From contig NZ_CP144125.1 of the NCBI RefSeq assembly GCF_036429475.1, positions 3,551,521-3,615,520 of the forward strand: 64,000 nucleotides of DNA, written 5' to 3'. The notes beneath the pieces are model-generated. The model did not search any database, was not told the DNA's origin, and saw only the letters and a program-made list of their open reading frames with translations. A program made the translations under genes and the position numbers. The stretch comes from Halalkalicoccus sp. CGA53. Lineage in GTDB: Archaea; Halobacteriota; Halobacteria; Halobacteriales; Halalkalicoccaceae. This document shows positions 1 to 64,000 of this stretch, one piece after another (position 1 is the stretch's first letter; each line of letters starts with the position of its first letter).

Positions 1-613
1 GCAGCGCCGACGTCCGGTAGCCGGCCGCGAGGACGACGCGGTCGGCCTCGTAGCTCCCCCCGCCCGTCTCGACCCCGTCGACTGCGCCCCCCGACACCGA
101 GGGACTCCCGACGGTCGTGCCGAACTCCACGTCCGCCCCGTAGTCCAGCGCGACGTCGAGAAGCGTCCGCGCGTAGGTCGCCGGATCGACCCAGCCGGTG
201 TCCTCGTAGCGGACCGCACCGGCGAACGACCCGAGGTCGGCGGCCGGATACCGCCGTTCGACCTCCTCGCGAGCGAGGTACTCGACGGGAAAGCCCGCCT
301 CGGAGCGCCGTTCGGCGGTCTCTCTCGCCTCGCGTTCGTCCTGCGGCGTCACGTAGTCGAGTCGGGGCCACCCGGTGAACGAGAACGCCCCGGTCCCGTC
401 GAGCTCTCGGAAGGCGTCGTTCGCGTGTCGCGCCGCCCCGGGAAGATCCCCGTAGAAGAGCGTCGGCGAGACCAGCCCCGCGGACCGTCCGGTCGCCTCC
501 GCAGCGACGCCCGTCCGGTCCAGCACGAGGAGGTCGTGGTCCGGCGCGAGCGCCGCCGCGATCGAACAGCCGATCGCGCCCGCACCGACGACGATCACCT
601 CATACCTATCCAC
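1..613 (-). CDS. FAD-dependent oxidoreductase, DAO family (C-terminus beyond window)
   Basis: The reading frame opens at a GTG at 613 and runs off the left edge, so only about 204 N-terminal residues are visible. The N-terminus has a Rossmann FAD fingerprint (VIVVGAGAIGCSIA), then a conserved ATGRSAGL segment typical of the DAO/sarcosine-oxidase-like family, which oxidises amines or hydroxy acids. An ATG at 603 is in another frame and meets a stop at once, so GTG is the likely start. It begins 3 bases after the stop of the CaiB-type gene and is probably co-transcribed with it. Substrate unknown. Confidence 0.8.
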   Translation of the reverse strand, partial: MDRYEVIVVGAGAIGCSIAAALAPDHDLLVLDRTGVAAEATGRSAGLVSPTLFYGDLPGAARHANDAFRELDGTGAFSFTGWPRLDYVTPQDEREARETAERRSEAGFPVEYLAREEVERRYPAADLGSFAGAVRYEDTGWVDPATYARTLLDVALDYGADVEFGTTVGSPSVSGGAVDGVETGGGSYEADRVVLAAGYRTSAL

Positions 614-616
614 CGC

Positions 617-1798
617 TCAGAGCACCCCGCGCCCCTCGAGCTCCTCGATCTCCCTCCGCGAGTAGCCGAGTTCCGAGAGCACCTCGCTCGTGTGCTCGCC
701 GAGCGTCGGCGGCGGGTCACAGCGATCGGTCTCGAGCGTCGAGAAGTTCACCGGGTTCGCGGCCATCTTGAACGTGCCGTGATCGGGGTGTTCGGCCTCC
801 GCGATCATCCCCCTGGCTTCGATGTGCGGGTCCTCGACGATCTCCTCGACCGTGTTGACCGGCGTGCACGGTACTCCGTGCTCCTGGAGCTGGTCGATCC
901 ACGCCTCGGTGCTCCGCGTCTCGAAGAGGTCGTCGAGCAGTGCGTCGAGCGTTTCGCGGTTCGCCACCCTCTCCGTGAACGTCGCGAACCGTCCGTCGTC
1001 GACCCACTCCTCGCGGTCGATCGCCGCGCAGAACCCCGGCCACTGGTACTCGCTCACCACCCCGATGACGATGTAGGAGTCCGCGGTCCGGAACGCCTGG
1101 TACGGCGCGAGGTTCGGGTGTTTCGACCCCATCCGCTCGGGGTTCTCCCCGGTCGCGAAGTAGTTGGTGACGTGATAGAGGAGGAACTGGAAGCTCGTGT
1201 CCAGTAAGGAGATGTCGATGTACTGTCCCTCGCCGGTGTTCGAGCGGTGATAGAGCGCGGTCAGGATCGCGTACGTGGCGGTCATCGCCGCGGAGATGTC
1301 CGAGAGAGATGTGCCCACCCGGACCGGTTCGCCGCCCGCCGGGCCGGTGATCCCCATCAGCCCGGACTGTCCCTGGAGGACGATGTCGAACGCCTTCCGA
1401 TCGCTGTACGGACTCTCCTCGCCGTAGCCCGAGACGTCGCAGTAGACCAGGTCCTCCTGTACGGCAGAAAGCTCCTCGTAGCTCGCCCCGAGCTTCTCCG
1501 CGCGTCCCGGCGAGAAGTTCTGGACGAAGACGTCCGCGCCGTCGACGAGTTCCCGCAGGATACGCTGGCCGTCCTCGGTCGTCAGGTCGAGGGTCACCCC
1601 GCGTTTGTTCCGGTTGAGGCTCACGAAGTACGCCGACATCGATCCGTAGTCGGGCGTGAACCCCCGACAGAGGTCGCCGCGCTCGGGGTGTTCGATCTTC
1701 ACCACGTCCGCGCCGAGGTCGCCCAGGATCTGCGTCGCGAGCGGGCCGGCGATCGCCTGCGAGGGATCGACGACCGTCACGCCCTCTAACGGCTGCAT
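617..1798 (-). CDS. CaiB/BaiF family CoA-transferase
   Basis: A 393-residue protein, full length for the class III CoA-transferase family, which moves CoA between carboxylic acids through an aspartyl-CoA intermediate. The start (MQPLEGVTVVD) and the early IAGPLATQILGDLGADVVKIE segment are typical. An LNRNKRGVTLDL stretch at about residue 61 and the PYSDRKAFD region, where the catalytic Asp is expected, are present. It lies just upstream of a DAO-family oxidoreductase on the same strand and near a separate two-subunit CoA-transferase, so a CoA-activated carboxylate catabolic locus is likely. The acid used cannot be read from sequence. Confidence 0.9.
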   Translation of the reverse strand: MQPLEGVTVVDPSQAIAGPLATQILGDLGADVVKIEHPERGDLCRGFTPDYGSMSAYFVSLNRNKRGVTLDLTTEDGQRILRELVDGADVFVQNFSPGRAEKLGASYEELSAVQEDLVYCDVSGYGEESPYSDRKAFDIVLQGQSGLMGITGPAGGEPVRVGTSLSDISAAMTATYAILTALYHRSNTGEGQYIDISLLDTSFQFLLYHVTNYFATGENPERMGSKHPNLAPYQAFRTADSYIVIGVVSEYQWPGFCAAIDREEWVDDGRFATFTERVANRETLDALLDDLFETRSTEAWIDQLQEHGVPCTPVNTVEEIVEDPHIEARGMIAEAEHPDHGTFKMAANPVNFSTLETDRCDPPPTLGEHTSEVLSELGYSRREIEELEGRGVL

Positions 1799-1849
1799 GG
1801 ATCGGCTGTGTCGCGAAACGTGATAAACCCCGCCGGTGAGTTCGACCGT

Positions 1850-2614
1850 TCAGTCGCGCTCGCCCATGAGACGACCCTCCGGGTCGAGCTCCTCGCGGAG
1901 CAGCCGGAGCTCCTCCTCGTCGGGGGTCGGCGTCTCCGAGAGCTCGTCGGCGAACGCGAGGTCCCACCCGGTGTTCTCCTGGACCTCCCTCCGTTCGACG
2001 CCGGGGTGCAGCGTGTCCACGAACAGCTCGCCGCTCGCGTCGAACCGACAGACCGCGAGGTCGGTGATGATCGCCTCCGGGCCGCCCGAGAGACCGAGTT
2101 TCGCTCTACCCTCGCGACCGCCGACGTAGCCGGGACTCGTCACGAAGTCGACCTCCTCGGGGAACCGTCGCTCCGTGTGCGGCGTGACGACGAGCGTCCG
2201 ATCGACGTGACAGGCGATCTCGCAGGCCCCGCCGCTTCCCGGGAGTCGGACGATCGGATCGTCGTACTCGCCGATTACCGTCGAGTTGATGTTCCCGAAC
2301 CTGTCGATCTGTGCGCCGCCGAGGAAGCCGACGTCGAGGCGACCGGCCTGCAGGTAGTACTGGAAGCCGTCGAGCATCGGCTGGACGGCGAGCGCGCCCG
2401 ACGCGAGGTTCGGGTCGCCGATGGAAAGCGGCGGCGAGTCGGGGTTCGACCCCACGGTACCGGACTCGTAGACCATCCGGAGGTCGGGGGCGTGTGTCCG
2501 TTTCGCGACGTTACACGCGAGGTTCGGCATCCCGATGCCGACGAGCACGCGGTCGTCGTTCTCGAGTTCGCGCGCCGCGGCGACCGCCATCAGCTCGCGG
2601 TTCGTGTAGCTCAT
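1850..2614 (-). CDS. CoA-transferase subunit B (GctB-like)
   Basis: A 254-residue class I CoA-transferase beta subunit. Expected features are the VGIGMPNLA segment near the start, the catalytic-glutamate motif YESGTVG at about residue 50, and GGAQIDRFGNINST around residue 120. Its ATG overlaps the TGA of the alpha-subunit gene by four bases (ATGA), so the two are translationally coupled. Together they resemble glutaconate or 3-oxoadipate CoA-transferases and should activate an organic acid. Substrate not determinable. Confidence 0.9.
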   Translation of the reverse strand: MSYTNRELMAVAAARELENDDRVLVGIGMPNLACNVAKRTHAPDLRMVYESGTVGSNPDSPPLSIGDPNLASGALAVQPMLDGFQYYLQAGRLDVGFLGGAQIDRFGNINSTVIGEYDDPIVRLPGSGGACEIACHVDRTLVVTPHTERRFPEEVDFVTSPGYVGGREGRAKLGLSGGPEAIITDLAVCRFDASGELFVDTLHPGVERREVQENTGWDLAFADELSETPTPDEEELRLLREELDPEGRLMGERD

Positions 2615-3525
2615 CGGTACGCCCCCATGTCGACCGGCGTAGCGTAGGCGTGGTCGGGGTCGAGGTCGAGCAGCCGTTCGGCGCCGAGCTTCTCGATATA
2701 CTCGCGTCGATGCTCGACGCCGTAGACCCACTCGTCGAGCCAGGCGTCGGTCCGGTCGGGGTCGGCGGCGACCTCGGCCCACTCGAGGTACGCCTCGTTG
2801 TCCCTGCCGTAGTAGCCCTGCGCGTAGGAGGGATGCGAGCCGTAGGGGTCGTGGACGACGAAATCGACGTCGTCGCCGGTTATCAGGGTTCGGTTCGGAT
2901 CGCTCCGGATCGTCGCCTCGTCGACGAGCTCCTCGACCGTGAGGATCACCCGCTCGGCGGCGAGCCCGGCGAGCGCCTGCTCGCCCTGGATCCCCCAGAG
3001 GTGAGCGTTCCCGTCCCGGTCGGCACGCTGGGCTCGGATCACCGCGACGTCGGGTTCGATCGGCGCGACGGCGTAGACGGAGTCGTCGCCGAACGGGCTG
3101 TCGATCCGCGCGATCCGCTCGTTGTGTTCGGGGAGGTCGGAGCCGATGAACCCGCGCAGCGGGGCGAACGGGAGGTTCGCCGCCCCCGCGTGCAGGGCGG
3201 CGATCAGCCCGAAGTGGGTGTACTCCTCCAGTTCGACCTCGTTCGGAACGCCCTCTTCGACCGCGCGTCGGAACGCCGGGAGGCTTCCGACGCCGGGGTT
3301 GCCCGCCCAGGAGAACGTCACCTTCCGGGCACAGCCCGCGGCGATCATCTGGTCGTAGATCAGGTCCGGAGTGGCCCTGACGAGATCCAGGTCGGAGATC
3401 CCCTGTCTGACGATCTCGTGGCCCGCGGCGTACGGGATGAGGTGGGTGAAACCCGCGAGGTAGATCCGGTCGCCGTCGGAGACCGCGCGCTCGACGGCCT
3501 CCCGCATCGTGGTGAGTTCGCTCAT
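2611..3525 (-). CDS. CoA-transferase subunit A (GctA-like)
   Basis: A 304-residue class I CoA-transferase alpha subunit, near the glutaconate CoA-transferase A length. Visible are the GDRIYLAGFTHLIPYAAGHE CoA-binding region at residues 19-38, the FSWAGNPGVGSLPAFRRAVE segment at about 71-90, and a late DGNAHLWG segment. It is the first gene of a two-gene unit with subunit B and overlaps it by four bases. It is divergent from the ThDP enzyme at 3632, with about 105 bases between the starts. Confidence 0.9.
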   Translation of the reverse strand: MSELTTMREAVERAVSDGDRIYLAGFTHLIPYAAGHEIVRQGISDLDLVRATPDLIYDQMIAAGCARKVTFSWAGNPGVGSLPAFRRAVEEGVPNEVELEEYTHFGLIAALHAGAANLPFAPLRGFIGSDLPEHNERIARIDSPFGDDSVYAVAPIEPDVAVIRAQRADRDGNAHLWGIQGEQALAGLAAERVILTVEELVDEATIRSDPNRTLITGDDVDFVVHDPYGSHPSYAQGYYGRDNEAYLEWAEVAADPDRTDAWLDEWVYGVEHRREYIEKLGAERLLDLDPDHAYATPVDMGAYR

Positions 3526-3631
3526 GCTCGTCTCGACCGAAGATCGCCGATCGCCGAAATAAGGGTTCGCTTTCCCCGGACCCGATCCCCGGGGTCCGAA
3601 GCTTTACACTCCTCTCCGTACCTTCCCCGGT

Positions 3632-5275
3632 ATGAACGTCAACGAGGCCGTCATCGACCGCCTGCGCGAGAACGGGATCGACACCGTCTTCGGCATCCCC
3701 GGGAAGCAGTCGCTCCCGCTGAACGAGACGATCGGCGAGCGCGAGGACGTCCGGTTCGTGATGGCGCGTCACGAGACGGCCGTCTCGCACCAGGCGTGGG
3801 GCTACGCCGAGACGAGCGGGCGGATGGCCGCGACCGTCGTCATCCCCGGTCCAGGCGACATGAACGCGATGAACGGGCTGAAGAACGCGCTCAACGACTG
3901 CACGCCGTTGCTCCACGTCGCGATCGAGACCGAACCCGAGATCAGGGGCGGCGACGGCATCCACGAGACGCCGCCCGATACCTACGACAACGTCGTGAAG
4001 GAGAATATAACCGTAACAACCGCAGAGAGCACGATAGCCGAGCTCCAGCGGGCGATCGACGTCGCGCGTACCCCTCCGACGGGACCGGTACGGATCGGCA
4101 TCCCGAAGGACTTCCTCAAACTGGACGTCCCGCTCGCGGAGCCGGAGTCGACCGTCGAGGACCGGGTCGCGGAGCCCCCGCACGACGCCGTCGAGCGGGC
4201 AGCCGAACTGCTCGCGGGGGCGGAACGGCCGGTGATCGTCGCGGGCGGCGGCGTGCGGGCGTCGGGCGCGACCGACGAACTCGTGAGGGTCGCCGAGCGT
4301 CTCGACGCGCCCGTCGTCGTCACGTACAAGGGGAAGGGGGCGTTCCCGGACGACCACGACCTCGCGGCGAGCGCGCTCTGTGGCGGGGCAGGGACAGAAA
4401 TAAAGGGGCTGGTCGCGGAGTCGGACGCCGCGCTCGGCGTCGGCACCGACTTCGACGCGGTGACGATGCAGAACTGGTCGATCGAGGTCCCCGAGAGGCT
4501 CGTCCACGTCACGCTCGACGCCTCGGACGTCGGGACCGGCTACCAGCCAGAAGTCGGGATCGTCGCCGACGCGAAGGAGACGCTCTCGGCGCTCGACGGC
4601 GCGCTCGCCGCGCGGACGGTCGAGAGCCAGGACGGTATCGAACGGGCACGGGAGACCCGCGAGGGGATCGAGGAGCGTCTCGGGGAGCTCCTCTCGGTGA
4701 CCGACGCACCGCTAACGTCGGTGAGCGCGCTGCGTGCGCTTCGCGAGGCGATCCCGCGCGAGGCGGCGGTCGGCGTCGACGCCGGCGGGTTCAGGCTCTG
4801 GACGCTCGTCGCCTTCGACGCGTACGACCCCCGGACCTACGTCAACCCCGGGTCGTGGGCGACGATGGGCTCGGGACTGCCCTCGGCGATCGGCGCGAAA
4901 CTCGCCGAACCCGAGCGTCCCGCGGTGGCACTCACCGGCGACGGCGGACTGTTGATGTGTCTGCACGAACTCCACACGCTCGTCGACGAGGGGATCGACG
5001 TCACTGTCGTCGTGCTGAACAACAGCGACTACGCGATCATCAGCGAGGAGGCCGGCCGGAGCTACCGGATGGACCCGGGAGAGTACGGCTGGGAGGAGTC
5101 GCCGGTCTCGTACACCACCGTCGCCGAAGGGTTGGGCCTCGACACCGTCCGAGCCGAAACCACTGACGCGCTCCAAGAGACCGTCGCCGACGCCATCGAG
5201 AGCGACGGGCCGACGCTCGTCGAGGTCCCGACCGACCCGTACGAGCCGCAAGCCAGCGTCTGGATGAACGACTAG
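3632..5275 (+). CDS. Thiamine diphosphate-dependent enzyme, acetolactate synthase-like
   Basis: A 547-residue protein with the three-domain layout of the acetolactate synthase/benzoylformate decarboxylase superfamily. The N-terminal pyrimidine-binding domain has the catalytic Glu in MARHETAVSHQ (Glu48). A central domain follows, then a C-terminal pyrophosphate-binding domain with GDGG at about residue 436 followed after about 25 residues by LNNSDYA, the metal-binding motif. It probably decarboxylates or ligates a 2-oxo acid. It overlaps the stop of the convergent HpaI-type aldolase by four bases, and that aldolase yields pyruvate-type products, which fits a shared pathway (inference). Confidence 0.85.
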   Translation: MNVNEAVIDRLRENGIDTVFGIPGKQSLPLNETIGEREDVRFVMARHETAVSHQAWGYAETSGRMAATVVIPGPGDMNAMNGLKNALNDCTPLLHVAIETEPEIRGGDGIHETPPDTYDNVVKENITVTTAESTIAELQRAIDVARTPPTGPVRIGIPKDFLKLDVPLAEPESTVEDRVAEPPHDAVERAAELLAGAERPVIVAGGGVRASGATDELVRVAERLDAPVVVTYKGKGAFPDDHDLAASALCGGAGTEIKGLVAESDAALGVGTDFDAVTMQNWSIEVPERLVHVTLDASDVGTGYQPEVGIVADAKETLSALDGALAARTVESQDGIERARETREGIEERLGELLSVTDAPLTSVSALRALREAIPREAAVGVDAGGFRLWTLVAFDAYDPRTYVNPGSWATMGSGLPSAIGAKLAEPERPAVALTGDGGLLMCLHELHTLVDEGIDVTVVVLNNSDYAIISEEAGRSYRMDPGEYGWEESPVSYTTVAEGLGLDTVRAETTDALQETVADAIESDGPTLVEVPTDPYEPQASVWMND

Positions 5276-6060
5276 CCCCGCTCCGACCGGCTCCGCTCGT
5301 ACGTCTCGCGGATCCGCTCGCCGCCCTCGATCAGCGTCGTCGTGTCCTTGCCCGCGATCAGGTAGTCGAAGCCGCGCTCGACCGCGGCCGGAACGTCCTC
5401 GGCTCTGACCGTGAGCGTCCCGACCGGGACGTCCTCCCCGTGGCTCGCCTCGAGCACCCGTTCGATCGCTTCCGCGAGTTCGGGGGAGTCCCACTCGGCG
5501 AAGACCCCGAGCGAGGCCGAGAGGTCCGCCGGCCCGACGAACAGCGAGTCGATCCCCTCCGTCGCCGCGATCTCGCCCGCGTTCTCGACGCCGGTCGGCG
5601 TCTCGATCTGTGCGATCCGGAGCAGGTCGTCGTGATCGCGCTCGACGTACTCGACGAACGACTGGCCGTGACCCGACGCGCGGCCGCCCGCGACGCCCCG
5701 GACCCCGTCGGGCGGGTACCTCGTCGCCTCGACGAACGCTCTCGCGTCCTCGGCCGTGTCGACCATGGGGACCATCAGGCCGTCCACGCCGATATCCAGT
5801 ACTCGTTTGATCCGCACGGGGTCGTTCCACGCCGGCCGGACGACCACCGACAGGTCGCCGGGTGCGGCCTCCGCCGCCCGGACGAGCCCCGCGACCGTCT
5901 CGAGGCTCATCGTCGAGTGCTCCGTGTCGACGGCGACGAACGCGAAGCCGGCGCGCGCGGCCGCCTCGACGACCGTCGGGTGACCGATCGAGATCCACGA
6001 GCCGAGCGCGCCGTCAGCGACCCGGTCGGCCAGACCGCGCGCCCCGGACCCCTCAGTCAT
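5272..6060 (-). CDS. HpcH/HpaI family aldolase
   Basis: A 262-residue class II pyruvate aldolase, full length for the family. It shows SWISIGHPTVVEAAARAG near the N-terminus, AVDTEHSTMSLETV, the RIKRVLDIGVDGLMVPMV strand, IAQIETPTGVEN with the metal-binding Glu, and VGPADLSASLG. The enzyme should cleave 2-keto-4-hydroxy acids to pyruvate or oxaloacetate plus an aldehyde. The reading frame could extend upstream to 6114, but the added residues (WWRAM and before) do not look conserved, so the ATG at 6060 is preferred. Its stop overlaps that of the convergent ThDP enzyme. Confidence 0.88.
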   Translation of the reverse strand: MTEGSGARGLADRVADGALGSWISIGHPTVVEAAARAGFAFVAVDTEHSTMSLETVAGLVRAAEAAPGDLSVVVRPAWNDPVRIKRVLDIGVDGLMVPMVDTAEDARAFVEATRYPPDGVRGVAGGRASGHGQSFVEYVERDHDDLLRIAQIETPTGVENAGEIAATEGIDSLFVGPADLSASLGVFAEWDSPELAEAIERVLEASHGEDVPVGTLTVRAEDVPAAVERGFDYLIAGKDTTTLIEGGERIRETYERSRSERG

Positions 6061-6180
6061 CGCTCTCCACCAGCCCACCCGTCGGCCGGACCGTCGTTCG
6101 TCGGTCGAGTCCACGCGGCCGCCGTCGTCGTCGCGGAGCGATCATGGCCGCCCGTTCTCGGGCCGTCGGCAAAAAGCCTC

Positions 6181-6262
6181 ATACTGTCGGCTGTAACTGT
6201 GTAAAGATTCTCGACACCACGTGGGCGCGACGATCTTGAACGACTTACAGCCGACAGTATCA
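6181..6262. repeat. Palindromic intergenic element, copy A
   Basis: Perfect 16-bp arms ATACTGTCGGCTGTAA (6181-6196) and its reverse complement (6245-6260) flank 48 bases holding a second, imperfect stem (AAGAT.. with ..ATCTT) and a CCACGTGG centre. It ends in TATCAGTCC, like copies C and E. Copy B at 32321, read on the other strand, aligns along nearly its whole length, including an internal CTGTGTAAAGAT. It lies between an enolase-family pseudogene and the aldolase gene, both on the minus strand. Unlike the other five copies it does not overlap a living gene's stop codon; the pseudogene's stop is 23 bases away. Confidence 0.8.
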
Positions 6263-6285
6263 GTCCCCGGCACGTGTGACGTGGT

Positions 6286-6790
6286 TCACTCGTACACCCT
6301 CCGTCCCGTCTCGCGATCTTCGATCTCCTCCCAGTCGTAGTCGACGCCGAGACCCGGTCCGTCGGGGACCGAGACCCGTCCCTCGTCGTCGATCGTCTCG
6401 AGCTGGTCTGAGTAGCCACAGTCGTAGACCGGCGGCTGGGTGTTCTCGCAGTCGGGGTGGACCAGCGCCACCTCGTAGTAGTTGCTGTTGCGCGTCGCCG
6501 CGAGACACTAGCGCTGAGCCGGTCCCGGTGCGTGATACTCCACGTCGAGATCGAAACTCTCCGCTGCGTGATCTTGATCGCACCGGTGATCCCCCCGTCG
6601 TACTCCGGATCCGCACGGACGAAGTCGGTCGCCTCCGCCGCGATGAAATCGGTGTGCGGCTCGAGCCCACGGACGTGTTCGGTCTGTAAGAGCGGGGTAT
6701 CGATCAGTTGCCGGAGTTTTCGGTGGGCGTGCTGTGAGACGCCCCCGTCCCGATACGGGTCCTCGTACCAGAGGAATTCCGCCTCGTCAC
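6286..6790 (-). pseudogene. Broken mandelate racemase/galactonate dehydratase-like gene (C-terminal part only)
   Basis: Reading leftward from about 6790, one frame gives a clear enolase-superfamily stretch (AEFLWYEDPYRDGGVS, LLQTEHVRGLEP, DFVRADPEYDGGITGAIKI). The frame is then lost near 6560. A second frame gives DLDVEYHAPGPAQR, an in-frame TAG, and NSNYYEVALVHPDCEN, running to YDWEEIEDRETGRRVYE and a normal stop at 6286. The N-terminal half, about 200 residues, is absent. Truncation, at least one frameshift with a small deletion, and a nonsense codon make this a decayed sugar-acid dehydratase. It is separate from the broken relative at 12306. Confidence 0.85.
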
Positions 6791-6871
6791 ACGCTGTGCC
6801 ATGCGTGATGGTCTCGGAACGCGGGAAAAACGGTTCCCCTCTTTCGGGCGACGGTGTTCGGATACTACCGA

Positions 6872-6909
6872 GAGGAATCGGCTCTCGTGGTGGTCGCAAT
6901 CGATTCCTC
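6872..6909. repeat. Inverted repeat upstream of the LLM-class gene
   Basis: GAGGAATCG (6872-6880) is repeated as its exact reverse complement at 6901-6909. Weaker matching continues outward (CTACC.. against ..GGGAGTAG), giving an imperfect stem of about 17 bp around a 20-base loop. It lies about 80 bases before the ATG of the flavin-dependent oxidoreductase. It could be an operator or the end of the rearrangement that truncated the neighbouring pseudogene. Confidence 0.4.
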
Positions 6910-6989
6910 GGGAGTAGCGTGTGATCCGAACGCGGCCGGAGGGGAACCCCGAACACAACAGCTACGGCCCCGCCCGAGAGACAGGTGGC

Positions 6990-7964
6990 ATGCCATCACA
7001 CGGCTACGTGCTGCCGACCCGTGGCGTCGTCCTCTCCTCGGAGGACTCGCTCGAACAGGCCGCGAGGGTGCGGTCGGAGGTGATCGACCTCGCCCGGCGG
7101 GCCGAGGCGCTCGGCTTCGACGGGGTCTGGGCGGGCGACAGCGTGCTCGCGAAGCCCCGTCTCGAACCGCTCTCGACGCTCTCTGCGGTCGCGACGGCGA
7201 CGGAGGCGGTCACGCTCGGGACGTCGGTCTACCTCCCCCAGCTGCGCCACCCGGTCCACGTCGCCCACCAGTCGGCGACGATCGACCTCGTGAGCGGCGG
7301 TCGCCTCGCACTCGGTCTCGGCGTCGGGGTCGGGCCGGACGTCGAGGCCGAACACGACCAGCTCGGCCTCCCCTACGGACGGCGCGGGGCGCTGCTCGAC
7401 GAGGGTCTCGAGGTGATCGCCGGGCTCTGGAGCGGCGATCGCGTCACGGTCGACGGCGAGTTCTTCGAGCTGGAGGACGCGGAGATCGGCGTCCAGCCGT
7501 GCGGTGGACCCCCGCCGATCTACGTCGCGTCCGCGACGTTCGACCCCAGGGAGGGGTTCCCGCGCCCGATCCGAGAGCGGATCGCGAAACACGGGAACGG
7601 CTGGCTCCCGATCGGCCAGTCGACCGAGATGTACGCGGCGGGGATCGACCGAGCACGCGACCTCGTCGCCGAGGCGGGCCGCGGCGGGGAGCCGTTCGAC
7701 GCCGCCTACTACCAGGACGTGGTGATCGCGGAGACCGAGGCGGCGGCGATCGAGGAGGCGCGCACGTTCCTCGACCGGTACTACCCCGCGTGGGGCGAGC
7801 TGAGCGACGAGGACGTCCGACGGCGCGGGGCGTTCGGGCCACCCTCCGTCGTCGCGGAGCATCTCGAACGCTACGCGGAGGCGGGCGTCGAGACGTTCGT
7901 CACGCGGTTCACCGCGCGCGACCAGCGCGAACAGCTGCGCCGGTTCGCCTCCCTCGTCCAGTGA
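6990..7964 (+). CDS. LLM-class flavin/F420-dependent oxidoreductase
   Basis: A 324-residue bacterial-luciferase-fold protein. Supporting segments are the RRAEALGFDGVWAGDS strand-helix near residue 35, LGTSVYLPQLRHPVHVAHQ with a cis-peptide-type strand, and LVSGGRLALGLGVGV, followed by the C-terminal helix pairs. In archaea this family commonly uses coenzyme F420 (family knowledge). The frame is open back to 6921, but MPSHGYVLPTRG at 6990 is the natural beginning and follows a purine-rich GACAGG. It stands alone between a pseudogene and a GNAT gene. Substrate unknown. Confidence 0.85.
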   Translation: MPSHGYVLPTRGVVLSSEDSLEQAARVRSEVIDLARRAEALGFDGVWAGDSVLAKPRLEPLSTLSAVATATEAVTLGTSVYLPQLRHPVHVAHQSATIDLVSGGRLALGLGVGVGPDVEAEHDQLGLPYGRRGALLDEGLEVIAGLWSGDRVTVDGEFFELEDAEIGVQPCGGPPPIYVASATFDPREGFPRPIRERIAKHGNGWLPIGQSTEMYAAGIDRARDLVAEAGRGGEPFDAAYYQDVVIAETEAAAIEEARTFLDRYYPAWGELSDEDVRRRGAFGPPSVVAEHLERYAEAGVETFVTRFTARDQREQLRRFASLVQ

Positions 7965-8001
7965 TCGGCGTTTCGGGGGTCGCTCCCCCGATACCGAGGC
8001 G

Positions 8002-8430
8002 TCACGCGAGCTCGTAGACGAACGAGAAGCAGTACTTCTCGTAGCCGTTTCGCTCGTAGAACCGGTGGGCCTCCTCGCGCCAGAGGCCGGACTCGAGCTC
8101 GACCGCCTCGCACTCGCGTTCTGTGGCCCACTCGTTGACGAACGAGAGCAGCGCGCTCCCGTGGCCCTTCGATCGCTCCGTTTCGGTCACCACCAGATCG
8201 TAGACGTAGGCGTGGCGGCCGAGGTAGAAGTTCGTCCCGACGCGGACGCCCGCTGCAGCGATCGGCTCGTCGTCGACGAAGCCCCCGAAGAGGTGGTACC
8301 CCTCCTCACGCATCGCCGCGTAGAGTTCCCGGTACTCCTCTCTCTCCAGATCGCGGAGTTCGGAGACGATCGGGTAGAGCGCGTCGACCACCGACTCACT
8401 TCTCGCCTCCCGGATCTCGAGTTCGTCCAT
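8002..8430 (-). CDS. GNAT family N-acetyltransferase
   Basis: A 142-residue protein of typical GNAT size. Beta strand 4 plus the acetyl-CoA pyrophosphate loop reads YVYDLVVTETERSKGHGSAL, where the loop is close to the R/Q-x-x-G-x-G/A consensus (RSKGHG). The C-terminal HRFYERNGYEKYCF segment is the classic GNAT end. The first residues (MDELEIREAR) also fit the family. The longer open frame upstream of 8430 is low-complexity and rejected. It is convergent with the LLM-class gene. Acceptor unknown. Confidence 0.9.
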   Translation of the reverse strand: MDELEIREARSESVVDALYPIVSELRDLEREEYRELYAAMREEGYHLFGGFVDDEPIAAAGVRVGTNFYLGRHAYVYDLVVTETERSKGHGSALLSFVNEWATERECEAVELESGLWREEAHRFYERNGYEKYCFSFVYELA

Positions 8431-8628
8431 GGGTCGAGATCGGCACCCGCGGGCATCAGCGGTCCGGTCGGTGCGTCGTGGGGAGCGTCGTAGAACCTCG
8501 TCGTTCGTCGACGACGAACCGAACGACACCGGTGATGTGTACGCCCCGGCGGGACGCTCGGCTACGGTGATCCCTCTCAGCACCGTGCGAGACGGCAGGC
8601 TTATTCGGCCCGGGCGAACATCGAGTCC

Positions 8629-9804
8629 ATGCGAGAGGCCTACCTCGTCGGCGCGGGCCAGTCCGACTTCGGCGCGTTCCCGGACGAGAGCTACCGGTCG
8701 CTGTTCCGCACGGCGTTCGAGGCGGCGATGGAGAGCGTCCCGAGGGGAATGGAGAGCGAGGCGATAGACGAGGCGACCGTCGGCACGCTCGGCGTCGGCG
8801 GCCGCCAGCTCGGCCTCCCGGGGCCGGCGGTCACCGAACACGTCGGTCTCGGCGGGGTACCGTGTACGAGGGTCGAGAACGCCTGTGCCGCGAGCGGGTT
8901 CGCGCTCCGGAGCGCGGTGCAGGCGATCCGCTCGGGGATGGCGGACGTGGTCCTCGCGGGCGGGTTCGAGGTGATGAGCGACACGAGCGCCGACGCGACG
9001 AAGTACTGGCTCGGGGTTTCCGGAGAAACGGAGTGGGAGCGGCTCTCGGGGACGACCTTCTCCGGGACGTACGCGCAGATGGCGAGCGCACACATGGAGC
9101 GCTACGGCACCACCGGAGAACAGCTCTCGCGGGTCGCGGTGAAGAACCACGCGAACGGGGCGAAGAACCCGCACGCACAGCTCGGCTTCGAGTGTACGCT
9201 CGAACAGGCCGAGTCCGCACCTGTCGTGGCCGACCCGCTGACCCTCTATCACTGCTGTCCGACCTCGGACGGGGCGGCGTGTGCGCTCGTCGCCAGCGAG
9301 GACGTCGTCGCCGAGTACACGGACGAGCCGATCCGGATCGCCGGCGTCGGCGCGGGCAGCGACCGTGTCGGGCTCTTCCAGCGCGAGAGCTATACGCGGG
9401 TTCCCGCGAGCGAGCGCGCCGCCGACGCCGCATACGAGATGGCGGGGATCGCGCCGAGTGACGTCGACTTCGCGGAGGTCCACGACTGCTTCGCCATCGC
9501 CGAACTGCTCGCCTACGAGGACCTCGGCTTCTGCGAGCGGGGGGAGGCCGGCTCGTTGATCGAGTCGGGAGCAACGGAGCGGGAGGGAGAGCTCCCGGTC
9601 AACACGTCCGGGGGGCTGAAGTCGAAGGGCCACCCGATCGGTGCGACCGGGGCGGGCCAGGTGGTCGAGGCGTTCAAACAGCTCTCCGGCGAGGCGGGCG
9701 AGCGACAGGTAGAGGACGCGCGGCGGGGGCTGACGCACAACGTCGGCGGGAGCGGCGGGGCGGCGGTCGTCCACGTCTTCGAGCGCGAGGAGGTTCGGGC
9801 ATGA
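8629..9804 (+). CDS. Thiolase / acetyl-CoA C-acyltransferase family protein
   Basis: A 391-residue thiolase of the SCP-x-like branch. The nucleophile Cys86 sits in VENACAASGFALRSA. The EVHDCFAIAELLAYEDLGF region and SKGHPIGATGAGQVVEA carry the expected second-half residues, and HNVGGSGGAAVVHVF closes the fold. It probably makes or cleaves a 3-oxoacyl-CoA. It overlaps the next gene by ATGA. That gene is a synthase-like protein fused to a DUF35-type zinc ribbon, the usual partner of this thiolase branch, so the two products probably form one complex. Confidence 0.88.
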   Translation: MREAYLVGAGQSDFGAFPDESYRSLFRTAFEAAMESVPRGMESEAIDEATVGTLGVGGRQLGLPGPAVTEHVGLGGVPCTRVENACAASGFALRSAVQAIRSGMADVVLAGGFEVMSDTSADATKYWLGVSGETEWERLSGTTFSGTYAQMASAHMERYGTTGEQLSRVAVKNHANGAKNPHAQLGFECTLEQAESAPVVADPLTLYHCCPTSDGAACALVASEDVVAEYTDEPIRIAGVGAGSDRVGLFQRESYTRVPASERAADAAYEMAGIAPSDVDFAEVHDCFAIAELLAYEDLGFCERGEAGSLIESGATEREGELPVNTSGGLKSKGHPIGATGAGQVVEAFKQLSGEAGERQVEDARRGLTHNVGGSGGAAVVHVFEREEVRA

Positions 9805-11216
9805 CCGGGGTCCTCTCGATCGGGGCGTACGCACCGCGGGGCAGGATCACGGCCGAGGCGATCGCCGACGCCTGGGGTCGGTTCCAGGGATCGGGGATAG
9901 ACGAGAAGGCGGTCCCGGCGGCCGACGAGGACGCGCTGACGATGGCGTACGAGGCGGGCGCGCGAGCGCTCGACGCCGGTGAGATCGAGAGGAGAGAGGT
10001 CGACTGGCTCGGCTTCGCGAGCACGACGCCGCCGCTCGCCGAGGAGGACCTCTCGGTTCGCCTCGGTGCGATGCTCGGACTCGAGGAGAAGGTATCGGCC
10101 AACGTCTTCACCGGGAGCACACGCGCCGGGACGCGGGCGCTCTTCGCGGCGATGGACGCGACCGAGGCCGGGAGCGAACGGGCGCTCGTCGTCGCGGCCG
10201 ACGCACCGCGCGGCGATCCCGATACCTCGATCGACCACGCGGCCGGCGCCGGTGCGGCGGCGTTCGTCATCGCGCCGACCGGTCCGGCACGGATCGTCGA
10301 CCGGACGGAGTTCTCTCGGCCGTACCCCGGAACCCGGTTCCGGGAGACCGGGTCCGAGACGACCGAGGGCCTCGGCGTGACGAGCTACGACCGACGGGCG
10401 TTCTCGGAGACGGTCGGCGGTGCGGTCGACGGTCTGGAGGGCGATTCCGGACCCGTTGCGGTCGCGATCCAGGCACCGGACGGCACACTCCCGTACAGGG
10501 TGACGGACCGGATCGACGTGGAGGCCGAGGCGATCCAGCGGTGTGCGACGGTCCACGACCTCGGCGACACGGGTGCCGCGAGCGTCCCGCTCTCGGTCGC
10601 CCGCGCGCTCGCTGCGGGTGAGGAGTCGACCCTCGCGGTCTCGTACGGCAGCGGGGCCGGAGCGGACGCGTTCGACGTCGAGTGTGACGGGACGGTCCCG
10701 ACCTCGCTCGATCTGGACGGGGAGCGAACGATGAGCTACGCCGAGTACCTCCGGGCGCGGGGGGCGGTCACGTCGGGCCCCCCCGACGGCGGCGGCGCGT
10801 ACGTGAGCGTTCCGACCTGGCAGCGGTCGATCCCCCAGCGCTACCGTCTCGAGGCCGGTCGCTGTCTCGACTGCTCGGACCTCGCGTTCCCCCCGGAGGG
10901 CGCCTGTCCGTCGTGTGGGTCGCTCGCCGACTACGAGCGGGTCGAACTCGACTCTAGAGGGACGATCGAGGCGGTGACGACCATCTCGGCCGGCGGCGCA
11001 CCCCCTGAGTTCGCCGAGCAGCAGGCACGCTCCGGGGACTACGCGGCGGCGATCGTCGCGCTCGAATCGGGTGGGGAAACCGTGAGCGCGCCGATGATGG
11101 GCTGTGCCGAGTGCGAGGGATTCGCCGTCGACGACCGCGTCGAGACGACGATCCGCCGACTCTACACCCAGGAGGGTGTCACGCGCTACGCCCGGAAGAT
11201 CCGCCCGGCGGAGTGA
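9801..11216 (+). CDS. KAS III/HMG-CoA synthase-like protein fused to a DUF35 zinc-ribbon/OB domain
   Basis: A 471-residue protein. Residues 1 to about 330 have the thiolase-fold layout of HMG-CoA synthase or 3-oxoacyl-ACP synthase III (LSIGAYAPRGRITAEAIADA, then DWLGFASTTPPLAEE). About residues 350-470 are a rubredoxin-like zinc ribbon (CLDCSDLAFPPEGACPSCGS) plus an OB-fold. Where the nucleophile Cys is expected, the sequence is ANVFTGSTRAGT, with no cysteine, so condensing activity is doubtful. The chain may act as a scaffold or acyl-CoA feeder for the thiolase it overlaps by four bases (inference). Confidence 0.75.
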   Translation: MTGVLSIGAYAPRGRITAEAIADAWGRFQGSGIDEKAVPAADEDALTMAYEAGARALDAGEIERREVDWLGFASTTPPLAEEDLSVRLGAMLGLEEKVSANVFTGSTRAGTRALFAAMDATEAGSERALVVAADAPRGDPDTSIDHAAGAGAAAFVIAPTGPARIVDRTEFSRPYPGTRFRETGSETTEGLGVTSYDRRAFSETVGGAVDGLEGDSGPVAVAIQAPDGTLPYRVTDRIDVEAEAIQRCATVHDLGDTGAASVPLSVARALAAGEESTLAVSYGSGAGADAFDVECDGTVPTSLDLDGERTMSYAEYLRARGAVTSGPPDGGGAYVSVPTWQRSIPQRYRLEAGRCLDCSDLAFPPEGACPSCGSLADYERVELDSRGTIEAVTTISAGGAPPEFAEQQARSGDYAAAIVALESGGETVSAPMMGCAECEGFAVDDRVETTIRRLYTQEGVTRYARKIRPAE

Positions 11217-11217
11217 G

Positions 11218-12228
11218 CTACCGTTCGGGGAGCCGTCCGGTCAGCGCCTCGCTCGCGGGTGCGACCTGGATGGAGGTCCCGAGCCCCTCCTCGACAGCCT
11301 TCTCGTAAAGCAGGTATCCGCCGGCGACGGTCTCGATGCCGGTGCCGCCGCTGTCGAAGACCGTGATCTCCTCGTCGCTCGTCCGGCCGGGTTCGACGCC
11401 CGCGACGACCTCGCCGAGTTCCGCGTGGACGTGATCCTCGTCCACGACGCCGGCGTCCATCGCCGCGAGGAACGATCCGGCGTCGATCGTCGCGCGCTCT
11501 CTCAGGTCGGGGACGTAGACGGAGCGCTCGATCGTCCGGACGTCGAGTTCGGTCTTCCCGGGCGTGTACTGGCCCATCGCGGTGACGTGTGTCCCTGGAT
11601 CGAGCACCTCGCCGTCGAACACCGGATCGCTCGCCGTCGTCGCGGTGATCACGACGTCGGCGCCCGATACGGCCTCCTCGCTCGATTCGACGGCGTGAAC
11701 GGAGGCGTCGAGCAGCGCGTCGAACTCGTCGGCGAACGCCTCGCGGTTCTCCTCGGTCGACGAGAAGACGCGGACCTCCTCGAACTCGCGCACCGTGGCC
11801 GTCGTGTGGAGCTGTCCGCGGGCCTGCGAGCCGCTGCCGATCACCGCGAGCGTTTTCGAATCCCTGCGGGCGAGCGCGTCGACCGCGACTGCGCCCGCCG
11901 CGCCGGTCTTGAAGGGGTTCATGCTCGCGCCGTCGATCACCGCGAGCGGCTCGCCGCTCTCGGCGTCGAAGAGAGGGGTGAGGAACCAGGCGTCACGCGC
12001 GCCGAAGCCGGCTGAGTAGGTGTACCCTCCCATCGCTCCCGTCTCCGGGAGGATCGCCGCGTAGCTGTTGAGGATCCCCTTCGGGTCGTCCCCGAAGAAC
12101 TTCTGGCGTGGGTGGGCGGCCGCGCCCTCGCCGCGCTGGCGGTAGCCCTCGCGGACGGCCTCGACGTACTCGGCGGGGCTCGCGAGCCCCGCCACCTCCT
12201 CGCTCGTGAGATACAGCGCGTCTGTCAT
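11218..12228 (-). CDS. Ornithine cyclodeaminase / mu-crystallin family protein
   Basis: A 336-residue protein. It shows KTGAAGAVAVDALARRDSKT, an NAD(P)-binding TLAVIGSGSQARGQL at about residue 130, VFSSTEENREAFADEF, and late EITVFDSGGTGIETVA. Members of this family are NAD-dependent cyclodeaminases, alanine dehydrogenases, or reductases of cyclic imino acids, so the name does not fix the reaction. The ATG at 12228 (MTDALYLTSEEV) is chosen over a longer frame. It ends one base from the stop of the convergent thiolase-like operon. Confidence 0.85.
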   Translation of the reverse strand: MTDALYLTSEEVAGLASPAEYVEAVREGYRQRGEGAAAHPRQKFFGDDPKGILNSYAAILPETGAMGGYTYSAGFGARDAWFLTPLFDAESGEPLAVIDGASMNPFKTGAAGAVAVDALARRDSKTLAVIGSGSQARGQLHTTATVREFEEVRVFSSTEENREAFADEFDALLDASVHAVESSEEAVSGADVVITATTASDPVFDGEVLDPGTHVTAMGQYTPGKTELDVRTIERSVYVPDLRERATIDAGSFLAAMDAGVVDEDHVHAELGEVVAGVEPGRTSDEEITVFDSGGTGIETVAGGYLLYEKAVEEGLGTSIQVAPASEALTGRLPER

Positions 12229-12305
12229 CGGTCGACACTCGTCGTCCGGGGTCAAAAAGCCGGGTGAACCGGCCGACTCCGCCGTTCGGAGTTCCTCGAA
12301 GCCGA

Positions 12306-13585
12306 TCAGGAGACGCGGTGTTCCTCGACGACGTCCCAGTCGACGTCTATCCCGAGCCCCGGCGTGTCCGGTACCTCGATCCGGCCCTCGTCGATGAGCG
12401 GCTCGTCGCACACGACGAGGTCCTCCCACCACGGGACGTCCCGTGCGTGGAACTCGAGGGCGAGGAAGTTCGCGGTCGCCGCGCCGACGTCGACGCCCGC
12501 CATCGTCGCCACCGGGCTCCCGATGTTGTGCGGCGCGAGCGTCACGTACTACGTCTCCGCCAGCTCCGCGATCTTCTTCGTCTCGGCGATCCCGCCGGTC
12601 TTCGAAATATCGGGGGCGACGAACGCGGTCGCCTGCTCCTCGAGGAGGTCGCGGAAGCCGTGACGGCCGTAGCGTTCTCCCCGGTGAGGATCGGCTGGTC
12701 GACCCGTCGGTTCAGCTCCGCCATCGCCGCCGTGTTCTCCGGCGGGAACGGGTCCTCGATCCACGCGAGGTCGTAGGGGGAGAGGACGTCACAGAGCGCC
12801 TCGGCCGCCTCGAGCCCGAAATTCCAGTGGAGATCGACCGCGACCTCCGCCCCGTCGCCGATCTCGTCTGTCACCGCCTCGACGAGGCTCCGTTTGTGCT
12901 CGAGTTCGGGTCCGTCGAGGTGCCGCGAGAGGGTGTCGATCTCGCGGCCCGAGGGGACGTCGAGGTCGAACTTCACGATCTCGAAGCCGTCGTCGACCGC
13001 CGCTCGGGCCGCCCTCGTGTACGCCTCCGGCTCGTAGGTCCCCGTCGGCTGCTCGGAGAGCGCGGCGTCGACCATCCCCTCGCCCGCGTGGCAGTCGGCG
13101 TAGATCCGGACCTCCTCGCGGATCTTCCCGCCCAGTAGCTGGTAGACCGGCTGCTCGAGGAGTTTCCCCGCGGCGTCCCAGAGCGCCAGTTAGACGCCGC
13201 TGATCGCGATCGTCCCGATCCCCTGCTGGGAGCCACGCCCCGAGAGGCTCTCGCGCATGAGGTGGTAGAGCCGCTCGACATCGAGTGGGTTCTCGCCACG
13301 GAGCACGGGTCGAAGGTAGTCGGTGATCACCTCGTGGACGCCCGGCGAGGGATAGGCCTCGCCGACCCCGGTCACCCCGGCGTCGGTCTCCACCCGCACG
13401 ATCGTCCACGGGAAGTTGCCGTCGACGACCACGGTCTCGAGGTCGGTGATCGCGGGGACGTCCGTCGAGCGCTTCGGCGTCTCGTCGAACTTCGGCCACA
13501 TCGTCGTCGCGAGCCGTGCCGCGAAGTCGGAGTACAACCTCCCGACTCGCGCGAGCGGAGTATCGATCCCGGGGTCGACCGTCAC
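12306..13585 (-). pseudogene. Broken mandelate racemase/muconate lactonizing enzyme-like gene
   Basis: Nearly the whole enolase-superfamily protein can be read, but in pieces. The N-terminal part (GNFPWTIVRVETDAGVTGVG, YPSPGVHEVITDYLRPVLRG) runs to a TAA at 13190-13192 within GV-stop-LALWDAAGK. It resumes in the same frame with EVAVDLHWNFG, WIEDPFPPEN and PILTGENATAVTA. The frame shifts near 12665 (DLLEEQATAFVAPDISKTGG), meets TAG at 12549-12551, and continues through VDVGAATANFLALEFHARDV to a stop at 12306. Two nonsense codons and one frameshift mean it is dead. Catalytic acids are still readable, so decay is recent. Confidence 0.9.
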
Positions 13586-13673
13586 GGCTCGACCGACGCC
13601 CCGCCGTGATCCCCGATCGAAGCGCGTCCCCGCCACCACAACCTATTCGTACGCCCTCCGCATCGGATGGGAC

Positions 13674-13859
13674 ATGACCTGCCCGTACCTCTCGTACCGC
13701 GACTCGGACGGCGAGACGAGCTTCGACACCGAACGAGCCTACTGCGAGGTGATCGAGGGATTCGTCTCGCCGATGCGTGCAGACGTCTGCAACGACCGTG
13801 GCGAACTCTCTCACGAGGCCGACTGCGAGTTCTACCGCGCAGAAGAGGGTCTCGACTGA
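13674..13859 (+). CDS. Small four-cysteine haloarchaeal protein
   Basis: A 61-residue protein starting MTCPYLSYRDSDG. Cysteines at residues 3, 24, 39 and 51, with His47 close to the last, suggest a small metal-binding fold, although the spacing is wide and no standard CxxC pair is present. An ATTCG-type TATA segment lies about 30 bases before the ATG. It follows the pseudogene on the opposite strand. I recognise it only as the kind of short cysteine-containing protein common in haloarchaea; function unknown. Confidence 0.7.
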   Translation: MTCPYLSYRDSDGETSFDTERAYCEVIEGFVSPMRADVCNDRGELSHEADCEFYRAEEGLD

Positions 13860-13892
13860 TCGGAGACGGCAAGCCGGCGTACGCCGGACGGA

Positions 13893-14735
13893 TCAGCCCG
13901 ACATCCCGAGGATCTCGCGCGCCTCCGCCGGCGTCGCGAGCTCTCGGTCGAGTTCGTCGGCGATCCTCGCCGTTCGGCCGACCAGCTGTGCGTTGCTCTC
14001 TGCGGGCTCGCCACGTCGGTAGTAGAGGTTGTCCTCCATGCCGATCCGGACGTGGCCGCCGGTCACGATCCCCATCGTCGTCAGCGGGAGCTGGTGGGGC
14101 CCGATCGCGAGCACGTTGAAGATCGAGTTCTCGGGGAGCTCGCCGATCATGTTCACCACGTTCGCCGGGGTCGGCCGCGTGAGCGTTCCCGGCCCGAAGA
14201 TCAGGTTGATGTAGTAGGGCTCGTCGACCAGTCCCGTCTCGATCAGCCGGTAGACCTCGTTCAGGTGGCCGTTGTTGAACACCTCCATCTCGGGTTTGAT
14301 CCCCTCCTCCTGCATCTCTCGAGCGAGCGTCTCGATCTGGTAGCGGGTGTTCTCGGCCGTGAGGTGCTGGTACCGGTTCATCGGCCCCATGTCGAGCGAG
14401 GCCATCTCGGGTACCGGGTCGGTCCGGATCCCCTTTATCCGCTCTTCGAGCGGGAGGCCGGTCCCCCCGGTCGTGTTCTGGATGACGACGTCCTCACAGG
14501 CATCGCGGACGGCGTCGTTGATCTCCTGGAGGCGGTCGGCGCTGCGCTCGCCGCGTTCGTCCCGCCCGTGGAGGTGGACGATCGACGCGCCGAGTTCCTC
14601 GCACTCGCGGGCCGCCTCGGCGATCTCATCGGGCTGTTCCGGGATGTTCGGGTTCGCTTCCTTGCCCTGGACGCCGCCGGTCGTCGGCACCGTCAGGATC
14701 AGTTTCTCCCCGTCGAGGTACTGCTGGTAGCTCAT
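13893..14735 (-). CDS. BKACE family beta-keto acid cleavage enzyme (DUF849)
   Basis: A 280-residue TIM-barrel protein of the 3-keto-5-aminohexanoate cleavage enzyme family, which uses acetyl-CoA and zinc to split beta-keto acids into acetoacetyl-CoA plus a shorter CoA ester or acid. Family marks are LILTVPTTGG at the start, the zinc motif GASIVHLHGRDERGE, VIQNTTGGTG, a MEVFNNGHLNEV stretch, and GGHVRIGMEDNLYYRRGE near the end. The start is 61 bases from that of a divergent 3-hydroxyacyl-CoA dehydrogenase, an arrangement that recalls carnitine-type catabolism (inference). Confidence 0.9.
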   Translation of the reverse strand: MSYQQYLDGEKLILTVPTTGGVQGKEANPNIPEQPDEIAEAARECEELGASIVHLHGRDERGERSADRLQEINDAVRDACEDVVIQNTTGGTGLPLEERIKGIRTDPVPEMASLDMGPMNRYQHLTAENTRYQIETLAREMQEEGIKPEMEVFNNGHLNEVYRLIETGLVDEPYYINLIFGPGTLTRPTPANVVNMIGELPENSIFNVLAIGPHQLPLTTMGIVTGGHVRIGMEDNLYYRRGEPAESNAQLVGRTARIADELDRELATPAEAREILGMSG

Positions 14736-14796
14736 CTACCCGTTCGAACAGAGCCCACCGGGAAAACGTTATCCACCGCGGGCGAGAGCTGAGACC

Positions 14797-15801
14797 ATGA
14801 CGGACGCCCACTCCGGAGACGACCACGAGCCAGCAGCGTCGCCCGCGGTCGTCGGTGCGGGAACGATGGGTCACGCGATCGCCGTCGCGTGTGCCGCCGG
14901 CGGTCACGGGACGACGCTATTCGATGTCTCCGAGCCAGCCATCGAGACCGCCCGCGAGCGCGTCGACACGGCCGCACGGGCGATCGCCGACCACGGCGCT
15001 CGCGGGATCGAAGCGCCCGGGGAGATCACCGACCGGATCGAGTACGTCACCCGTATCGAGGAGGCCGTCGACGGCGCGGGGATCGTGATCGAGGCGGTGC
15101 CCGAAGAGCGCGAGACGAAACGCGAGGCGTTCGAGCTGATCGACCGACACGCACCGGACGGGGCGGTCCTCGCGACCAACACCTCCTCGTTCTCGATCGA
15201 CGAGCTCGCGGCGTTCGTCGACGACCCGACCCGGTTCTGTGGGACCCACTGGTTCCACCCGGCACACGTCGTCCCGGGCGTCGAGGTGGTGCCGGGCGAA
15301 CGGACCACCGGGGAGACCCTCGAACGCGCCAGCTGGTTCCTCGACTCGATCGGGAAGGACCCGGTCGTCCTGCGGAGGGATATCCCGGGGTTCGTCGCCA
15401 ACCGGATCCAGTCCGCGATGGCCCACGAGGCATGGGCGCTCCTCGGCGCGGACGTCGCGAACGCCGAGGAGATCGACCGGATCGTGAAGGGGACGTTCGG
15501 CTACCGGCTGCCCGTCCTGGGGGTGTTCGAGAAGGCGGACAGATCGGGCCTCGACGTCCACCACACCGTGCTCTCCGAACTGCTCCCCGACCTCGATCGG
15601 GGGACGACCCCCCCGGAACCGCTCTCGGAACTCGTCGCGTCGGGACGGCTGGGCGAGAAGACCGGACGCGGCGTCTACGATTGGTCCGCGTCCGATCCCG
15701 ACGGGGCCGACGACGACCGTATCCGTCGGCTGCTCGACCTCTCGAGCGTCTACGAGAGCGCCGCCGACGAGTCGGTTGCGACGAGCCGCGAGCACACATA
15801 A
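14797..15801 (+). CDS. 3-hydroxyacyl-CoA dehydrogenase family protein
   Basis: A 334-residue protein with a Rossmann NAD site AVVGAGTMGHAIAVACAAGG, VIEAVPEERETKREAFE, the catalytic region LATNTSSFSIDELA, and the His of THWFHPAHVVPGVEVV. The C-terminal domain starts at about DIPGFVANRIQSAMAHEA and ends in GEKTGRGVYDW. It is slightly longer than a minimal 3HCDH because of acidic ends. L-carnitine dehydrogenases belong to this same family and pair with BKACE enzymes, so either 3-hydroxybutyryl-CoA or a free 3-hydroxy acid may be the substrate. Confidence 0.88.
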   Translation: MTDAHSGDDHEPAASPAVVGAGTMGHAIAVACAAGGHGTTLFDVSEPAIETARERVDTAARAIADHGARGIEAPGEITDRIEYVTRIEEAVDGAGIVIEAVPEERETKREAFELIDRHAPDGAVLATNTSSFSIDELAAFVDDPTRFCGTHWFHPAHVVPGVEVVPGERTTGETLERASWFLDSIGKDPVVLRRDIPGFVANRIQSAMAHEAWALLGADVANAEEIDRIVKGTFGYRLPVLGVFEKADRSGLDVHHTVLSELLPDLDRGTTPPEPLSELVASGRLGEKTGRGVYDWSASDPDGADDDRIRRLLDLSSVYESAADESVATSREHT

Positions 15802-15832
15802 CTATCCCCACACGCGCTGTAACCGGAGCCGC

Positions 15833-16270
15833 ATGTACCACGTCGTGGTTCCGATCGACGGCGAGAGGGAGCGAGCGGAGAACGCCACGGACTATCTGAT
15901 CGGCCTGATCGACGACGAGGGGCTGCTCGACGATCCGGGACACGTCACGGTCTCGCTGGTGAACGTGTTCAAGGAGTTCAGGGCGGTCGACGAGGGCGGG
16001 AACGTACGTTCGGACGACCTCTACGACGAGACGGCGGTCCCCGACTCGGTCACCGAAGCGAGAGCGCGCCTCGAAGCCGCCGGGTTCGACGTCGACCTCG
16101 TCAGGCGACACGGCGATCCCGCCGAGGAGATCCTCGAGTACGTCGAGGCGGTCGACGCGGACGCGATCGTCGTCCCGGCGAGGAAACGCTCCACGGTCGG
16201 GAAGGCGGTGTTCGGGAGCGTCGCTCAGGAGGTGATCCTCGGCTCCGAACGCCCCGTCACGGTCGTGTGA
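15833..16270 (+). CDS. Universal stress protein (UspA family)
   Basis: A 145-residue protein beginning MYHVVVPIDGERERA, a Usp strand 1 with the nucleotide-contact Asp. It continues to HGDPAEEILEYVEAVDADAI and ends RSTVGKAVFGSVAQEVI followed by RPVTVV, the usual Usp C-terminus with a modified glycine loop. Usp proteins bind ATP or act as stress chaperones. The ATG at 15833 is preferred over an upstream in-frame ATG at 15776, which lies inside the preceding gene. It is convergent with the TRAP permease gene across copy C of the palindromic element. Confidence 0.85.
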   Translation: MYHVVVPIDGERERAENATDYLIGLIDDEGLLDDPGHVTVSLVNVFKEFRAVDEGGNVRSDDLYDETAVPDSVTEARARLEAAGFDVDLVRRHGDPAEEILEYVEAVDADAIVVPARKRSTVGKAVFGSVAQEVILGSERPVTVV

Positions 16271-16372
16271 GCCGGGGAATACTGTCGAAACCCGACACCG
16301 GGCCACTGGTAGTCGAAAGGTCATCCGATCGCAAACGCCGGGCGGGTACGGACGGCTCCGGCCGAGGGCGTC

Positions 16373-16456
16373 ATACGGACTGCTGTCCGTCCGTACCGCT
16401 CAGACGGGTGCCCGTCTCTCGGTCCGAGCGGTAAACAGTTACAGCAGTCCGTATCA
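16373..16456. repeat. Palindromic intergenic element, copy C
   Basis: Perfect 14-bp outer arms ATACGGACTGCTGT (16373-16386) and reverse complement (16441-16454). A second perfect stem TACCGCTC/GAGCGGTA and a tip hairpin AGACGGG-TG-CCCGTCT stack inside it. The closing TATCA provides the TGA stop (16454-16456, minus strand) of the TRAP permease gene. It sits between convergent genes and could work as a two-sided terminator or 3-prime RNA structure. Confidence 0.85.
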
Positions 16457-18460
16457 GTCCTCCGACGGCCTCGCGCCGGTCTCGGTCGGCCCACCGGTGA
16501 GTCGCTCGCGGATCGGTCGCTGGAGCTGGAGCAGCATCAGCCCGGCGATGACGGCGATGCAGACGAGACGGACGCCGGTGACGGGGAACACCATCGCGAG
16601 GATCCCCAGGACGACGAAGGCCGCCTTGACGGGGAACACGACGAACGGGCTCGGGTGGAAGAACCGACCGTGGTAGTTGAGCCCGTGCGAGATGCCGAAC
16701 GCGCCGACGAGCGCGATCGCGCCCGAGACGAGCGTCTCGGTGGTCCAGCCGCCGACGACGAGTTCGGGGTTGTAGATGAACGCGAACGGGAGGACGTAGA
16801 TCGGCATGGAGATCTTGAGCGCCTCGAAGCAGGTCCGCCAGAAGTTCGAGCCGGCGATCCCCGTCGCGACGACGACCGCGATGGCGATCGGCGGCGTCAG
16901 CCCGGAGAGGACCGCGGCGTAGAGCACGAAGTAGTGTGCGGCGAGGTTCGGCACGAAGAACTGCTGGACGAGCGCCGGGGCGATGAGCGCCGCGACGATG
17001 ACGTACGCCGCCACCGTCGGCATCCCCAGCCCGAGGATGATCGAGATGACGAACGCGAGGATCACCGCCAGCAGCATCACGCCCTGCGAGAGGTCGAGCA
17101 GCGCGAGCGAGAGCACCCCCGGGATCCCCGAGGCCTCGAGGATGTCGACGACGCCGTTGATCGCGGCGATGATGATCGCGATCGGCGCGAGGATGATCGC
17201 CCCCTCCCGGAAGCCGAACGCCGTCTTCCCGAGCAGGTCGTCGACCTCCGCACGGAGGTCGCCTCCCTCATAGGCGGTCTGGGCGACCGGGAAGCCGAAG
17301 CCGGTGATCAGCATCGCGACGACGGTGTAGAGCGCCGAGGTCAGCACCGTCCACTGGAGGACGCCGAGCATCACGATCAGGACCATGAAGGGGCCACCGA
17401 AGCGGATCAGCTGGATCACGAGCTCGCCCCTCGTCATCCGCTCGTCGAAGTGCTCGGTGACCGAGACGTCGAAAGTCTGCCCCCGGAGCTGTTCGATGCC
17501 GGTGTAGTGGACGGCGATGAAGACGGAGCCGTAGAAGATCGCCGCCGGGATCAGCCCCGCGATCAGCACCTCCAGGTAGGTGATCCCGAGCAGCGACGCC
17601 ATCACGAACGCCGCGGCGCCCATCACCGGCGGCATGATCTGTCCGCCGGTCGACGCAACGGACTCGATCCCGCCGGCGACCTCGCCGTCGATCCCGCTCT
17701 CTTTCATCAGCGGGATGGTGAACGAGCCGGTGATCGCGGTGTTCGCCGCCTGGCTCCCCGTGATCGACCCGATGATGATGCTCGCGGTGACCGCCGAGAG
17801 TGCGACGCCCGAGCGGACGACCTCCGCGGCCCGGAGCGCGAGGCGCATGATGAGGTCGAACGCACCGAACCCGCGCATCAGGCCCGCGTAGAGGAGAAAC
17901 AGCGCGACCCAGGTCGCGATGATGCGCGAGATCGAGCCGTAGACGCCCTGGAAGTCGAGCACCATGATGTTCGCCGTCCGGTTGAGGCTGAACCCACCGT
18001 GGCGAAGGATCCCGGGGGCGTAGTTGCCGTAGATCCCGTAGAGGATCGCCGCGATGATCACCGCCAGGAAGGTGAGCCCGTACGCCCGGTACGAGAGGTA
18101 GAGGATCACGACGATGAACGTGGCCGCGAGCGCGTACTCGTGGGGCAGCGCGGTGCCGACGCGCACCGACAGGAGCACGTCGTAGTTGACCGTCATGTAG
18201 ATCGTCGTGACGACCGTGACGAGCGCGGAAACCGACAGGCCGACCATCTCGAGGGTCTCTCCCTCCTCGTAGCTCTCCACCAGCTCGTTGCCCAGGTAGA
18301 CGACGATGATCGAGCCGAGGAAGATGACCGTGAAGAGAATCCGGTCCATCCGCTGTGTGAACGCGTAGAAGAGGATCCACACCCAGGTCAGGATCGCTAA
18401 CGCCGTCACCACGTCGTTGGCGAGCTCTAGTCGGCTCCTGGTAGAGATCGAATACACCAT
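16454..18460 (-). CDS. TRAP transporter fused small/large permease (TAXI type, DctQM-like)
   Basis: A 668-residue, very hydrophobic protein with well over a dozen membrane segments, the length of fused TRAP 4TM/12TM permeases. Recognisable DctM-region motifs include GSITGSQAANTAITGSFTIP, ESVASTGGQIMPPVMGAAAF, LGLGMPTVAAYVIVAALIAP, and AVLSGLTPPIAIAVVVATGI. It imports an organic acid using an ion gradient, with the TAXI binding protein encoded 36 bases upstream on the same strand. The stop codon is formed by the palindromic element. Substrate not predictable, though the catabolic neighbours suggest a carboxylate. Confidence 0.93.
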   Translation of the reverse strand: MVYSISTRSRLELANDVVTALAILTWVWILFYAFTQRMDRILFTVIFLGSIIVVYLGNELVESYEEGETLEMVGLSVSALVTVVTTIYMTVNYDVLLSVRVGTALPHEYALAATFIVVILYLSYRAYGLTFLAVIIAAILYGIYGNYAPGILRHGGFSLNRTANIMVLDFQGVYGSISRIIATWVALFLLYAGLMRGFGAFDLIMRLALRAAEVVRSGVALSAVTASIIIGSITGSQAANTAITGSFTIPLMKESGIDGEVAGGIESVASTGGQIMPPVMGAAAFVMASLLGITYLEVLIAGLIPAAIFYGSVFIAVHYTGIEQLRGQTFDVSVTEHFDERMTRGELVIQLIRFGGPFMVLIVMLGVLQWTVLTSALYTVVAMLITGFGFPVAQTAYEGGDLRAEVDDLLGKTAFGFREGAIILAPIAIIIAAINGVVDILEASGIPGVLSLALLDLSQGVMLLAVILAFVISIILGLGMPTVAAYVIVAALIAPALVQQFFVPNLAAHYFVLYAAVLSGLTPPIAIAVVVATGIAGSNFWRTCFEALKISMPIYVLPFAFIYNPELVVGGWTTETLVSGAIALVGAFGISHGLNYHGRFFHPSPFVVFPVKAAFVVLGILAMVFPVTGVRLVCIAVIAGLMLLQLQRPIRERLTGGPTETGARPSED

Positions 18461-18496
18461 GATCCGTGTTCTCGATATGGAGTACTAAAAGGTGTG

Positions 18497-19549
18497 CTAT
18501 TCGTCTCCGCGGGTCCAGCTATCGTCCCACACGTCGTGCTCTTCGTACCAGTCGGCCGCCCCCGGGTGGATCGGAATCTCGTCGGTGTGAACGAGCGCGA
18601 ACGTCAGGTTGTCCGGGTCGCCGTAATCAAGGATCGTCGGGTTCGCCTCCTGCATCGACTCGTAGTGAGTGTGGCAGATGTCCATCACCTCGTAGAGCGC
18701 GTCCGCCGGGATGTCCGGGCTGAAGAGGTACGGGTAGGTCTCGGTCCAGGTGTGGTTCGGGAAGTCCTCCCCGCCGATGTCCTGGTCCCAGCCGCCGACC
18801 TCGTCCATCTCGTCGTAGCCCGCACCGGCGAACTCCTCGGCGGCCTGGACGAACTCGTCGGTCTGTTCGATCAGCCTGACGTCGTTTCTGGCGTCGACCT
18901 CGACGGCCCACGACGGCAGTTCGGTGAAGTTCGACGTGTAGGTGACGAACGCCTCGACGCGGCCCTCCTCGAGCGCGCTCGCCGCCTCGCTGGTCTCGAA
19001 GTTGACGACGCCCTCCTCGAGTTCCTCCCAGAGACCGGCGTTGCCGTACATCTCCTCGGTCATCGCGCGCAGCCCCCAGCCGGCGGGCAGGGCGTAGATG
19101 TCCTCCCCGAACAGGTCGTCGGTGGTCTCGATGTCGCTGTCCTCTAAAGCCATCCAGTAGAGGTTCAGCGACAGGTGACTGAACCCGTGCTGTGGGAACG
19201 TGTCGACGTCGTCCGGCTCCTCGAACGGTCCCGACGAGGTGAGCGCCTGGTTCAGGATGTAGTTGCCCGCGGAGTAGGAGTTGAGTTCGTCGTCGGCGTA
19301 GAGCCGGATCGACTGCGGATCGCCCCCCGCGTCCTGCGTGATGAAGCTCACGGAGTCCGAGTTCTCGTCCACGACCCGCTGGATCGCCTGCGAGTTGCCG
19401 TAGGTGCTCGACCCCGACGACGAGGAGCCGACGGTCATGTCGACGCTATCGCCGCCGAGCATGTCGAGACAGCCGGCGAGCCCCACGACCCCCAGGCCGG
19501 CGGTCGCCCTCAACGCGTCACGTCTGCTAACGCGGCCATTGCCATGCAT
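18497..19549 (-). CDS. TAXI family TRAP transporter substrate-binding lipoprotein
   Basis: A 350-residue secreted binding protein. The start MHGNGRVSRRDALRA has a twin-arginine-type signal, followed by GLGVVGLAGC, a lipobox whose Cys would anchor it outside the membrane. The mature part shows the TAXI layout: a GSSSSGSSTYGNSQAIQ ligand loop near the N-terminus, then IYALPAGWGLRAMTEEMYG and VEAFVTYTSNF. It delivers the solute to the fused permease encoded next. The ATG at 19549 is chosen because the signal begins there. The TRAP pair is bracketed by palindromic elements C and F. Confidence 0.9.
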   Translation of the reverse strand: MHGNGRVSRRDALRATAGLGVVGLAGCLDMLGGDSVDMTVGSSSSGSSTYGNSQAIQRVVDENSDSVSFITQDAGGDPQSIRLYADDELNSYSAGNYILNQALTSSGPFEEPDDVDTFPQHGFSHLSLNLYWMALEDSDIETTDDLFGEDIYALPAGWGLRAMTEEMYGNAGLWEELEEGVVNFETSEAASALEEGRVEAFVTYTSNFTELPSWAVEVDARNDVRLIEQTDEFVQAAEEFAGAGYDEMDEVGGWDQDIGGEDFPNHTWTETYPYLFSPDIPADALYEVMDICHTHYESMQEANPTILDYGDPDNLTFALVHTDEIPIHPGAADWYEEHDVWDDSWTRGDE

Positions 19550-19649
19550 CACCACAGAGCAGACAGCGATGGTATAAAACAGTTGTGTACGATCGCCGGT
19601 CGACAACGGGCCGGACGAACGGCCACCGCCACGGACGCGGGTCGTCTCG

Positions 19650-19728
19650 TACGGACGGTTGTAACTGGTTACTGGTGATCCAGTACGGGTCGGCGATCAC
19701 CGGGAAGGGACTACAACCGTCCGTATCA
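19650..19728. repeat. Palindromic intergenic element, copy F
   Basis: Perfect 14-bp arms TACGGACGGTTGTA (19650-19663) and reverse complement (19712-19725), with an inner GGTGATC/GATCACC stem. TATCA at the right end gives the TGA stop (19726-19728, minus strand) of the DUF35 protein gene. It lies between that gene and the TAXI binding-protein gene, both on the minus strand. Compared with copy C, several arm positions differ on both sides in a pairing-preserving way. Confidence 0.85.
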
Positions 19729-20127
19729 CTCCGACCGAACCGTCGCGACGTAGAAGGGGGAGTCCGCCAGCCGACCCCGGTCGAACGCCTGATCGTACCG
19801 GCGCGCCTCGAGACCGACCGGATCGCCGATCGAGAGGGCCTCGTACCGGGCGTCGATCCGGGCGAGCAGCCGCGGCCCCTCGGACAGTTCGACGACGCCG
19901 ACCACGATCCCGTCCTCGAAGTCGGCGGCCGTCGTGTGCTGGCGGGTGTAGGTGTGGATCCGTCCCTCGCCCGAGGCCTCCTCCCAGCGCACGTCCGTCG
20001 AGTGGCAGTGCGGACAGATCGGGCTCGGCGGAAAGAACGCCTCCTCGCAGCCATCACAGCCATGGATCAGGAACCGCCCCTCCTCGAGCGCGCTCCAGAA
20101 GGGGTCGGTGTACGACGTCTCCCTCAC
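19726..20127 (-). CDS. Zinc-ribbon/OB-fold DUF35 protein
   Basis: A 133-residue stand-alone DUF35 protein. An N-terminal helix (TDPFWSALEEGRFLIHGCDG) leads to a rubredoxin-like zinc ribbon with CDGC and CPHC pairs, then an OB fold (GRIHTYTRQHTTAADFEDGI). Such proteins bind acyl-CoA and assemble with thiolase-like partners. It starts with GTG, which overlaps the TGA of the thiolase-like gene (GTGA), so the two are coupled. Its stop codon lies in palindromic element F. Confidence 0.88.
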   Translation of the reverse strand: MRETSYTDPFWSALEEGRFLIHGCDGCEEAFFPPSPICPHCHSTDVRWEEASGEGRIHTYTRQHTTAADFEDGIVVGVVELSEGPRLLARIDARYEALSIGDPVGLEARRYDQAFDRGRLADSPFYVATVRSE

Positions 20128-21296
20128 GCTGGAGCCTCCGTCATGAACACGGTGGCCGTGACCCCGTTAACGTGGCCGTGCTCCGCGGTCGTCATCGCGT
20201 ACTCGGCACCGTCGATCTGCGTCGAGGCCGTGCCGCGGAGCTGTTTCACCGCCTCGACGTGGTTCAACAGCGGCGTCACCATCGGCGGGTGTCCCCGACC
20301 GAGACAGCCCCCGGAGGGACTGATCGGGTGGGCGCCGTCGGGCGCGGTCGTCCCGTCGAGGCAGGCGTCGACGCCCTCACCGCGCCCGACGAGCCCCAGT
20401 TCCTCGGCGAAGATCGCCTCGATGTGCGGGAACGGGGTGTAGGGCTCGAAGACGTCGATCGCGTCGATCCCGACGTTCGCGTCCACGACGGCACCCCTCG
20501 CCGACTCCCCGATCGCGGGGAGTTCGGTCGTCCCGTGACGGGGGCTCATCAGGAGGTGACTCGCGGCGTGGTGCGTGCCGATCCCCGCGACGGAGACGGG
20601 TGACTCGGTCGCGCCGTCGGACGGGCCGTCGGTGATCACGAGCGCGGCGGCACCGTCACAGGGCGCGGGACACTCGTAGAGCCGGATCGGGTCCGCGATC
20701 GGGCGCGACGAGAGCACCTCCCTGCGCGTGACCGCCTCGTCGAACAGCGCGTTCGGGTTCGCCCGGCCGTTGCGTCGGTTCTTCACGACGATCTCCGCGA
20801 CGTCCTCACGCTCGATCCCGTGCTCGAAGAGGTACCGCCGCAGGCTCTGTGCGTAGACGCCCGGGATCGTCAGCCCGATCGGCGTCTCGAACTCCCTGTC
20901 GAAGAGCTTCGCGACGTAGTCGAAGTACGGTCCGGTCGTCTCGATCAACGAGTGGCGTTCGAGGGCGAGGACGAGCGCTGCCTCCACGGCTCCGCTTCGA
21001 ACGTCCTCGACGGCGGCGTGGAACGCGTGGCCCCCGCTCGTCCCGCCCGTCGCGACCTCGATCGACCGACGCGTCTCGAGGCCGAGCAGGCGGTGGAGGT
21101 AGGTAGAGAAGAAGCCCTGTGGCGTCCACGGTCTCGGCGACGGCATGTAGAGTCCGTCGATCGCGGAAAGTTCGACACCTGCCTCAGCGACCGCCTCGCG
21201 GATCACCCCCAGCGCGAGGTCACGGTCGGGTATCGAGTAGCGCCCGTTCGGGACGAGTCCGATCCCGGAGACGGTCGGAGCTGGCTGGCCCGTCAT
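20124..21296 (-). CDS. Thiolase-like protein lacking the nucleophile cysteine
   Basis: A 390-residue SCP-x-like thiolase-fold protein. The N-terminal half reads VSGIGLVPNGRYSIPDRDLA, then LETRRSIEVATGGTSGGHAF. At that site the thiolase encoded at 8629 has NACAASG, but here Thr/Gly replace Cys. The second half keeps a CLGRGHPP segment resembling the GHPxG loop, and HGHVNGVTATVFM closes it. Classical thiolysis therefore looks unlikely. Families like this work with a DUF35 partner, which is the next, overlapping gene. A GGTTATATG-like TATA box lies 30-38 bases before the ATG. Confidence 0.8.
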   Translation of the reverse strand: MTGQPAPTVSGIGLVPNGRYSIPDRDLALGVIREAVAEAGVELSAIDGLYMPSPRPWTPQGFFSTYLHRLLGLETRRSIEVATGGTSGGHAFHAAVEDVRSGAVEAALVLALERHSLIETTGPYFDYVAKLFDREFETPIGLTIPGVYAQSLRRYLFEHGIEREDVAEIVVKNRRNGRANPNALFDEAVTRREVLSSRPIADPIRLYECPAPCDGAAALVITDGPSDGATESPVSVAGIGTHHAASHLLMSPRHGTTELPAIGESARGAVVDANVGIDAIDVFEPYTPFPHIEAIFAEELGLVGRGEGVDACLDGTTAPDGAHPISPSGGCLGRGHPPMVTPLLNHVEAVKQLRGTASTQIDGAEYAMTTAEHGHVNGVTATVFMTEAPA

Positions 21297-21325
21297 GGTA
21301 CGACGCGGCGTACAGCGGGCGGCGA

Positions 21326-21334
21326 CATATAACC
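21326..21334 (-). promoter_or_regulatory. TATA box for the thiolase/DUF35 operon
   Basis: On the minus strand the sequence GGTTATATG lies 30-38 bases before the ATG at 21296, a normal archaeal promoter distance with a short leader. Confidence 0.5.
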
Positions 21335-21397
21335 CGACCTCGTCCGGTGTTCGTCCCCGAACGGATCGACGACCCCGATCGGTTCACACGGCTCGCT

Positions 21398-21414
21398 GTT
21401 TCACTATCCGGAAC
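21398..21414 (+). promoter_or_regulatory. Putative IclR operator, site 1
   Basis: GTTTCACTATCCGGAAC matches GTTTCACTATACGGAAC at 24047-24063 in 16 of 17 positions. The ends form an imperfect dyad (GTTTC with GGAAC). It lies 88 bases before the ATG of the acyl-CoA dehydrogenase gene. Confidence 0.55.
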
Positions 21415-21502
21415 GGCGTTCGGTCGGCGTCCGGACCGACGCCTGGACTCGACACTCGCCACCGACCACAAGTTCTATCACCCGAGTTGTGTTGTAGCAC
21501 GT

Positions 21503-22666
21503 ATGCTCGATTACGTGGGGTTGGAGGCGGGGTTGGACTCCGAGGAACGGATGGTCCGGGACACCGCCCGCGAGTTCGTCACAGAGCGCGTCCGCCCGGA
21601 GATCGCCACCCACTACGAGGCAGGCACGTTTCCCACCGACCTGATCCCCGAGATGGGCGACCTCGGCTTCTACGCGCCCAATCTGGAGGGTTACGGCCTG
21701 CCCGGGCTCTCCGAAACGGCGTACGGACTGCTGATGCAGGAGCTCGAGGCGTGTGATTCCGGGCTCCGGTCGATGGCGAGCGTCCAGGGCGCGCTCGTCA
21801 TGTACCCGATCCACGCCTTCGGTTCTGAGGAGCAAAAGGACGAGTGGCTCCCGAAACTCGGCGAAGGCGAGGCGGTCGGCTGTTTCGGGCTCACCGAGCC
21901 CGAACACGGCTCCGATCCGTCCAGCATGGAGACCAGAGCCGAGCGAGACGGCGACGAGTACGTCCTCTCGGGCTCGAAGACCTGGATCACCAACTCGCCG
22001 ATCGCCGACGTCGCCGTCGTCTGGGCCCGGGACTCGTCGAGTGAAAACTCGCCAGTGAGGGGGTTCCTCGTCGAGACCGATAGGGAGGGCGTGAGCACGA
22101 ACAAGATCGACGAGAAGCTCTCGCTTCGCGCGTCGATCACGGGCGAGATCGGCCTCTCGAACGTCCGAATCCCCGAGGAGAACGTCCTTCCAGGTGTAGA
22201 GGGCATGAAGGGGCCGCTGTCGTGTCTGACGCAGGCGCGTTACGGCATCGCCTGGGGGGCGGTGGGTGCGGCCCGGGACTGTTTCGAGGTCGCGAGGGAG
22301 TACGCGCTCGATCGCGAGCAGTTCGGCGGGCCGATCGCGCAGTTCCAGCTCCAACAGCGCAAACTCGCGGAGATGGCCACACAGATCACGACCGCGCAAT
22401 TGTTGGCCTACCGGCTGGCGGAGCTGAAAGAGCGCGGCGAGCTGCGTCCACAGCACGTCGCGATGGCGAAACGAAACAACGTCCGGATGGCCCGCGATCA
22501 GTCCCGGGTCGCGAGGGAGATGCTCGGGGGCAACGGGATCACGCTCGATTACTCGCCGATGCGGCACATGGCGAACCTCGAAACCGTCTACACGTACGAG
22601 GGGACCCACGACATCCACACGCTGATCCTCGGCGCCGACCTCACCGGCATCCAGGCCTTCGACTAG
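21503..22666 (+). CDS. Acyl-CoA dehydrogenase, glutaryl-CoA dehydrogenase-like
   Basis: A 387-residue flavoprotein. The FAD/substrate loop is GCFGLTEPEHGSDPSSM, followed by SGSKTWITNSPIADVAVVWA, QARYGIAWGAVGAARDCFE, the DREQFGGPIAQFQ helix, and the C-terminal catalytic region VYTYEGTHDIHTLILG with the Glu base. These features are closest to glutaryl-CoA dehydrogenase, which oxidises and decarboxylates glutaryl-CoA to crotonyl-CoA. The start MLDYVGLEAGLDSEERM fits, and the longer upstream frame is rejected. An IclR-like site precedes it, suggesting control by the regulator at 24094. Confidence 0.88.
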   Translation: MLDYVGLEAGLDSEERMVRDTAREFVTERVRPEIATHYEAGTFPTDLIPEMGDLGFYAPNLEGYGLPGLSETAYGLLMQELEACDSGLRSMASVQGALVMYPIHAFGSEEQKDEWLPKLGEGEAVGCFGLTEPEHGSDPSSMETRAERDGDEYVLSGSKTWITNSPIADVAVVWARDSSSENSPVRGFLVETDREGVSTNKIDEKLSLRASITGEIGLSNVRIPEENVLPGVEGMKGPLSCLTQARYGIAWGAVGAARDCFEVAREYALDREQFGGPIAQFQLQQRKLAEMATQITTAQLLAYRLAELKERGELRPQHVAMAKRNNVRMARDQSRVAREMLGGNGITLDYSPMRHMANLETVYTYEGTHDIHTLILGADLTGIQAFD

Positions 22667-22790
22667 ACGGACGTTCGAATAGGGCGCGAGATCGGTTCGG
22701 AGCGGTTCGAGGGGCCGCCGTCGACAGTCTCCGTACGACGGGCTCCGTTCTTGGACGGTGAGAAGGTCCCGAGCGAGGACGTCACCGCCG

Positions 22791-23984
22791 TCAGTAGCCG
22801 AGCGAGAGGAGCCGGTTCGCGAGGATCGCGACGAGCGCGAGTCCCGTGACGCCCGCGAGCAGGCCGAACGCGACCGACCAGCCGAGGAGGTCCGCGGAGA
22901 CGCCGACGGCGACGCTGCCGGTCGCGCCGAGGGTCATGTACACCGTCCGCACGAGGCCGAAGCCGAGACCCCGTTCCGACTCGTCGAGGAGGTCCATGAA
23001 CCGCGACTGCAACGGCGCGCCCCACGTCATCGCCACGCCGACGAGACAGACGCCGGCGACCGTCGCGGGGAGCCCCTCGCCGACGACCAGCGTGGCGAAG
23101 CCGAGAACGCCGGCGCCCATCGTGAGCGCCGCGGCCGAATCGCGAGAGTAGCGGTCGGAGAGCGAGCCGGTCAGCGGCTGGGCCACGCCGTTGACGAGGA
23201 AGTACGCCGAGAACAGGAGGCCGGCCGTGGTTCGGGGAAAGCCCTGGCTCCCCTCGAGGAACGCGGGGAGAAAGGAGGCGGTGGCCTGCCAGGTGAACGC
23301 ACCGAGCGCCGACAGGGCGGTCGTGTACGCGACCCCGGGGCGAGAGAGGAGACCGAGGAGGAGCGAGAGGTCGATCCGATCGCGGATCCGCCGGTCGGGG
23401 AGGCGCGGATCGGTGGGACGGGTCCGGACGAGGAGGACGACGAAGACGGGAACCGCGACGACGGTTCCGAGGAACACCGCGACCCGCCAGCCGTACTGCG
23501 CGCCGACGACCGCCGCGAGCGCCGGTGCGGTCAGACCGGCGATCGGGGCACCGGAGACGTGGATCCCGATCGCCCGGCCAGTCCGTTCGAACTGGCGGGT
23601 GAGCAGCGTGGTCGCGGCGCTGTAGTGGAGCCCCGCGGTCGTCCCGAGGAGGACGGCGAAGAGGAGAAACGAGAGGTAGGATGGCGACGTCGCCAGCAGG
23701 GCGCTCGCGAGAGCGACCCCGCCGATCGCGACGAGGACGATCCGGCGTTCGCCGTAGCGGTCGCCGAGGACGCCCGACGGGAACTGCGAGAGGGCGTAGG
23801 CGGCCCACATCCCCGAGAGGGCGAGGCCGATCGCACCGGTGCTCACCTCGAACGTGGCGACGACGTCGGGGACGACGGGGCTGATGACCAGTCGGGCGGC
23901 GACCGTGACGAAGAAGGCGAGCGTACACAGGACGAGGACGGTAGAGCGGTAGGACCAGCGCACGTGTTTCGAGTCGAAAACCAC
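22791..23984 (-). CDS. MFS transporter
   Basis: About 397 residues with twelve hydrophobic segments. The loop 2-3 signature FPSGVLGDRYGERR and the mid-protein YGWRVAVFLGTVVAVPVF are major facilitator marks. It is a clear paralogue of the MFS gene at 39844 over its whole length, including the endings (LANRLLSLGY and AANGLLGLGY). That comparison places the start at or near the GTG at 23984, giving VVFDSKHVRW. It is divergent from iclR, with the putative operator between the two. Likely a carboxylate or aromatic-acid carrier. Confidence 0.85.
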   Translation of the reverse strand: MVFDSKHVRWSYRSTVLVLCTLAFFVTVAARLVISPVVPDVVATFEVSTGAIGLALSGMWAAYALSQFPSGVLGDRYGERRIVLVAIGGVALASALLATSPSYLSFLLFAVLLGTTAGLHYSAATTLLTRQFERTGRAIGIHVSGAPIAGLTAPALAAVVGAQYGWRVAVFLGTVVAVPVFVVLLVRTRPTDPRLPDRRIRDRIDLSLLLGLLSRPGVAYTTALSALGAFTWQATASFLPAFLEGSQGFPRTTAGLLFSAYFLVNGVAQPLTGSLSDRYSRDSAAALTMGAGVLGFATLVVGEGLPATVAGVCLVGVAMTWGAPLQSRFMDLLDESERGLGFGLVRTVYMTLGATGSVAVGVSADLLGWSVAFGLLAGVTGLALVAILANRLLSLGY

Positions 23985-24046
23985 GAGAAAAGCGGTTGCG
24001 GTCGCGGCAGCGTCGGCCCGTCCGTGGTGGAGCCCCTGTCGGATCC

Positions 24047-24063
24047 GTTTCACTATACGGAAC
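24047..24063 (+). promoter_or_regulatory. Putative IclR operator, site 2
   Basis: GTTTCACTATACGGAAC lies 30 bases before the iclR ATG and about 63 bases before the MFS start. It overlaps a TATA-like CACTATA, so binding there would block the iclR promoter (autoregulation, inference). It differs by one base from site 1 at 21398. Confidence 0.55.
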
Positions 24064-24093
24064 TTTGATGAGGGTCGCCGGGGGAGCGGAGCC

Positions 24094-24858
24094 ATGGGAG
24101 CGAACTCGATCGGGGGGACGAACGCCGGGGTGGCGACGACGAAGAAGACGTTCGAGATCCTCGAGACGCTGGCGGAGGAGGAGGGGACGACGATCACCGG
24201 GCTGGCACGGACGACGGGTATGGCGAAGAGTACGGTGTTCCGACACGTGGAGACGCTCCGCGATCTCGGCTACGTCGTCGAGCGGGAAGGCGAACTCCAT
24301 CTGGGGTTCCGTCTCCTGGAACTGAGCGAACAGGCCAGGAACAGGAAGCTCGGCTACCTCGCGACGAAGGAGAAGGTCGTCGAGCTCGCACAGGAGACCG
24401 GGGAGCGGGCGATCTTCCTCGTGGAGGAAGCGGGGGAGGGGGTGTACATCCACAGCTTCGGCGGTGTCTCCGACACCATGATCGGGAAACGGCGACCGCT
24501 GTACTCGCTCGCGTCCGGGAAGGCGATCCTCGCCGGGTGGTCCGAAGAGCGCGTCGACCGGTACCTGCACGGCCTCGAGCCACGGCCGTTCGCGACGAAC
24601 ACCATCACCGACACCGACGCCCTCCGGGAGGAGATCCGAATCACCGGGGAGCGGGGGTACGCCATCAACGACGAGGAGCGGATGGACGGGCTCCGCGGCG
24701 TCGCAGTCACCGTGTTCGACGAGAACCACGCCGTGTTGGGTGGGCTCGGGGTGTTCGGACCCGTGAGCAGGTTCACCGAGCGGGAGATGCACGAGCGGCT
24801 GCCGCCGGTGCTGCGTCACAAGGCGGAGGAGATCAAGATCGCACTCGCGTACGGCTGA
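24094..24858 (+). CDS. IclR family transcriptional regulator
   Basis: A 254-residue protein with the standard two-domain plan. A winged helix-turn-helix covers about residues 12-75 (TFEILETLAEEEGTTITGLA, then KSTVFRHVETLRDLGYV). The C-terminal effector domain shows the family pattern RPLYSLASGKAILAGWSEER, GYAINDEERMDGLRGVAVTV and LGGLGVFGPVSRFTE. Members bind small acids and control their catabolism. The two 17-bp sites at 21398 and 24047 are likely targets, linking this protein to the acyl-CoA dehydrogenase and the divergent MFS carrier. Confidence 0.93.
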   Translation: MGANSIGGTNAGVATTKKTFEILETLAEEEGTTITGLARTTGMAKSTVFRHVETLRDLGYVVEREGELHLGFRLLELSEQARNRKLGYLATKEKVVELAQETGERAIFLVEEAGEGVYIHSFGGVSDTMIGKRRPLYSLASGKAILAGWSEERVDRYLHGLEPRPFATNTITDTDALREEIRITGERGYAINDEERMDGLRGVAVTVFDENHAVLGGLGVFGPVSRFTEREMHERLPPVLRHKAEEIKIALAYG

Positions 24859-25194
24859 ACTCGCGAATCGGCCCTGCCCAGGGCGCTACACGGATCGACT
24901 ACGGTCCTCGTCGTCTCGCGTGGAGCCGCCGTCGTTCCGGTATGTGGAACCGGGTATCGAGTGACTGTCGAACCCCGGATAACACGCATATGCCTGTAAC
25001 GATCGGGCCGGGCGAGCGGTACAGATCCCCGATTCGGGTCCACAGAAGCGAGTACGAATTGGAGTAATTAAATATATTTCAGATAGCGAAGGTCCTCGGG
25101 ATACGAGTCGGGCCGACCGGGGTTCGAGAGTGAGGACGTGAACGGATCGGAACCGAAACGGGATAGTCGTGGCGAGGAGAACGAGGACACCGAC
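24859..25194. other. Gene-free stretch between iclR and the nucleotidyltransferase gene
   Basis: 336 bases with no credible reading frame. The only marked feature is an A/T-rich segment GGAGTAATTAAATATATTTC (25061-25080), unusual for this GC-rich DNA. It is the best candidate TATA region for the downstream gene, with a leader of roughly 90 bases. No tRNA or repeat seen. Confidence 0.5.
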
Positions 25195-25908
25195 ATGAAA
25201 GCGGTCGTTCCCGCCGCGGGCGAGGGCTCGAGACTCGGAGAACACACCGACGAACGTCCGAAGCCGCTGGTCGAGGTGAGCGGAGAACCGATCCTCACTC
25301 GCTGTTTCGCTCGACTCGTCGACGCCGGGGTGAGCGAACTCGTCGTCGTGGTCGGCTACCGAGGCGAGGAGATCACCGGGTACTACGGCCGCTCGTTCGA
25401 AAGCATTCCAATAAGTTACGTCCACCAGCACGAACGACTTGGTCTCGCACACGCGATCTCGCGAGCGGAAGAACGGGTCGATGGGGAGTTCCTCGTCTAC
25501 AACGGGGACAACGTGATATCGGGGAACCTCGGGGAGGTGATTGAGGGTCAGCGATCCGGGGCGGACGCGACGCTCCTCGTCGACCGGGTCTCGGAAACGG
25601 AGGCGCGCGAGACGGGCGTCCTCGACGTCGACGACGACGGCCGCCTCCGTCGGATCGTGGAGAAGCCGGCGGAGCCGCCGTCGACGCTCGTCACGACAGG
25701 GGTGTACGGACTCTCCCCGGAGATATTCGACGCCTGCCGACGGATCGACCCCTCGGATCGTGGGGAGTACGAACTCGCCGACGCGCTGACGCTGCTGATC
25801 GAAGGGGGCCGACGCGTCGAGGTCGTCGAACTCGACGGGTGGCGGGTGAACGTCAACACCCCCGAGGACGTCGAACGCGCGGAACGGCTGCTCGCCGGCG
25901 AGCGCTGA
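25195..25908 (+). CDS. Sugar-phosphate nucleotidyltransferase
   Basis: A 237-residue NTP-transferase. The N-terminal MKAVVPAAGEGSRLG is the nucleotide-binding signature, followed by DERPKPLVEVSGEPI, LVVVVGYRGEEI, VYNGDNVISGN with the metal Asp, and VEKPAEPPSTLVTTGVYGL. These are features of glucose-1-phosphate thymidylyl/uridylyltransferases, which make NDP-sugars. It lacks a C-terminal left-handed beta-helix. It is convergent with an NDP-sugar epimerase gene, and both probably serve glycan synthesis. The ATG at 25195 is preferred over the frame's upstream ATG. Confidence 0.88.
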   Translation: MKAVVPAAGEGSRLGEHTDERPKPLVEVSGEPILTRCFARLVDAGVSELVVVVGYRGEEITGYYGRSFESIPISYVHQHERLGLAHAISRAEERVDGEFLVYNGDNVISGNLGEVIEGQRSGADATLLVDRVSETEARETGVLDVDDDGRLRRIVEKPAEPPSTLVTTGVYGLSPEIFDACRRIDPSDRGEYELADALTLLIEGGRRVEVVELDGWRVNVNTPEDVERAERLLAGER

Positions 25909-25925
25909 CGGCGAACCTGAGCCGC

Positions 25926-26912
25926 TTACGACGCGCGGACGAGCGGGTCGTACCAGTCCTCGTTCTCGCGATACCAGTCGATGAACCGGGAGACGCCCTC
26001 CCGGATCGTGGTCGTCGGCTCGTAACCGAGCAGCTCGTTCGCCTTCGAGATGTCCGAGTGGGTGTGTTCGGCGTCGGCATCGTTCCGGTCGCCGTACTCG
26101 ATCTCGAGGTCGGGTGCGAGCTGGTCGCGCACCTCCTCGGCGAGCGTCCTGATATCGATCCTGTCGGTGCTTCCCAGGTTCATCACCTCGCCGTCGGCGG
26201 CGTCGTTCGCGAGGAGCTCTCGGTTCGCCCAGCGGACGTCGTCGACGTAGGTGAAATCCCGGGTCTGGGTACCGTCGCCGTAGATGACGGGTGGTTCGCC
26301 GTGGAGACAGCGCGAGACGAAGTTGCTGATCGCCATGTTCGGGCGCATCCGCGGGCCGTAGACGGTGAAGTAGCGCAGCGAGACCGTCGGCAGGCCGTAG
26401 ACCTCGTGGTAGACCCGCGCGTAGTGTTCGGTCGCGAGCTTCGAGACGCCGTAGGGGCTCACCGGCTCGTTCGGGTGGGCCTCGTCGTAGGGGAGGTACT
26501 CGGGCTTGCCGTAGACCGACGAGGAAGAGGCCATCACGACCCGCTCGACGTCGGCCGCCCGGGCGGCCTCGAAGACGTTGAGCGTCCCGTTGACGTTTAT
26601 CTCGGTCACCTTCCGCGGCTGTTCGACGCTCGTGCGGACGCCGGCCTGTGCGGCCTGGTGGTAGACCGTGTCCACGTCGGCGACCAGCGAGTCGACGACC
26701 GCTGCCTCGCGGACGTCGCCCTCCGCGAGTTCGTACGAGCCCTCGGAGCTCTCGGCGAGCGTGCGACAGAGCTCGACGGTGTGCTCTTTGATCCCGGTGT
26801 GGTAGTACGGCTCGAAGTTGTCGAGGACGACCACGTCGTGTCCGTCGGCGACGAACGCCTCCGCGATGTGGCCGCCGATGAACCCCGCCCCCCCAGTCAC
26901 GAGAACCTTCAT
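25926..26912 (-). CDS. NAD-dependent epimerase/dehydratase (extended SDR)
   Basis: A 328-residue extended short-chain dehydrogenase. It has VLVTGGAGFIGGHIAEAF at the N-terminus, VVLDNFEPYYHTGIK, VYHQAAQAGVRTSVEQP, the Ser of MASSSSVYG, and YxxxK as YGVSKLATEHYA. The RDFTYVDDV segment is typical of UDP-sugar 4-epimerases and UDP-glucuronate epimerases. It probably interconverts an NDP-sugar for surface glycans. It is a paralogue of the epimerase encoded at 50820, next to the glycan locus. Confidence 0.9.
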   Translation of the reverse strand: MKVLVTGGAGFIGGHIAEAFVADGHDVVVLDNFEPYYHTGIKEHTVELCRTLAESSEGSYELAEGDVREAAVVDSLVADVDTVYHQAAQAGVRTSVEQPRKVTEINVNGTLNVFEAARAADVERVVMASSSSVYGKPEYLPYDEAHPNEPVSPYGVSKLATEHYARVYHEVYGLPTVSLRYFTVYGPRMRPNMAISNFVSRCLHGEPPVIYGDGTQTRDFTYVDDVRWANRELLANDAADGEVMNLGSTDRIDIRTLAEEVRDQLAPDLEIEYGDRNDADAEHTHSDISKANELLGYEPTTTIREGVSRFIDWYRENEDWYDPLVRAS

Positions 26913-27130
26913 ACAGGGCTTCTACGACCGGATGGAAAAAACCTGCCGGCTTCCCGGGAGCGGGGGCTCGGGGAACGGATCGATTGGGGAGGGCCGACGG
27001 GGGACGGTCCCGGCGAGCGGCCCGCCGAAGGGGTGTGGATGGGATCCGTCGTCGCCGCGGCCAAGGGGTGAGTGCGACGCCGACGGACGGTAGCTGGCGG
27101 TCAGCTAAGCGTCATACCTTTCCGCCGGTC

Positions 27131-27140
27131 TGATATATCC
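27131..27140 (+). promoter_or_regulatory. TATA-like box before the M20 peptidase gene
   Basis: TGATATATCC stands out in GC-rich DNA, about 62 bases before the ATG at 27202. This would give a leader of roughly 35 bases. Confidence 0.4.
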
Positions 27141-27201
27141 TTTCTGGCCCGAAACCGACCGCGACCGGAACGCCGAAGCGAGTCCGGCGAGAGCCGTCCG
27201 C

Positions 27202-28599
27202 ATGGATCAGGAGGTCGACGCCGCGATCGAGTCGAACACAGAGCGCTATCGGGAAGCGCTTTACGAGTTGCTCCGCCAGCCGAGTATCAGCACGACCGGC
27301 GAGGGGATGGACGAGGCGACCGACCTCGTCGTCGAGACGGTCTCCCGATTCGGCTTCGAGGAGGTACGGAGCATCGAGACGGATCGGTATCCGGTCGTCT
27401 ACGGGGAGCGGCTCTCGGATCCGGACGACCCGACGGTCCTCTTCTACGGCCACTACGACGTGCAGCCGCCCGGATCGCGCGAGGAGTGGGAGAGCCCGCC
27501 GTTCGAGCCGACGGTGAGGGAGGGGAGCGTCTACGCACGCGGGGCGGGCGACAACAAGGGCCAGTTCGGCGCACACCTCTTCGCGCTCCACGCGCTGCTC
27601 GACGCCGGTCACTCCCCCGAGCTGAACGTGAAGGTGCTCCTCGACGGCGGCGAGGAGAGCGGGAGCGCGGGACTCCGGAGCTATCTCGACTCCGGTGCCG
27701 AGGCAGTCGCGGACGCCGACCTAGTATACGTCGCCGACGGTCCGATGTTCGGTTCGGCCGGTGCCGCCTCGTCGGGCGAGGGTGCCCGCGCACAGCGACC
27801 GCTGCTCGCCTACGGCAACAAGGGCGTGCTCTCGTTCCAGCTCGACCTCCGAACCGCGAACACGGACCTCCACTCGGGGAACTTCGGCGGTCCGGTGCCG
27901 AACGCGGCGACGGAACTGGTCGAACTCCTCGGATCGATGCGGTCGGGCGAGGGGATCACGATCGAGGGGTTCGGGGAGGGAATCGAGGTGACCGACGCGG
28001 ATCGAGAGCTCGTCGCCGAGATCCCCACCGACGAGACCGCGATCAGAGAGGAGCTCGACCTCACACACCTCGCCACGGAGAGACCGTACTACGAGCAGCT
28101 GTTGTTACACCCGACGCTCACGATCAACGGGCTCCGCTCGGGCTACGGGGGTGAGGGGATGAAGACCGTCCTGCCCTCGACGGCGACGGCGAAACTCGAC
28201 TGCCGGCTGGTGCCCGGCCAGGACCCCGAGCGCGTCTTCGAGCGGGTACGCGAACACGTCGAGCGCGAGAACCCGGACGTGGAGATCCGGAAACAGGGCA
28301 GTTTCCCGCCGATGAAGACGCCGATCGACACGCCCGCCGCGGCGGTCGTCGCGGACGCGCTCTCCTCGGTGTGGGACGTCGACCCGGTCGAGTTCCCGGT
28401 CCTCGGCGGGAGCTTGCCCGCCGCCTACTTCCGGGAGGTGCCGAACCTCTCGGACGTCCCGATCCTCGTCGTCCCGTACGCGAACCCGGATCAGGGTAAC
28501 CACTCGCCGAACGAACACCTCGATCTGGAGTGCTTCGAGAACGGGGTCCGGACGAGCGCGCGGGTCATGTGGGGCCTCGGAAGCGCGCTCGACAGGTGA
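27202..28599 (+). CDS. M20 family metallopeptidase / dipeptidase
   Basis: A 465-residue M20 peptidase. The metal site is spelled out by VLFYGHYDVQPPG (His and Asp), YARGAGDNKGQFGAH (bridging Asp) and LLDGGEESGSAGL (catalytic Glu-Glu). A dimerisation domain occupies about residues 200-360, containing LHSGNFGGPVPNAATEL. The last His appears in NHSPNEHLDLECF. The family includes carnosinase-like dipeptidases and N-acyl-amino-acid deacylases, so the substrate is a short peptide or acyl amino acid. It precedes thiE on the same strand with a 46-base gap. Confidence 0.92.
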   Translation: MDQEVDAAIESNTERYREALYELLRQPSISTTGEGMDEATDLVVETVSRFGFEEVRSIETDRYPVVYGERLSDPDDPTVLFYGHYDVQPPGSREEWESPPFEPTVREGSVYARGAGDNKGQFGAHLFALHALLDAGHSPELNVKVLLDGGEESGSAGLRSYLDSGAEAVADADLVYVADGPMFGSAGAASSGEGARAQRPLLAYGNKGVLSFQLDLRTANTDLHSGNFGGPVPNAATELVELLGSMRSGEGITIEGFGEGIEVTDADRELVAEIPTDETAIREELDLTHLATERPYYEQLLLHPTLTINGLRSGYGGEGMKTVLPSTATAKLDCRLVPGQDPERVFERVREHVERENPDVEIRKQGSFPPMKTPIDTPAAAVVADALSSVWDVDPVEFPVLGGSLPAAYFREVPNLSDVPILVVPYANPDQGNHSPNEHLDLECFENGVRTSARVMWGLGSALDR

Positions 28600-28645
28600 T
28601 CGCCGCCACCGAAGCCGATTAGTCGGCGTCCCTGAAAGGGGGGAC

Positions 28646-29293
28646 ATGAACCCCACAGACTGGCGGACCTATCTCGTCACGCAGGCGTCGCTCTCGGAGG
28701 GGAGATCGACGCAGGAGGTCGTCCGGGCCGCGATCAAGGGCGGCGTCGACGCCGTCCAGCTCCGCGAGAAGGACACCGGCGCGCGCGAGCGCTACGGTCT
28801 CGGACTCGAACTGCGGGAACTGACCGATGCCGCCGGGGTCGACCTCCTCGTCAACGACCGGGTCGACATCGCGGAGGCGGTGGGAGCCGACGGCGTCCAC
28901 CTCGGGCAGAGCGACCTGCCGGTCCCGGTCGCGCGCGACCTGCTCGGTCCGGGGAGCGTGATCGGCTGTTCGACCTCGACCGTCGCGGAAGCGAGGCGAG
29001 CGGAGGCGGAGGGTGCGGACTACCTCGGCGTCGGCGCGGTCTACGTCACGGAGTCGAAGGCGGTGCCCGAGGAGAACTCGGGGGTCGGTCCCGAACGGGT
29101 GCGGGAGATCGCCGAGGCGGTCTCGATCCCGATCGTGGGCATCGGTGGCGTCACCGCCGAGAACGCCTCCGAGGTCGTCGAAGCCGGCGCGACGAGCGTC
29201 GCCGTCATCAGCGAGATCGCCGGAGCGGAGGACCCGGCGGGGGCGACCGCCGGGCTCGTCGACGCCGTGAGAGAAGGGGAGAACCGGACCTGA
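28646..29293 (+). CDS. thiE: Thiamine-phosphate synthase
   Basis: A 215-residue TIM-barrel enzyme joining HMP-PP and the thiazole phosphate to form thiamine monophosphate. Motifs are GGVDAVQLREKDTGARER (pyrophosphate site), LLVNDRVDIAEAVGADGVHL, GCSTSTVAEARRAEAEGADY, GVGAVYVTESK, and VGIGGVTAENA with AGATSVAVISEI for thiazole phosphate. Full length for the family. Its TGA stop is the first three bases of palindromic element D. Confidence 0.95.
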   Translation: MNPTDWRTYLVTQASLSEGRSTQEVVRAAIKGGVDAVQLREKDTGARERYGLGLELRELTDAAGVDLLVNDRVDIAEAVGADGVHLGQSDLPVPVARDLLGPGSVIGCSTSTVAEARRAEAEGADYLGVGAVYVTESKAVPEENSGVGPERVREIAEAVSIPIVGIGGVTAENASEVVEAGATSVAVISEIAGAEDPAGATAGLVDAVREGENRT

Positions 29294-29373
29294 TACGAAC
29301 CGCTGTAGTCCGTACCGGTTGGACCGGTACCTCTCTCTCGGTCCGAGCGCTGAACAGGTACAGCAGTCCGTAG
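29291..29373. repeat. Palindromic intergenic element, copy D
   Basis: The outer arms TACGAACCGCTGTA (29294-29307) and TACAGCAGTCCGTA (29359-29372) pair at 12 of 14 positions. An inner perfect hairpin is GTACCGGT-TGG-ACCGGTAC (29312-29330). The left end TGATAC supplies the thiE stop codon. CTCTCGGTCCGAGCG in the right half is shared with copy C on the same strand, so the internal orientation relative to the flanking gene is opposite to that in C. Confidence 0.8.
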
Positions 29374-29422
29374 GAGTGGCCGCCACCGCACGGGCTAACC
29401 CCACCGACCGCGGAGACGGCGC

Positions 29423-30229
29423 ATGGCCGAGAACGTCCGGTACGAGGTCGAAGCGGGTGCCGCGGTCGTCAGGATCGACCGTCCCGAGAAACGGAACGCG
29501 CTGAGCGAGGCGCTGATCGACGATCTCACCGACTCGTTGGAGCGGGCGGTCGACGACGGCGTCCGGGCGGTGATCCTCACCGGCGTCGGCGAGTCGTTCT
29601 CTGCCGGCTACGACCTGGCCGAGTCCGGTGGTACCGGCGAGGGGGTCGTGCCGACGGTCGAGGACGGCCTCGACCGGGGTCGGCGCGTGCTCCCGCTCTT
29701 TACGACGGTCTTCGACCTGCCGATCCCGGTGATCGCGGCGGTGAACGGCCACGCGCTCGCCGGCGGGAGCGACCTCGCGCTGACCTGTGACCTCACCATC
29801 GCGAGCGACCGGGCGACGTTCGGCTACCCCGGGATCCGGATGGGTGGGATGCCGCTCTCGCTGATCTATCCCTTCGTGATCGGGCTCAAGCACTCGCGAG
29901 AACTGCTCTACACCGGAAAGACGATCGATGCGCGGGAGGCCGAACGGATCGGGATGGTAAATCGCACGGTCCCACACGACTCGCTCATGGAGGCGGCCCG
30001 GGCGGAGGTAAAGGCGATACGGAAGACACCGAGTGCGACCGTTCAGATCACGAAACACATGCTGAACGACGTGGCGGAGATGCAGGGATACAGGCCTGCG
30101 GTCAGAAACAGCGGCTATCTCGCGACGCTCTCGCATCAGACGGAGCCGGGAAAGGAGTTCTTCGAGATCAGGGAACGAGAGGGGATCGGCGCAGCGATCG
30201 AGTGGATGCACGGCGTGGAAAAGCCCTGA
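29423..30229 (+). CDS. Enoyl-CoA hydratase/isomerase (crotonase) family protein
   Basis: A 268-residue crotonase-fold protein. The CoA-binding part (RPEKRNALSEALIDDL), oxyanion-hole region GESFSAGYDLAESGG, and NGHALAGGSDLALTCDLTIA are clear. However, the two glutamates that hydrate the double bond in classical enoyl-CoA hydratase are replaced: GGSDLA carries Asp, and FGYPGIRMGGMP has Gly where the second Glu is expected. Hydration is therefore doubtful, and another crotonase reaction (isomerase, hydrolase or decarboxylase) is possible. It stands 50 bases after element D. Confidence 0.85.
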   Translation: MAENVRYEVEAGAAVVRIDRPEKRNALSEALIDDLTDSLERAVDDGVRAVILTGVGESFSAGYDLAESGGTGEGVVPTVEDGLDRGRRVLPLFTTVFDLPIPVIAAVNGHALAGGSDLALTCDLTIASDRATFGYPGIRMGGMPLSLIYPFVIGLKHSRELLYTGKTIDAREAERIGMVNRTVPHDSLMEAARAEVKAIRKTPSATVQITKHMLNDVAEMQGYRPAVRNSGYLATLSHQTEPGKEFFEIREREGIGAAIEWMHGVEKP

Positions 30230-30749
30230 TTCGGTGGTGAGGGCCGTCTCTCCGACTCGATCGGGGTACCGACCATCGCCCGCCCGTCCTTCGGGTCGGT
30301 CCCGGACCCGTGGAGGATTCACTCCGACGACCTGCCGATGGCGTCGAGATCACCCCCGGTGGTCGTCGGATCCCCACGGACGTTCCCCCGTCTCGCCGAG
30401 CCCACCTACCCAGTCCACGCGTCACGGCACTTCGGTGGGCACGCTGGCTTGCACGTCCACGTCCCCGAAAAGTGCCAAGGAGCGCTCGTCGGCGAGCGCG
30501 CTGTCGTAGGATCGGCGACGGAGATCGCCTCTCTTCCGGCGAGGCTGTCGGAGAGCGGACTCCACCGTGATAGTTCGTTCCCACGAGCGTCCCACCGATC
30601 GCCCCCTGAAACCGATCCGTTCGCACGCGCTCTGTGCCGAACCGGATCGAGTGCCGCACTCGAGCGGGCTGGGGTAACCCGGAGGTCGACCAGCCCGTCC
30701 GGGTCCCTACGATCGGTATCGTATTGCCCTCGGCGAGCCAGTATGCCCT
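30230..30749. other. 520-bp stretch without a recognisable gene
   Basis: Open frames in this stretch are Arg/Pro/Ser-rich on both strands, as expected of chance frames in GC-rich DNA, and none resembles a family I know. A TATA-like CGGTATCGTATT near 30717-30728 may serve the gene at 30750. No tRNA cloverleaf, SRP or RNase P landmark was seen. It may hold a decayed gene or an uncharacterised RNA. Confidence 0.4.
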
Positions 30750-31142
30750 ATGGAGTACCGTGACGTCGACGCGGCGATCGAGGAGGAACTGCTGAGCGTC
30801 TGCCGGACGGTGATCGGCGACGAACTACGGAGTATCAACTACTTCACCGACGAGACGGTCGGCCAGGTCTACCTCCGCTCGGACCTAGATCGCACCGCCG
30901 ATCTCGTCGGGATCGCGGAGCTCGAACGCCTCGGGTTCCGCTCGCAGGCGACGTACGAGGGGAGTCAGCTCGGGGAGTACCAGGCGACGGTCAGGATGTT
31001 CGAATACGGCTATCTCACCCGCGTCATCTACGGTCGGGTGGGCGTATGGGTGACGACCGACGAACTCTCGATGGAACGGTTCGAGGAGCTCTCGACGGCA
31101 CTGAAGTCGGTGCTCGCCGAACTCGACGACGATCGCGAGTGA
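30750..31142 (+). CDS. Conserved haloarchaeal hypothetical protein
   Basis: A 130-residue acidic protein. It begins with a helix (DAAIEEELLSVCRTVIGDEL). A mixed alpha/beta region follows with YLRSDLDRTADLVGIAELER, then YLTRVIYGRVGVWVTTDEL, reminiscent of the haloarchaeal DUF7522-type family (uncertain). No catalytic motif, membrane segment or metal site is evident, so it is probably cytoplasmic. It is convergent with the small winged-helix-like gene at 31148, five bases away. Confidence 0.7.
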   Translation: MEYRDVDAAIEEELLSVCRTVIGDELRSINYFTDETVGQVYLRSDLDRTADLVGIAELERLGFRSQATYEGSQLGEYQATVRMFEYGYLTRVIYGRVGVWVTTDELSMERFEELSTALKSVLAELDDDRE

Positions 31143-31147
31143 GACGT

Positions 31148-31381
31148 CTACCGACCCGGATCGGTCACGTGGAGTTCGTCACCGACCGAGTAGAGGTAGC
31201 CGCGTTCGAGCAGTCGGTCGATGGCGTAGTCGGCGTCGCCGCGTTCGAGCCCCGTCTCGGCGAGCGAGCCGCGTGCCTCCTCGATCGGGAGCCCACCCTC
31301 GCGCGCGGCGGTCTCGCGAGCGAGACGGTCGTACGTCTCCTCGATCCAGTCCGCCAGCGGTGAGCGGTCGTCGCCGGTCAT
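31148..31381 (-). CDS. Small winged-helix-like haloarchaeal protein
   Basis: About 77 residues from the ATG at 31381 (MTGDDRSPLADWIEETYDRL). The pattern is helix, helix, then DADYAIDRLLERGYLYSVGD with a closing strand ELHVTDPGR, as in a minimal winged helix whose wing ends the protein. An in-frame extension to 31438 is possible but adds less conserved sequence. Such proteins may bind DNA or another protein. Function not determinable. Confidence 0.65.
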   Translation of the reverse strand: MTGDDRSPLADWIEETYDRLARETAAREGGLPIEEARGSLAETGLERGDADYAIDRLLERGYLYSVGDELHVTDPGR

Positions 31382-31535
31382 CTCCTTCCCGGAGAGTTCG
31401 ACGCCGAGCGGGTTAACGCCATCGTGCCCCCAGTTCACACGAGACGACGACGAACGAGGTGAGTGTCCGGGGTGTGGTAGGTCCTAACAAAGCCTTATTA
31501 CCGGGAGGGTCATACGACCGATCAGACCCACGCAG

Positions 31536-31850
31536 ATGTCCGCACAGTCGAGATCACGCGGTACAGTCAGCCTGTCGCTGTCGCCCGACGAACACTGGAC
31601 GCTCCACCACGTCCTGCTCCACCGGATCGACCGGGAACGGACCACGGAGGACCCGACCGGGATCGACCCGCCGGAGCTCGCGGTGTATCAGGCGTTCGAG
31701 TCGATCGACGCCGGCTACACCGAATTCACCGACGACCAGCTCGCGGCGATGGCGGGCGTCGTCTCCGAGTACCACCACAGCACCTCCTGGTGGGAGACCG
31801 AGCGATCCACGCTCGAAGCCCTCCTCCGGACGATAACCTCGAGCCTCTGA
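31536..31850 (+). CDS. Haloarchaeal hypothetical protein
   Basis: A 104-residue protein. SVGLS-like strand GTVSLSLSPDEHWTLHHVLL leads to two helices with DRERTTEDP and ELAVYQAFESIDAG, ending in a helical tail rich in His/Trp (YHHSTSWWETERSTLEALL). It looks like the small helical DUF7853-type proteins frequent in haloarchaea (uncertain). A TATA-like CTTATTA lies about 42 bases before the ATG. No function inferred. Confidence 0.65.
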   Translation: MSAQSRSRGTVSLSLSPDEHWTLHHVLLHRIDRERTTEDPTGIDPPELAVYQAFESIDAGYTEFTDDQLAAMAGVVSEYHHSTSWWETERSTLEALLRTITSSL

Positions 31851-31947
31851 AACTACTTTCACCCACTATCTCCCCCACATCAGCCCGTAGCATGTCGTCG
31901 GTCGCCTCGATCGACTGTTCGCCATAGTTCATATATTCCCACAAGAG

Positions 31948-31957
31948 TTTTATTTAG
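31948..31957 (+). promoter_or_regulatory. TATA box for the HTH gene
   Basis: TTTTATTTAG, within an unusually A/T-rich stretch from 31930 to 31970, lies about 49 bases before the ATG at 32006. Transcription would start near 31980, after the alternative GTG at 31976, which supports the ATG as the real start. Confidence 0.55.
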
Positions 31958-32005
31958 AGGAATAAAATCTCGCTCGTGACCGTCGCCGACGGAGGTGGAG
32001 ATCCG

Positions 32006-32323
32006 ATGAGAGAGCGCGTGAGCGCGCTCTCCCGGCGCTCCCCGCAGCAGTACGGTCTCCTCCGGACGCACATCGGCTCGATCAGGACCGCGATCGAGCG
32101 CTGTGACAGGCACTACCCGACAGCGAGACAGGTCTTCGAGGAGATCGACGACCCCTCGCTCGAACCGACGACCGTCGGCTACCTCCTCACGATCCTGGCC
32201 GACCTCGACGTGGTGGCGATCCACACGAAGAGCGGCGCGGCGAACCGGTACGACCTCACGCAGGTCCCCGAGGGCGCGCTCGGGGAGATCGAGCGAGTGC
32301 TCGACGATGAGAGCGACGGCTGA
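32006..32323 (+). CDS. Winged-helix DNA-binding protein
   Basis: A 105-residue protein. Helices at residues 10-35 (SPQQYGLLRTHIGSIRTAIE) and ARQVFEEIDDPSLEPTTVGY form a helix-turn-helix, followed by LLTILADLDVVAIHTKSG and NRYDLTQ as the wing. This resembles small haloarchaeal transcription regulators. GGAGGTG, 15 to 9 bases before the ATG, is a good ribosome-binding site. Its TGA is the first part of palindromic element B. Confidence 0.75.
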   Translation: MRERVSALSRRSPQQYGLLRTHIGSIRTAIERCDRHYPTARQVFEEIDDPSLEPTTVGYLLTILADLDVVAIHTKSGAANRYDLTQVPEGALGEIERVLDDESDG

Positions 32324-32402
32324 TACTGTCGGCTGTGAGTCGTTCCGGAGTATCGAACCCCGTAGTGACGAGGATCTTTACACAGTAACGGCCGACGGTG
32401 TA
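32321..32402. repeat. Palindromic intergenic element, copy B
   Basis: The left arm ATACTGTCGGCTGTGA (32323-32338) pairs with 32386-32401 at 12 of 16 positions. Read on the minus strand, it lines up with copy A along almost its full length, sharing ACTGTGTAAAGAT and ACAGCCGACAGTATCAG. The TGA of the HTH gene is part of TGATAC at its left end. It lacks a clear inner stem, so it is probably the most worn copy. Confidence 0.75.
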
Positions 32403-32458
32403 GTGTGCCTTACCGGGGCCCGGCAGTATTTGAGACGGCGCGACCGAGAGGCGCGTAG

Positions 32459-33682
32459 ATGGAGACCACCGAGCGAGACGGCCGGTTCGATCACCTATTC
32501 ACCGAGACCGTGCGCGAGACCCTGGAGGACTCCGCCTACGGCGCCTGGCGGTCGGTGTCCTCCGCCGACGCGGTGCCGCTGGGACTGGGCTTTCCGTTCC
32601 CCGAGTCGTTCCCGAACGACGAACTGGTCGACGCGGCGGGGGCGGTCTTCGACGTCGAGGGCGACGTCGCGCTGCAGTACGGCGGTGGCGAGTACGCAGA
32701 ACACCTCGAGGAGGTCGTCGCGGACCGCGCGCGCGCCAGAGGGATCGACTGCGGCGAGGGCGAGCTTCTGCTGACCAACGGCTCGACGCACGCGATCGAC
32801 TCGGTCTGTCGGGCGTTCCTCGACCCCGAGGAGTCGATCGTCGTCGAGGCGCCGACGTTCATGGGCGCGCTGAGCGTCTTTCGCAACTACGGCGTCGAGG
32901 TCACCGGGATCGACGTGGATCGGGATGGTCTCGACGTCGAGGCGCTCGCGGCCGAGCTCCGGGCACGAGACGAGCGGGGTGACGCGCTCCCGACGCTCGT
33001 CTACACGATAGCGAACTTCCAGAACCCGACCGGGACGACGCTCTCGGCCGACCGCCGTCACCGACTGCTCGACCTCGCCGCCGAGTACGACTTCGTGATC
33101 CTGGAGGACGACGCCTACGGCGAGTTGCGCTTCGACGGCGAACCGCTCCCGACGCTCGCCGAACTCGACGACGAGGGGCGAGTCGTCCACGTCGGGACGT
33201 TCTCGAAGACCATCGCGCCCGGTGTGCGAACCGGCTGGGTGATCGGTCACGAGGAGATCGTCCGGGAGGTCCGCGGGCTCGCCGCGGGCGGGACGAACAC
33301 CTTCACCAGGGGTGTGCTCGGGCGATACTGCGCCGAGGGACGGCTCGAGGAGGGCGTTCCGGAGCTCCGCCGGGCGTACGAGGAGCGGCGAGATCACCTC
33401 CTCCGCTGTCTGGAGTCGTCGATGCCCCCGGAGGCCACCTGGACCGAACCCGAGGGTGGTTTCTTCGTCTGGGTCGAGCTTCCGGAGGGGATCGACACCG
33501 AGGAACTGCTCCCGCGGGCGGCCGAGGAGGGCGTCGTCTACCTGCCGGGGTCGATGTTCTACCCCGACGATCGGGGCGAGAACGGGCTCCGACTCTCGTA
33601 CAGCCAGGCGTCACCCGAGGGGATGGAACGAGGGATCGCGGCGCTCGCCCGAACGGTCCGAAGCGCGCTGCCCGCCGAGTGA
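32459..33682 (+). CDS. PLP-dependent aminotransferase, class I/II
   Basis: A 407-residue fold type I aminotransferase of the 2-aminoadipate/multisubstrate group. It has YGGGEYAEHLEEVVADRARA, the helix ELLLTNGSTHAIDSVCRAFL, ANFQNPTGTTLSADRR, LEDDAYGELRF, and the PLP lysine in GTFSKTIAPGVRTGWVIG. Likely role: transamination of aromatic, branched-chain or aminoadipate-type amino acids. It starts 57 bases after element B and is convergent with the membrane protein at 33718. Confidence 0.9.
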   Translation: METTERDGRFDHLFTETVRETLEDSAYGAWRSVSSADAVPLGLGFPFPESFPNDELVDAAGAVFDVEGDVALQYGGGEYAEHLEEVVADRARARGIDCGEGELLLTNGSTHAIDSVCRAFLDPEESIVVEAPTFMGALSVFRNYGVEVTGIDVDRDGLDVEALAAELRARDERGDALPTLVYTIANFQNPTGTTLSADRRHRLLDLAAEYDFVILEDDAYGELRFDGEPLPTLAELDDEGRVVHVGTFSKTIAPGVRTGWVIGHEEIVREVRGLAAGGTNTFTRGVLGRYCAEGRLEEGVPELRRAYEERRDHLLRCLESSMPPEATWTEPEGGFFVWVELPEGIDTEELLPRAAEEGVVYLPGSMFYPDDRGENGLRLSYSQASPEGMERGIAALARTVRSALPAE

Positions 33683-33717
33683 TAAGGGACGGTCGTAGTC
33701 TCTCGTGATAGCGCGGA

Positions 33718-35013
33718 TCAGACGTAGCCGAAGAGCGTCGCGAGGAGGACGAGCGTCCAGAGCGCAGTCCCCGCGAGCAGCATGTCGTTGAACCGGCTCT
33801 CGCGCGTCGCTCGTCTCGCGGCCCCCCCGGCGATCAACCCGAGGGCGACCACGACGAGCATCCGCTGGAGGACGACGTCGATCGGCAGCGAGTCGACGCC
33901 GACGATCCCGTAGTCGAGCCAGACCGCGAGCGAGAGCGAGAGCGAGGCGACGATCGCCGCGTCGATCCGACGTTCGAGGCCGGTCGCGATCGCGTAGGTA
34001 ACGAGCGGGATGCCGAGGGCGACGACGGGGTAGAGCAGCGCCGCGATCGCGTGCATCGAGAGCGTCTCGACGTGTCGTTCGAGCGCGATCCCCACGACGC
34101 GGACGCCGAGGAAGAGGGTGAGGATCGCCGCCGCAAGCAGCAGGTGACGGGGTTCGATCCGGTCGGTGACGGCGTGAATCCGGGCGCGGTCGACCGGCGT
34201 CAGGTGCTCGTCGATCGCTCGACTCGTCTCCGTCGAGGCGCGTCGACCAGCCGTCAGCCCGACCAGCGCGGGGGCGATCAGCAGTCCCACCAGGTCGACG
34301 AGCGTCGCCCAGCCGTCGGCGTCCGAGGGGCCGGCGTTCTCCAGGTTGATCCGGGTCACGTCCGACTGGTTGTCCACCTGTGGCAGCGACATGAAGTCGC
34401 GTTCGATGGAGAGCTGGGCGGCTTCGACGCCGTCGACGCGGTGACGGAGGGTGAACCAGTCGAAGTGTTCGGTGTGCGCCTGCATGGCGACCCACCGGTC
34501 CTCGCTGTTCGGCGCCTCGTAGAGCCGGATGTGCATCCGGTGGCCGTAGTAGTCGCCGTCCTCGAGCTGGAGCGTCTCCGTCACCCAGCGCCCCTCGCCG
34601 TCGCCCGGGTCGACGAAGGCGTACCTGGTGGTGCCGGCGGCCTCGCCCCACTCGGTCCCGGTCGCGTGGTGGCCCTCGTCCGCGAGGAACGAGTAGGTGC
34701 CGGGCTCGGCGTCCTCGTGGTCCTCGTCGAGCTCCTCCCACTCCGTCTCGCCCTCCTCGGTCAGGAGACGGACCACCTCGTCGGTCTCACCCCGGACGAC
34801 GACGTTGATCGGGCTCCGCTTCTCGAACGACTCCCGCGCGTTCAGGTACGCCCAGAACGCGCTCTCCGACCCCTCGAACTGGACGAGGTCGGGTCCCTCG
34901 TCCTCCTCGGGGAGGACGTCGCTGGTCGATGGGGAGGTGAACAGCGAGGGGCCGCCGACGAACGCGAACGCGATCGTGACCAGCACGAGGGCGACGACGG
35001 CAGAGCGACGCAT
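33718..35013 (-). CDS. Haloarchaeal membrane protein with extracellular N-terminal domain
   Basis: A 431-residue protein. The N-terminus (RRSAVVALVLVTIAFAFVGG) is a signal or anchor. About 200 acidic extracytoplasmic residues follow, then about six membrane segments from residue 240 on, beginning GWATLVDLVGLLIAPALVGL. I do not recognise a family. The soluble part has a Trp/Tyr/His-rich middle (YYGHRMHIRLYEAP) that may bind a ligand. A CTATATATC TATA box lies 24-33 bases before the ATG, so the message is probably nearly leaderless. Confidence 0.7.
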   Translation of the reverse strand: MRRSAVVALVLVTIAFAFVGGPSLFTSPSTSDVLPEEDEGPDLVQFEGSESAFWAYLNARESFEKRSPINVVVRGETDEVVRLLTEEGETEWEELDEDHEDAEPGTYSFLADEGHHATGTEWGEAAGTTRYAFVDPGDGEGRWVTETLQLEDGDYYGHRMHIRLYEAPNSEDRWVAMQAHTEHFDWFTLRHRVDGVEAAQLSIERDFMSLPQVDNQSDVTRINLENAGPSDADGWATLVDLVGLLIAPALVGLTAGRRASTETSRAIDEHLTPVDRARIHAVTDRIEPRHLLLAAAILTLFLGVRVVGIALERHVETLSMHAIAALLYPVVALGIPLVTYAIATGLERRIDAAIVASLSLSLAVWLDYGIVGVDSLPIDVVLQRMLVVVALGLIAGGAARRATRESRFNDMLLAGTALWTLVLLATLFGYV

Positions 35014-35036
35014 GTCCCGTCGGTTCAGGGGTACGT

Positions 35037-35046
35037 GATATATAGG
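35037..35046 (-). promoter_or_regulatory. TATA box for the 33718 membrane-protein gene
   Basis: CTATATATCA on the minus strand, 24-33 bases before the start codon at 35013. Confidence 0.55.
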
Positions 35047-35076
35047 TTGCCGATTCGACGACCCGGCCGGCCGACC

Positions 35077-35313
35077 TCAGTCGTCGGCGGGGGTCGGTGT
35101 GGGTGGCGAAGCGGGTGTCTCCCGAGTCGACGAGGGGGTCGGGTGATCGCGACGGGCGCGGACGAACAGCGCGTGGGTCATGATCGCGATGGCGAGACCC
35201 GCCCCGATCGGGACGGCGATCGAGAGCGAAACGCCCGCGAGCGCGAGCGGGCCCGAAACCCCGAGCAGGGTCAGCGGGATGAACAGGAGCACGAGATCGT
35301 GATACTGAGTCAT
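35077..35313 (-). CDS. Small two-helix membrane protein
   Basis: About 78 residues: MTQYHDLVLLFIPLTLLGVS plus a second hydrophobic helix (GAGLAIAIMTHALFVRAR) and a hydrophilic, Thr/Pro-rich tail. This type of short two-helix protein is common in haloarchaea and has no assigned role. A GTG nine bases upstream is possible, but the ATG at 35313 gives the better start. A perfect inverted repeat ends directly at the start codon, suggesting tight repression. Confidence 0.65.
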   Translation of the reverse strand: MTQYHDLVLLFIPLTLLGVSGPLALAGVSLSIAVPIGAGLAIAIMTHALFVRARRDHPTPSSTRETPASPPTPTPADD

Positions 35314-35339
35314 ACTAATCACCTAGTATGTGGATTAGT
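35314..35339 (-). promoter_or_regulatory. Putative operator: inverted repeat at the start of the small membrane-protein gene
   Basis: ACTAATC (35314-35320) and GATTAGT (35333-35339) are exact reverse complements around 12 bases. The repeat lies immediately before the ATG and overlaps the only TATA-like segment (CATACTAGG on the minus strand). A bound protein there would block transcription start. Confidence 0.5.
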
Positions 35340-35626
35340 CACTTAGTTCTTGCGCCAGAGATCCGTGTGGTGAACTGTTCAGTCAGTCGTACCGTACACT
35401 CAAACAGCTAGTGGGTTTCTCATACCTTATCGTTCGCTCCTCGCCGTCGCGGCTCGGGGCCGAGGTCGGTCCTGATTCTCCCCGAGAGCCACCGAGCCCG
35501 GACCATCGGTGTGTATTAGGCGGGACGGGCCGATACCCGAGACATGCCCGTCGAACGCAACGGTTCCACCCTCCGGTACCCACAGCCCACCGCTCGCGCC
35601 CGACTCGTCGACCGGTCGGACGACGC
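35340..35626. other. Intergenic stretch before the CDP-alcohol phosphotransferase gene
   Basis: With the operator this makes 313 bases without a gene. It contains an A/T-rich patch near 35391-35430 and GTGTATTAGG near 35511, either of which could be a promoter. No reading frame with a family resemblance was seen. Confidence 0.4.
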
Positions 35627-36235
35627 ATGACGCTCGATCAGCTCAGAGAGGTCTCCGACCGCGCGATCGTCCCGTTCGTCGCGATCGCCGAACGGCTCGG
35701 ACTCACACCGAACGTCGTCACGACGGTCGCGTTCGCCGTCGCGGTCGTCGCGAGCGTCTTACTGTACGTCGCGGGGAGCGACCCGATGTGGTACCTCCCG
35801 GCCGGCCTGCTCGTCCTGGTGAGCGGCCTGCTCGACGTGCTCGACGGGGCGCTCGCACGCGAGACGGGGACCACTTCGGAGGCGGGCGACTTCCTCGACC
35901 ACGCCCTCGACCGCTACGGCGACGTCGTCATCCTCGGGGGGCTCACCCTCGGCGTCGAACAGTACGTCCTCGGGCTGCTCGCGATCACCGGCGTGTTGCT
36001 GACGGCGTACCTCGGGACGCAGGCACAGGCGGTCGGCCTCGGTCGGATCTACGGCGGCTTGCTGGGGAGGGCGGACATCCTCGTCCTCGTCGGGGTAACG
36101 AGCATCCTCGCGACCTGGGTGCGCGTCGAGGTCGCCGGACTCACCGTCGTCGGCCTGTTGCTCGCCCTCTTCGCGGTCGTGAGCCACGTGACGGCGCTCC
36201 AGCGGTTCGCCTGGGCCTGGCGCGACCTCCGGTGA
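35627..36235 (+). CDS. CDP-alcohol phosphatidyltransferase family protein
   Basis: A 202-residue membrane enzyme with the complete family motif DG-x2-AR-x8-G-x3-D-x3-D, read here as DGALARETGTTSEAG followed by DFLDHALD, at about residues 70-92. It has about six hydrophobic segments. Such enzymes transfer a phospho-alcohol from a CDP-lipid and make archaeal phospholipid head groups. The exact alcohol is not predictable. The start MTLDQLREVSDRAIV at 35627 is preferred over a longer frame with no conserved character. Confidence 0.9.
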   Translation: MTLDQLREVSDRAIVPFVAIAERLGLTPNVVTTVAFAVAVVASVLLYVAGSDPMWYLPAGLLVLVSGLLDVLDGALARETGTTSEAGDFLDHALDRYGDVVILGGLTLGVEQYVLGLLAITGVLLTAYLGTQAQAVGLGRIYGGLLGRADILVLVGVTSILATWVRVEVAGLTVVGLLLALFAVVSHVTALQRFAWAWRDLR

Positions 36236-36361
36236 GTCGGGCCGATCCCACCTCGGTGAAACGTCCTGAAACGAGATAGACGCGGGCTAATACCGTGCAG
36301 GATTCCTGAACCGTGAATTAAGTACCGCGTAAGTATGTGCTGAGCCGCTCATAACTGGAGT

Positions 36362-37201
36362 ATGAAACGTCGGGCCCTCCTTACCACCGCAGGTCTCGGT
36401 CTGGTCGGTGTCGCAGGATGTGTCGCAGACGACGCCGGGAGCGGATCGGGCGGGAACAGCAGCGACGACCCGGAGGAGACGCCGACCGAGACGCCGGACC
36501 GGGACGACGAGGGGAACGACGACGCGGAAGACGACGGGGACGACAACGGTGACGAGGAGGGCGAAGCCGACGACGACGGGGCGGCAGACGACGAACAGGT
36601 CGGCGACGGCGACGGCGGCGAGACCGACAACACCCCGTCCGGAAGCGCCGCCGCCCGGGACGTGATGGTCCAGCCGCGGATGGGCGATCCGGCCGAGGCC
36701 ACCGCGACGATCGTCGAGTTCACGGACCCGGCGTGTGACGTCTGCCGGTCGTTTCACGCCCGCACGTTCCCGCAGGTCGTCGAGGAGCTGGTCGAGCCGG
36801 GCGATGCGGCGTACGTGGCCCGGGTCTACCCCACGGGTCGGGGGATCTGGCCCGAGGTCGCCTCGAAGGCGCTGCTCGCCACCTGGGACCAGCAGGGGGA
36901 GGTCTTCTGGGAGCTGTTGCACTTCTACTTCCAGAACCAGAACTCGCTCAACCGGAACAACATCGACGACCGAACCCGGGAGTTCCTCGCGGAGTTCGAC
37001 GGGGTCGACGGCGACGAAGTGGTGCAAGCGGCCCGCGGCGGCGAGTACGACGAAGCGTTCGACGTGAACGTCAGCGCCGGGCAGAACGCCGGAACCGGGC
37101 GGACGACGCCGTCGTTCTACCTCTTCCGCGACGGACAGTACGTCACCCGCGTGACGGGCCACCAGAACGTGCGCGTGTTCAGGAGCGCGCTGGAGCTGTA
37201 A
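36362..37201 (+). CDS. DsbA/thioredoxin-like lipoprotein
   Basis: A 279-residue exported protein. A twin-arginine-like start (MKRRALLTTAGLGL) leads into a lipobox GVAGC, then an extremely acidic linker of about 75 residues. The thioredoxin fold begins around residue 100 with ATIVEFTDPACDVCRSF, whose C125-x-x-C128 is the redox pair; GRTTPSFYLFRDG supplies the cis-Pro. It probably makes or repairs disulfides at the cell surface. The TAA shares its last A with the ATG of the CxxC membrane-protein gene, suggesting a redox pair. Confidence 0.88.
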   Translation: MKRRALLTTAGLGLVGVAGCVADDAGSGSGGNSSDDPEETPTETPDRDDEGNDDAEDDGDDNGDEEGEADDDGAADDEQVGDGDGGETDNTPSGSAAARDVMVQPRMGDPAEATATIVEFTDPACDVCRSFHARTFPQVVEELVEPGDAAYVARVYPTGRGIWPEVASKALLATWDQQGEVFWELLHFYFQNQNSLNRNNIDDRTREFLAEFDGVDGDEVVQAARGGEYDEAFDVNVSAGQNAGTGRTTPSFYLFRDGQYVTRVTGHQNVRVFRSALEL

Positions 37202-37791
37202 TGGTCTCCTGGCTCCCCACCCGGGCGGCGGACTGGCGCGTCACGGGCCGTGCGGTCGGCCTCGTCCTCACGATCCCGATGTACGCCGCGCTCGCGGTCG
37301 TCGCCGGACTCGTCGGCCTGACCACACTGGTCGTCGCGGAGAACGTCCCGCTCGTCCGCGACCTGGTGATCTCCGGGCCGCTCCCGATGGACGCGCGGTT
37401 CGAGCTGTTCACGTCGCTGTACCCGTTCGTCGGTGGGATGACCGATCCCCTCGCTGAGGCGATACTCCTCGTGATGAGCGCGCTCATCGGGATCAACCTC
37501 GCGGTGCTCGTCTACCACCTCAGAGAGCACGACGTCTCGCTCTCCGGGGGCTCGGGCAGTATCGGCGCGGTGACGCTCGGCGCGCTCGGTGCCGGCTGTG
37601 CAGCGTGTGGCTCCGTGTTGCTGATGGGCGTCCTCGGGCTGTTCGGCGCGACCGGGCTCGTCGCGCTCATGCCCTACGACGGCTACGAGCTGACGGTGCT
37701 CGCAGTCGCGGCGCTCGTGCTCTCGACGGTCTGGCTCGCGAAGGGGATGCGTGGCGGGGAGATCCGCGGCTGTCCGGTCGATCCACGGTGA
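37201..37791 (+). CDS. Membrane protein with intramembrane CxxC
   Basis: A 196-residue protein with about five hydrophobic segments. Helix 4 carries GAGCAACGSVLLMGVLG (Cys133 and Cys136), placing a CxxC inside the membrane, a layout that could pass electrons like DsbB or VKOR although it is not obviously either family. It overlaps the upstream DsbA-like gene by one base, so the two are surely co-expressed. The C-terminus (RGGEIRGCPVDPR) carries one more Cys. Confidence 0.75.
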   Translation: MVSWLPTRAADWRVTGRAVGLVLTIPMYAALAVVAGLVGLTTLVVAENVPLVRDLVISGPLPMDARFELFTSLYPFVGGMTDPLAEAILLVMSALIGINLAVLVYHLREHDVSLSGGSGSIGAVTLGALGAGCAACGSVLLMGVLGLFGATGLVALMPYDGYELTVLAVAALVLSTVWLAKGMRGGEIRGCPVDPR

Positions 37792-37853
37792 GCGCTCGAC
37801 GGCCGACCGGGCCAAACTATATGGCCGCCATCGACGTGTGACGAACGACTACG

Positions 37854-39086
37854 ATGGAGTATCCAGATCCGAGTCACGGACCCCGGCTCCTCGTCTCCCC
37901 CGGGAAAGTCGCGATAGGGACGGGTGCGGTCGAACGCGCCGGGGAGTACGCCTTCCTCTACGGACGACGGGCGCTCGTGGTCGCGACCGAGCAGATCTTC
38001 GAGATCCACGGCGACCGCCTCCTCTCGGTGCTCGACGACGCGGGGGTGGAGGTCGTCACGTACACCTCGGTCCAGCCGGACCCGACCGTCGAGAACATCG
38101 AGGCGGCCCACGAGCGCTGGGAGTCCGAAGGCTGTGACGTGATCGTCACGCTCGGCGGTGGGTCGTCGATCGACGCCGGCAAGGGCGTCGGCATCCTCGC
38201 GACGAACGACGGGGAGCTCCGCGACTTCGGCGTCGACCGCGCGGGCTACGAGGGCGTCCCGAACCCGACGCCGCCGCTGATCGCGGTGAACACGACGACG
38301 GGAACCGGGAGCGAGGCGACCCGGTCGGTCGTCGTCACCGACGAGGCGAACGCGACGAAGTTCCTGATCGTCTCCCAGAACGTCGTCCCGGACGTCGCGA
38401 TCGAGGACCCCGAACTCGTCCGCAGCTTACCGAGGAGCCACACCGCGTTCACGGGGATCGACGCGCTCACGCACGCGATCGAGGCGTTCGTCTCCGTGAA
38501 GGCCTACAGCGTCTCCGACGACTTCGCGCGCAACGCCATCCGCCGGATCGCCGACTCGTTCGCGAAGTCCTGGGCGAACGGCGACGACCTCGAGGCGCGT
38601 TCGGAGATGCTCGTCGCTCAGCTCCAGGCCGGACAGGCGTTCACGAACTCCTCCGTCGCGCTCGTCCACGGGATGGCCCGTCCGCTCGGCGCACAGCTCC
38701 ACCTCCCACACGGCCTCGCGAACGCGATCCTCCTGCCGTACGTCATGGAGTTCTCGGCGATGGCCGCACCGGAGAAGTACGCGGAGATCGCCCGGATCTT
38801 CGAGATCGCGGGCGAGGAGACGCCCGACAGGGTCGCGGCGGACCTCGCGAGCGAGGCGGTGCTCGACCTCTGTGCGGACGTCTCGCTCACCTCGTATCTC
38901 GACGAGTTTGGCGAGATACCGACGCGCGAGGGGTACCTGGAGGTCGTCCCGAAGATGGCACAGGACGCCCTCGACTCCGGCTCGCCCGAGAACAACCCGC
39001 GAAAGCCGACGAAGGCGGAGATCGAGGCGCTGTTCACCGTCGTCTACGACGACGCGCTCGATCCGGAGGGGCCCCGTCGGTCGTAG
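37854..39086 (+). CDS. Iron-containing alcohol dehydrogenase
   Basis: A 410-residue group III alcohol dehydrogenase. The nucleotide-binding site is VIVTLGGGSSIDAGKGVGI, followed by NTTTGTGSEATRSVVVTD. Metal ligands sit in TGIDALTHAIEAFVS and ALVHGMARPLGAQLHLPHG, and the nearby LANAILLPYVMEF is typical. It interconverts alcohols and aldehydes with NAD(P). Full length. It lies 62 bases after the CxxC membrane gene but belongs to a different function. Confidence 0.92.
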   Translation: MEYPDPSHGPRLLVSPGKVAIGTGAVERAGEYAFLYGRRALVVATEQIFEIHGDRLLSVLDDAGVEVVTYTSVQPDPTVENIEAAHERWESEGCDVIVTLGGGSSIDAGKGVGILATNDGELRDFGVDRAGYEGVPNPTPPLIAVNTTTGTGSEATRSVVVTDEANATKFLIVSQNVVPDVAIEDPELVRSLPRSHTAFTGIDALTHAIEAFVSVKAYSVSDDFARNAIRRIADSFAKSWANGDDLEARSEMLVAQLQAGQAFTNSSVALVHGMARPLGAQLHLPHGLANAILLPYVMEFSAMAAPEKYAEIARIFEIAGEETPDRVAADLASEAVLDLCADVSLTSYLDEFGEIPTREGYLEVVPKMAQDALDSGSPENNPRKPTKAEIEALFTVVYDDALDPEGPRRS

Positions 39087-39120
39087 GTCGGAGCGGTCGT
39101 GCGGGGTCGAACCGAGCCGT

Positions 39121-39234
39121 CTATACGGCGTCGTCCGTCGGACAGTGTGGACAGGGGTCGATACGGAGGAGCTTCCCGCAGCCCTCGCAGTACCACTTCG
39201 GATACTGGCGGTCGGGGTGGTTCGACGCTGCCAT
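39121..39234 (-). CDS. 37-residue zinc-ribbon protein
   Basis: Starting at the ATG at 39234, the product is a tiny protein with two knuckles: WYCEGCGKLL and DPCPHCPTD, a CxxC-x9-CxxC zinc ribbon. A TATA box GTTTATAAC lies 21-30 bases before the ATG, so the message is leaderless and the short start is supported. Longer in-frame extension upstream is not conserved in character. Role unknown; such mini-zinc fingers may bind proteins or RNA. Confidence 0.7.
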   Translation of the reverse strand: MAASNHPDRQYPKWYCEGCGKLLRIDPCPHCPTDDAV

Positions 39235-39254
39235 GGTACGACGATGCACGGCCG

Positions 39255-39264
39255 AGTTATAAAC
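39255..39264 (-). promoter_or_regulatory. TATA box for the mini zinc-ribbon gene
   Basis: CGTTTATAAC on the minus strand, 21-30 bases before the ATG at 39234. Confidence 0.6.
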
Positions 39265-39353
39265 GACCGCCTTCCGGCGAAAGTGGTCCGGTCGGTCGGA
39301 GAGCGAGCGAACTGCTCCGATAGAGTTATCCGAGCGCACGAGAGCCACGACGG

Positions 39354-39770
39354 ATGGGCCGTCTCGAGTTCGACGTCGAAGGAACCGTGTTCCGTGGCGA
39401 GTTGCTCCCCGAGGAAGCGCCCGAGTCGGTCGCCGCCCTCCTCGACGTCTTACCTCACGAATCGACGCTCAAACACGTCCGGTGGAGCGGCCACGCGACC
39501 TGGGTGAACATCGACGAGGTCGACCTCCCCGAGATCCCGCGCGAGAACCACACCGTCTACCCCTCCCGGGGTGACGTGTTGCTCTATCCGGGATACAGGA
39601 ACGAACAGGAGATCCTGCTGGCCTGCGGGCCGACCTGTTTCAAGAGCCCCGCGGGCGAACTCGCGGGCAACCACGTCGCGACGCTTTCGGCAACCCGCGA
39701 TGAACTCAGAGCCCTCGAAGAGAGCACGCTCGAGGAGGGCGCGAAGTCGATCACGATCCGCGAGGCGTAG
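39354..39770 (+). CDS. DUF3830/cyclophilin-like family protein
   Basis: A 138-residue mostly-beta protein. The opening LEFDVEGTVFRGELLPEEAP and middle VKHVRWSGH-type stretch (STLKHVRWSGHATWVNIDE), then SRGDVLLYPGYRNEQEIL and a late NHVATLS, match the DUF3830 cyclophilin-like group, often found with peptidases or amidohydrolases. No catalytic residue can be assigned. It stands alone between divergent and unrelated genes. Confidence 0.75.
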   Translation: MGRLEFDVEGTVFRGELLPEEAPESVAALLDVLPHESTLKHVRWSGHATWVNIDEVDLPEIPRENHTVYPSRGDVLLYPGYRNEQEILLACGPTCFKSPAGELAGNHVATLSATRDELRALEESTLEEGAKSITIREA

Positions 39771-39843
39771 CGAAGCCGGCAATCGCATCGGAGAACCGTC
39801 ACGGCCTTGGGACCTGTCCTCGTAGACCGGACGAGCCTTCTCC

Positions 39844-41028
39844 ATGACGGCAACGGTGGGGTGGCGGTATCGTCAGACCGTCCTCGCGCTCTGTACGCTC
39901 GCGCTCTTCGCGACGATGGTCGCACGGCTGGCGATCAGTCCGCTCGTTCCCGCGATCACCGCGGAGTTCGGCGTCTCGAACGCCATCGTCGGCCTCGCGC
40001 TCACAGGGATGTGGCTGACCTACGGCCTCGCACAGTACCCGAGCGGCGTGCTCGCCGACCGCTACGGCGAACGGCCGGTGATCCTCGTCGCCGTCTTCGG
40101 AACCGCGCTCGGAAGCCTCCTGATCGCGCTCGCCCCGGGGTTCGTCCTCTTCGCGCTCGCGACGGTCGTCCTCGGCGCGCTCGCGGGGCTTCACTTCAGC
40201 GTCGCGACCACCCTGCTCACCCGGACCTACGACGAGGTCGGGACGGCGATCGGACTGCACACCCTCGGCGGCACCGGCGGTGGCCTGCTCGCGCCGATCC
40301 TCGCGGCCTGGATCGGCGCGCGCTACGGCTGGCGACTCGGGGTCGCCATCGGCGTCGTCGTCGCGGTCCCCGTCTTCGTCCTCTTCGCGTGGAAGATACG
40401 CCCCACCGAGCCACGACGACCCGGCCTCCGGGTCCGAGAACAGTTCGGGCTCGACCCGCTCAAACGAACGCTCTCGCGGCCCCAGATCGCCTTCACCGTC
40501 CTCCTCGCCGTGATCATCACCTTCGTCTGGCAGGGCCTGGCCTCGTTCCTCCCCACGTTCCTGATCGACCACCACGACCAGTCGGGCACGCTCGCTGCGA
40601 CCGTCTTCTCGGTCTTCTTCGTCGTCCAGGGCGTCGCGCAGGTCGGCGTCGGCTCCGTCTCGGACACCTACGGCCGCGATCCAGTGACGCTCGTCTGTCT
40701 CGGCCTCGCGGCCGCCGGCCTCCTCGGCCTCGTCGCCGCACCCAGCCTGGGTTGGGTGCTCGTCGCCGTCGTCCTCGTCGGCGTCGGCCTCAGCGCCTTC
40801 TCCGCGGTGATGGCCCGGTTCATGGACTGCTTCTCGAGCGAGGAGCGCGGCGCCGGCTTCGGACTCACCCAGGGGGTGAACATGGTGATATCCTCGTCGG
40901 GATCGGTCGTCGTCGGTGCGGTCGCCGACCTCGCGGGCTGGTCGGCCTCGTTCGGGGTTCTCACCGCGTTGCTCTCGCTCGCGTTCTGCGCGCTCGCCGC
41001 GAACGGGCTGCTGGGACTCGGCTACTGA
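39844..41028 (+). CDS. MFS transporter
   Basis: A 394-residue major facilitator with twelve hydrophobic segments and a loop 2-3 signature YPSGVLADRYGERPVI. It is paralogous to the MFS gene at 22791: RYGWRLGVAIGVVVAVPVF, LARFMD-like AVMARFMDCFSSEERGAGFG and the final GLLGLGY align without large gaps. Substrate unknown. Unlike its paralogue it has no regulator next to it. Confidence 0.88.
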   Translation: MTATVGWRYRQTVLALCTLALFATMVARLAISPLVPAITAEFGVSNAIVGLALTGMWLTYGLAQYPSGVLADRYGERPVILVAVFGTALGSLLIALAPGFVLFALATVVLGALAGLHFSVATTLLTRTYDEVGTAIGLHTLGGTGGGLLAPILAAWIGARYGWRLGVAIGVVVAVPVFVLFAWKIRPTEPRRPGLRVREQFGLDPLKRTLSRPQIAFTVLLAVIITFVWQGLASFLPTFLIDHHDQSGTLAATVFSVFFVVQGVAQVGVGSVSDTYGRDPVTLVCLGLAAAGLLGLVAAPSLGWVLVAVVLVGVGLSAFSAVMARFMDCFSSEERGAGFGLTQGVNMVISSSGSVVVGAVADLAGWSASFGVLTALLSLAFCALAANGLLGLGY

Positions 41029-41052
41029 CGTCCCGAACGCCACCGGAGGCCG

Positions 41053-41430
41053 TCACCGATCGCCGAGGAGCGCGCTCCCGACGACGACGAGCAACAGGAG
41101 GCAGACGAGGATCATCCCCCCCTGGGAGACCGCGGCGACCGTCGAGTCGACCGTCCCCCCGGTGAGGAGCGCGAGCACGTCCGGGAGACCGCGAGCGGAG
41201 CCGGCGATGCCGACGAGCGCGAGGGCTGCGATCCCGTAGCTCGCGAGTCGCGGCCTGTCCCGACGCCGTCCAGCGACCGCGAGAAGCGCGATCAGGAGAC
41301 CGAAGAACGCCGGGATGAGGGCCGTGACGCTCGCGAACCCGGAGAGGGTGTAGGAGCCGATACCCAGCACGACGAGGACGCCACCGGCGACGAGGCCGGC
41401 GGTCGGGACCGTGGTGGTCGTCTCTGCCAT
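41053..41430 (-). CDS. Small haloarchaeal membrane protein
   Basis: A 125-residue protein with four predicted membrane helices: GLVAGGVLVVLGIGSYTLSG, LIPAFFGLLIALLAVAG, LASYGIAALALVGIAGSA, and GGMILVCLLLLVVVGSALL. The start MAETTTTVPTAG at 41430 gives a proper N-terminus; an upstream in-frame ATG at 41535 is unlikely. I do not recognise a function. It is convergent with the MFS gene. Confidence 0.65.
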   Translation of the reverse strand: MAETTTTVPTAGLVAGGVLVVLGIGSYTLSGFASVTALIPAFFGLLIALLAVAGRRRDRPRLASYGIAALALVGIAGSARGLPDVLALLTGGTVDSTVAAVSQGGMILVCLLLLVVVGSALLGDR

Positions 41431-41537
41431 GGCCGACTCTCCGTTCGCGGGTCGCCTGTAGCTTACGGAGACCCGGGAGAGACGGACCAGCACACTCATT
41501 ACGATCAGGGCACCAGATACCGAAAACAGGGCCAACC

Positions 41538-41966
41538 ATGGAACTCTCAGACGACCTGCTGTGTCTGTTCAGCGCGCCGGTCGAGGAGCGAGCGGGATCG
41601 TACGTGATCGAGCTGCCCGAGCGGGAGGTCACGCTCGGGGAGACCGACGCGGACTCGGTGTACCGGGTCGCGGTCCTCGCGCGAGAGGCCGACGTGGCCG
41701 ACGGGGAGCGAGCGAGCGATCCCGACCGCCGAGAGGCGTCGGCGTCGCACGAGGGACCGACGCCGCCCGTCACCGAGGGCGACGAGCGGGTCGTCGACAT
41801 CGAGGGGATCGGCGAGCAGGGCGACGGCATCGCGCGCGTCGAGCGGGGATACGTCCTCATCGTGCCCGACACCGAGAAGGGCGAGCGCGTCACCGTCCGG
41901 GTCACCACCGTCCGGGAGAACGTCGCGTTCGCCGAGGTCACCGAGCGCGAAGAGTACTACGAGTGA
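41538..41966 (+). CDS. TRAM domain-containing protein
   Basis: A 142-residue protein. The C-terminal 60 residues form a TRAM domain (DIEGIGEQGDGIARVERGY, then VPDTEKGERVTVRVTTVREN), a small beta-barrel that binds RNA and is common as a short stand-alone chaperone in archaea. The N-terminus (MELSDDLLCLFSAPVEERAG) is a conserved extension of haloarchaeal TRAM proteins. An acidic linker joins the two parts. Likely an RNA chaperone. Confidence 0.85.
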   Translation: MELSDDLLCLFSAPVEERAGSYVIELPEREVTLGETDADSVYRVAVLAREADVADGERASDPDRREASASHEGPTPPVTEGDERVVDIEGIGEQGDGIARVERGYVLIVPDTEKGERVTVRVTTVRENVAFAEVTEREEYYE

Positions 41967-42021
41967 GCCGAACGGGGCGCGAGAGGACAGGTTCAAGCGG
42001 GGGGCGTGCGAACCGGTGACG

Positions 42022-42831
42022 ATGAGAACGACAGAGGACCGCGAAGACGGGGACGCGAGACAGATCACGCTCTACCGGCTCCACGGCTGTCCGTACTGCG
42101 AACGGGTCGTCAGGCGGCTCGAACGGTACGGACTGGCCTACCGTTCCGTGTTCGTACCGGGCGAACACAGCCGCCGGAACGCCGTCGCCCGCGTCGCCGG
42201 GACGCGGTCGGTACCGCTGCTGGTCGACGAGGGGACGGGGGTGACGATGCCCGAGAGCGGCCGTATCGTCGAGTACCTCGATCGGAGCTACGGCGACGAG
42301 GAGGTAGAGGAGGGCGACTCGACGTTCCCGTTCGAGGTGGTCCCGTTCCCTCCCTCGAAGCACCCCCAGGAGGGGGAGACGGCGCCCGAGTTCACCCGAC
42401 CGCTCGTCACGACGGAGGGCTGGGAGGACCGCTCACTCTCGGAGCTCGTCGCCGAGTCGGGCTCGGTCCTCCTCTTCTTCACGCCGCTCGACTGGGGTGG
42501 GAAGTCGCTGTACTGGTGGCGGGAGGTCGGACGCCGGGGGTGGGGCGGCGACGACCTGGCGGTGGTCGGGGTCGCGATCGGCCAGCCGTTCGATCACCAG
42601 CGGTTCGTCGAGTCCCGCGAGCGGCCGTATCCCCTCTTCTCCGACCCCGCCAACGGCGTCGCCGAGGCGTACGACGTCGTCCACGACCTCGACGGCATGA
42701 CCGGCGTCTCCGAGCCACGGCCCGCCGTCTTCGTCGTCGGCGAGGACCGCGAGGTCGAGTACGCCTGGGTGGCCGGCGAGTGGCCGGAGGTGCCGCCGTT
42801 CGACGAGATAGCGACGGCGATCGAGTCCTGA
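42022..42831 (+). CDS. Glutaredoxin-redoxin fusion without a peroxidatic cysteine
   Basis: A 269-residue protein. Residues 14-95 are a glutaredoxin with Cys23-Pro-Tyr-Cys26 and the TRSVPLLVDEG cis-Pro strand. Residues about 115-269 resemble an AhpC/TSA peroxiredoxin, but the active-site stretch reads LLFFTPLDWGGKSLYWWREV, where the usual PxxxTxxC cysteine is missing. The second domain therefore probably does not reduce peroxide directly. The ATG at 42022 is chosen over GTG six bases upstream. The glutaredoxin part should be active. Confidence 0.85.
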   Translation: MRTTEDREDGDARQITLYRLHGCPYCERVVRRLERYGLAYRSVFVPGEHSRRNAVARVAGTRSVPLLVDEGTGVTMPESGRIVEYLDRSYGDEEVEEGDSTFPFEVVPFPPSKHPQEGETAPEFTRPLVTTEGWEDRSLSELVAESGSVLLFFTPLDWGGKSLYWWREVGRRGWGGDDLAVVGVAIGQPFDHQRFVESRERPYPLFSDPANGVAEAYDVVHDLDGMTGVSEPRPAVFVVGEDREVEYAWVAGEWPEVPPFDEIATAIES

Positions 42832-42837
42832 CCGTTC

Positions 42838-42920
42838 GTACGGACTGCTGTCCCTGGTTACCGCGCAGACCGAGAGGGGGTGCCGGTCCGAGCGGTACGG
42901 CCGGACAGCAGTCCGTATCA
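42838..42920. repeat. Palindromic intergenic element, copy E
   Basis: Perfect 15-bp arms TACGGACTGCTGTCC (42839-42853) and reverse complement (42903-42917). An inner TACCGC/GCGGTA pair is also present. The right end TATCA gives the TGA stop (42918-42920, minus strand) of the DUF2062 gene. It is the closest relative of copy C, sharing CGGTCCGAGCGGTA and the flanking CAGTCC, and sits between convergent genes. Confidence 0.85.
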
Positions 42921-43409
42921 GTCCGAGGGGAGTTCGGGTAGCATCTCTTCGACGTCGATCTCCTTCGTCCGGTACTCGAGGACGAGCCGGAGGACGACCC
43001 AGTAGCCGACGAGGGTGAAGACCACCGCGAGGATGAGGTTTCCGAGCAGCAGTCGGTGGACGATCTCGGGGCCCGCCGAGAGCGAGAGTTCGATCTCGGT
43101 CGGAGCGATGCCGGGGACGGGGCCCAGAAGCAGCGTCCCGAGCCAGAAGCTCGCCGCGTAGACACCCCACTTCACGACGGGGTTGAGGACGATGACCGAG
43201 GCGAGCAGCGCGGCCTTGTTCACGCGGTCGACGAGAAGGAGGACGGCGGCGAAGACGACGAAACCGGTCCCGAGCGTCGGGAGCGCCGTGATGAATACGC
43301 CGAGGGCGAAGCTCCCGGCGACCGCGTGCGGGGACGAGCGCTCGTCGAAGGCGGCTTCGAGTTCGCGGCGGACCTCGGCCCGATACCTCACGAGGCGCTC
43401 TCGGACCAT
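42918..43409 (-). CDS. DUF2062 domain membrane protein
   Basis: A 163-residue protein with three to four membrane helices and the DUF2062 pattern: a basic N-terminal helix (RERLVRYRAEVRRELEAAF), then HAVAGSFALGVFITALPTLG, NKAALLASVIVLNPVVKWGV and FWLGTLLLGP. The family is of unknown function and often sits with glycosyltransferases. Its stop codon lies in element E. A TTTATAC box about 24-31 bases before the ATG makes a leaderless message likely. Confidence 0.88.
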   Translation of the reverse strand: MVRERLVRYRAEVRRELEAAFDERSSPHAVAGSFALGVFITALPTLGTGFVVFAAVLLLVDRVNKAALLASVIVLNPVVKWGVYAASFWLGTLLLGPVPGIAPTEIELSLSAGPEIVHRLLLGNLILAVVFTLVGYWVVLRLVLEYRTKEIDVEEMLPELPSD

Positions 43410-43432
43410 CTACCGACAGGTAGCGGCCGAGA

Positions 43433-43440
43433 CGTATAAA
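43433..43440 (-). promoter_or_regulatory. TATA box for the DUF2062 gene
   Basis: TTTATACG on the minus strand, 24-31 bases before the ATG at 43409. Confidence 0.55.
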
Positions 43441-43512
43441 CTTCCCAGCCGCGGATCTGTCGCCGGGTCGATATCCGATCCGGTGAAGTCGGGAGACGCT
43501 GTAGGGGGGGCT

Positions 43513-44325
43513 ATGGCAGATCGAGCAGAACCGACGACCGGTGAGAGCGACGACGGAGAGCACCCGTATCGCGTCGCGGAGATGACCTGGCAGGAGATCG
43601 AGACGGCGACCGAACGGACCGCGACGCTTCTGGTACCGGTTGGCGCCACGGAGCAACACGGCCACCACCTCCCGCTCGGCGTCGACGTCTTCATGCCCGA
43701 GGCGATCGGCGAGCGCGTCGCCCGAGCGGCTCCCGCGCTGCTCGCCCCACCGGTCTGGTACGGCGTGAGCCCGCACCACACGTTCAAGCCGGGGACGTTC
43801 ACCGTCTCGAGCGAGACGTTCCGGCGCTACGTCACCGAGCTCTGTGCCTCGACGGCCGACTGGGGTATCGAGCACGTCCTCCTGCTCAACGGCCACTACC
43901 TCGCACAGGACCCCGAACTGGAGATCGCCGTCCGCGAGCTTCGCGAGGGCGGTATCGAGGCGTTTCACCTCCCGCTCGTCGAGCTCTTCTCGGACGTGGC
44001 CGCCGAGATCCGGAGCGGCGAGACGTCGTTTCACGCCTCGGAGTTCGAGACGAGCATCATGCTCGCGCTCTATCCCGAACTGGTCCGGATGGACCGCGCC
44101 GAGCGCGTCGACGTACCTACCGAATCGCTCCCGCTCACCGACTACGACGCGCTCGGCGAGAACCGAGTGGGGTGGTCGCTCACCGCGAGCGAGATGGACG
44201 AGCTGACGCCGACCGGGAACCTCGGCGATCCGACCGTGGCGACCGCCGAGACGGGCGAGCGGCTCGTCGACGCCGCGGTCTCGGAGGTCGTTTCGCTGGT
44301 GGAGGCGCTCGAGACGAGGGGGTGA
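43513..44325 (+). CDS. Creatininase family amidohydrolase-like protein
   Basis: A 270-residue protein with most creatininase-fold metal motifs: PVGATEQHGHHLPLGVD (Glu, His, Asp) near residue 50, and FHASEFETSIMLAL with the second Glu. The usual NGHGGN loop is altered to LLNGHYLAQDPE. Members hydrolyse small cyclic amides or formamides (mycofactocin MftE and archaeal ArfB belong here), so a cofactor-pathway role is possible. The ATG at 43513 (MADRAEPTTGES) is favoured over longer frames. Confidence 0.85.
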   Translation: MADRAEPTTGESDDGEHPYRVAEMTWQEIETATERTATLLVPVGATEQHGHHLPLGVDVFMPEAIGERVARAAPALLAPPVWYGVSPHHTFKPGTFTVSSETFRRYVTELCASTADWGIEHVLLLNGHYLAQDPELEIAVRELREGGIEAFHLPLVELFSDVAAEIRSGETSFHASEFETSIMLALYPELVRMDRAERVDVPTESLPLTDYDALGENRVGWSLTASEMDELTPTGNLGDPTVATAETGERLVDAAVSEVVSLVEALETRG

Positions 44326-44462
44326 TCCGTCGTCGGGCCGGAGATCGGTCTCGGGGGCCCTGGGCCGGTGGAGAGTGGGGCGACCGAACGCGATAGCAGA
44401 GATTGTAGAAATCGACCGATCCGGACGCTACTCGGTAAAAAAAAGAGCGTCGGACCGACGGG

Positions 44463-44472
44463 ATTATTTATA
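44463..44472 (+). promoter_or_regulatory. TATA box of the unknown-function cluster
   Basis: ATTATTTATA, in an A/T-rich leader unusual for this region, lies 33-42 bases before the ATG at 44505. It is the only strong promoter-like site seen before the five-gene set, whose internal gaps are all 31 bases or less, so one transcript is likely. Confidence 0.55.
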
Positions 44473-44504
44473 ATGAACGGTAGTGATATAATTGTCGAGA
44501 GCCA

Positions 44505-45023
44505 ATGTCAGTCGGGCAAGAGCTGTTGGACGTGCCGTTCCCGGAGATGGTGGCGAGCATGGGACAGGGCATCGCCGACGCACAGAACCAGTTGGACATG
44601 AACTCCGTAAAGGTTGCGAAGGTGCTGGCCGAGACGGAGATCGAGGTTGTGCCGGCGATCACGCGGACGATTACGGCCGACGGGGAGGTCGAGTACAGTT
44701 CGGCCGATGCGATCGACGTCTCGCTGATACAGGCGGGGATGTTCCCGACGTTCTACCAGTTCAGCGAGGCGACGATCGAGGTGGAGATGGACATCAAGAC
44801 GACGACCGAGCGGGAGACGAGCATCGACGTCAGCGCCGGGGCGAAGTTCGGCTACGGACTGTGGAGCGCGCGCGTCGACATCGACGTCAGCCACAATCGG
44901 AAGTTCGGCAAGGAGGTCCACGGGACGAGCAAACTGAAGACCACGATGGTGCCGGTTCCGGAGCCGCCGTACCTGTTCCCGGAGGTCCTGACGGTGGACA
45001 ACCGCCCGAGCCCCGATGAGTGA
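44505..45023 (+). CDS. Unknown-function cluster protein 1 (DUF2589-like paralogue 1)
   Basis: A 172-residue protein. The N-terminal amphipathic helical region (PFPEMVASMGQGIADAQNQL at 11-30) is followed by VVPAITRTITADGEVEY and a beta-rich half beginning MFPTFYQFSEATIEVEMDIK. It continues through an aromatic-rich FGYGLWSARVDIDVSHNRKF to MVPVPEPPYLFPEVL. It resembles DUF2589-type proteins (by eye, not by search). The next two genes encode divergent paralogues with the same order of elements. No signal peptide, membrane segment or catalytic motif. First gene after a strong TATA box. Confidence 0.75.
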   Translation: MSVGQELLDVPFPEMVASMGQGIADAQNQLDMNSVKVAKVLAETEIEVVPAITRTITADGEVEYSSADAIDVSLIQAGMFPTFYQFSEATIEVEMDIKTTTERETSIDVSAGAKFGYGLWSARVDIDVSHNRKFGKEVHGTSKLKTTMVPVPEPPYLFPEVLTVDNRPSPDE

Positions 45024-45045
45024 TCGGACCACCTCCCGGTGACCC

Positions 45046-45615
45046 ATGCCGATCAGAGTCACCGATCTACAGCGGCGTGCGCTCCCCCTCGAGGGCCGGT
45101 CGACCCGAGAGAAGGAGGTGTCGTTCGCGGACCTGGTGTATCTCACCGCCGAGGGGGTTGCTGAGGCACAGACGTAACTCGACCTCTCGACGGCGGAGGT
45201 GCTACGGGTGCTCGCCGAGCAGCGGGTGGACGTCGTCCCGCGGGTCACCCGGACGCTCGACGAGGACGGACGGGTGCGAACGGAAGCGGCGGAGCCGGAG
45301 AGCCGATCGCTGCTCGAGCTCGGGTTCACCCCGACGCGCTACCAGTTCGAGGAGGCGACGATCGACCTCGAGTTCGACGTACGGGTGACCGAGTCGGAGG
45401 AGTCGACGCGCGACGCGGAGGGGCGAGAGCTCCTGCTCCGCGCGGAGACGTACGAGGTCTCGGAACACCGGAAGTTCGCCCGCGAGATGAGCCAGAACGC
45501 CTCGCTCAGCGCCCGATTGGTCTCGGTTCCGCTCCCCGTTGAGCTCCTGCCGACCGAGGAGCGGGTGGAGGACCCGGCGACAGACGTCGACGTGCCCGAG
45601 GAGCCGGACGAATGA
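45046..45615 (+). pseudogene. Unknown-function cluster protein 2 (paralogue 2), interrupted by one in-frame TAA
   Basis: From the ATG at 45046 the frame reads 43 codons, then TAA at 45175-45177, then continues open to 45615. Across the stop the protein lines up with paralogue 1: AEGVAEAQT-stop-LDLSTAEVLRVLAE against GIADAQNQLDMNSVKVAKVLAE, so a Gln codon (CAA to TAA) is the simplest ancestor. The rest is well kept: LLELGFTPTRYQFEEATIDL and LVSVPLPVELLPTEE. It is a fresh pseudogene, a readthrough gene, a sequencing error, or is restarted at an internal GTG such as 45199, losing the helical part. Confidence 0.7.
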
Positions 45616-45646
45616 TGGGACCCGTGGCGGACGGGGGGCCGTAGCC

Positions 45647-46042
45647 GTGTCCGACCGGGCGGTCGATCGGTGGGTCTCGCGACCGATGAAAGAGGTGATA
45701 CGCGAGGTCGCCCGCTCGGTCGCGGAGAGCCAGGAGGAGCTCGACCGGCGGTCGATGGCCGTCCAGCGCGAGATCGAACGGGCGGTCGAGCGCGGCGACC
45801 TCCCGTACGAGGTGGACGCGACCTGGCTCCAGTTCTCCGAGGTAGACGTCGACCTGCAGATCGCCGTCTCGCTGGAGGGGAGAGAGGAGACACGCGACGG
45901 CGAGCTCCGGGCGATCCGTCCGGGTATTACGGTCGCACCGATCGGGCCGCGATACGCCTCGGCGTACGACGCGAGCGCCGAAGTGACGAGCGACGTCAGA
46001 CTGAAGATCGTCCAGGTGCCGCCCGAGCGTCGACGGTCATGA
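45647..46042 (+). CDS. Unknown-function cluster protein 3 (paralogue 3)
   Basis: A 131-residue protein from GTG at 45647. VSDRAVDRWVSRPMKEVIRE and VAESQEELDRRSMAVQREIE match the helical N-terminus of paralogue 1, and ATWLQFSEVDVDLQIAVSLE matches its FYQFSEATIEVEM strand pair. It is shorter, lacking the VVPAITRT section. An ATG at 45686 would remove the first conserved residues. It overlaps the next gene by ATGA, so their products are made together. Confidence 0.65.
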   Translation: MSDRAVDRWVSRPMKEVIREVARSVAESQEELDRRSMAVQREIERAVERGDLPYEVDATWLQFSEVDVDLQIAVSLEGREETRDGELRAIRPGITVAPIGPRYASAYDASAEVTSDVRLKIVQVPPERRRS

Positions 46043-46998
46043 GCTCACGCGAGTCCGAACGGGAGCTCGGTGTCTTCGTGCTCGAGGAACTCCCCCGCGT
46101 CGACGCCTCGAAGCTCGAGCCCGTCGAGCGCGCGGCGATCGAGCGGGCGGTTCACGACCGCGAGGAGCTACTGGTCGACCTCCAGACGCGACTCGTCGAG
46201 CTCCGGGGCGAACGCAACGCCTTCGAGCGACGGATCGAAGCCCTCGAGGGGGAGCGAACGGAACTCCGAGAGCGCCTCGAGGCGATCGAGGAACAGCGGC
46301 CGAGACTCGTTCCGACGGAGCTGTTCTCCGAGTTCACGACCGCCGTCGGTGGCGTTCGCGAGGAACTGGAGGGGGCAAGCACCGAGTACACGGTGGGCGA
46401 CGTCGAGTTCGACCTGAAAGCGAACGTCATCACCTCCGACGATGGAATCCGCTTCCAGCTCCCCTCGCTCGGGGAGACGGTGTCGGCGGGAACGCTCAGC
46501 GACGTCCGGTTCACGGTGCGTCGACGCAGCCCGATGGAGACCGCGGCACTCCGCGAGGTGCCCGAAGTCCGGTACCTCCCGCGAGAGGGTGCGATCGAGC
46601 GACTGGAGGGTGCTGGGTTCACCGTCGGAGCCGTGGACACGGAGACGACGGACGACGAGGTCCCCGACACCGTCGTCGCGCAGTTCCCCTCGCCGTACTC
46701 GGTGGTCCCACCGGAGGTGGAGCCGGTGGTCGACCTCGTCATCTCCGAGCGGGCGGCGAGAGGCGAGGAGGAGCGAGCCATCGAGGAGACCGAACTCGAC
46801 GCTCCGAAGCGTATCGACGTCAGGGAGATCCCCGGTATCGGACGGGTTCGCGCGGGACACCTCGAGGAGGCGGGGATCACCCGGCTCGATCAGTTCGCCG
46901 CGAGCAACCCGGATGAGATGGCAGACGTCCTCGAGGTCACACCCCACCGTGCCGAGCGGTGGATCGAGTACGCCCGCACGCTCCTCTCGAAGGGGTGA
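46039..46998 (+). CDS. Coiled-coil / PASTA-like / helix-hairpin-helix protein
   Basis: A 319-residue cytoplasmic protein. Residues 30-95 are a charged coiled coil (VELRGERNAFERRIEALEGE). About 100-165 form a beta-rich domain (YTVGDVEFDLKANVI) that faintly recalls trypsin-co-occurring domains. About 175-235 look like one PASTA repeat (AIERLEGAGFTVGAVDTETT, ending VEPVVDLVIS). The final 60 residues are a helix-hairpin-helix (VREIPGIGRVRAGHLEEAGI) of the sort that binds DNA or mediates assembly. Combined with three paralogous partners upstream, a scaffold role is plausible but unproven. Confidence 0.75.
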   Translation: MSSRESERELGVFVLEELPRVDASKLEPVERAAIERAVHDREELLVDLQTRLVELRGERNAFERRIEALEGERTELRERLEAIEEQRPRLVPTELFSEFTTAVGGVREELEGASTEYTVGDVEFDLKANVITSDDGIRFQLPSLGETVSAGTLSDVRFTVRRRSPMETAALREVPEVRYLPREGAIERLEGAGFTVGAVDTETTDDEVPDTVVAQFPSPYSVVPPEVEPVVDLVISERAARGEEERAIEETELDAPKRIDVREIPGIGRVRAGHLEEAGITRLDQFAASNPDEMADVLEVTPHRAERWIEYARTLLSKG

Positions 46999-47010
46999 CC
47001 GGGCGTGGAT

Positions 47011-47310
47011 ATGGCGAGACGATTCGGGGCTCGTGTCGACGTGACGCGACCGGATCCGACGACCGAGGGTGCGTTCCTCGTCCGGAGCCAAGGGTCCGTC
47101 GACCACGACGAATTCATGGGGGCGGTACTGACGTTCCTCGGGACGGCCGATCGACTCGTCGTTCATCACCGCTCCGGGATCGCGGTCGTACGGCTCAGCT
47201 ACGGTCAGGCACGCCGGCTCCGTGGACACCCGATGGTTTCGCTCGTCGGGAGCGTCGGGTTCGATCCCGACCGGTTCGCCGCGGTGACCGGGATCGCCGT
47301 CGACGAGTGA
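47011..47310 (+). CDS. Stand-alone I9-inhibitor-like protein
   Basis: A 99-residue protein. GAFLVRSQGSVDHDEFMGAV, LVVHHRSGIAVVRLSYGQAR and HPMVSLVGSVGFDP follow the order of the ferredoxin-like I9 prodomain of subtilisins (strand, helix, GI/FA strand, helix, hPxVxxV strand). No protease domain follows. Stand-alone I9-like proteins act as protease inhibitors or folding helpers. It begins 12 bases after the HhH gene; an in-frame GTG at 47005 is an alternative start. Assignment rests on the pattern only. Confidence 0.6.
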   Translation: MARRFGARVDVTRPDPTTEGAFLVRSQGSVDHDEFMGAVLTFLGTADRLVVHHRSGIAVVRLSYGQARRLRGHPMVSLVGSVGFDPDRFAAVTGIAVDE

Positions 47311-47353
47311 GATCGACCACACCGTTATGTCCGTGCCGGGAGCGGGTGTTCAC

Positions 47354-48892
47354 ATGAGCACGGAACGAGTGTTCCTCGCGGAGTTCTCCCACGAGACCAA
47401 CACGTTCGCGGCGACGCCGACCGGGCGTCGCGATTTCCAGAACAGGGGCGAGTTCTTCGGGAGGGAGGTACTCTCCGAGTTCGAGGGGACGAACTCGACG
47501 ATCGGCGGGGCCTGCGAGGTGGCCGAGGCGGAGGGCGTCGACCTGCTCCCGTCGGTGAGCGCCGAGGCGACGCCCGGGGGGGTCGTCTCGGCGGACGCCT
47601 ACGGGTTCTACACCGGACGGATCCTCGACGGCCTCCGGGAAGCGAGTGACGTCGACGGCGTCTTCCTCTCGCTGCACGGTGCGATGGTCCAGGAGGGCGG
47701 CGTCGACGGCGAGGGACCGCTGCTCTCGGCGGTCCGGGAGGTCGTCGGCGAGTCGGTCCCGGTCGTCCTCACGCACGATCTCCACGGGAACGTCACCGAC
47801 GAGACGGTGGCGAACGTCGACGCGCTCGTCGCCTACGAGACCTATCCCCACACCGACATGGGGGAGACCGGCCGCCGTGCGATGGAGCTGCTGGTCGCCG
47901 CGATACGCGGCGAGATCGATCCCGTCACCCGGATCGAACGCCCGCCGCTGCTACCGTTCGTCCCGAAAGAGAACACCCGCGAGGGGCCGATGGCCGAGTT
48001 GATGGCGGAGGCGAGGAGGCTCGAGGCGAACGAGGGGGTCCTCGAGACGAACGTCCTCCCGGGGTTCCACCAAGCGGACGTGCCGGGAATCGGGTTCTCG
48101 ACGCCCGTCGTCACCGACGGCGATCCGGCGCTCGCGCGCGAGACGGCGCGCTCGCTCGCCGAGACCGCCTGGTCGATGCGCGAGTCGTTCGTCGGGGAGT
48201 ACCCGACCCCGGAGGAGGCGGTGCGGGAGGCGAGGCGACTGCAGCGCGACGGCGCGAGCGAGTCGGGCCCGGTCGTGCTGGCCGACGTCGGCGACAATCC
48301 CGGCGCCGGCGGGGCGGCCGACGGTACCGTCCTCCTCCGGGAACTGCTCGAACAGGGCGTCGCGAACGCGGGACTCGCGCTCGTCAGCGATCCGGAGGCG
48401 GTCGAGCGGGCGATCGAGGCGGGCATCGGATCGCGGCCCACCATCACTCTCGGCGGGAAGACCGACGACCGTCACGGCGAACCGATCGAGGTCGAGGGGT
48501 ACGTCGCGGCGATCACCGATGGCGAGTTTCGGAACACCGGTCCGATGGCGACGGGAGTTCGGACGAACCTCGGACGGACGGTCAGGCTCCGGATCGGCGA
48601 CGGTGGAGACGCCACGGTCGAGGTGATCGTCACCGAGAACCGGGTCCAGCCGTACGACGCGGAGATCTGGCGACACGTCGGGGTCCGACCCGAGGGTCTC
48701 GGGGTGCTCGTCGTCAAGAGCACGAACCACTACCGCGCCTCGTACGAGCCGCTCGCGAGCGAGGTGATCACGGTGAACAGCCCCGGCCTGGGGGCGATGG
48801 ACGCCCGTCTGTTCGAGTACGAGAACCTCGACCGCGAGCTCTACCCGATCGACGACCTCCCCGCCGGGGCGTATCCCGACTGGGAGCGGTAG
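47354..48892 (+). CDS. M81 family metallopeptidase (MlrC-like)
   Basis: A 512-residue protein. The first half shows RVFLAEFSHETNTFA, VFLSLHGAMVQEGG, VLTHDLHGNVT and YETYPHTDMGETG, the zinc-site pattern of M81 peptidases related to microcystinase C. The second half carries VVLADVGDNPGAGGAADGT and KSTNHYRASYEPLA, also family typical. It likely acts on small peptides or amide compounds taken up by the cell. It follows the I9-like gene by 43 bases, but functional linkage is not shown. Confidence 0.9.
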   Translation: MSTERVFLAEFSHETNTFAATPTGRRDFQNRGEFFGREVLSEFEGTNSTIGGACEVAEAEGVDLLPSVSAEATPGGVVSADAYGFYTGRILDGLREASDVDGVFLSLHGAMVQEGGVDGEGPLLSAVREVVGESVPVVLTHDLHGNVTDETVANVDALVAYETYPHTDMGETGRRAMELLVAAIRGEIDPVTRIERPPLLPFVPKENTREGPMAELMAEARRLEANEGVLETNVLPGFHQADVPGIGFSTPVVTDGDPALARETARSLAETAWSMRESFVGEYPTPEEAVREARRLQRDGASESGPVVLADVGDNPGAGGAADGTVLLRELLEQGVANAGLALVSDPEAVERAIEAGIGSRPTITLGGKTDDRHGEPIEVEGYVAAITDGEFRNTGPMATGVRTNLGRTVRLRIGDGGDATVEVIVTENRVQPYDAEIWRHVGVRPEGLGVLVVKSTNHYRASYEPLASEVITVNSPGLGAMDARLFEYENLDRELYPIDDLPAGAYPDWER

Positions 48893-48947
48893 GGACCGAC
48901 GGTTCCGGAACCCGAACCTACAGATCCCGGCGTCCGTACCGTGGTTC

Positions 48948-49925
48948 ATGGGCGGTTCTACCGAGAACGAAGTGACGAAGGGACGACCCAGGGTGGACGA
49001 GGAGGAACTCTACCACCGACTGAACGAGATAGAGACGGCCGTCGACGACCTGCGGTGGTACCACGAGCTGGACGAGTCGGGAACGGTACAGCGGGTCCGG
49101 TTCGTCGGACCACCACCGGCGAACACGACCGCCCAGACCGACCAGGAGAAGGGAAACCGGGTCGTGGTTCCGGCGTACGTCTTCGACCCTGAGAGGGCCG
49201 ACGAGACGAGCGACCCCGCGCCGGGGATCGTCCTCCCGCACGGCGGCGTTCACTCGAACCTCTCGACGCGGTACGTCGGGGTGGTCCGCGAGCTCCTCTC
49301 TCAGGGCTACTTCGTGATCGCTCCGGAGTACCGCGGGTCGACGGGCTACGGCCGGAAACACCACGATCTGATCGACTACGGCGGTCTCGAGGTCGAGGAC
49401 TCGTTCGCGGCGTGCGAGTGGCTCGTCGAACACCGACCGGTCGACTCCGAGAGGGTGGGAATCGTCGGCTGGAGTCACGGCGGGCTCCACGCGCTCATGA
49501 ACGTCTTCTTCCACCCGGAGGCGTTCGCCGTCGCCTACGCGGGCGTCCCGGTGAGCGATCTCGTCGCCCGGATGGGCTACAAGGACCAGGCCTACCGCGA
49601 CCTCTACGAGGCCGAGTACCACCTCGGAGAGGCGGCCCACGAGAACCCCGAGGCGTACAGAGAGCGCTCGCCGGTCTGGCACGCCGAGAAGCTGGAGACG
49701 CCGCTCCGGATCCACGCGACGCGCAACGACGAGGACGTGAACGTTCTGGAGGTCGAGGCGTTGATCCGAGCACTCTCCGCGGAGGGAAAGGAGTTCGAGT
49801 ACGAGGTCTACGACGACGCGCCGGGCGCTCACGCGTTCGAACTGCTCGATACGGCGTTCGCGCGAGAGTCCCGCGACCGGATCTACGAGTTCCTCGCGAC
49901 CTACCTCGATCCGCCCGCTCCGTGA
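48948..49925 (+). CDS. Alpha/beta hydrolase, prolyl-oligopeptidase family (S9-like)
   Basis: A 325-residue hydrolase. LPHGGVHSNLSTRYVG forms the oxyanion region, YRGSTGYGRKHHDL is typical S9, and the nucleophile is Ser of VGIVGWSHGGLHALM. Asp lies in HATRNDEDVNVLE and His in APGAHAFEL. There is no beta-propeller, so it is more like a compact esterase or acylaminoacyl hydrolase. Its end overlaps the convergent MFS remnant by 25 bases. Confidence 0.88.
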   Translation: MGGSTENEVTKGRPRVDEEELYHRLNEIETAVDDLRWYHELDESGTVQRVRFVGPPPANTTAQTDQEKGNRVVVPAYVFDPERADETSDPAPGIVLPHGGVHSNLSTRYVGVVRELLSQGYFVIAPEYRGSTGYGRKHHDLIDYGGLEVEDSFAACEWLVEHRPVDSERVGIVGWSHGGLHALMNVFFHPEAFAVAYAGVPVSDLVARMGYKDQAYRDLYEAEYHLGEAAHENPEAYRERSPVWHAEKLETPLRIHATRNDEDVNVLEVEALIRALSAEGKEFEYEVYDDAPGAHAFELLDTAFARESRDRIYEFLATYLDPPAP

Positions 49926-50299
49926 GCGCCGACCGGGGAGGCGAGCGAGAGCGCGAGGACGAGCAAGAGCGCCGCGACGAGACCACAGCCGGCGAGCAAC
50001 CACCAGTCTGCACGGTAGCCCGAGAGGTCGACGAGCAGACCGAACGCGGGCGGCCCGACCAGCCCGCCGACGAGGGCCATCCGTTCGCCCCGGGCGTCGA
50101 TCGCCGCACCGACCGGGAGCAGCGAGAGCGCGTAGCCGAGCGAGAGTAGCCCGAGGACGAGGCCGACCTCGGTGTGTGAGGCGCCCCACCCCTCCCTGAG
50201 GTACGGCGTCGCGACGTAGAGCCCGTAGTAGCAGGTGCTCGCGGCGACGTGCCAGACGGAGACCGTCACGACGATCCTCGTCGCGCTCGCACGCATCAC
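49901..50299 (-). pseudogene. MFS transporter remnant with large internal deletion
   Basis: The 132-residue open frame joins a normal MFS N-terminus (WHVAASTCYYGLYVATPYLR and the loop start GAAIDARGERMALVGG) directly to a C-terminal piece (LVGPPAFGLLVDLSGYRADW, then a last helix). A working MFS has about 400 residues, so around 270 are missing and only about four or five helices remain. The join keeps the frame, consistent with one clean deletion. It could still make a small membrane protein, but transport is very unlikely. Confidence 0.75.
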
Positions 50300-50364
50300 C
50301 GGGAGGCTTTCGACGGGGCCCTATCACTTCGTGTCGGTCGCGTCCGTTGCCCCTTCCGAGCCGA

Positions 50365-50760
50365 TCAGCGGTTCTCCCGCTCCCAGTCGTCGAGCGCCGG
50401 CCCATCACCGGGATCGACGGCGGCGAACGCGGCGACGCCGACGACGACCGCGACGAGACCTGGAACGGCGGCGAACGGCGTGTACCCGACCCACCACCCG
50501 AGAGACGACGCGAACGTCCAGAGCAGGCCGGAGAGCGCCACACCGACGGCGACCGATCCGGCGCGCGTCGTCCGTTCGAAACGGCGTGTCGCGGCGACGA
50601 GCACCGTTCCGAGCGCGAGCCAGGCGGCGGTACCGTAGAGCACGGTCCAGAGTGGAACCAGCGAGACGACGAACGCGATGCCCGTCGCGATCGGCCAGAG
50701 GAGGCCGACGAGCAGACAGGCCGTGCCGAGGGTCGCTCCCGGGGAGTTCGTGTCGGTCAC
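50365..50760 (-). CDS. Haloarchaeal four-helix membrane protein
   Basis: A 131-residue protein with four hydrophobic segments (ACLLVGLLWPIATGIAFVVS, TVLYGTAAWLALGTVLVAAT, VAVGVALSGLLWTFASSLGW, FAAVPGLVAVVVGVAAFAAV) and an acidic tail DDWERENR. No family is recognised. The gene sits between the MFS remnant and the epimerase at the left edge of the surface-glycan locus, all on the minus strand. Confidence 0.65.
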   Translation of the reverse strand: MTDTNSPGATLGTACLLVGLLWPIATGIAFVVSLVPLWTVLYGTAAWLALGTVLVAATRRFERTTRAGSVAVGVALSGLLWTFASSLGWWVGYTPFAAVPGLVAVVVGVAAFAAVDPGDGPALDDWERENR

Positions 50761-50819
50761 GCGGACCGCCCCGGGACGGTCGGGGCCAGCGGCCGGAGAG
50801 AGATCACGCGGCCCATCGG

Positions 50820-51758
50820 TCAGTCGTCGGCGGCCTCGACCGCTCGGCAGAGATCCCGGATCCCCTCGTCGAGCGTGACGGTCGCCTCGAACCCGAGACG
50901 CTCGCGCGCTCTCGTCGCGTCGGCGCGGCTGTGGACGATGTCGCCCTGGCGTGCGTCGGTATGGGTGATCTCGGCACCCGATCCGGTCGCCTCGCGCACC
51001 AGCTCCGCCAGGTCGCGAACCCGAGTAGCTACGCCCGTCCCGACGTTGAACGCCTCTCCGACGTGGTCGGTCCCTGCGGCCAGCAGGTTCGCCCGGACGA
51101 CGTCCGAGACGTGGACGAAATCGCGCGTCTGCTCGCCGTCGCCGTGGACGGTGATCGGCCCGCCGGACCGGGCCTGTTCGAGGAACGCCGAGATGACCGC
51201 GCTGTACGTGCTGTCGGCCTGCCGTGGGCCGTAGGCGTTGAAGTAGCGGAGGACGACCGTCTCGACGCCGTAGAGGTCGTTGTAGATGGTGGCGTACCGG
51301 TCGAGCGCGAGTTTGTCGAGGCCGTAAGGCGAGGTCGGTCTCGTGGGGTGGTCCTCCGCGATCGGTAGCTCCTCGGGTTCGCCGTAGATCGCTGGACTGG
51401 AGGCGAGGACGACCCGACAGTCCTCCTCCCTCGCGAGTTCGAGCAGCGAGAGGGTCGCCGTCGCGTTCACCGCGTGGCTCTCCTTCGGGTCCTCGACGGA
51501 GAGCGGGACGCTCGCGAGCGCCGCCTGGTGGAAGACGAGGTCGACGTCCTCGATCGCCTCGCGCAGGACCGCCTCGTCGCGGATGTCGCCCTCGACGAGC
51601 GTCGCCTCCCCCACGAGGTTCGTCGCTCGACCGCTCGAGAGGTCGTCCACCACCCGGACCTCGTTCTCGGCGCAGAGCGCCTCCGCCAGGTGACTACCGA
51701 TGAACCCCGCCCCGCCGGTGACCAGTACCGACGTCCCGCGGGGTCCGTGTTCGATCAT
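50820..51758 (-). CDS. NAD-dependent epimerase/dehydratase (UDP-sugar 4-epimerase-like)
   Basis: A 312-residue extended SDR. It has SVLVTGGAGFIGSHLAEALC, VRVVDDLSSGRATNL, VDLVFHQAALASVPLSVEDP, VVLASSPAIYGEPEELP and the active-site YGLDKLALDRYA. YFNAYGPRQADSTYSAVISA is typical of UDP-glucose/UDP-GlcNAc 4-epimerases. It likely prepares a sugar for the adjacent glycan genes. The ATG at 51758 is the natural start, and a longer frame is rejected. It is divergent from the sugar transferase gene and paralogous to the epimerase at 25926. Confidence 0.92.
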   Translation of the reverse strand: MIEHGPRGTSVLVTGGAGFIGSHLAEALCAENEVRVVDDLSSGRATNLVGEATLVEGDIRDEAVLREAIEDVDLVFHQAALASVPLSVEDPKESHAVNATATLSLLELAREEDCRVVLASSPAIYGEPEELPIAEDHPTRPTSPYGLDKLALDRYATIYNDLYGVETVVLRYFNAYGPRQADSTYSAVISAFLEQARSGGPITVHGDGEQTRDFVHVSDVVRANLLAAGTDHVGEAFNVGTGVATRVRDLAELVREATGSGAEITHTDARQGDIVHSRADATRARERLGFEATVTLDEGIRDLCRAVEAADD

Positions 51759-51847
51759 GCTCCTCGGTTTTCGTCCTGACAGGTATAGGTGTCGTTCCGA
51801 TCGGTCGGTACGGGCCGCGTGGAGGGATCGACGACGGCTATGGGCCG

Positions 51848-51857
51848 CATAATAATA
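51848..51857 (+). promoter_or_regulatory. TATA box for the sugar transferase gene
   Basis: CATAATAATA, 26-35 bases before the ATG at 51883, consistent with a leaderless transcript opening the glycan locus. Confidence 0.6.
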
Positions 51858-51882
51858 CAGGCAGAACGGATCGATCGAGACG

Positions 51883-53373
51883 ATGGCCTCCGGCTGGCAG
51901 TACCGCATCGGGAGCGTCGCCGGAGTCGTACTCATCGTCGCGGGCACGCTGTTCGTCACGAACACACCGATCGTCCAGCGGGCGTTCGTCGCGGCGGTCC
52001 CCCTCTTTCACGACCACCACGTCTGGTCGATCGGCGGCACCCGGCTGGTCGTCACGCTCGTGCTCACCGTCGGCGTCGTCGTCGGCGCGCTCTTGCCGCT
52101 GTACAAACCGCAGCCTCGGCGCAAACTCGATACGATCGCGCTGAGCCAGAAGCGAGTGCTGACGGCAGTGTTCGCGCTCGCGACGATCGGCTACTTCAAG
52201 TGGTCGGTTCGGTTACCGCGAGCGATGCTGACGATGATCGCGCTCGTACTCCTCGTCGCGATCCCCGCCTGGTTCCTCCTCATCCGTACCGGCCCCGAGA
52301 CGAACGCCCGCGCGGTCGTCGTCGGCACCGATCCCGACGAGATCCGCTACGCGCTCGCGACCGCTCCGGTGACGGTCCTCGGCTACCTCTCGCCACCGTT
52401 CGAGGCTGGAACGGGAGAGCGTGAGGGGACGATCGTCCCCGACGGCGGCGAGACGACCCCCGACGGCGGGAGGGCGACGTTCGCCCGCTCGCGCGCCGAG
52501 GTCGGCGAGGTCGGCCCGCCGCTCGACCAGGTCAGACACTTCGGCGGGCTCTCGCGGCTCGAGGACGTCCTCGTCGAACAGGACATCGACACCGTGGTGC
52601 TCGCCTTCTCCGACGCCGACCGCGGGGAGTTCTTCGGCACGCTCGACGCCTGTTACGACCACGGCGTGAGCGTCCTCGTCCACCGGAACCACACCGGGGG
52701 CGTGCTGCTCACGGAGGGACGCGAGGGTCTCGGCGAGTACGCCGAGGTCGCTCTCGAACCCTGGGACTGGCAGGACTACCTGCTCAAGCGGCTGTTCGAC
52801 GTCACGTTCGCCGGGGCGGCGCTCGCCGTGCTCGCGCCGGTCATCGCCGTCATCGCCCTCGCGATCAAACTCGACTCGCCGGGGCCGGTGCTCTACGCAC
52901 AGGACCGCACCGCGGGCTTTGGCGGCACGTTCACCGTCTACAAGTTCCGGAGCATGGTCACCGACGCCGAGGCCGAGACCGGCGCGACCGTCTCCGTCGA
53001 GGACTCCGGCGACGTCGACCCCCGGGTGACGCGCGTCGGTCACGTCCTCAGGCGAACGCACCTCGACGAGATCCCACAGCTCTGGTCGATCCTCGCCGGC
53101 GACATGAGCGTCGTCGGCCCGCGCCCCGAACGACCGGAGCTCGACGACGACATGCAGCGTGAGGCCTACGACTGGCGCAAACGATGGTTCGTCAAGCCCG
53201 GCCTGACCGGCCTCGCCCAGATCAACGACGCCACCGGCCACCAGCCCGAGGAGAAGCTCAACTGGGACGTCGAGTACATCGCCAAGCAGTCGCTCGCCTT
53301 CGACGTCGAGATCGTTATCAGACAGCTCTGGATCGTCCTCACAGACGTCCTCGACCTCGCGATCGGACGTTGA
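51883..53373 (+). CDS. Polyprenyl-phosphate sugar-phosphate transferase (WcaJ/WbaP-like)
   Basis: A 496-residue membrane enzyme. Four N-terminal helices and a central CoA-binding-like domain are followed by the catalytic part: KRLFDVTFAGAALAVLAPVI, KLDSPGPVLYAQDRTAGFGG, FTVYKFRSMVTDAE, LRRTHLDEIPQLWSILAGDM and VGPRPERPELDDDM, ending VKPGLTGLAQINDATGH. This family starts glycan assembly by moving a sugar-1-phosphate from UDP-sugar to a lipid carrier. It is the first gene of the right-hand glycan locus and 120 bases before the ABC exporter. Confidence 0.93.
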   Translation: MASGWQYRIGSVAGVVLIVAGTLFVTNTPIVQRAFVAAVPLFHDHHVWSIGGTRLVVTLVLTVGVVVGALLPLYKPQPRRKLDTIALSQKRVLTAVFALATIGYFKWSVRLPRAMLTMIALVLLVAIPAWFLLIRTGPETNARAVVVGTDPDEIRYALATAPVTVLGYLSPPFEAGTGEREGTIVPDGGETTPDGGRATFARSRAEVGEVGPPLDQVRHFGGLSRLEDVLVEQDIDTVVLAFSDADRGEFFGTLDACYDHGVSVLVHRNHTGGVLLTEGREGLGEYAEVALEPWDWQDYLLKRLFDVTFAGAALAVLAPVIAVIALAIKLDSPGPVLYAQDRTAGFGGTFTVYKFRSMVTDAEAETGATVSVEDSGDVDPRVTRVGHVLRRTHLDEIPQLWSILAGDMSVVGPRPERPELDDDMQREAYDWRKRWFVKPGLTGLAQINDATGHQPEEKLNWDVEYIAKQSLAFDVEIVIRQLWIVLTDVLDLAIGR

Positions 53374-53493
53374 GAGGACGACTCCCCCGGGATATCGGAG
53401 AGCGCCTCGAGGGGCGCACACCTCCCGCGAGGGCTACCGGTTTAGCACTGGCATAACGATGGGGGAGGCGGGCATCTCCCGAGACAGTCTCCG

Positions 53494-55275
53494 ATGTGTG
53501 CAGCGGATCTCTCGCGCCGGGAGAAGGTTCGCGGCCTCTACCGGGTCGCGAGGTTCAGACCGGCGCTGACCGCGTTCATCGTCCTCTTCAGCGCCTTCGC
53601 CGCCGTCCTCGAGGGGTTCGGGCTGACGTTCATCATCCCGATCATCGAGGCCGCCCAGGCCGACCCCTCGACCGCCGACGACACCTTCGTCCAGTACTTC
53701 CTCCGGGCCTACGAGTTCGTCGGGATCCCGTTCACGCTGGGCTACCTCATCGCGGGCGTCGCGGTCGTGATGGTCACCCGCTACACCTCGACGTTCGTCG
53801 TCGCCTGGCTCAGAGTCGCCCTCGAGACCTACTACGTCCGCGACCTCCAGCGCCGGGCGTTCGACAGCGCACTCGACGCCGACGTCGCCTACTTCGACGA
53901 GGAGGGCTCGGACGACATCCTGAACGCCATCGTCACGCAGGCGGCCCAGGCCGGAAAGGTGATCCAGTACTTCGTGAAGTTCTTCCAGCAGCTGCTTCTC
54001 TGTCTGATGTACCTCGGCATCGCGTTCGTTCTCAGCCCGTCGCTGACCGTCTTCACCGTCGTGATGCTCGGCGGGCTCACCGTGCTCATCCGGTACGTGC
54101 TCGAACCCGGCTACACCGTCGGGGATCGGGTCGCAGAGGCGAACGAGCGCATCCAGGAGAACGTCCAGGCGGGCACGCAGGGCATCCGCGACGTGAAGCT
54201 CTTCACGATGACCGACGAGCTCTACTCGCGCTTTTCGACCCACATCGACCGCTACACCGAGGCGACGGTCACCCTCGGGCGAAACGAGGCGGCGATCGAC
54301 AACTTCTACAACCTATCGGCGGCGGTGCTCGTCTTCGTGCTCATCTACGTCGCCGTCGTCTTCACCGGCCTCGAGTTCGGCGCGCTCGCGGTCTTCCTCT
54401 TCGCGATGTACCAGCTGGGTCCGCGGGTGAGCATGCTCAACAACTACTTCTACCTCTTCGAGGGAAATCTCGCACACCTGATCCGCACCCAGGAGTTCCT
54501 CGACGAGCTAGAGCGCCACGAGGAGCCCGAAGGCGGGCGGTCGCTCTCCACGCTCCCGATGCCGATCCGCTTCGAGGAGGTCTCGTTCGCCTACGAACCC
54601 GGTGGTCCCGTCCTCTCGGACGTCTCCTTCGAGGTGGAGGGCGACGAGTTCGTCGCGTTCGTCGGCCAGTCGGGGGCGGGCAAGTCGACGGTCGCCTCGC
54701 TGCTCGCACGGATGTACGAACCCACCGGCGGGCGGATCACCGCCGACGGCGTCGACATCGACGAGTTCGACGTCGTGGAGTGGCGCTCGCGGGTGGCGGT
54801 CGTCAGGCAGGACCCGTTCGTGTTCGACGACACCGTCCGGTACAACGTCACGATCGGGAACCGCGAGGCGACCCAGGCGGAGATCGAACGGGCCTGCGAG
54901 ATCGCACACGTCACCGAGTTCCTGAACGATCTCCCGAACGGCTACGAGACCGAACTCGGCGACGACGGCGTCCGGCTCTCCGGCGGCCAGCGCCAGCGGA
55001 TCGCCCTCGCTCGTGCGCTGCTGAAGGAAGCCGACCTCCTGATCCTCGACGAGGCGACGAGCGACCTCGACACTGGGATCGAAAAGCGAGTCCACCGCGC
55101 GATGGAGGAGATGGAGCGGGACTACGCGATCGTCGCGATCGCACACCGCCTCTCGACGGTGCGGGGTGCGGACCGGATCTACACGCTGGAGCAGGGTCGG
55201 ATCGTCGAGGAGGGACGTCACGACGAATTGCTCGACTCCGGCGGGACGTACGCGGAGCTCTACTCGATGCAGTAG
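53494..55275 (+). CDS. ABC transporter, fused permease and ATPase
   Basis: A 593-residue half-transporter. Six membrane helices occupy about residues 20-330. The nucleotide-binding domain has Walker A FVGQSGAGKSTVASLLARMY, a Q-loop VVRQDPFVFDD, signature VRLSGGQRQRIALARALL, and Walker B LLILDEATSDLD. The layout is that of MsbA-like lipid or lipid-linked glycan flippases. Its place between the initiating sugar transferase and the glycosyltransferases makes lipid-linked glycan export the likely role. Confidence 0.92.
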   Translation: MCAADLSRREKVRGLYRVARFRPALTAFIVLFSAFAAVLEGFGLTFIIPIIEAAQADPSTADDTFVQYFLRAYEFVGIPFTLGYLIAGVAVVMVTRYTSTFVVAWLRVALETYYVRDLQRRAFDSALDADVAYFDEEGSDDILNAIVTQAAQAGKVIQYFVKFFQQLLLCLMYLGIAFVLSPSLTVFTVVMLGGLTVLIRYVLEPGYTVGDRVAEANERIQENVQAGTQGIRDVKLFTMTDELYSRFSTHIDRYTEATVTLGRNEAAIDNFYNLSAAVLVFVLIYVAVVFTGLEFGALAVFLFAMYQLGPRVSMLNNYFYLFEGNLAHLIRTQEFLDELERHEEPEGGRSLSTLPMPIRFEEVSFAYEPGGPVLSDVSFEVEGDEFVAFVGQSGAGKSTVASLLARMYEPTGGRITADGVDIDEFDVVEWRSRVAVVRQDPFVFDDTVRYNVTIGNREATQAEIERACEIAHVTEFLNDLPNGYETELGDDGVRLSGGQRQRIALARALLKEADLLILDEATSDLDTGIEKRVHRAMEEMERDYAIVAIAHRLSTVRGADRIYTLEQGRIVEEGRHDELLDSGGTYAELYSMQ

Positions 55276-55303
55276 TCGTCTCGACGGACCAAGCGGACTT
55301 CGG

Positions 55304-56365
55304 TCAGTCGTCCGAGCCGGTCTCGTCGTCTCCGCCGGTCGCCTCCTCTCCATCGACTCCGTCCCCGCCGTCGTCGCCTTCGGGTCCGTCGTCGGGGCCG
55401 TCGCTCCCGTCCTCGGAGCCCTCGATTTCGTCGGGTTCGGTGGAGTAGTCCTCACCGTCCTCCCCGCCGTCGTACTCCTCGTCGCCGTAGAGGACCGCGG
55501 TCCCGGTCGCGACCGGCCGGATCAGGTAGCGGTTCGTCCGCCCGCGTCGAACCGGGGTGAAGTCGGCGACGAACGTCGTCCGTTCGTTCTCCCGGATCTC
55601 GAACGTCTCTGGGAACTTCAGCCCCGCATTTCCGGGCGTGTCGACCTCGACCACCTCCCCGTCGACGAGCGTCCCGCGCACGTCCTCGACTACGAGGTGG
55701 AGCCCACCGTAGGACCCGACGTCGATCTCCCGTTCGTCCACCAGCTGCGTGTTCGTCCCCTGCAGGTCGACCAGGTCGGCCTCCTGGGGCTCGTCGAACT
55801 CGAGGTAGAGCCGACCCGATCCCGGCCCGTCGACAGCCCCGTCGTCCTCGGACTCCTCCCCACCGCCCGACTCGTAGTCATCCGTTTCGTCGTCATCGCC
55901 CATCTTCTCCCCGGAGCCTCCGCCGCCCTCCGAGCCGTCGTCGACCGCGTCGTCCTCCAACCGTTCCCAGCCGTCGTCCTCGGCACCGTTCGATCCCTCG
56001 TCGTTCACTGCCTCGTCGTCGGTACCGTCTTCCTCGGCCGTGTCATCTGCGTCCGATCCGGTCTCGTCTCTACCCCCGCTCGTCCCGCCGGGGAGCACGT
56101 ACGCCCCCGTGACGGTGACGACACACGACTCGAAATCGTCGATGTCCCCCGGCTGGTCCGTAATGGCGGTCGCGAACGTCCCGGTGGGAGTGTCACCGCC
56201 GTCCGATCCACCCTCGACCTCGTCTCCCCGATCGTCAGTTCCGCCGCGCTCCTCCCCGCCTTCCCCGACGTGTTCCGGATCCCCCGTCCCGAGACAGCCC
56301 GCCAGTACTCCGCTCAGTCCGACGCCCACGAGCCCGGTCCGTTCGATGTACGTCCGTCGTCTCAT
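55304..56365 (-). CDS. DUF4382 domain lipoprotein with long acidic insert
   Basis: A 353-residue secreted protein. RRRTYIERTGLVGVGLSGVL and the lipobox LAGC form the signal. A DUF4382 core is recognisable in TGTFATAITDQPGDIDDFES and CVVTVTGAYVLPGG, then GRLYLEFDEPQEADLVDLQG, YGGLHLVVEDVRGTL and GLKFPETFEI. The two parts are split by about 90 Asp/Glu/Gly-rich residues. The C-terminus is a second acidic tail. Probably a surface-exposed, calcium-rich or cell-wall-associated protein. A strong TATA box gives a leaderless start at 56365. Confidence 0.8.
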   Translation of the reverse strand: MRRRTYIERTGLVGVGLSGVLAGCLGTGDPEHVGEGGEERGGTDDRGDEVEGGSDGGDTPTGTFATAITDQPGDIDDFESCVVTVTGAYVLPGGTSGGRDETGSDADDTAEEDGTDDEAVNDEGSNGAEDDGWERLEDDAVDDGSEGGGGSGEKMGDDDETDDYESGGGEESEDDGAVDGPGSGRLYLEFDEPQEADLVDLQGTNTQLVDEREIDVGSYGGLHLVVEDVRGTLVDGEVVEVDTPGNAGLKFPETFEIRENERTTFVADFTPVRRGRTNRYLIRPVATGTAVLYGDEEYDGGEDGEDYSTEPDEIEGSEDGSDGPDDGPEGDDGGDGVDGEEATGGDDETGSDD

Positions 56366-56387
56366 GGGCGTTCGAACGTCGGGAAAG

Positions 56388-56398
56388 AATATAAAAAC
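56388..56398 (-). promoter_or_regulatory. TATA box for the DUF4382 gene
   Basis: GTTTTTATATT on the minus strand, 23-33 bases before the ATG at 56365. Confidence 0.6.
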
Positions 56399-56564
56399 TG
56401 ATGTTCTTTATTCTGGAACTAACAAGTTTTTCGTCGTCCGGCTCCGAGAGCGAGCGGCTCGGTTCGATCGATCCGCATCCCCGCTGCCGATCCGACACAC
56501 GGCCGTCCCCAGTCAGCCCACGTATCGGGCGAAGAATAGGTCCCGTGAACGGGTCGATTAGGTC

Positions 56565-57809
56565 GTGGATAACAACACGGGACCGGCGTCTCTCTCCCGC
56601 ATGGCTGGCCCTCGCGGGCGCGAACGTAGGTGGCGCCCGAGCACCACCGCCTGTGCCGCGGTCGCGCTCTGTCTGTCGGTCCTCGCGCTCTGCCAGACGT
56701 ACCTCCTCTACCCCCTCACGCTCCTGGTCGGGGGACGGGACGACGACCCCTCTTCCCCGGGCTGGCGCCCGAGCGTCACCCTCGTGATCGCCGCCTACAA
56801 CGAGGCGGAGGTGATCGCAACGAAGATCGAGAACAGCCTCGCGCTGGAGTATCCCGACCTCGAGATCGTCGTCTTTTCCGACGGCTCCTCCGACCGGACC
56901 GACGACGTCGTCCGGTCGTACGCCGAGGAGGGCGTCCGTCTCGAGCGGATAGAGGGGAGGGTCGGGAAGACGGCGTGTCAGAACCGGGTGGTTGAGGGTC
57001 TCGACTCCGACGTCGTCGTCTTCTCGGACGCGAACGGGCTCTACGAGCCGGACGCGATCGACGCGCTCGTCGAGCGCTTCGTGCCGGGCGTCGGCTGCGT
57101 CGTCGGCGAGCTACGCTATCGGAACGGAGCGGACGTCGAGGGCGAGTCGGTCTACTGGCGGTACGAACGGCTCGTCAAACGCCTCGAATCACGGTTCGAC
57201 TCGCTGATCGGCGCGAACGGCTCGATCTACGCGGTCCGACGCGGATCGTACGTTCCCCTCCCGCCGGGCGCGATCAGCGACTTCGCCGAGCCGCTCGCGA
57301 TCGTCTCCCGTGGCGAGCGCGCCGTCTACGCCCCTGACGCGGTCGCCTGGGAGCACACCGCCGGCACCGTCGGCGACGAACTCGACCGTCGGATCCGGAT
57401 CGTCACCCGGTCGTGGTACACGCTCGCGTCGTTCTCCGAACTCCTCGACCCGCGGCGGTACCCACGCGTCTCCTACCAGCTCGTCTCGCACAAACTGCTC
57501 CGGTGGCTCTCGCCGGTCTCGCTCGCCGTCGCGCTCCTCTCGACGCTCGTCCTCGGGCTGCGTTCGGGCTCGCGGCTGGTCCGCCTCGCGCTCGTCGGAC
57601 AGGTCGGCTGCTACGCGCTCGCCGCCGCCGGCTGGCTGGCCGACCGTCGTGGCATCGACGCGCCCGCGCCGCTTCACGTCCCGTACTACTTCCTCGTCGC
57701 GAACTACGGGATGCTCGTCGGGCTCTGGAACTTCCTCACCGACAGGCGGATCGTCGCGTGGGAGACCGCCGACCGGACCGCTCAGGGCGAGCCGACCAAC
57801 GACTCGTAG
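56565..57809 (+). CDS. Glycosyltransferase family 2, membrane-anchored
   Basis: A 414-residue protein. One N-terminal helix precedes a GT-A domain: VTLVIAAYNEAEVIATKIEN, EIVVFSDGSSDRTDDVVRSY, VVVFSDANGLYEPDA, and a catalytic-type YWRYERLVKRLESRFDSLIG. Two to three C-terminal helices include VSLAVALLSTLVLGL. Such processive-like GT2 enzymes extend polysaccharides or add sugars to lipid carriers. The start is a GTG at 56565; an in-frame ATG at about 56601 is another choice. Its end overlaps the convergent GT1 gene by 28 bases. Confidence 0.88.
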   Translation: MDNNTGPASLSRMAGPRGRERRWRPSTTACAAVALCLSVLALCQTYLLYPLTLLVGGRDDDPSSPGWRPSVTLVIAAYNEAEVIATKIENSLALEYPDLEIVVFSDGSSDRTDDVVRSYAEEGVRLERIEGRVGKTACQNRVVEGLDSDVVVFSDANGLYEPDAIDALVERFVPGVGCVVGELRYRNGADVEGESVYWRYERLVKRLESRFDSLIGANGSIYAVRRGSYVPLPPGAISDFAEPLAIVSRGERAVYAPDAVAWEHTAGTVGDELDRRIRIVTRSWYTLASFSELLDPRRYPRVSYQLVSHKLLRWLSPVSLAVALLSTLVLGLRSGSRLVRLALVGQVGCYALAAAGWLADRRGIDAPAPLHVPYYFLVANYGMLVGLWNFLTDRRIVAWETADRTAQGEPTNDS

Positions 57810-58903
57810 AGCCCGAGCAGCCGTTCCCGCTCGCGCTCCCAGGAGTACTTCGCCGCGACGCGCTCGCGTCCCGTCCGGCCCATCTCGGCCCGACGCTCCC
57901 CGTTCGCGAGCAGCGCCCGGACCCGATCGGCCGCGGTCTCCGGGTCCGCTTCCGGGACGAAGACCCCGGTCTCCTGGTCCAGGTATCGGACGACCGACTC
58001 GCCGGCGGTCGCCACGACCGGGAGCCCACACGCGAGGTACTCGAAGAGCTTCGTCGGGACGTTCCGCCGCGTCCGCCGTCGATCGAGCAGCGCGAGCCCG
58101 CAGTCGGCCCCGGCGAGGTACGAGAAGAGCCGGTCGTACTCGACGTAGCCGGTGAACGTGACCCGATCGGAGAGCCCCCGGCGAGCCACGACCGCCCTCG
58201 CCTCCCGCTCGACCGCGCGGTTTTTGAACCCGCCGACGGCCCAGAGCTCGGTCTCCGGGAGCAACGAGACGATATCGAGCATCCGGAAGAGCCCGCGTTC
58301 GCGGCTCAACTGGCCGACGTAGGCGAGGACGTGTCGGTGCCTGCGTTCGAGCGGCGGATCGCCGACCTCGATCGACTCCGTCTTCGGGAAGTTCCGCAGC
58401 GTGAGCACCGGGTCGTGGCCGCGTGCACGGAACGCTCGCGAGGTCGGATCGTCGGCCGTGATGACGGCGTCGAGCCGGCGGACGAACCCCGACTCGATCG
58501 GGGGGAACGCGCGCGCGAGCGGGAGCCTGATCGGGAACGGGATCCACTCGCGCATGTAGATCGCGTCGGGGTAGTACTCGTGAACGTCGTAGATCACCCG
58601 CCCCGCCGTGTTTCGCGCGAGCGCCGCACCGACCGGGAGGAGTTCGGGGTCGTGGAAGTGATAGCAGTCGGCGTCGAGGTCGCGAGCGATCCGATAGGCG
58701 TCGCGGACGTGTCGCCACCGGTCGCCCCGCGAGTCGGTCGTCCCCAGCGATCGGATCCGGACCCCGTCTCTCACCCCGCTCTCCCCGGCGTGGACGACGA
58801 ACGTCACGTCGTAGCCGGCGTCGGCGAGCGCCCGGATCTCCTTGTGGTAGATCCGCTGGTCGTGGGCGGGGTGAACCGTCGAGAGCACGCAGACGTCGGT
58901 CAC
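57782..58903 (-). CDS. Glycosyltransferase family 1/4 (GT-B)
   Basis: A 373-residue GT-B enzyme. It begins VTDVCVLSTVHPAHDQRIYH, shows RVIYDVHEYYPDAIYMREWI, VLAYVGQLSRERGLFRMLDI, AVVARRGLSDRVTFTGYVEY, and the donor-site region CGLPVVATAGESVVRYLDQE. The GTG start overlaps the TGA of the upstream GT2 gene (GTGA). The three minus-strand genes form a tightly coupled set. Sugar not predictable. Confidence 0.9.
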   Translation of the reverse strand: MTDVCVLSTVHPAHDQRIYHKEIRALADAGYDVTFVVHAGESGVRDGVRIRSLGTTDSRGDRWRHVRDAYRIARDLDADCYHFHDPELLPVGAALARNTAGRVIYDVHEYYPDAIYMREWIPFPIRLPLARAFPPIESGFVRRLDAVITADDPTSRAFRARGHDPVLTLRNFPKTESIEVGDPPLERRHRHVLAYVGQLSRERGLFRMLDIVSLLPETELWAVGGFKNRAVEREARAVVARRGLSDRVTFTGYVEYDRLFSYLAGADCGLALLDRRRTRRNVPTKLFEYLACGLPVVATAGESVVRYLDQETGVFVPEADPETAADRVRALLANGERRAEMGRTGRERVAAKYSWERERERLLGLYESLVGSP

Positions 58904-59853
58904 GTTCTCACCCGGTGGAGCGCCACCTTCACCCGGTTCTTCAGCCCCGTCGCCGTCCGGTAGGGTCGGCGTCCCAGCCGGGCGGCGAGGGCGTAGTAGT
59001 AGTACCGCCAGGCCCGCGGGTCGATCCGTACGGCCTCGGCGAACGCGCGGGCCGCCTCCCCCATCCGGCCGGCGTCCGCGTAGAGCTGTCCCCGCATGTA
59101 GTGGTGCTGTGCGCGCCGGGCGTCCGTGATCTCGTCGCCGTACTCCTCGAGGATGGTTCGCTGGCCGGCGAGCTTCCGCTCGATGTCGGCGCTGATCTGC
59201 CCGCCGTGGCCGTGGCAGGTGACGAGGATCGCGGGTATCCCGACCATGTAGTGTTCCCTGAACACCCGGAGGAAGAACTCGTAGTCCTGTGAGGAGGCGA
59301 GGTCCTCTCTGAGCAGCCCGACGCGGTCGAAGACCGCGCGACGGAACGTCGTACAGGAGAAGCCGCCGACGACGTTCGCCCGCGCGATGTCCCTCCGGGT
59401 GACCCGCCCGTCGCGCGCCCGGATCAGGTCGGAGGGTTCGCCGTCCCGTACCTTCCAGTAGGAGGTGAACGCTCCCGCACAGGCCGAGGGCTCCCCGGAG
59501 AGCGCATCGACCGTCCGGGCGAGGCGCTCGGGGTGGTACTCGTCGTCCGAGTCGAGAAACGAGACGAGATCGCCCATCGCGGCCCTGATCCCGCGGTTTC
59601 GCGCCGCGTTCGCCCCCCGGTTCTCCCCCGGGAGGTACCGGATCCGGTCGTCGTCGTAGTCCGCGACGACCGACTCGGTGTCGTCGGTCGACCCGTCGTC
59701 ACAGATCAGCAGTTCGAGGCCGCCGTGAGTCTGGGCGAGAACGCTCTCGATCGCTCGCGGGAGGACCGACGCCCGGTCGTACGTCGGGACGACCACGCTC
59801 ACCAGAGGGTCGTCCCCGTGTGCGGTGTGCGATGCCGCGGGCTCCGGACTCAC
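58900..59853 (-). CDS. Glycosyltransferase family 2
   Basis: A 317-residue GT-A enzyme. Key segments are VSVVVPTYDRASVLPRAIES, LELLICDDGSTDDTESVVAD, GANAARNRGIRAAMGDLVSF and LDSDDEYHPERL (metal DxD region), then SSQDYEFFLRVFREHYMVGI. The last 75 residues are helical with a basic tail (TGLKNRVKVALHRVRT). A GTG start at 59853 overlaps the TGA of the polymerase/ligase gene, so the three genes are coupled. Confidence 0.9.
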   Translation of the reverse strand: MSPEPAASHTAHGDDPLVSVVVPTYDRASVLPRAIESVLAQTHGGLELLICDDGSTDDTESVVADYDDDRIRYLPGENRGANAARNRGIRAAMGDLVSFLDSDDEYHPERLARTVDALSGEPSACAGAFTSYWKVRDGEPSDLIRARDGRVTRRDIARANVVGGFSCTTFRRAVFDRVGLLREDLASSQDYEFFLRVFREHYMVGIPAILVTCHGHGGQISADIERKLAGQRTILEEYGDEITDARRAQHHYMRGQLYADAGRMGEAARAFAEAVRIDPRAWRYYYYALAARLGRRPYRTATGLKNRVKVALHRVRT

Positions 59854-61112
59854 CGTTTCACCCCCGGGTTCGCCGCGTGTGGCCGATTCCCGGCCACCGG
59901 AGCGGTCCCCGGTCCGATCCGGTCGACGGGTCGGTAGGCGAGCAGTCCGATCGCCGCGAAGAGAAAGCGGTTCTCGTTCAGGTCGCCGGTCACCGCCGCG
60001 TTGAGGAACGTAAAGGAGAACAGCGCGGCCACCGCGAAGGAGGTCGGATCCCCGGTCTCGACCCAGCCGCGGGCGAGGGCGACCACGCCGGCGCAGACGA
60101 GGAGCGCGAAGAGCGCGAGGCCGACGACGCCGAGTTCGACCAGTATCTCGAGGACGAGGTTGTGCGGGTACGACTGGACGTCAGCGTCCCCGACGAGAAC
60201 CGACCAACCCCCGAGGCCGTGACCGCGGAGCGTCGACCCGGAGAGCCAGAGGTCGACCGCCGTCTCGTAGTGGGCGAACCGCCCCCCGAGCGAGTCCCCC
60301 GGCCCGTCGAGCAGGAGGAGGAAACGGCGAACGCCGCGGATGGCCTCGCCGACCGCGAGGAGAACGCCGCCGAGGAGGGCGACGCCACCGACGCCGGCGG
60401 CGACGACCCGACCGTCCCGCGGGACCGAGGCGTGGCCGGTGACGAGCGCGACCACCGCCAGACCGGCGACGACGACGACGGTCGAGGTGAGGGGTCCCCG
60501 TCCCCCGGCGAGCAACAGCGCCAGGAGACAGCCGCCGAGCGCCGTCCAGCCGGCGACCCTGTACCGAAGCTCCGGCCGATCGAACAGCAGGACGGCGGCG
60601 ATCAGGACGGCGCCGAAGCCGATCAGCCGGCCGACGATCAGGTAGTTCGTCCCGAACGGCGTCGGCAGGCCGGGTGAGAGCCCGACCCGGATCGTCTCGA
60701 CCGTCGCGACGGCCGCGAGGACGCCCGCCGTGGCGAACGCTCGCCGAAGGCGGGCCCTGGAGGCTGAGACGACCAGCGCGGCACCGACCAGCGAGAGCGC
60801 GGTGACCGTGAGGAGTCGAAACGCCTTCGAGCCCGCGTAGAGTCCGCTGGGCGACCAGCGGAGACTCAGCGCCGCGTAGCCCGCGAACAGCCCGAACAGC
60901 AGCGAGAGGACGACGCCGGTCCGATGCGGCCTGAAGCCACGGACGAGCAGCCACCCCCCGGAGAGGGCGGTCAGGGTGGCCAGAAGCGCCGTCAGGTCGA
61001 CCGGCACCCACGCGAGCGGCGCCCAGGCCTTGAAGACGCCGGAGAAGAGGAAACAGACGAACAGCACCTCGAAGGAAGCGAGCGGTCGCAGCCGGACCGG
61101 GAGGTCGCTCAT
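59850..61112 (-). CDS. O-antigen ligase/polymerase-like membrane protein
   Basis: A 420-residue protein with about twelve hydrophobic segments. The periplasmic-type loop ends in GRFAHYETAVDLWL, then RGHGLGGWSVLVGD and DVQSYPHNLVLEILVELGVV, the H-N-x-x-L-E pattern of WaaL/Wzy ligases. It would join or polymerise lipid-linked glycan outside the membrane. First gene of a coupled minus-strand set with two glycosyltransferases. A TATA box CCTATAATATA lies about 25-35 bases before the ATG. A second gene of this type follows at 61288. Confidence 0.85.
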   Translation of the reverse strand: MSDLPVRLRPLASFEVLFVCFLFSGVFKAWAPLAWVPVDLTALLATLTALSGGWLLVRGFRPHRTGVVLSLLFGLFAGYAALSLRWSPSGLYAGSKAFRLLTVTALSLVGAALVVSASRARLRRAFATAGVLAAVATVETIRVGLSPGLPTPFGTNYLIVGRLIGFGAVLIAAVLLFDRPELRYRVAGWTALGGCLLALLLAGGRGPLTSTVVVVAGLAVVALVTGHASVPRDGRVVAAGVGGVALLGGVLLAVGEAIRGVRRFLLLLDGPGDSLGGRFAHYETAVDLWLSGSTLRGHGLGGWSVLVGDADVQSYPHNLVLEILVELGVVGLALFALLVCAGVVALARGWVETGDPTSFAVAALFSFTFLNAAVTGDLNENRFLFAAIGLLAYRPVDRIGPGTAPVAGNRPHAANPGVKR

Positions 61113-61136
61113 CGGTGGGAGAACTCCCCACGTGTA

Positions 61137-61147
61137 CTATATTATAG
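61137..61147 (-). promoter_or_regulatory. TATA box for the ligase/glycosyltransferase operon
   Basis: CCTATAATATA on the minus strand, 25-35 bases before the ATG at 61112. The A/T-rich patch may also serve the divergent gene at 61288. Confidence 0.55.
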
Positions 61148-61287
61148 GCATGCTATCCCCGGATCGTGGGCCGGAGATCCCCCCGAAGCCGCGTTCTCGC
61201 CGCCGCGAGCGACGCTCGTCTACCAACAGGGCTTTGACACAGGATAACCAAGTCGCGAATCGACGAAGCGGGACAACGGGCGACACC

Positions 61288-62829
61288 ATGGACAGATACG
61301 TACACGCGGCGTTCGGTCTCCTCCTCGTCCTCCTCCTGAGCATGGGGTTCACCTCGGTCGGCCCGATCCACCTCGCGCTGCTCGGCGTCTTCATCGGCTT
61401 CCTCGCGTTCAACCAGTACGACTATCGCACCGGCGGGGTCGACACCTCGATCTTTCTCCTCGCGCAGTTCGGCCTGACGCTCTTACTCGGGTTCACCGTC
61501 ACCTGGCAGGCGCTCGGCGCGTTCGAGAACAGCGTCTTCGCGCTCGTGTTGCTCTGGCTCTCCCTACTAGGCTACCTGATCGTCCAGCACGACGCGCTCT
61601 CGTACGTCTCCCAGACCTTCCCCTACCTGCTCTGTTTCGGGGTCGTCTTCGCGGTCTTCCTCTACCACACGCTGCCGGTCGCTCCTGGCGGCGGGCTCGC
61701 GGTCTTCGCGGTCAGCGCCGGCGTCCTCCTCGGGCTGAACCTCTTCGTCTTCCCACGGTACGTCTCCCCGCGGCTCTTCCTCTGGACGATCGCGGCCTTC
61801 GGGGGCGTGCTCGCGTTCGTCGGCCTCCCCTCCGCGTTCGACAGGAGCTACACGGTCTGGTTCCTCGCGGTCGAACCCTGGGAGAACACGATCACACCGC
61901 CGATGCTCGACCGCGAGTTCTCGGTCGTCCGATCGGCGTTCGGAAACCCGAACACGTTCGGGATCGTCGTCTTCGCGGGCACCGTCGCGGCGTTCGTCGA
62001 GGCGATCCGGTCGCTCGAACGTGGGGCCGCCCTCGGCGCGCTCCTGATGGTCGGGCTGCTCGGCGTCAACCTCGTCGGTCTCTACCTCTCGAACAGCCGT
62101 GCGAGCTGGCTCGCCGCCGGCGTCGGGGTCACGATCTACGCCGCGTACAGCCTCCTCGACTGGCGGGCGGTCCCGGTCGCGGCCGTCGGGATCGCGATCC
62201 TCGTCCCCGCCTTCCTCGTCGGGATCTACCTCTCGATCGTCCCGATCGACCCGGCCAACCGGTTCGAGCTCTGGCGGGCGAGCCTCTCGGCGATCCGGGA
62301 GAACCCGACGCTCGCCGGCCAGGGGATCGTCAGCACCAGCGATGTGATCGCCCCGTACGTCCCCGACGGGATCGGGCAGCCGAGCCCGCACAACTCGTAT
62401 CTCTCGATATGGATCCGGACGGGACTGCTCGGCGTCGCCGCCTACACGCTTCTGATCTTCGGCTCGATCCTCCACGGCCTCGCGAAGGCCCGGACCGTCG
62501 ACGTGGCCGCGCTCGCGCTCGCCTGTGGGTTCGCCGTGAGTCAGTTCTTCGAGGCGTACACGCTCTATCACACCGGCCCCGGCTCGGTCATCGGCGCGCT
62601 GGCGTTCGGCTACCTGATCGCGAGCGTCGCGGAGCCCGATCGGTTCGACGCCGCCGCCTCGGACGCGCCGACGGGCGACGAGCGCAGGGTCGAGGCACCC
62701 TCGCTCGCCGACCTCTCGGGCGATCGCCGTCCGGCCGGGGTCGACCGGTCGTTCGAGCGGGGCGAGGGTGGTCGCTCGGCGCGCGGTGGCGAGTCGACGA
62801 CCGACGGTGGCCTGTCGACGAGACGGTGA
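61288..62829 (+). CDS. O-antigen ligase/polymerase family membrane protein
   Basis: A 513-residue protein with eleven or more hydrophobic segments and a hydrophilic, Asp/Ser-rich C-terminal tail of about 70 residues. FSVVRSAFGNPNTFGIVVFA, YLSNSRASWLAAGVGVTIYA and GIGQPSPHNSYLSIWIRTGL follow the O-antigen ligase (Wzy_C) pattern with the His-Asn-Ser motif. It is divergent from the first ligase-like gene and only distantly like it, so one may polymerise and the other attach the glycan. The ATG at 61288 is chosen because the first helix starts there. Confidence 0.85.
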   Translation: MDRYVHAAFGLLLVLLLSMGFTSVGPIHLALLGVFIGFLAFNQYDYRTGGVDTSIFLLAQFGLTLLLGFTVTWQALGAFENSVFALVLLWLSLLGYLIVQHDALSYVSQTFPYLLCFGVVFAVFLYHTLPVAPGGGLAVFAVSAGVLLGLNLFVFPRYVSPRLFLWTIAAFGGVLAFVGLPSAFDRSYTVWFLAVEPWENTITPPMLDREFSVVRSAFGNPNTFGIVVFAGTVAAFVEAIRSLERGAALGALLMVGLLGVNLVGLYLSNSRASWLAAGVGVTIYAAYSLLDWRAVPVAAVGIAILVPAFLVGIYLSIVPIDPANRFELWRASLSAIRENPTLAGQGIVSTSDVIAPYVPDGIGQPSPHNSYLSIWIRTGLLGVAAYTLLIFGSILHGLAKARTVDVAALALACGFAVSQFFEAYTLYHTGPGSVIGALAFGYLIASVAEPDRFDAAASDAPTGDERRVEAPSLADLSGDRRPAGVDRSFERGEGGRSARGGESTTDGGLSTRR

Positions 62830-62874
62830 CGGGAACCGGATGCGTTTTCACTCCCTCCCGAGTGTGCGTAGACG

Positions 62875-63699
62875 ATGAGTCTGCGTGAGCTGGTCGTCGC
62901 CGTCCTCGCCGGGGTCGTCCAGGGGATCGTCGAGTGGCTGCCGATCTCCAGCACCGGGAACGTCTCGCTCTTCCTGACCGTGATGGGCGTCTCGCCCGAG
63001 GTCGCCGTACAGCTCGCGCTCTTCCTCCAGGTTGGGACGACGCTCTCGGCGGCGGTCTACTACCGCGAGACGATCCGCGAGGCGGTCGCCGCCGCGCCGG
63101 GCTGGCGACCCGAGGGTGCGTTCGTCGGCCCGAACGCCGACACGACGTTCGTCGTCGTCGCCTGTGCGATGACGGGTCTGATCGGCATCCCGATCTACGT
63201 GCTCCTGATCGACCTCGCCAGCGACCTCACCGGTGGGCTGTTCGTCGCCGTCATCGGCGTGTTGCTGGTGCTCACCGGTCTCCTCCAGCGGGCGACCGAG
63301 GCGATCGGCCTCGGGGAGAAAGAGCGGCCGAACCTGCTCGACGCGGTGCTCGTCGGGGCGGTGCAGGGGCTCTCCATTCTCCCCGGCGTGTCGCGCTCGG
63401 GGACCACCGCGAGCGTGCTGCTCTTTCGGGGTCACGGCGGGCCCTCGGCGTTTCGGCTCTCGTTTCTCCTCTCGATCCCGGCCGGCCTCGGCGCGGGCGT
63501 CCTGATCGTCCTCGACACCGGCGGCGTGCCGACGAACACCGGTCTCGAGGCGTTCTTCGCGCTCGTCACGAGCGCGGTCGTCGGCTACGTCGTGATCGAC
63601 GCGCTGATGCGCATCGTCCACACGATCGAGTTCTGGATCGTCTGTCTCGCCCTCGGCGGGCTCTGTATCCTCGGCGGCGGACTCACCGTCGTCCTCTAG
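62875..63699 (+). CDS. uppP: Undecaprenyl-diphosphatase-like protein (UppP/BacA family)
   Basis: A 274-residue membrane protein with about eight helices and both family motifs: VVQGIVEWLPISSTGNVSLF near residue 17 (E-x-x-P-I-S-S-T) and ILPGVSRSGTTASVLLFRG near residue 170. It removes a phosphate from polyprenyl diphosphate so that the lipid carrier is reused. In an archaeon the carrier is expected to be dolichyl or a related polyprenyl lipid. It sits 45 bases after the second ligase, consistent with carrier recycling for this locus. Confidence 0.92.
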   Translation: MSLRELVVAVLAGVVQGIVEWLPISSTGNVSLFLTVMGVSPEVAVQLALFLQVGTTLSAAVYYRETIREAVAAAPGWRPEGAFVGPNADTTFVVVACAMTGLIGIPIYVLLIDLASDLTGGLFVAVIGVLLVLTGLLQRATEAIGLGEKERPNLLDAVLVGAVQGLSILPGVSRSGTTASVLLFRGHGGPSAFRLSFLLSIPAGLGAGVLIVLDTGGVPTNTGLEAFFALVTSAVVGYVVIDALMRIVHTIEFWIVCLALGGLCILGGGLTVVL

Positions 63700-63889
63700 T
63701 CCGTAGAACGGGCTCGTCGGTCTCCTTCTCGTCGGAACAGGGCGGTCCGTGTGACCGCTCCCACGACAGGCCCGGAAATCCCGGCCCCTCCCCGGGTGAG
63801 TGATGGAGCCGTCCGGTAAAAGTACCCACAGATCGTTCAGCGCGTTCTGCCGGAGCCATCCCCGATTAAGCGGATGTTAACCGGCGCTC

Positions 63890-63908
63890 GTGTCGCCGAA
63901 AGCGACAC
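63890..63908 (+). promoter_or_regulatory. Perfect hairpin upstream of the last gene
   Basis: GTGTCGC-CGAAA-GCGACAC (7-bp stem, 5-base loop) lies 31 bases before the ATG at 63940. It could be an operator or an RNA stem in the leader. The remaining 63700-63889 stretch shows only a GTTAACC patch and no gene. Confidence 0.4.
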
Positions 63909-63939
63909 GGTTTACGGCGTCGGCGACGAGCGAAGGGAC

Positions 63940-64000
63940 ATGTGGGTGCTCGTCTGGTACGCGGTCGTCGGCGCCGTCTGTACGGCGCTCATCTGGCGGG
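63940..64000 (+). CDS. Membrane protein, 5-prime fragment
   Basis: ATG at 63940 opens a frame running off the window edge. The 20 visible residues (MWVLVWYAVVGAVCTALIWR) form one hydrophobic helix with an N-terminal Trp-rich start. AAGGGA just before the ATG could serve as a ribosome-binding site. Too short for a family call. Confidence 0.5.
   Translation, partial: MWVLVWYAVVGAVCTALIWR

Follow-up and report, generated by a model that had tools for sequence, protein, structure and literature searches.

The five genes described here, p1 to p5, lie on the plus strand of a window of 64,000 nucleotides (the whole stretch of Halalkalicoccus sp. CGA53 DNA that was analyzed) and are spaced by +22, +31, -4, and +6 bases (Table 1). 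Their coordinates and spacings, put forward in an earlier note on this DNA, were confirmed, as was the strong TATA box ahead of the cluster: the hexamer TTTATA at 44467 is the only copy on the plus strand of the 64-kb window. An AT-rich element is also found upstream of p1 in the sister species and in other haloarchaea. Judged from the sequence, TTTATA is the probable single promoter of the five genes, which are probably co-transcribed, and the transcript is probably nearly leaderless. All five genes are under purifying selection relative to the sister species (dN/dS, 0.13 to 0.35), and this, together with their recurrence across phyla, indicates that the set is more than chance. The flanking creatininase and M81 (MlrC) genes were considered as parts of the system and rejected, since they adjoin the cassette in this genus only and since G001, a third species of the genus, has both of them with no cassette in between.

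Table 1. Features of the five-gene cassette and its borders (window positions) and of related operons (positions within each locus)
Feature	Position	Strand	Description
Creatininase-family amidohydrolase gene	43522-44325		Flanks cassette
Block missing from congener G001	44328..47314	.	G001 has an empty site here, its creatininase and MlrC genes adjoining
TATA box TTTATA	44467..44472	+	38 bases upstream of p1 ATG
p1	44505-45023	+	172 aa; DUF2589-superfamily subunit (by profile comparison)
p2 frame	45046-45615	+	189 codons; p1 paralogue, stop-interrupted
In-frame TAA in p2	45175-45177	+	At lysine of conserved AQTKLD motif; sister species has AAA
p3	45647-46042	+	131 aa; shortest of the three paralogues, with homology to Trypco2/DUF2589-like core (by profile comparison)
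p4	46039-46998	+	319 aa; coiled coil, p3-like domain, PASTA, helix-hairpin-helix
p5	47005-47310	+	101 aa; stand-alone I9-like (subtilisin propeptide) predicted fold, no attached protease
M81 (MlrC-like) metallopeptidase gene	47348-48892		Flanks cassette
Haloarchaeal DUF2589 operons	L125 4773-7249; L126 4983-7894; L127 4887-7306		

While the first description of the cluster had its coordinates and genes right, it overlooked the in-frame stop in p2. The sister species has a lysine codon (AAA) at this position, so the TAA arises by a single base; either a nonsense mutation occurred recently or the base was misread in sequencing. As it stands, the stop leaves protein 2 broken or shortened in Halalkalicoccus sp. 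CGA53. The next in-frame start, and the sole useful restart, is the GTG at 45199, which would yield 138 aa at the cost of the conserved N-terminal helix. The remainder of p2 shows purifying selection against the sister species (dN/dS, 0.13). A second case of decay occurs in the isolate genome of Halobaculum litoreum (L075 7977-8547), where p1 is split across two frames. The search for p3 drew a blank in Thiomicrorhabdus. Given the broken p2 here, the split p1 there, and some variants without p2 or p3, the full set is not always needed.

Proteins 1 to 3 had been read as tandem paralogues, and profile-profile comparison agrees, with probabilities of 100 for p1/p2, 98 to 99 for p1/p3, and 97 to 99 for p2/p3, whereas reversed decoys scored no higher than 0.2. 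By this measure the three are homologous members of one family. None of p1, p2, p3, and p5 has a Pfam or NCBIfam match of weight, and neither p1 nor p5 matched PDB sequences by profile at an E value of 10. The p1 protein is the cassette's most conserved member, with identities of approximately 60 to 66% to many bacterial homologues. Its predicted structure, a weak model (pLDDT, 65.5), places an amphipathic helix at residues 12 to 43 ahead of two long strands; a structure search with this model gave no match (maximum Z, 3.4; all Foldseek rows at E >1, which is noise). Across p1 to p5, no segment reaches a mean hydropathy of 1.6 over 19 residues, and no membrane segment or ordinary signal peptide is evident.

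The suspected kinship of these proteins with DUF2589 and Trypco domains is likewise borne out at the profile level. A DUF2589 profile built from 23 DUF2589-type sequences of haloarchaea and bacteria aligns (hhalign) with the p1/p2 profile at a probability of 93% over 161 columns, that is, full length, against at most 2% for the reversed decoy. At the Pfam gathering cut-off for DUF2589 (PF11655), p1 to p3 of the window have no match, the best of 42 p1 homologues reaching 0.0056, and the organism's own genome has no DUF2589 match. Pfam Trypco2 (PF19631) is matched by 3 of 32 p3 homologues (best, 8.9e-6) and weakly by six p1 homologues; the window p3 has no match. On the strength of these comparisons, p1 to p3 are a distant branch of the DUF2589/Trypco2 group, a kinship of superfamily and not Pfam membership. 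DUF2589-related genes of Archaeoglobus fulgidus (AF0414 to AF0417) are increased during lactate growth (PMC3949148). Trypco2 has been termed an adapter of trypsin-type conflict systems (PMC7159879, PMC10907252) and is also found in VMAP/MoxR-vWA ternary conflict systems (PMC7159879). The cassette may be related to such systems through its p3 homologues and, weakly, its p1 homologues, but it has several paralogues instead of one, and no trypsin motif is present in the approximately 60 loci read.

A parallel is found in haloarchaeal DUF2589 operons (Table 1), which comprise four genes: two DUF2589 paralogues in tandem, a helix+beta protein, which in L126 and L127 has helix-hairpin-helix repeats, and a protein of 103 to 110 aa. 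Bacterial DUF2589 operons have a loosely similar layout. Shared with the cassette are the tandem helix+beta paralogues, the third helix+beta protein with or without helix-hairpin-helix, and the small last protein. In contrast, p1 to p3 fall below the Pfam cut-off or are unmatched, the DUF2589 operons have no PASTA/coiled-coil p4, and their small fourth protein (approximately 105 aa) does not match p5. The likeness suggests that a common logic of paired helix+beta subunits, a nucleic-acid-type tail, and a small partner has persisted even as its components drifted apart, and the haloarchaeal operon appears to be a sister system to the window cassette. Near bacterial DUF2589 operons, we also observed an astacin-like metallopeptidase (L147 4045-5037) and DUF922 and DUF2927 proteins (L148 5255-5779 and 7993-8808).

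For p4, the proposed union of a coiled coil, a PASTA repeat, and a helix-hairpin-helix holds. The N terminus is coiled-coil-like, residues 173 to 236 match PASTA (PF03793; 2.9e-7, 30.8 bits versus a Pfam cut-off of 23.2), and residues 261 to 313 match HHH_5 (PF14520; 1.3e-7, 32.4 bits versus a cut-off of 27). The middle domain (approximately residues 92 to 175) compares moderately with p3 (profile probability, 74%; decoy, 0.04) and probably belongs with the p1-p3 family. Although p4 thus has one domain above cut-off from each of these two Pfam families, it differs from PASTA/HhH proteins in lacking a kinase or membrane anchor. Both the length of its coiled coil and its tail domains vary by lineage: the bacterial homologues examined stop at or just past the core domain, without PASTA/HhH tails, and other homologues carry extra PASTA or other beta repeats as tails. 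By eye, an acidobacterial homologue (L062 9589-11202) has long C-terminal beta-repeats of surface-protein type, another exchangeable tail. In Cryomorphaceae, a Bacteroidota version of the cassette (L077 335-2128 and 5501-7382) has PASTA domains on both its p4-like and p3-like proteins, together with a 597-aa p1-like protein that contains an internal OmpA-family domain (3.3e-11) and has no evident signal peptide.

The last protein, p5, had been described as I9-like with no protease attached, and its AlphaFold2 model agrees with this, showing a beta-alpha-beta-beta-alpha-beta order at a pLDDT of 85.6. Its best structural matches are mostly subtilisin propeptides (VIA Z, 7 to 8.6; Foldseek probability, 0.99); the matches include pro-subtilisin E (62 residues at an rmsd of 1.9; VIA Z, 8.6) and POIA1 (VIA Z, 8.2). 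The predicted fold is I9-like, and since other ferredoxin-like folds score nearly as high against the model, the comparison speaks to fold and not to function. The stand-alone inhibitors of the I9/POIA1 type share this predicted fold, but p5 has no Pfam I9 match, PDB profile match, protease partner, or evident export signal. Even at an E value of 0.5, Pfam I9 matched none of 31 p5 homologues.

The five genes travel together well beyond this genome, as was evident from a neighborhood survey, a check envisaged in the earlier note. Among 391 Halobacteria genomes, p1 is present in 26 and p3 in the identical 26, while p5 occurs in 19 of these and in none of the others. The seven genomes without a p5 match hold divergent variants; in the three that were read (L131 to L133), p3 and p4 are found together with a variant p1 (p1'), and next to p4 two or three of them have a short frame resembling p5, recognized weakly (E values of 3e-3 to 9e-3) or by eye. 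Homologues of the window p4 that match beyond the helix-hairpin-helix region are found in five other genomes, and the remaining genes adjoin in each, p2 being truncated by a contig end in one. A p1 search of a one-genome-per-species collection returned 43 loci, of which 28 have the complete set of five genes and another two are cut off at a contig edge. The archaeal loci belong to haloarchaea and Methanocalculus and the bacterial ones to Pseudomonadota, Gemmatimonadota, Cyanobacteriota, Chloroflexota, Thermomicrobiota, Actinomycetota, Acidobacteriota, Thermodesulfobacteriota, Campylobacterota, and Bacteroidota, where single phylum assignments may be wrong because several of the genomes are MAGs. 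The profile alignments were partly built from loci that were later scored; independent support for linkage comes from archaeal-only p5 profiles, which match bacterial p5 at many loci (E, 1e-3 to 1e-9), and from a bacteria-only p3 profile, which matches archaeal p3 (3e-5). The set is thus a genuine unit, complete in itself. Apparently it is an undescribed one: the mostly open-access literature that was searched yielded no description of the five-gene set. A different arrangement is seen at L070 7583-11654 and L074 (Xenophilus), where two p1 genes enclose an unassigned 468-aa protein and are followed by p3 and p4.

The order of the genes differs between lineages. The window, Halorubrum, and Natronomonas have the order 1-2-3-4-5, other haloarchaea (e.g., L031, L064, and L130) have 3-4-5-1-2, and most bacteria have 5-1-2-3-4, with 1-5-2-3-4 in two bacterial loci. 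The three main orders are rotations of one cyclic order, which is not proof of a circular intermediate, as one swap of two blocks also yields a rotation. In G001 (contig C211; L152), the creatininase and M81 genes are joined directly, with identities to the window flanks of 110/128 on one side and 92/96 on the other; the surplus of the window, 2,987 bases (2.99 kb), holds just the promoter and the five genes. The empty site may also be compatible with loss in G001. A Sphaerotilus plasmid carries just the five genes, each annotated as hypothetical, between two sugar-metabolism genes, one of gluconolactonase type and the other ilvD. In the p1 tree, the bacterial phyla are intermixed and the haloarchaea form one moderately supported group. 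The best reading of these sequence comparisons is that the cassette is horizontally mobile and accessory.

Because the set stays whole in lineages as far apart as haloarchaea, cyanobacteria, and proteobacteria, moves between phyla as one block, and contains no recognizable enzyme or membrane protein, its genes must act together. We lean toward the view that this mobile accessory cassette encodes a soluble heteromeric scaffold of DUF2589-like subunits arranged on the coiled-coil protein p4, with p5 capping or regulating it. Proteins 1 to 3 would be soluble cytoplasmic subunits, each with a long amphipathic helix ahead of its beta core, and their co-assembly into a heteromeric scaffold, also proposed in the earlier note, is plausible. 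In such a scaffold, p4 may join the subunits by means of both the coiled coil and the p3-like domain that it carries itself, so that the helices of p1 to p3 would pack along or beside the coiled coil and the beta cores would form the body. The lineage-specific tail of p4, here PASTA and helix-hairpin-helix, might be an exchangeable ligand-facing end, and p5 probably caps or regulates the assembly by edge-strand docking, as I9 propeptides do on proteases. Since Trypco2 has been called an adapter of conflict systems, an adapter or sensor role is the most reasonable guess, at low confidence; by this analogy, our best guess would be a scaffold acting as adapter or sensor in the response to stress or in defense, while nothing in the neighborhoods read points to defense. 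Taken further, and held only tentatively, the cassette might represent an undescribed cross-domain mobile assembly of four helix+beta subunits and an I9-fold cap, inherited as a block in rotated order and forming a large particle or filament in the cytoplasm whose binding tip could be exchanged.

Other explanations have to be weighed against this scaffold. The patchy, mobile, and dispensable distribution across phyla, the empty site in G001, and the kinship of Trypco2 with conflict-system adapters (PMC7159879, PMC10907252) would all suit an anti-phage or programmed-death module, in which the scaffold would be sensor and effector at once, p4 would sense DNA or a ligand through its helix-hairpin-helix and PASTA domains, and assembly would be lethal or blocking. 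We regard this as unlikely, given that p1 to p5 have no credible PADLOC match (none at all for p1, p2, p3, and p5, and only coiled-coil/PASTA-type matches at E values of 0.01 or worse for p4), that no enzymatic or toxin domain is found among them, and that the flanks read consist of metabolic genes and not defense islands. Still less probable is a phage-tail-like, capsid-like, or vesicle-like particle in which p1/p2 would build the repeating shell or tube and p4 would be a rod whose tip binds. Such a particle would accommodate both the exceptional conservation of p1, as seen in repeating shells, and the lineage-dependent coiled-coil length and tails of p4, but p1 has no match in IMG/VR or in 50,697 phage records, matches to PHROG are weak, and the set contains no ATPase, sheath, or portal gene.

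The earlier note had suggested that p5 guards or delivers a protease, and a subtilase inhibitor or chaperone in a cassette that stores or delivers a protease would indeed fit its predicted I9-like fold. The adjacency of Trypco2 domains to trypsin-like peptidases elsewhere (PMC7159879) and the astacin-like peptidase or DUF922/DUF2927 genes near the bacterial DUF2589 operons sampled (L147 and L148) point the same way. Against it, a motif scan that covered the signatures of subtilisin, trypsin, astacin, and S41 peptidases in 876 kb of sequence from approximately 60 related loci detected no subtilisin (GTSMA-type) or trypsin (GDSGGP-type) motif, so that the subtilase expected to co-occur with p5 did not appear, and the one peptidase-like gene near a p1 locus was astacin-type, in one MAG. 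Haloarchaeal subtilases, moreover, are secreted, yet p5 has no evident export signal, and in Halobacteria it is confined to genomes with other cassette genes. Hence, p5 seems to be one of the parts of the cassette rather than the guard of an unseen subtilase, and we consider the protease explanation very doubtful. The MAG in question, a Salinarchaeum (L034), has its astacin/matrixin-type peptidase (4689-5771) approximately 4.4 kb upstream of the cassette, with an 893-aa protein without a Pfam match (6867-9548) in between.

In conclusion, the gene set is real, conserved, and mobile, and the superfamilies from which its parts come are known but unexplained. The five small soluble proteins are co-expressible from one plasmid, and Halorubrum offers strains in which the cassette is naturally present or absent. 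Two uncharacterized Pfam families, DUF2589 and Trypco2, and a stand-alone I9 fold are tied together in one system.
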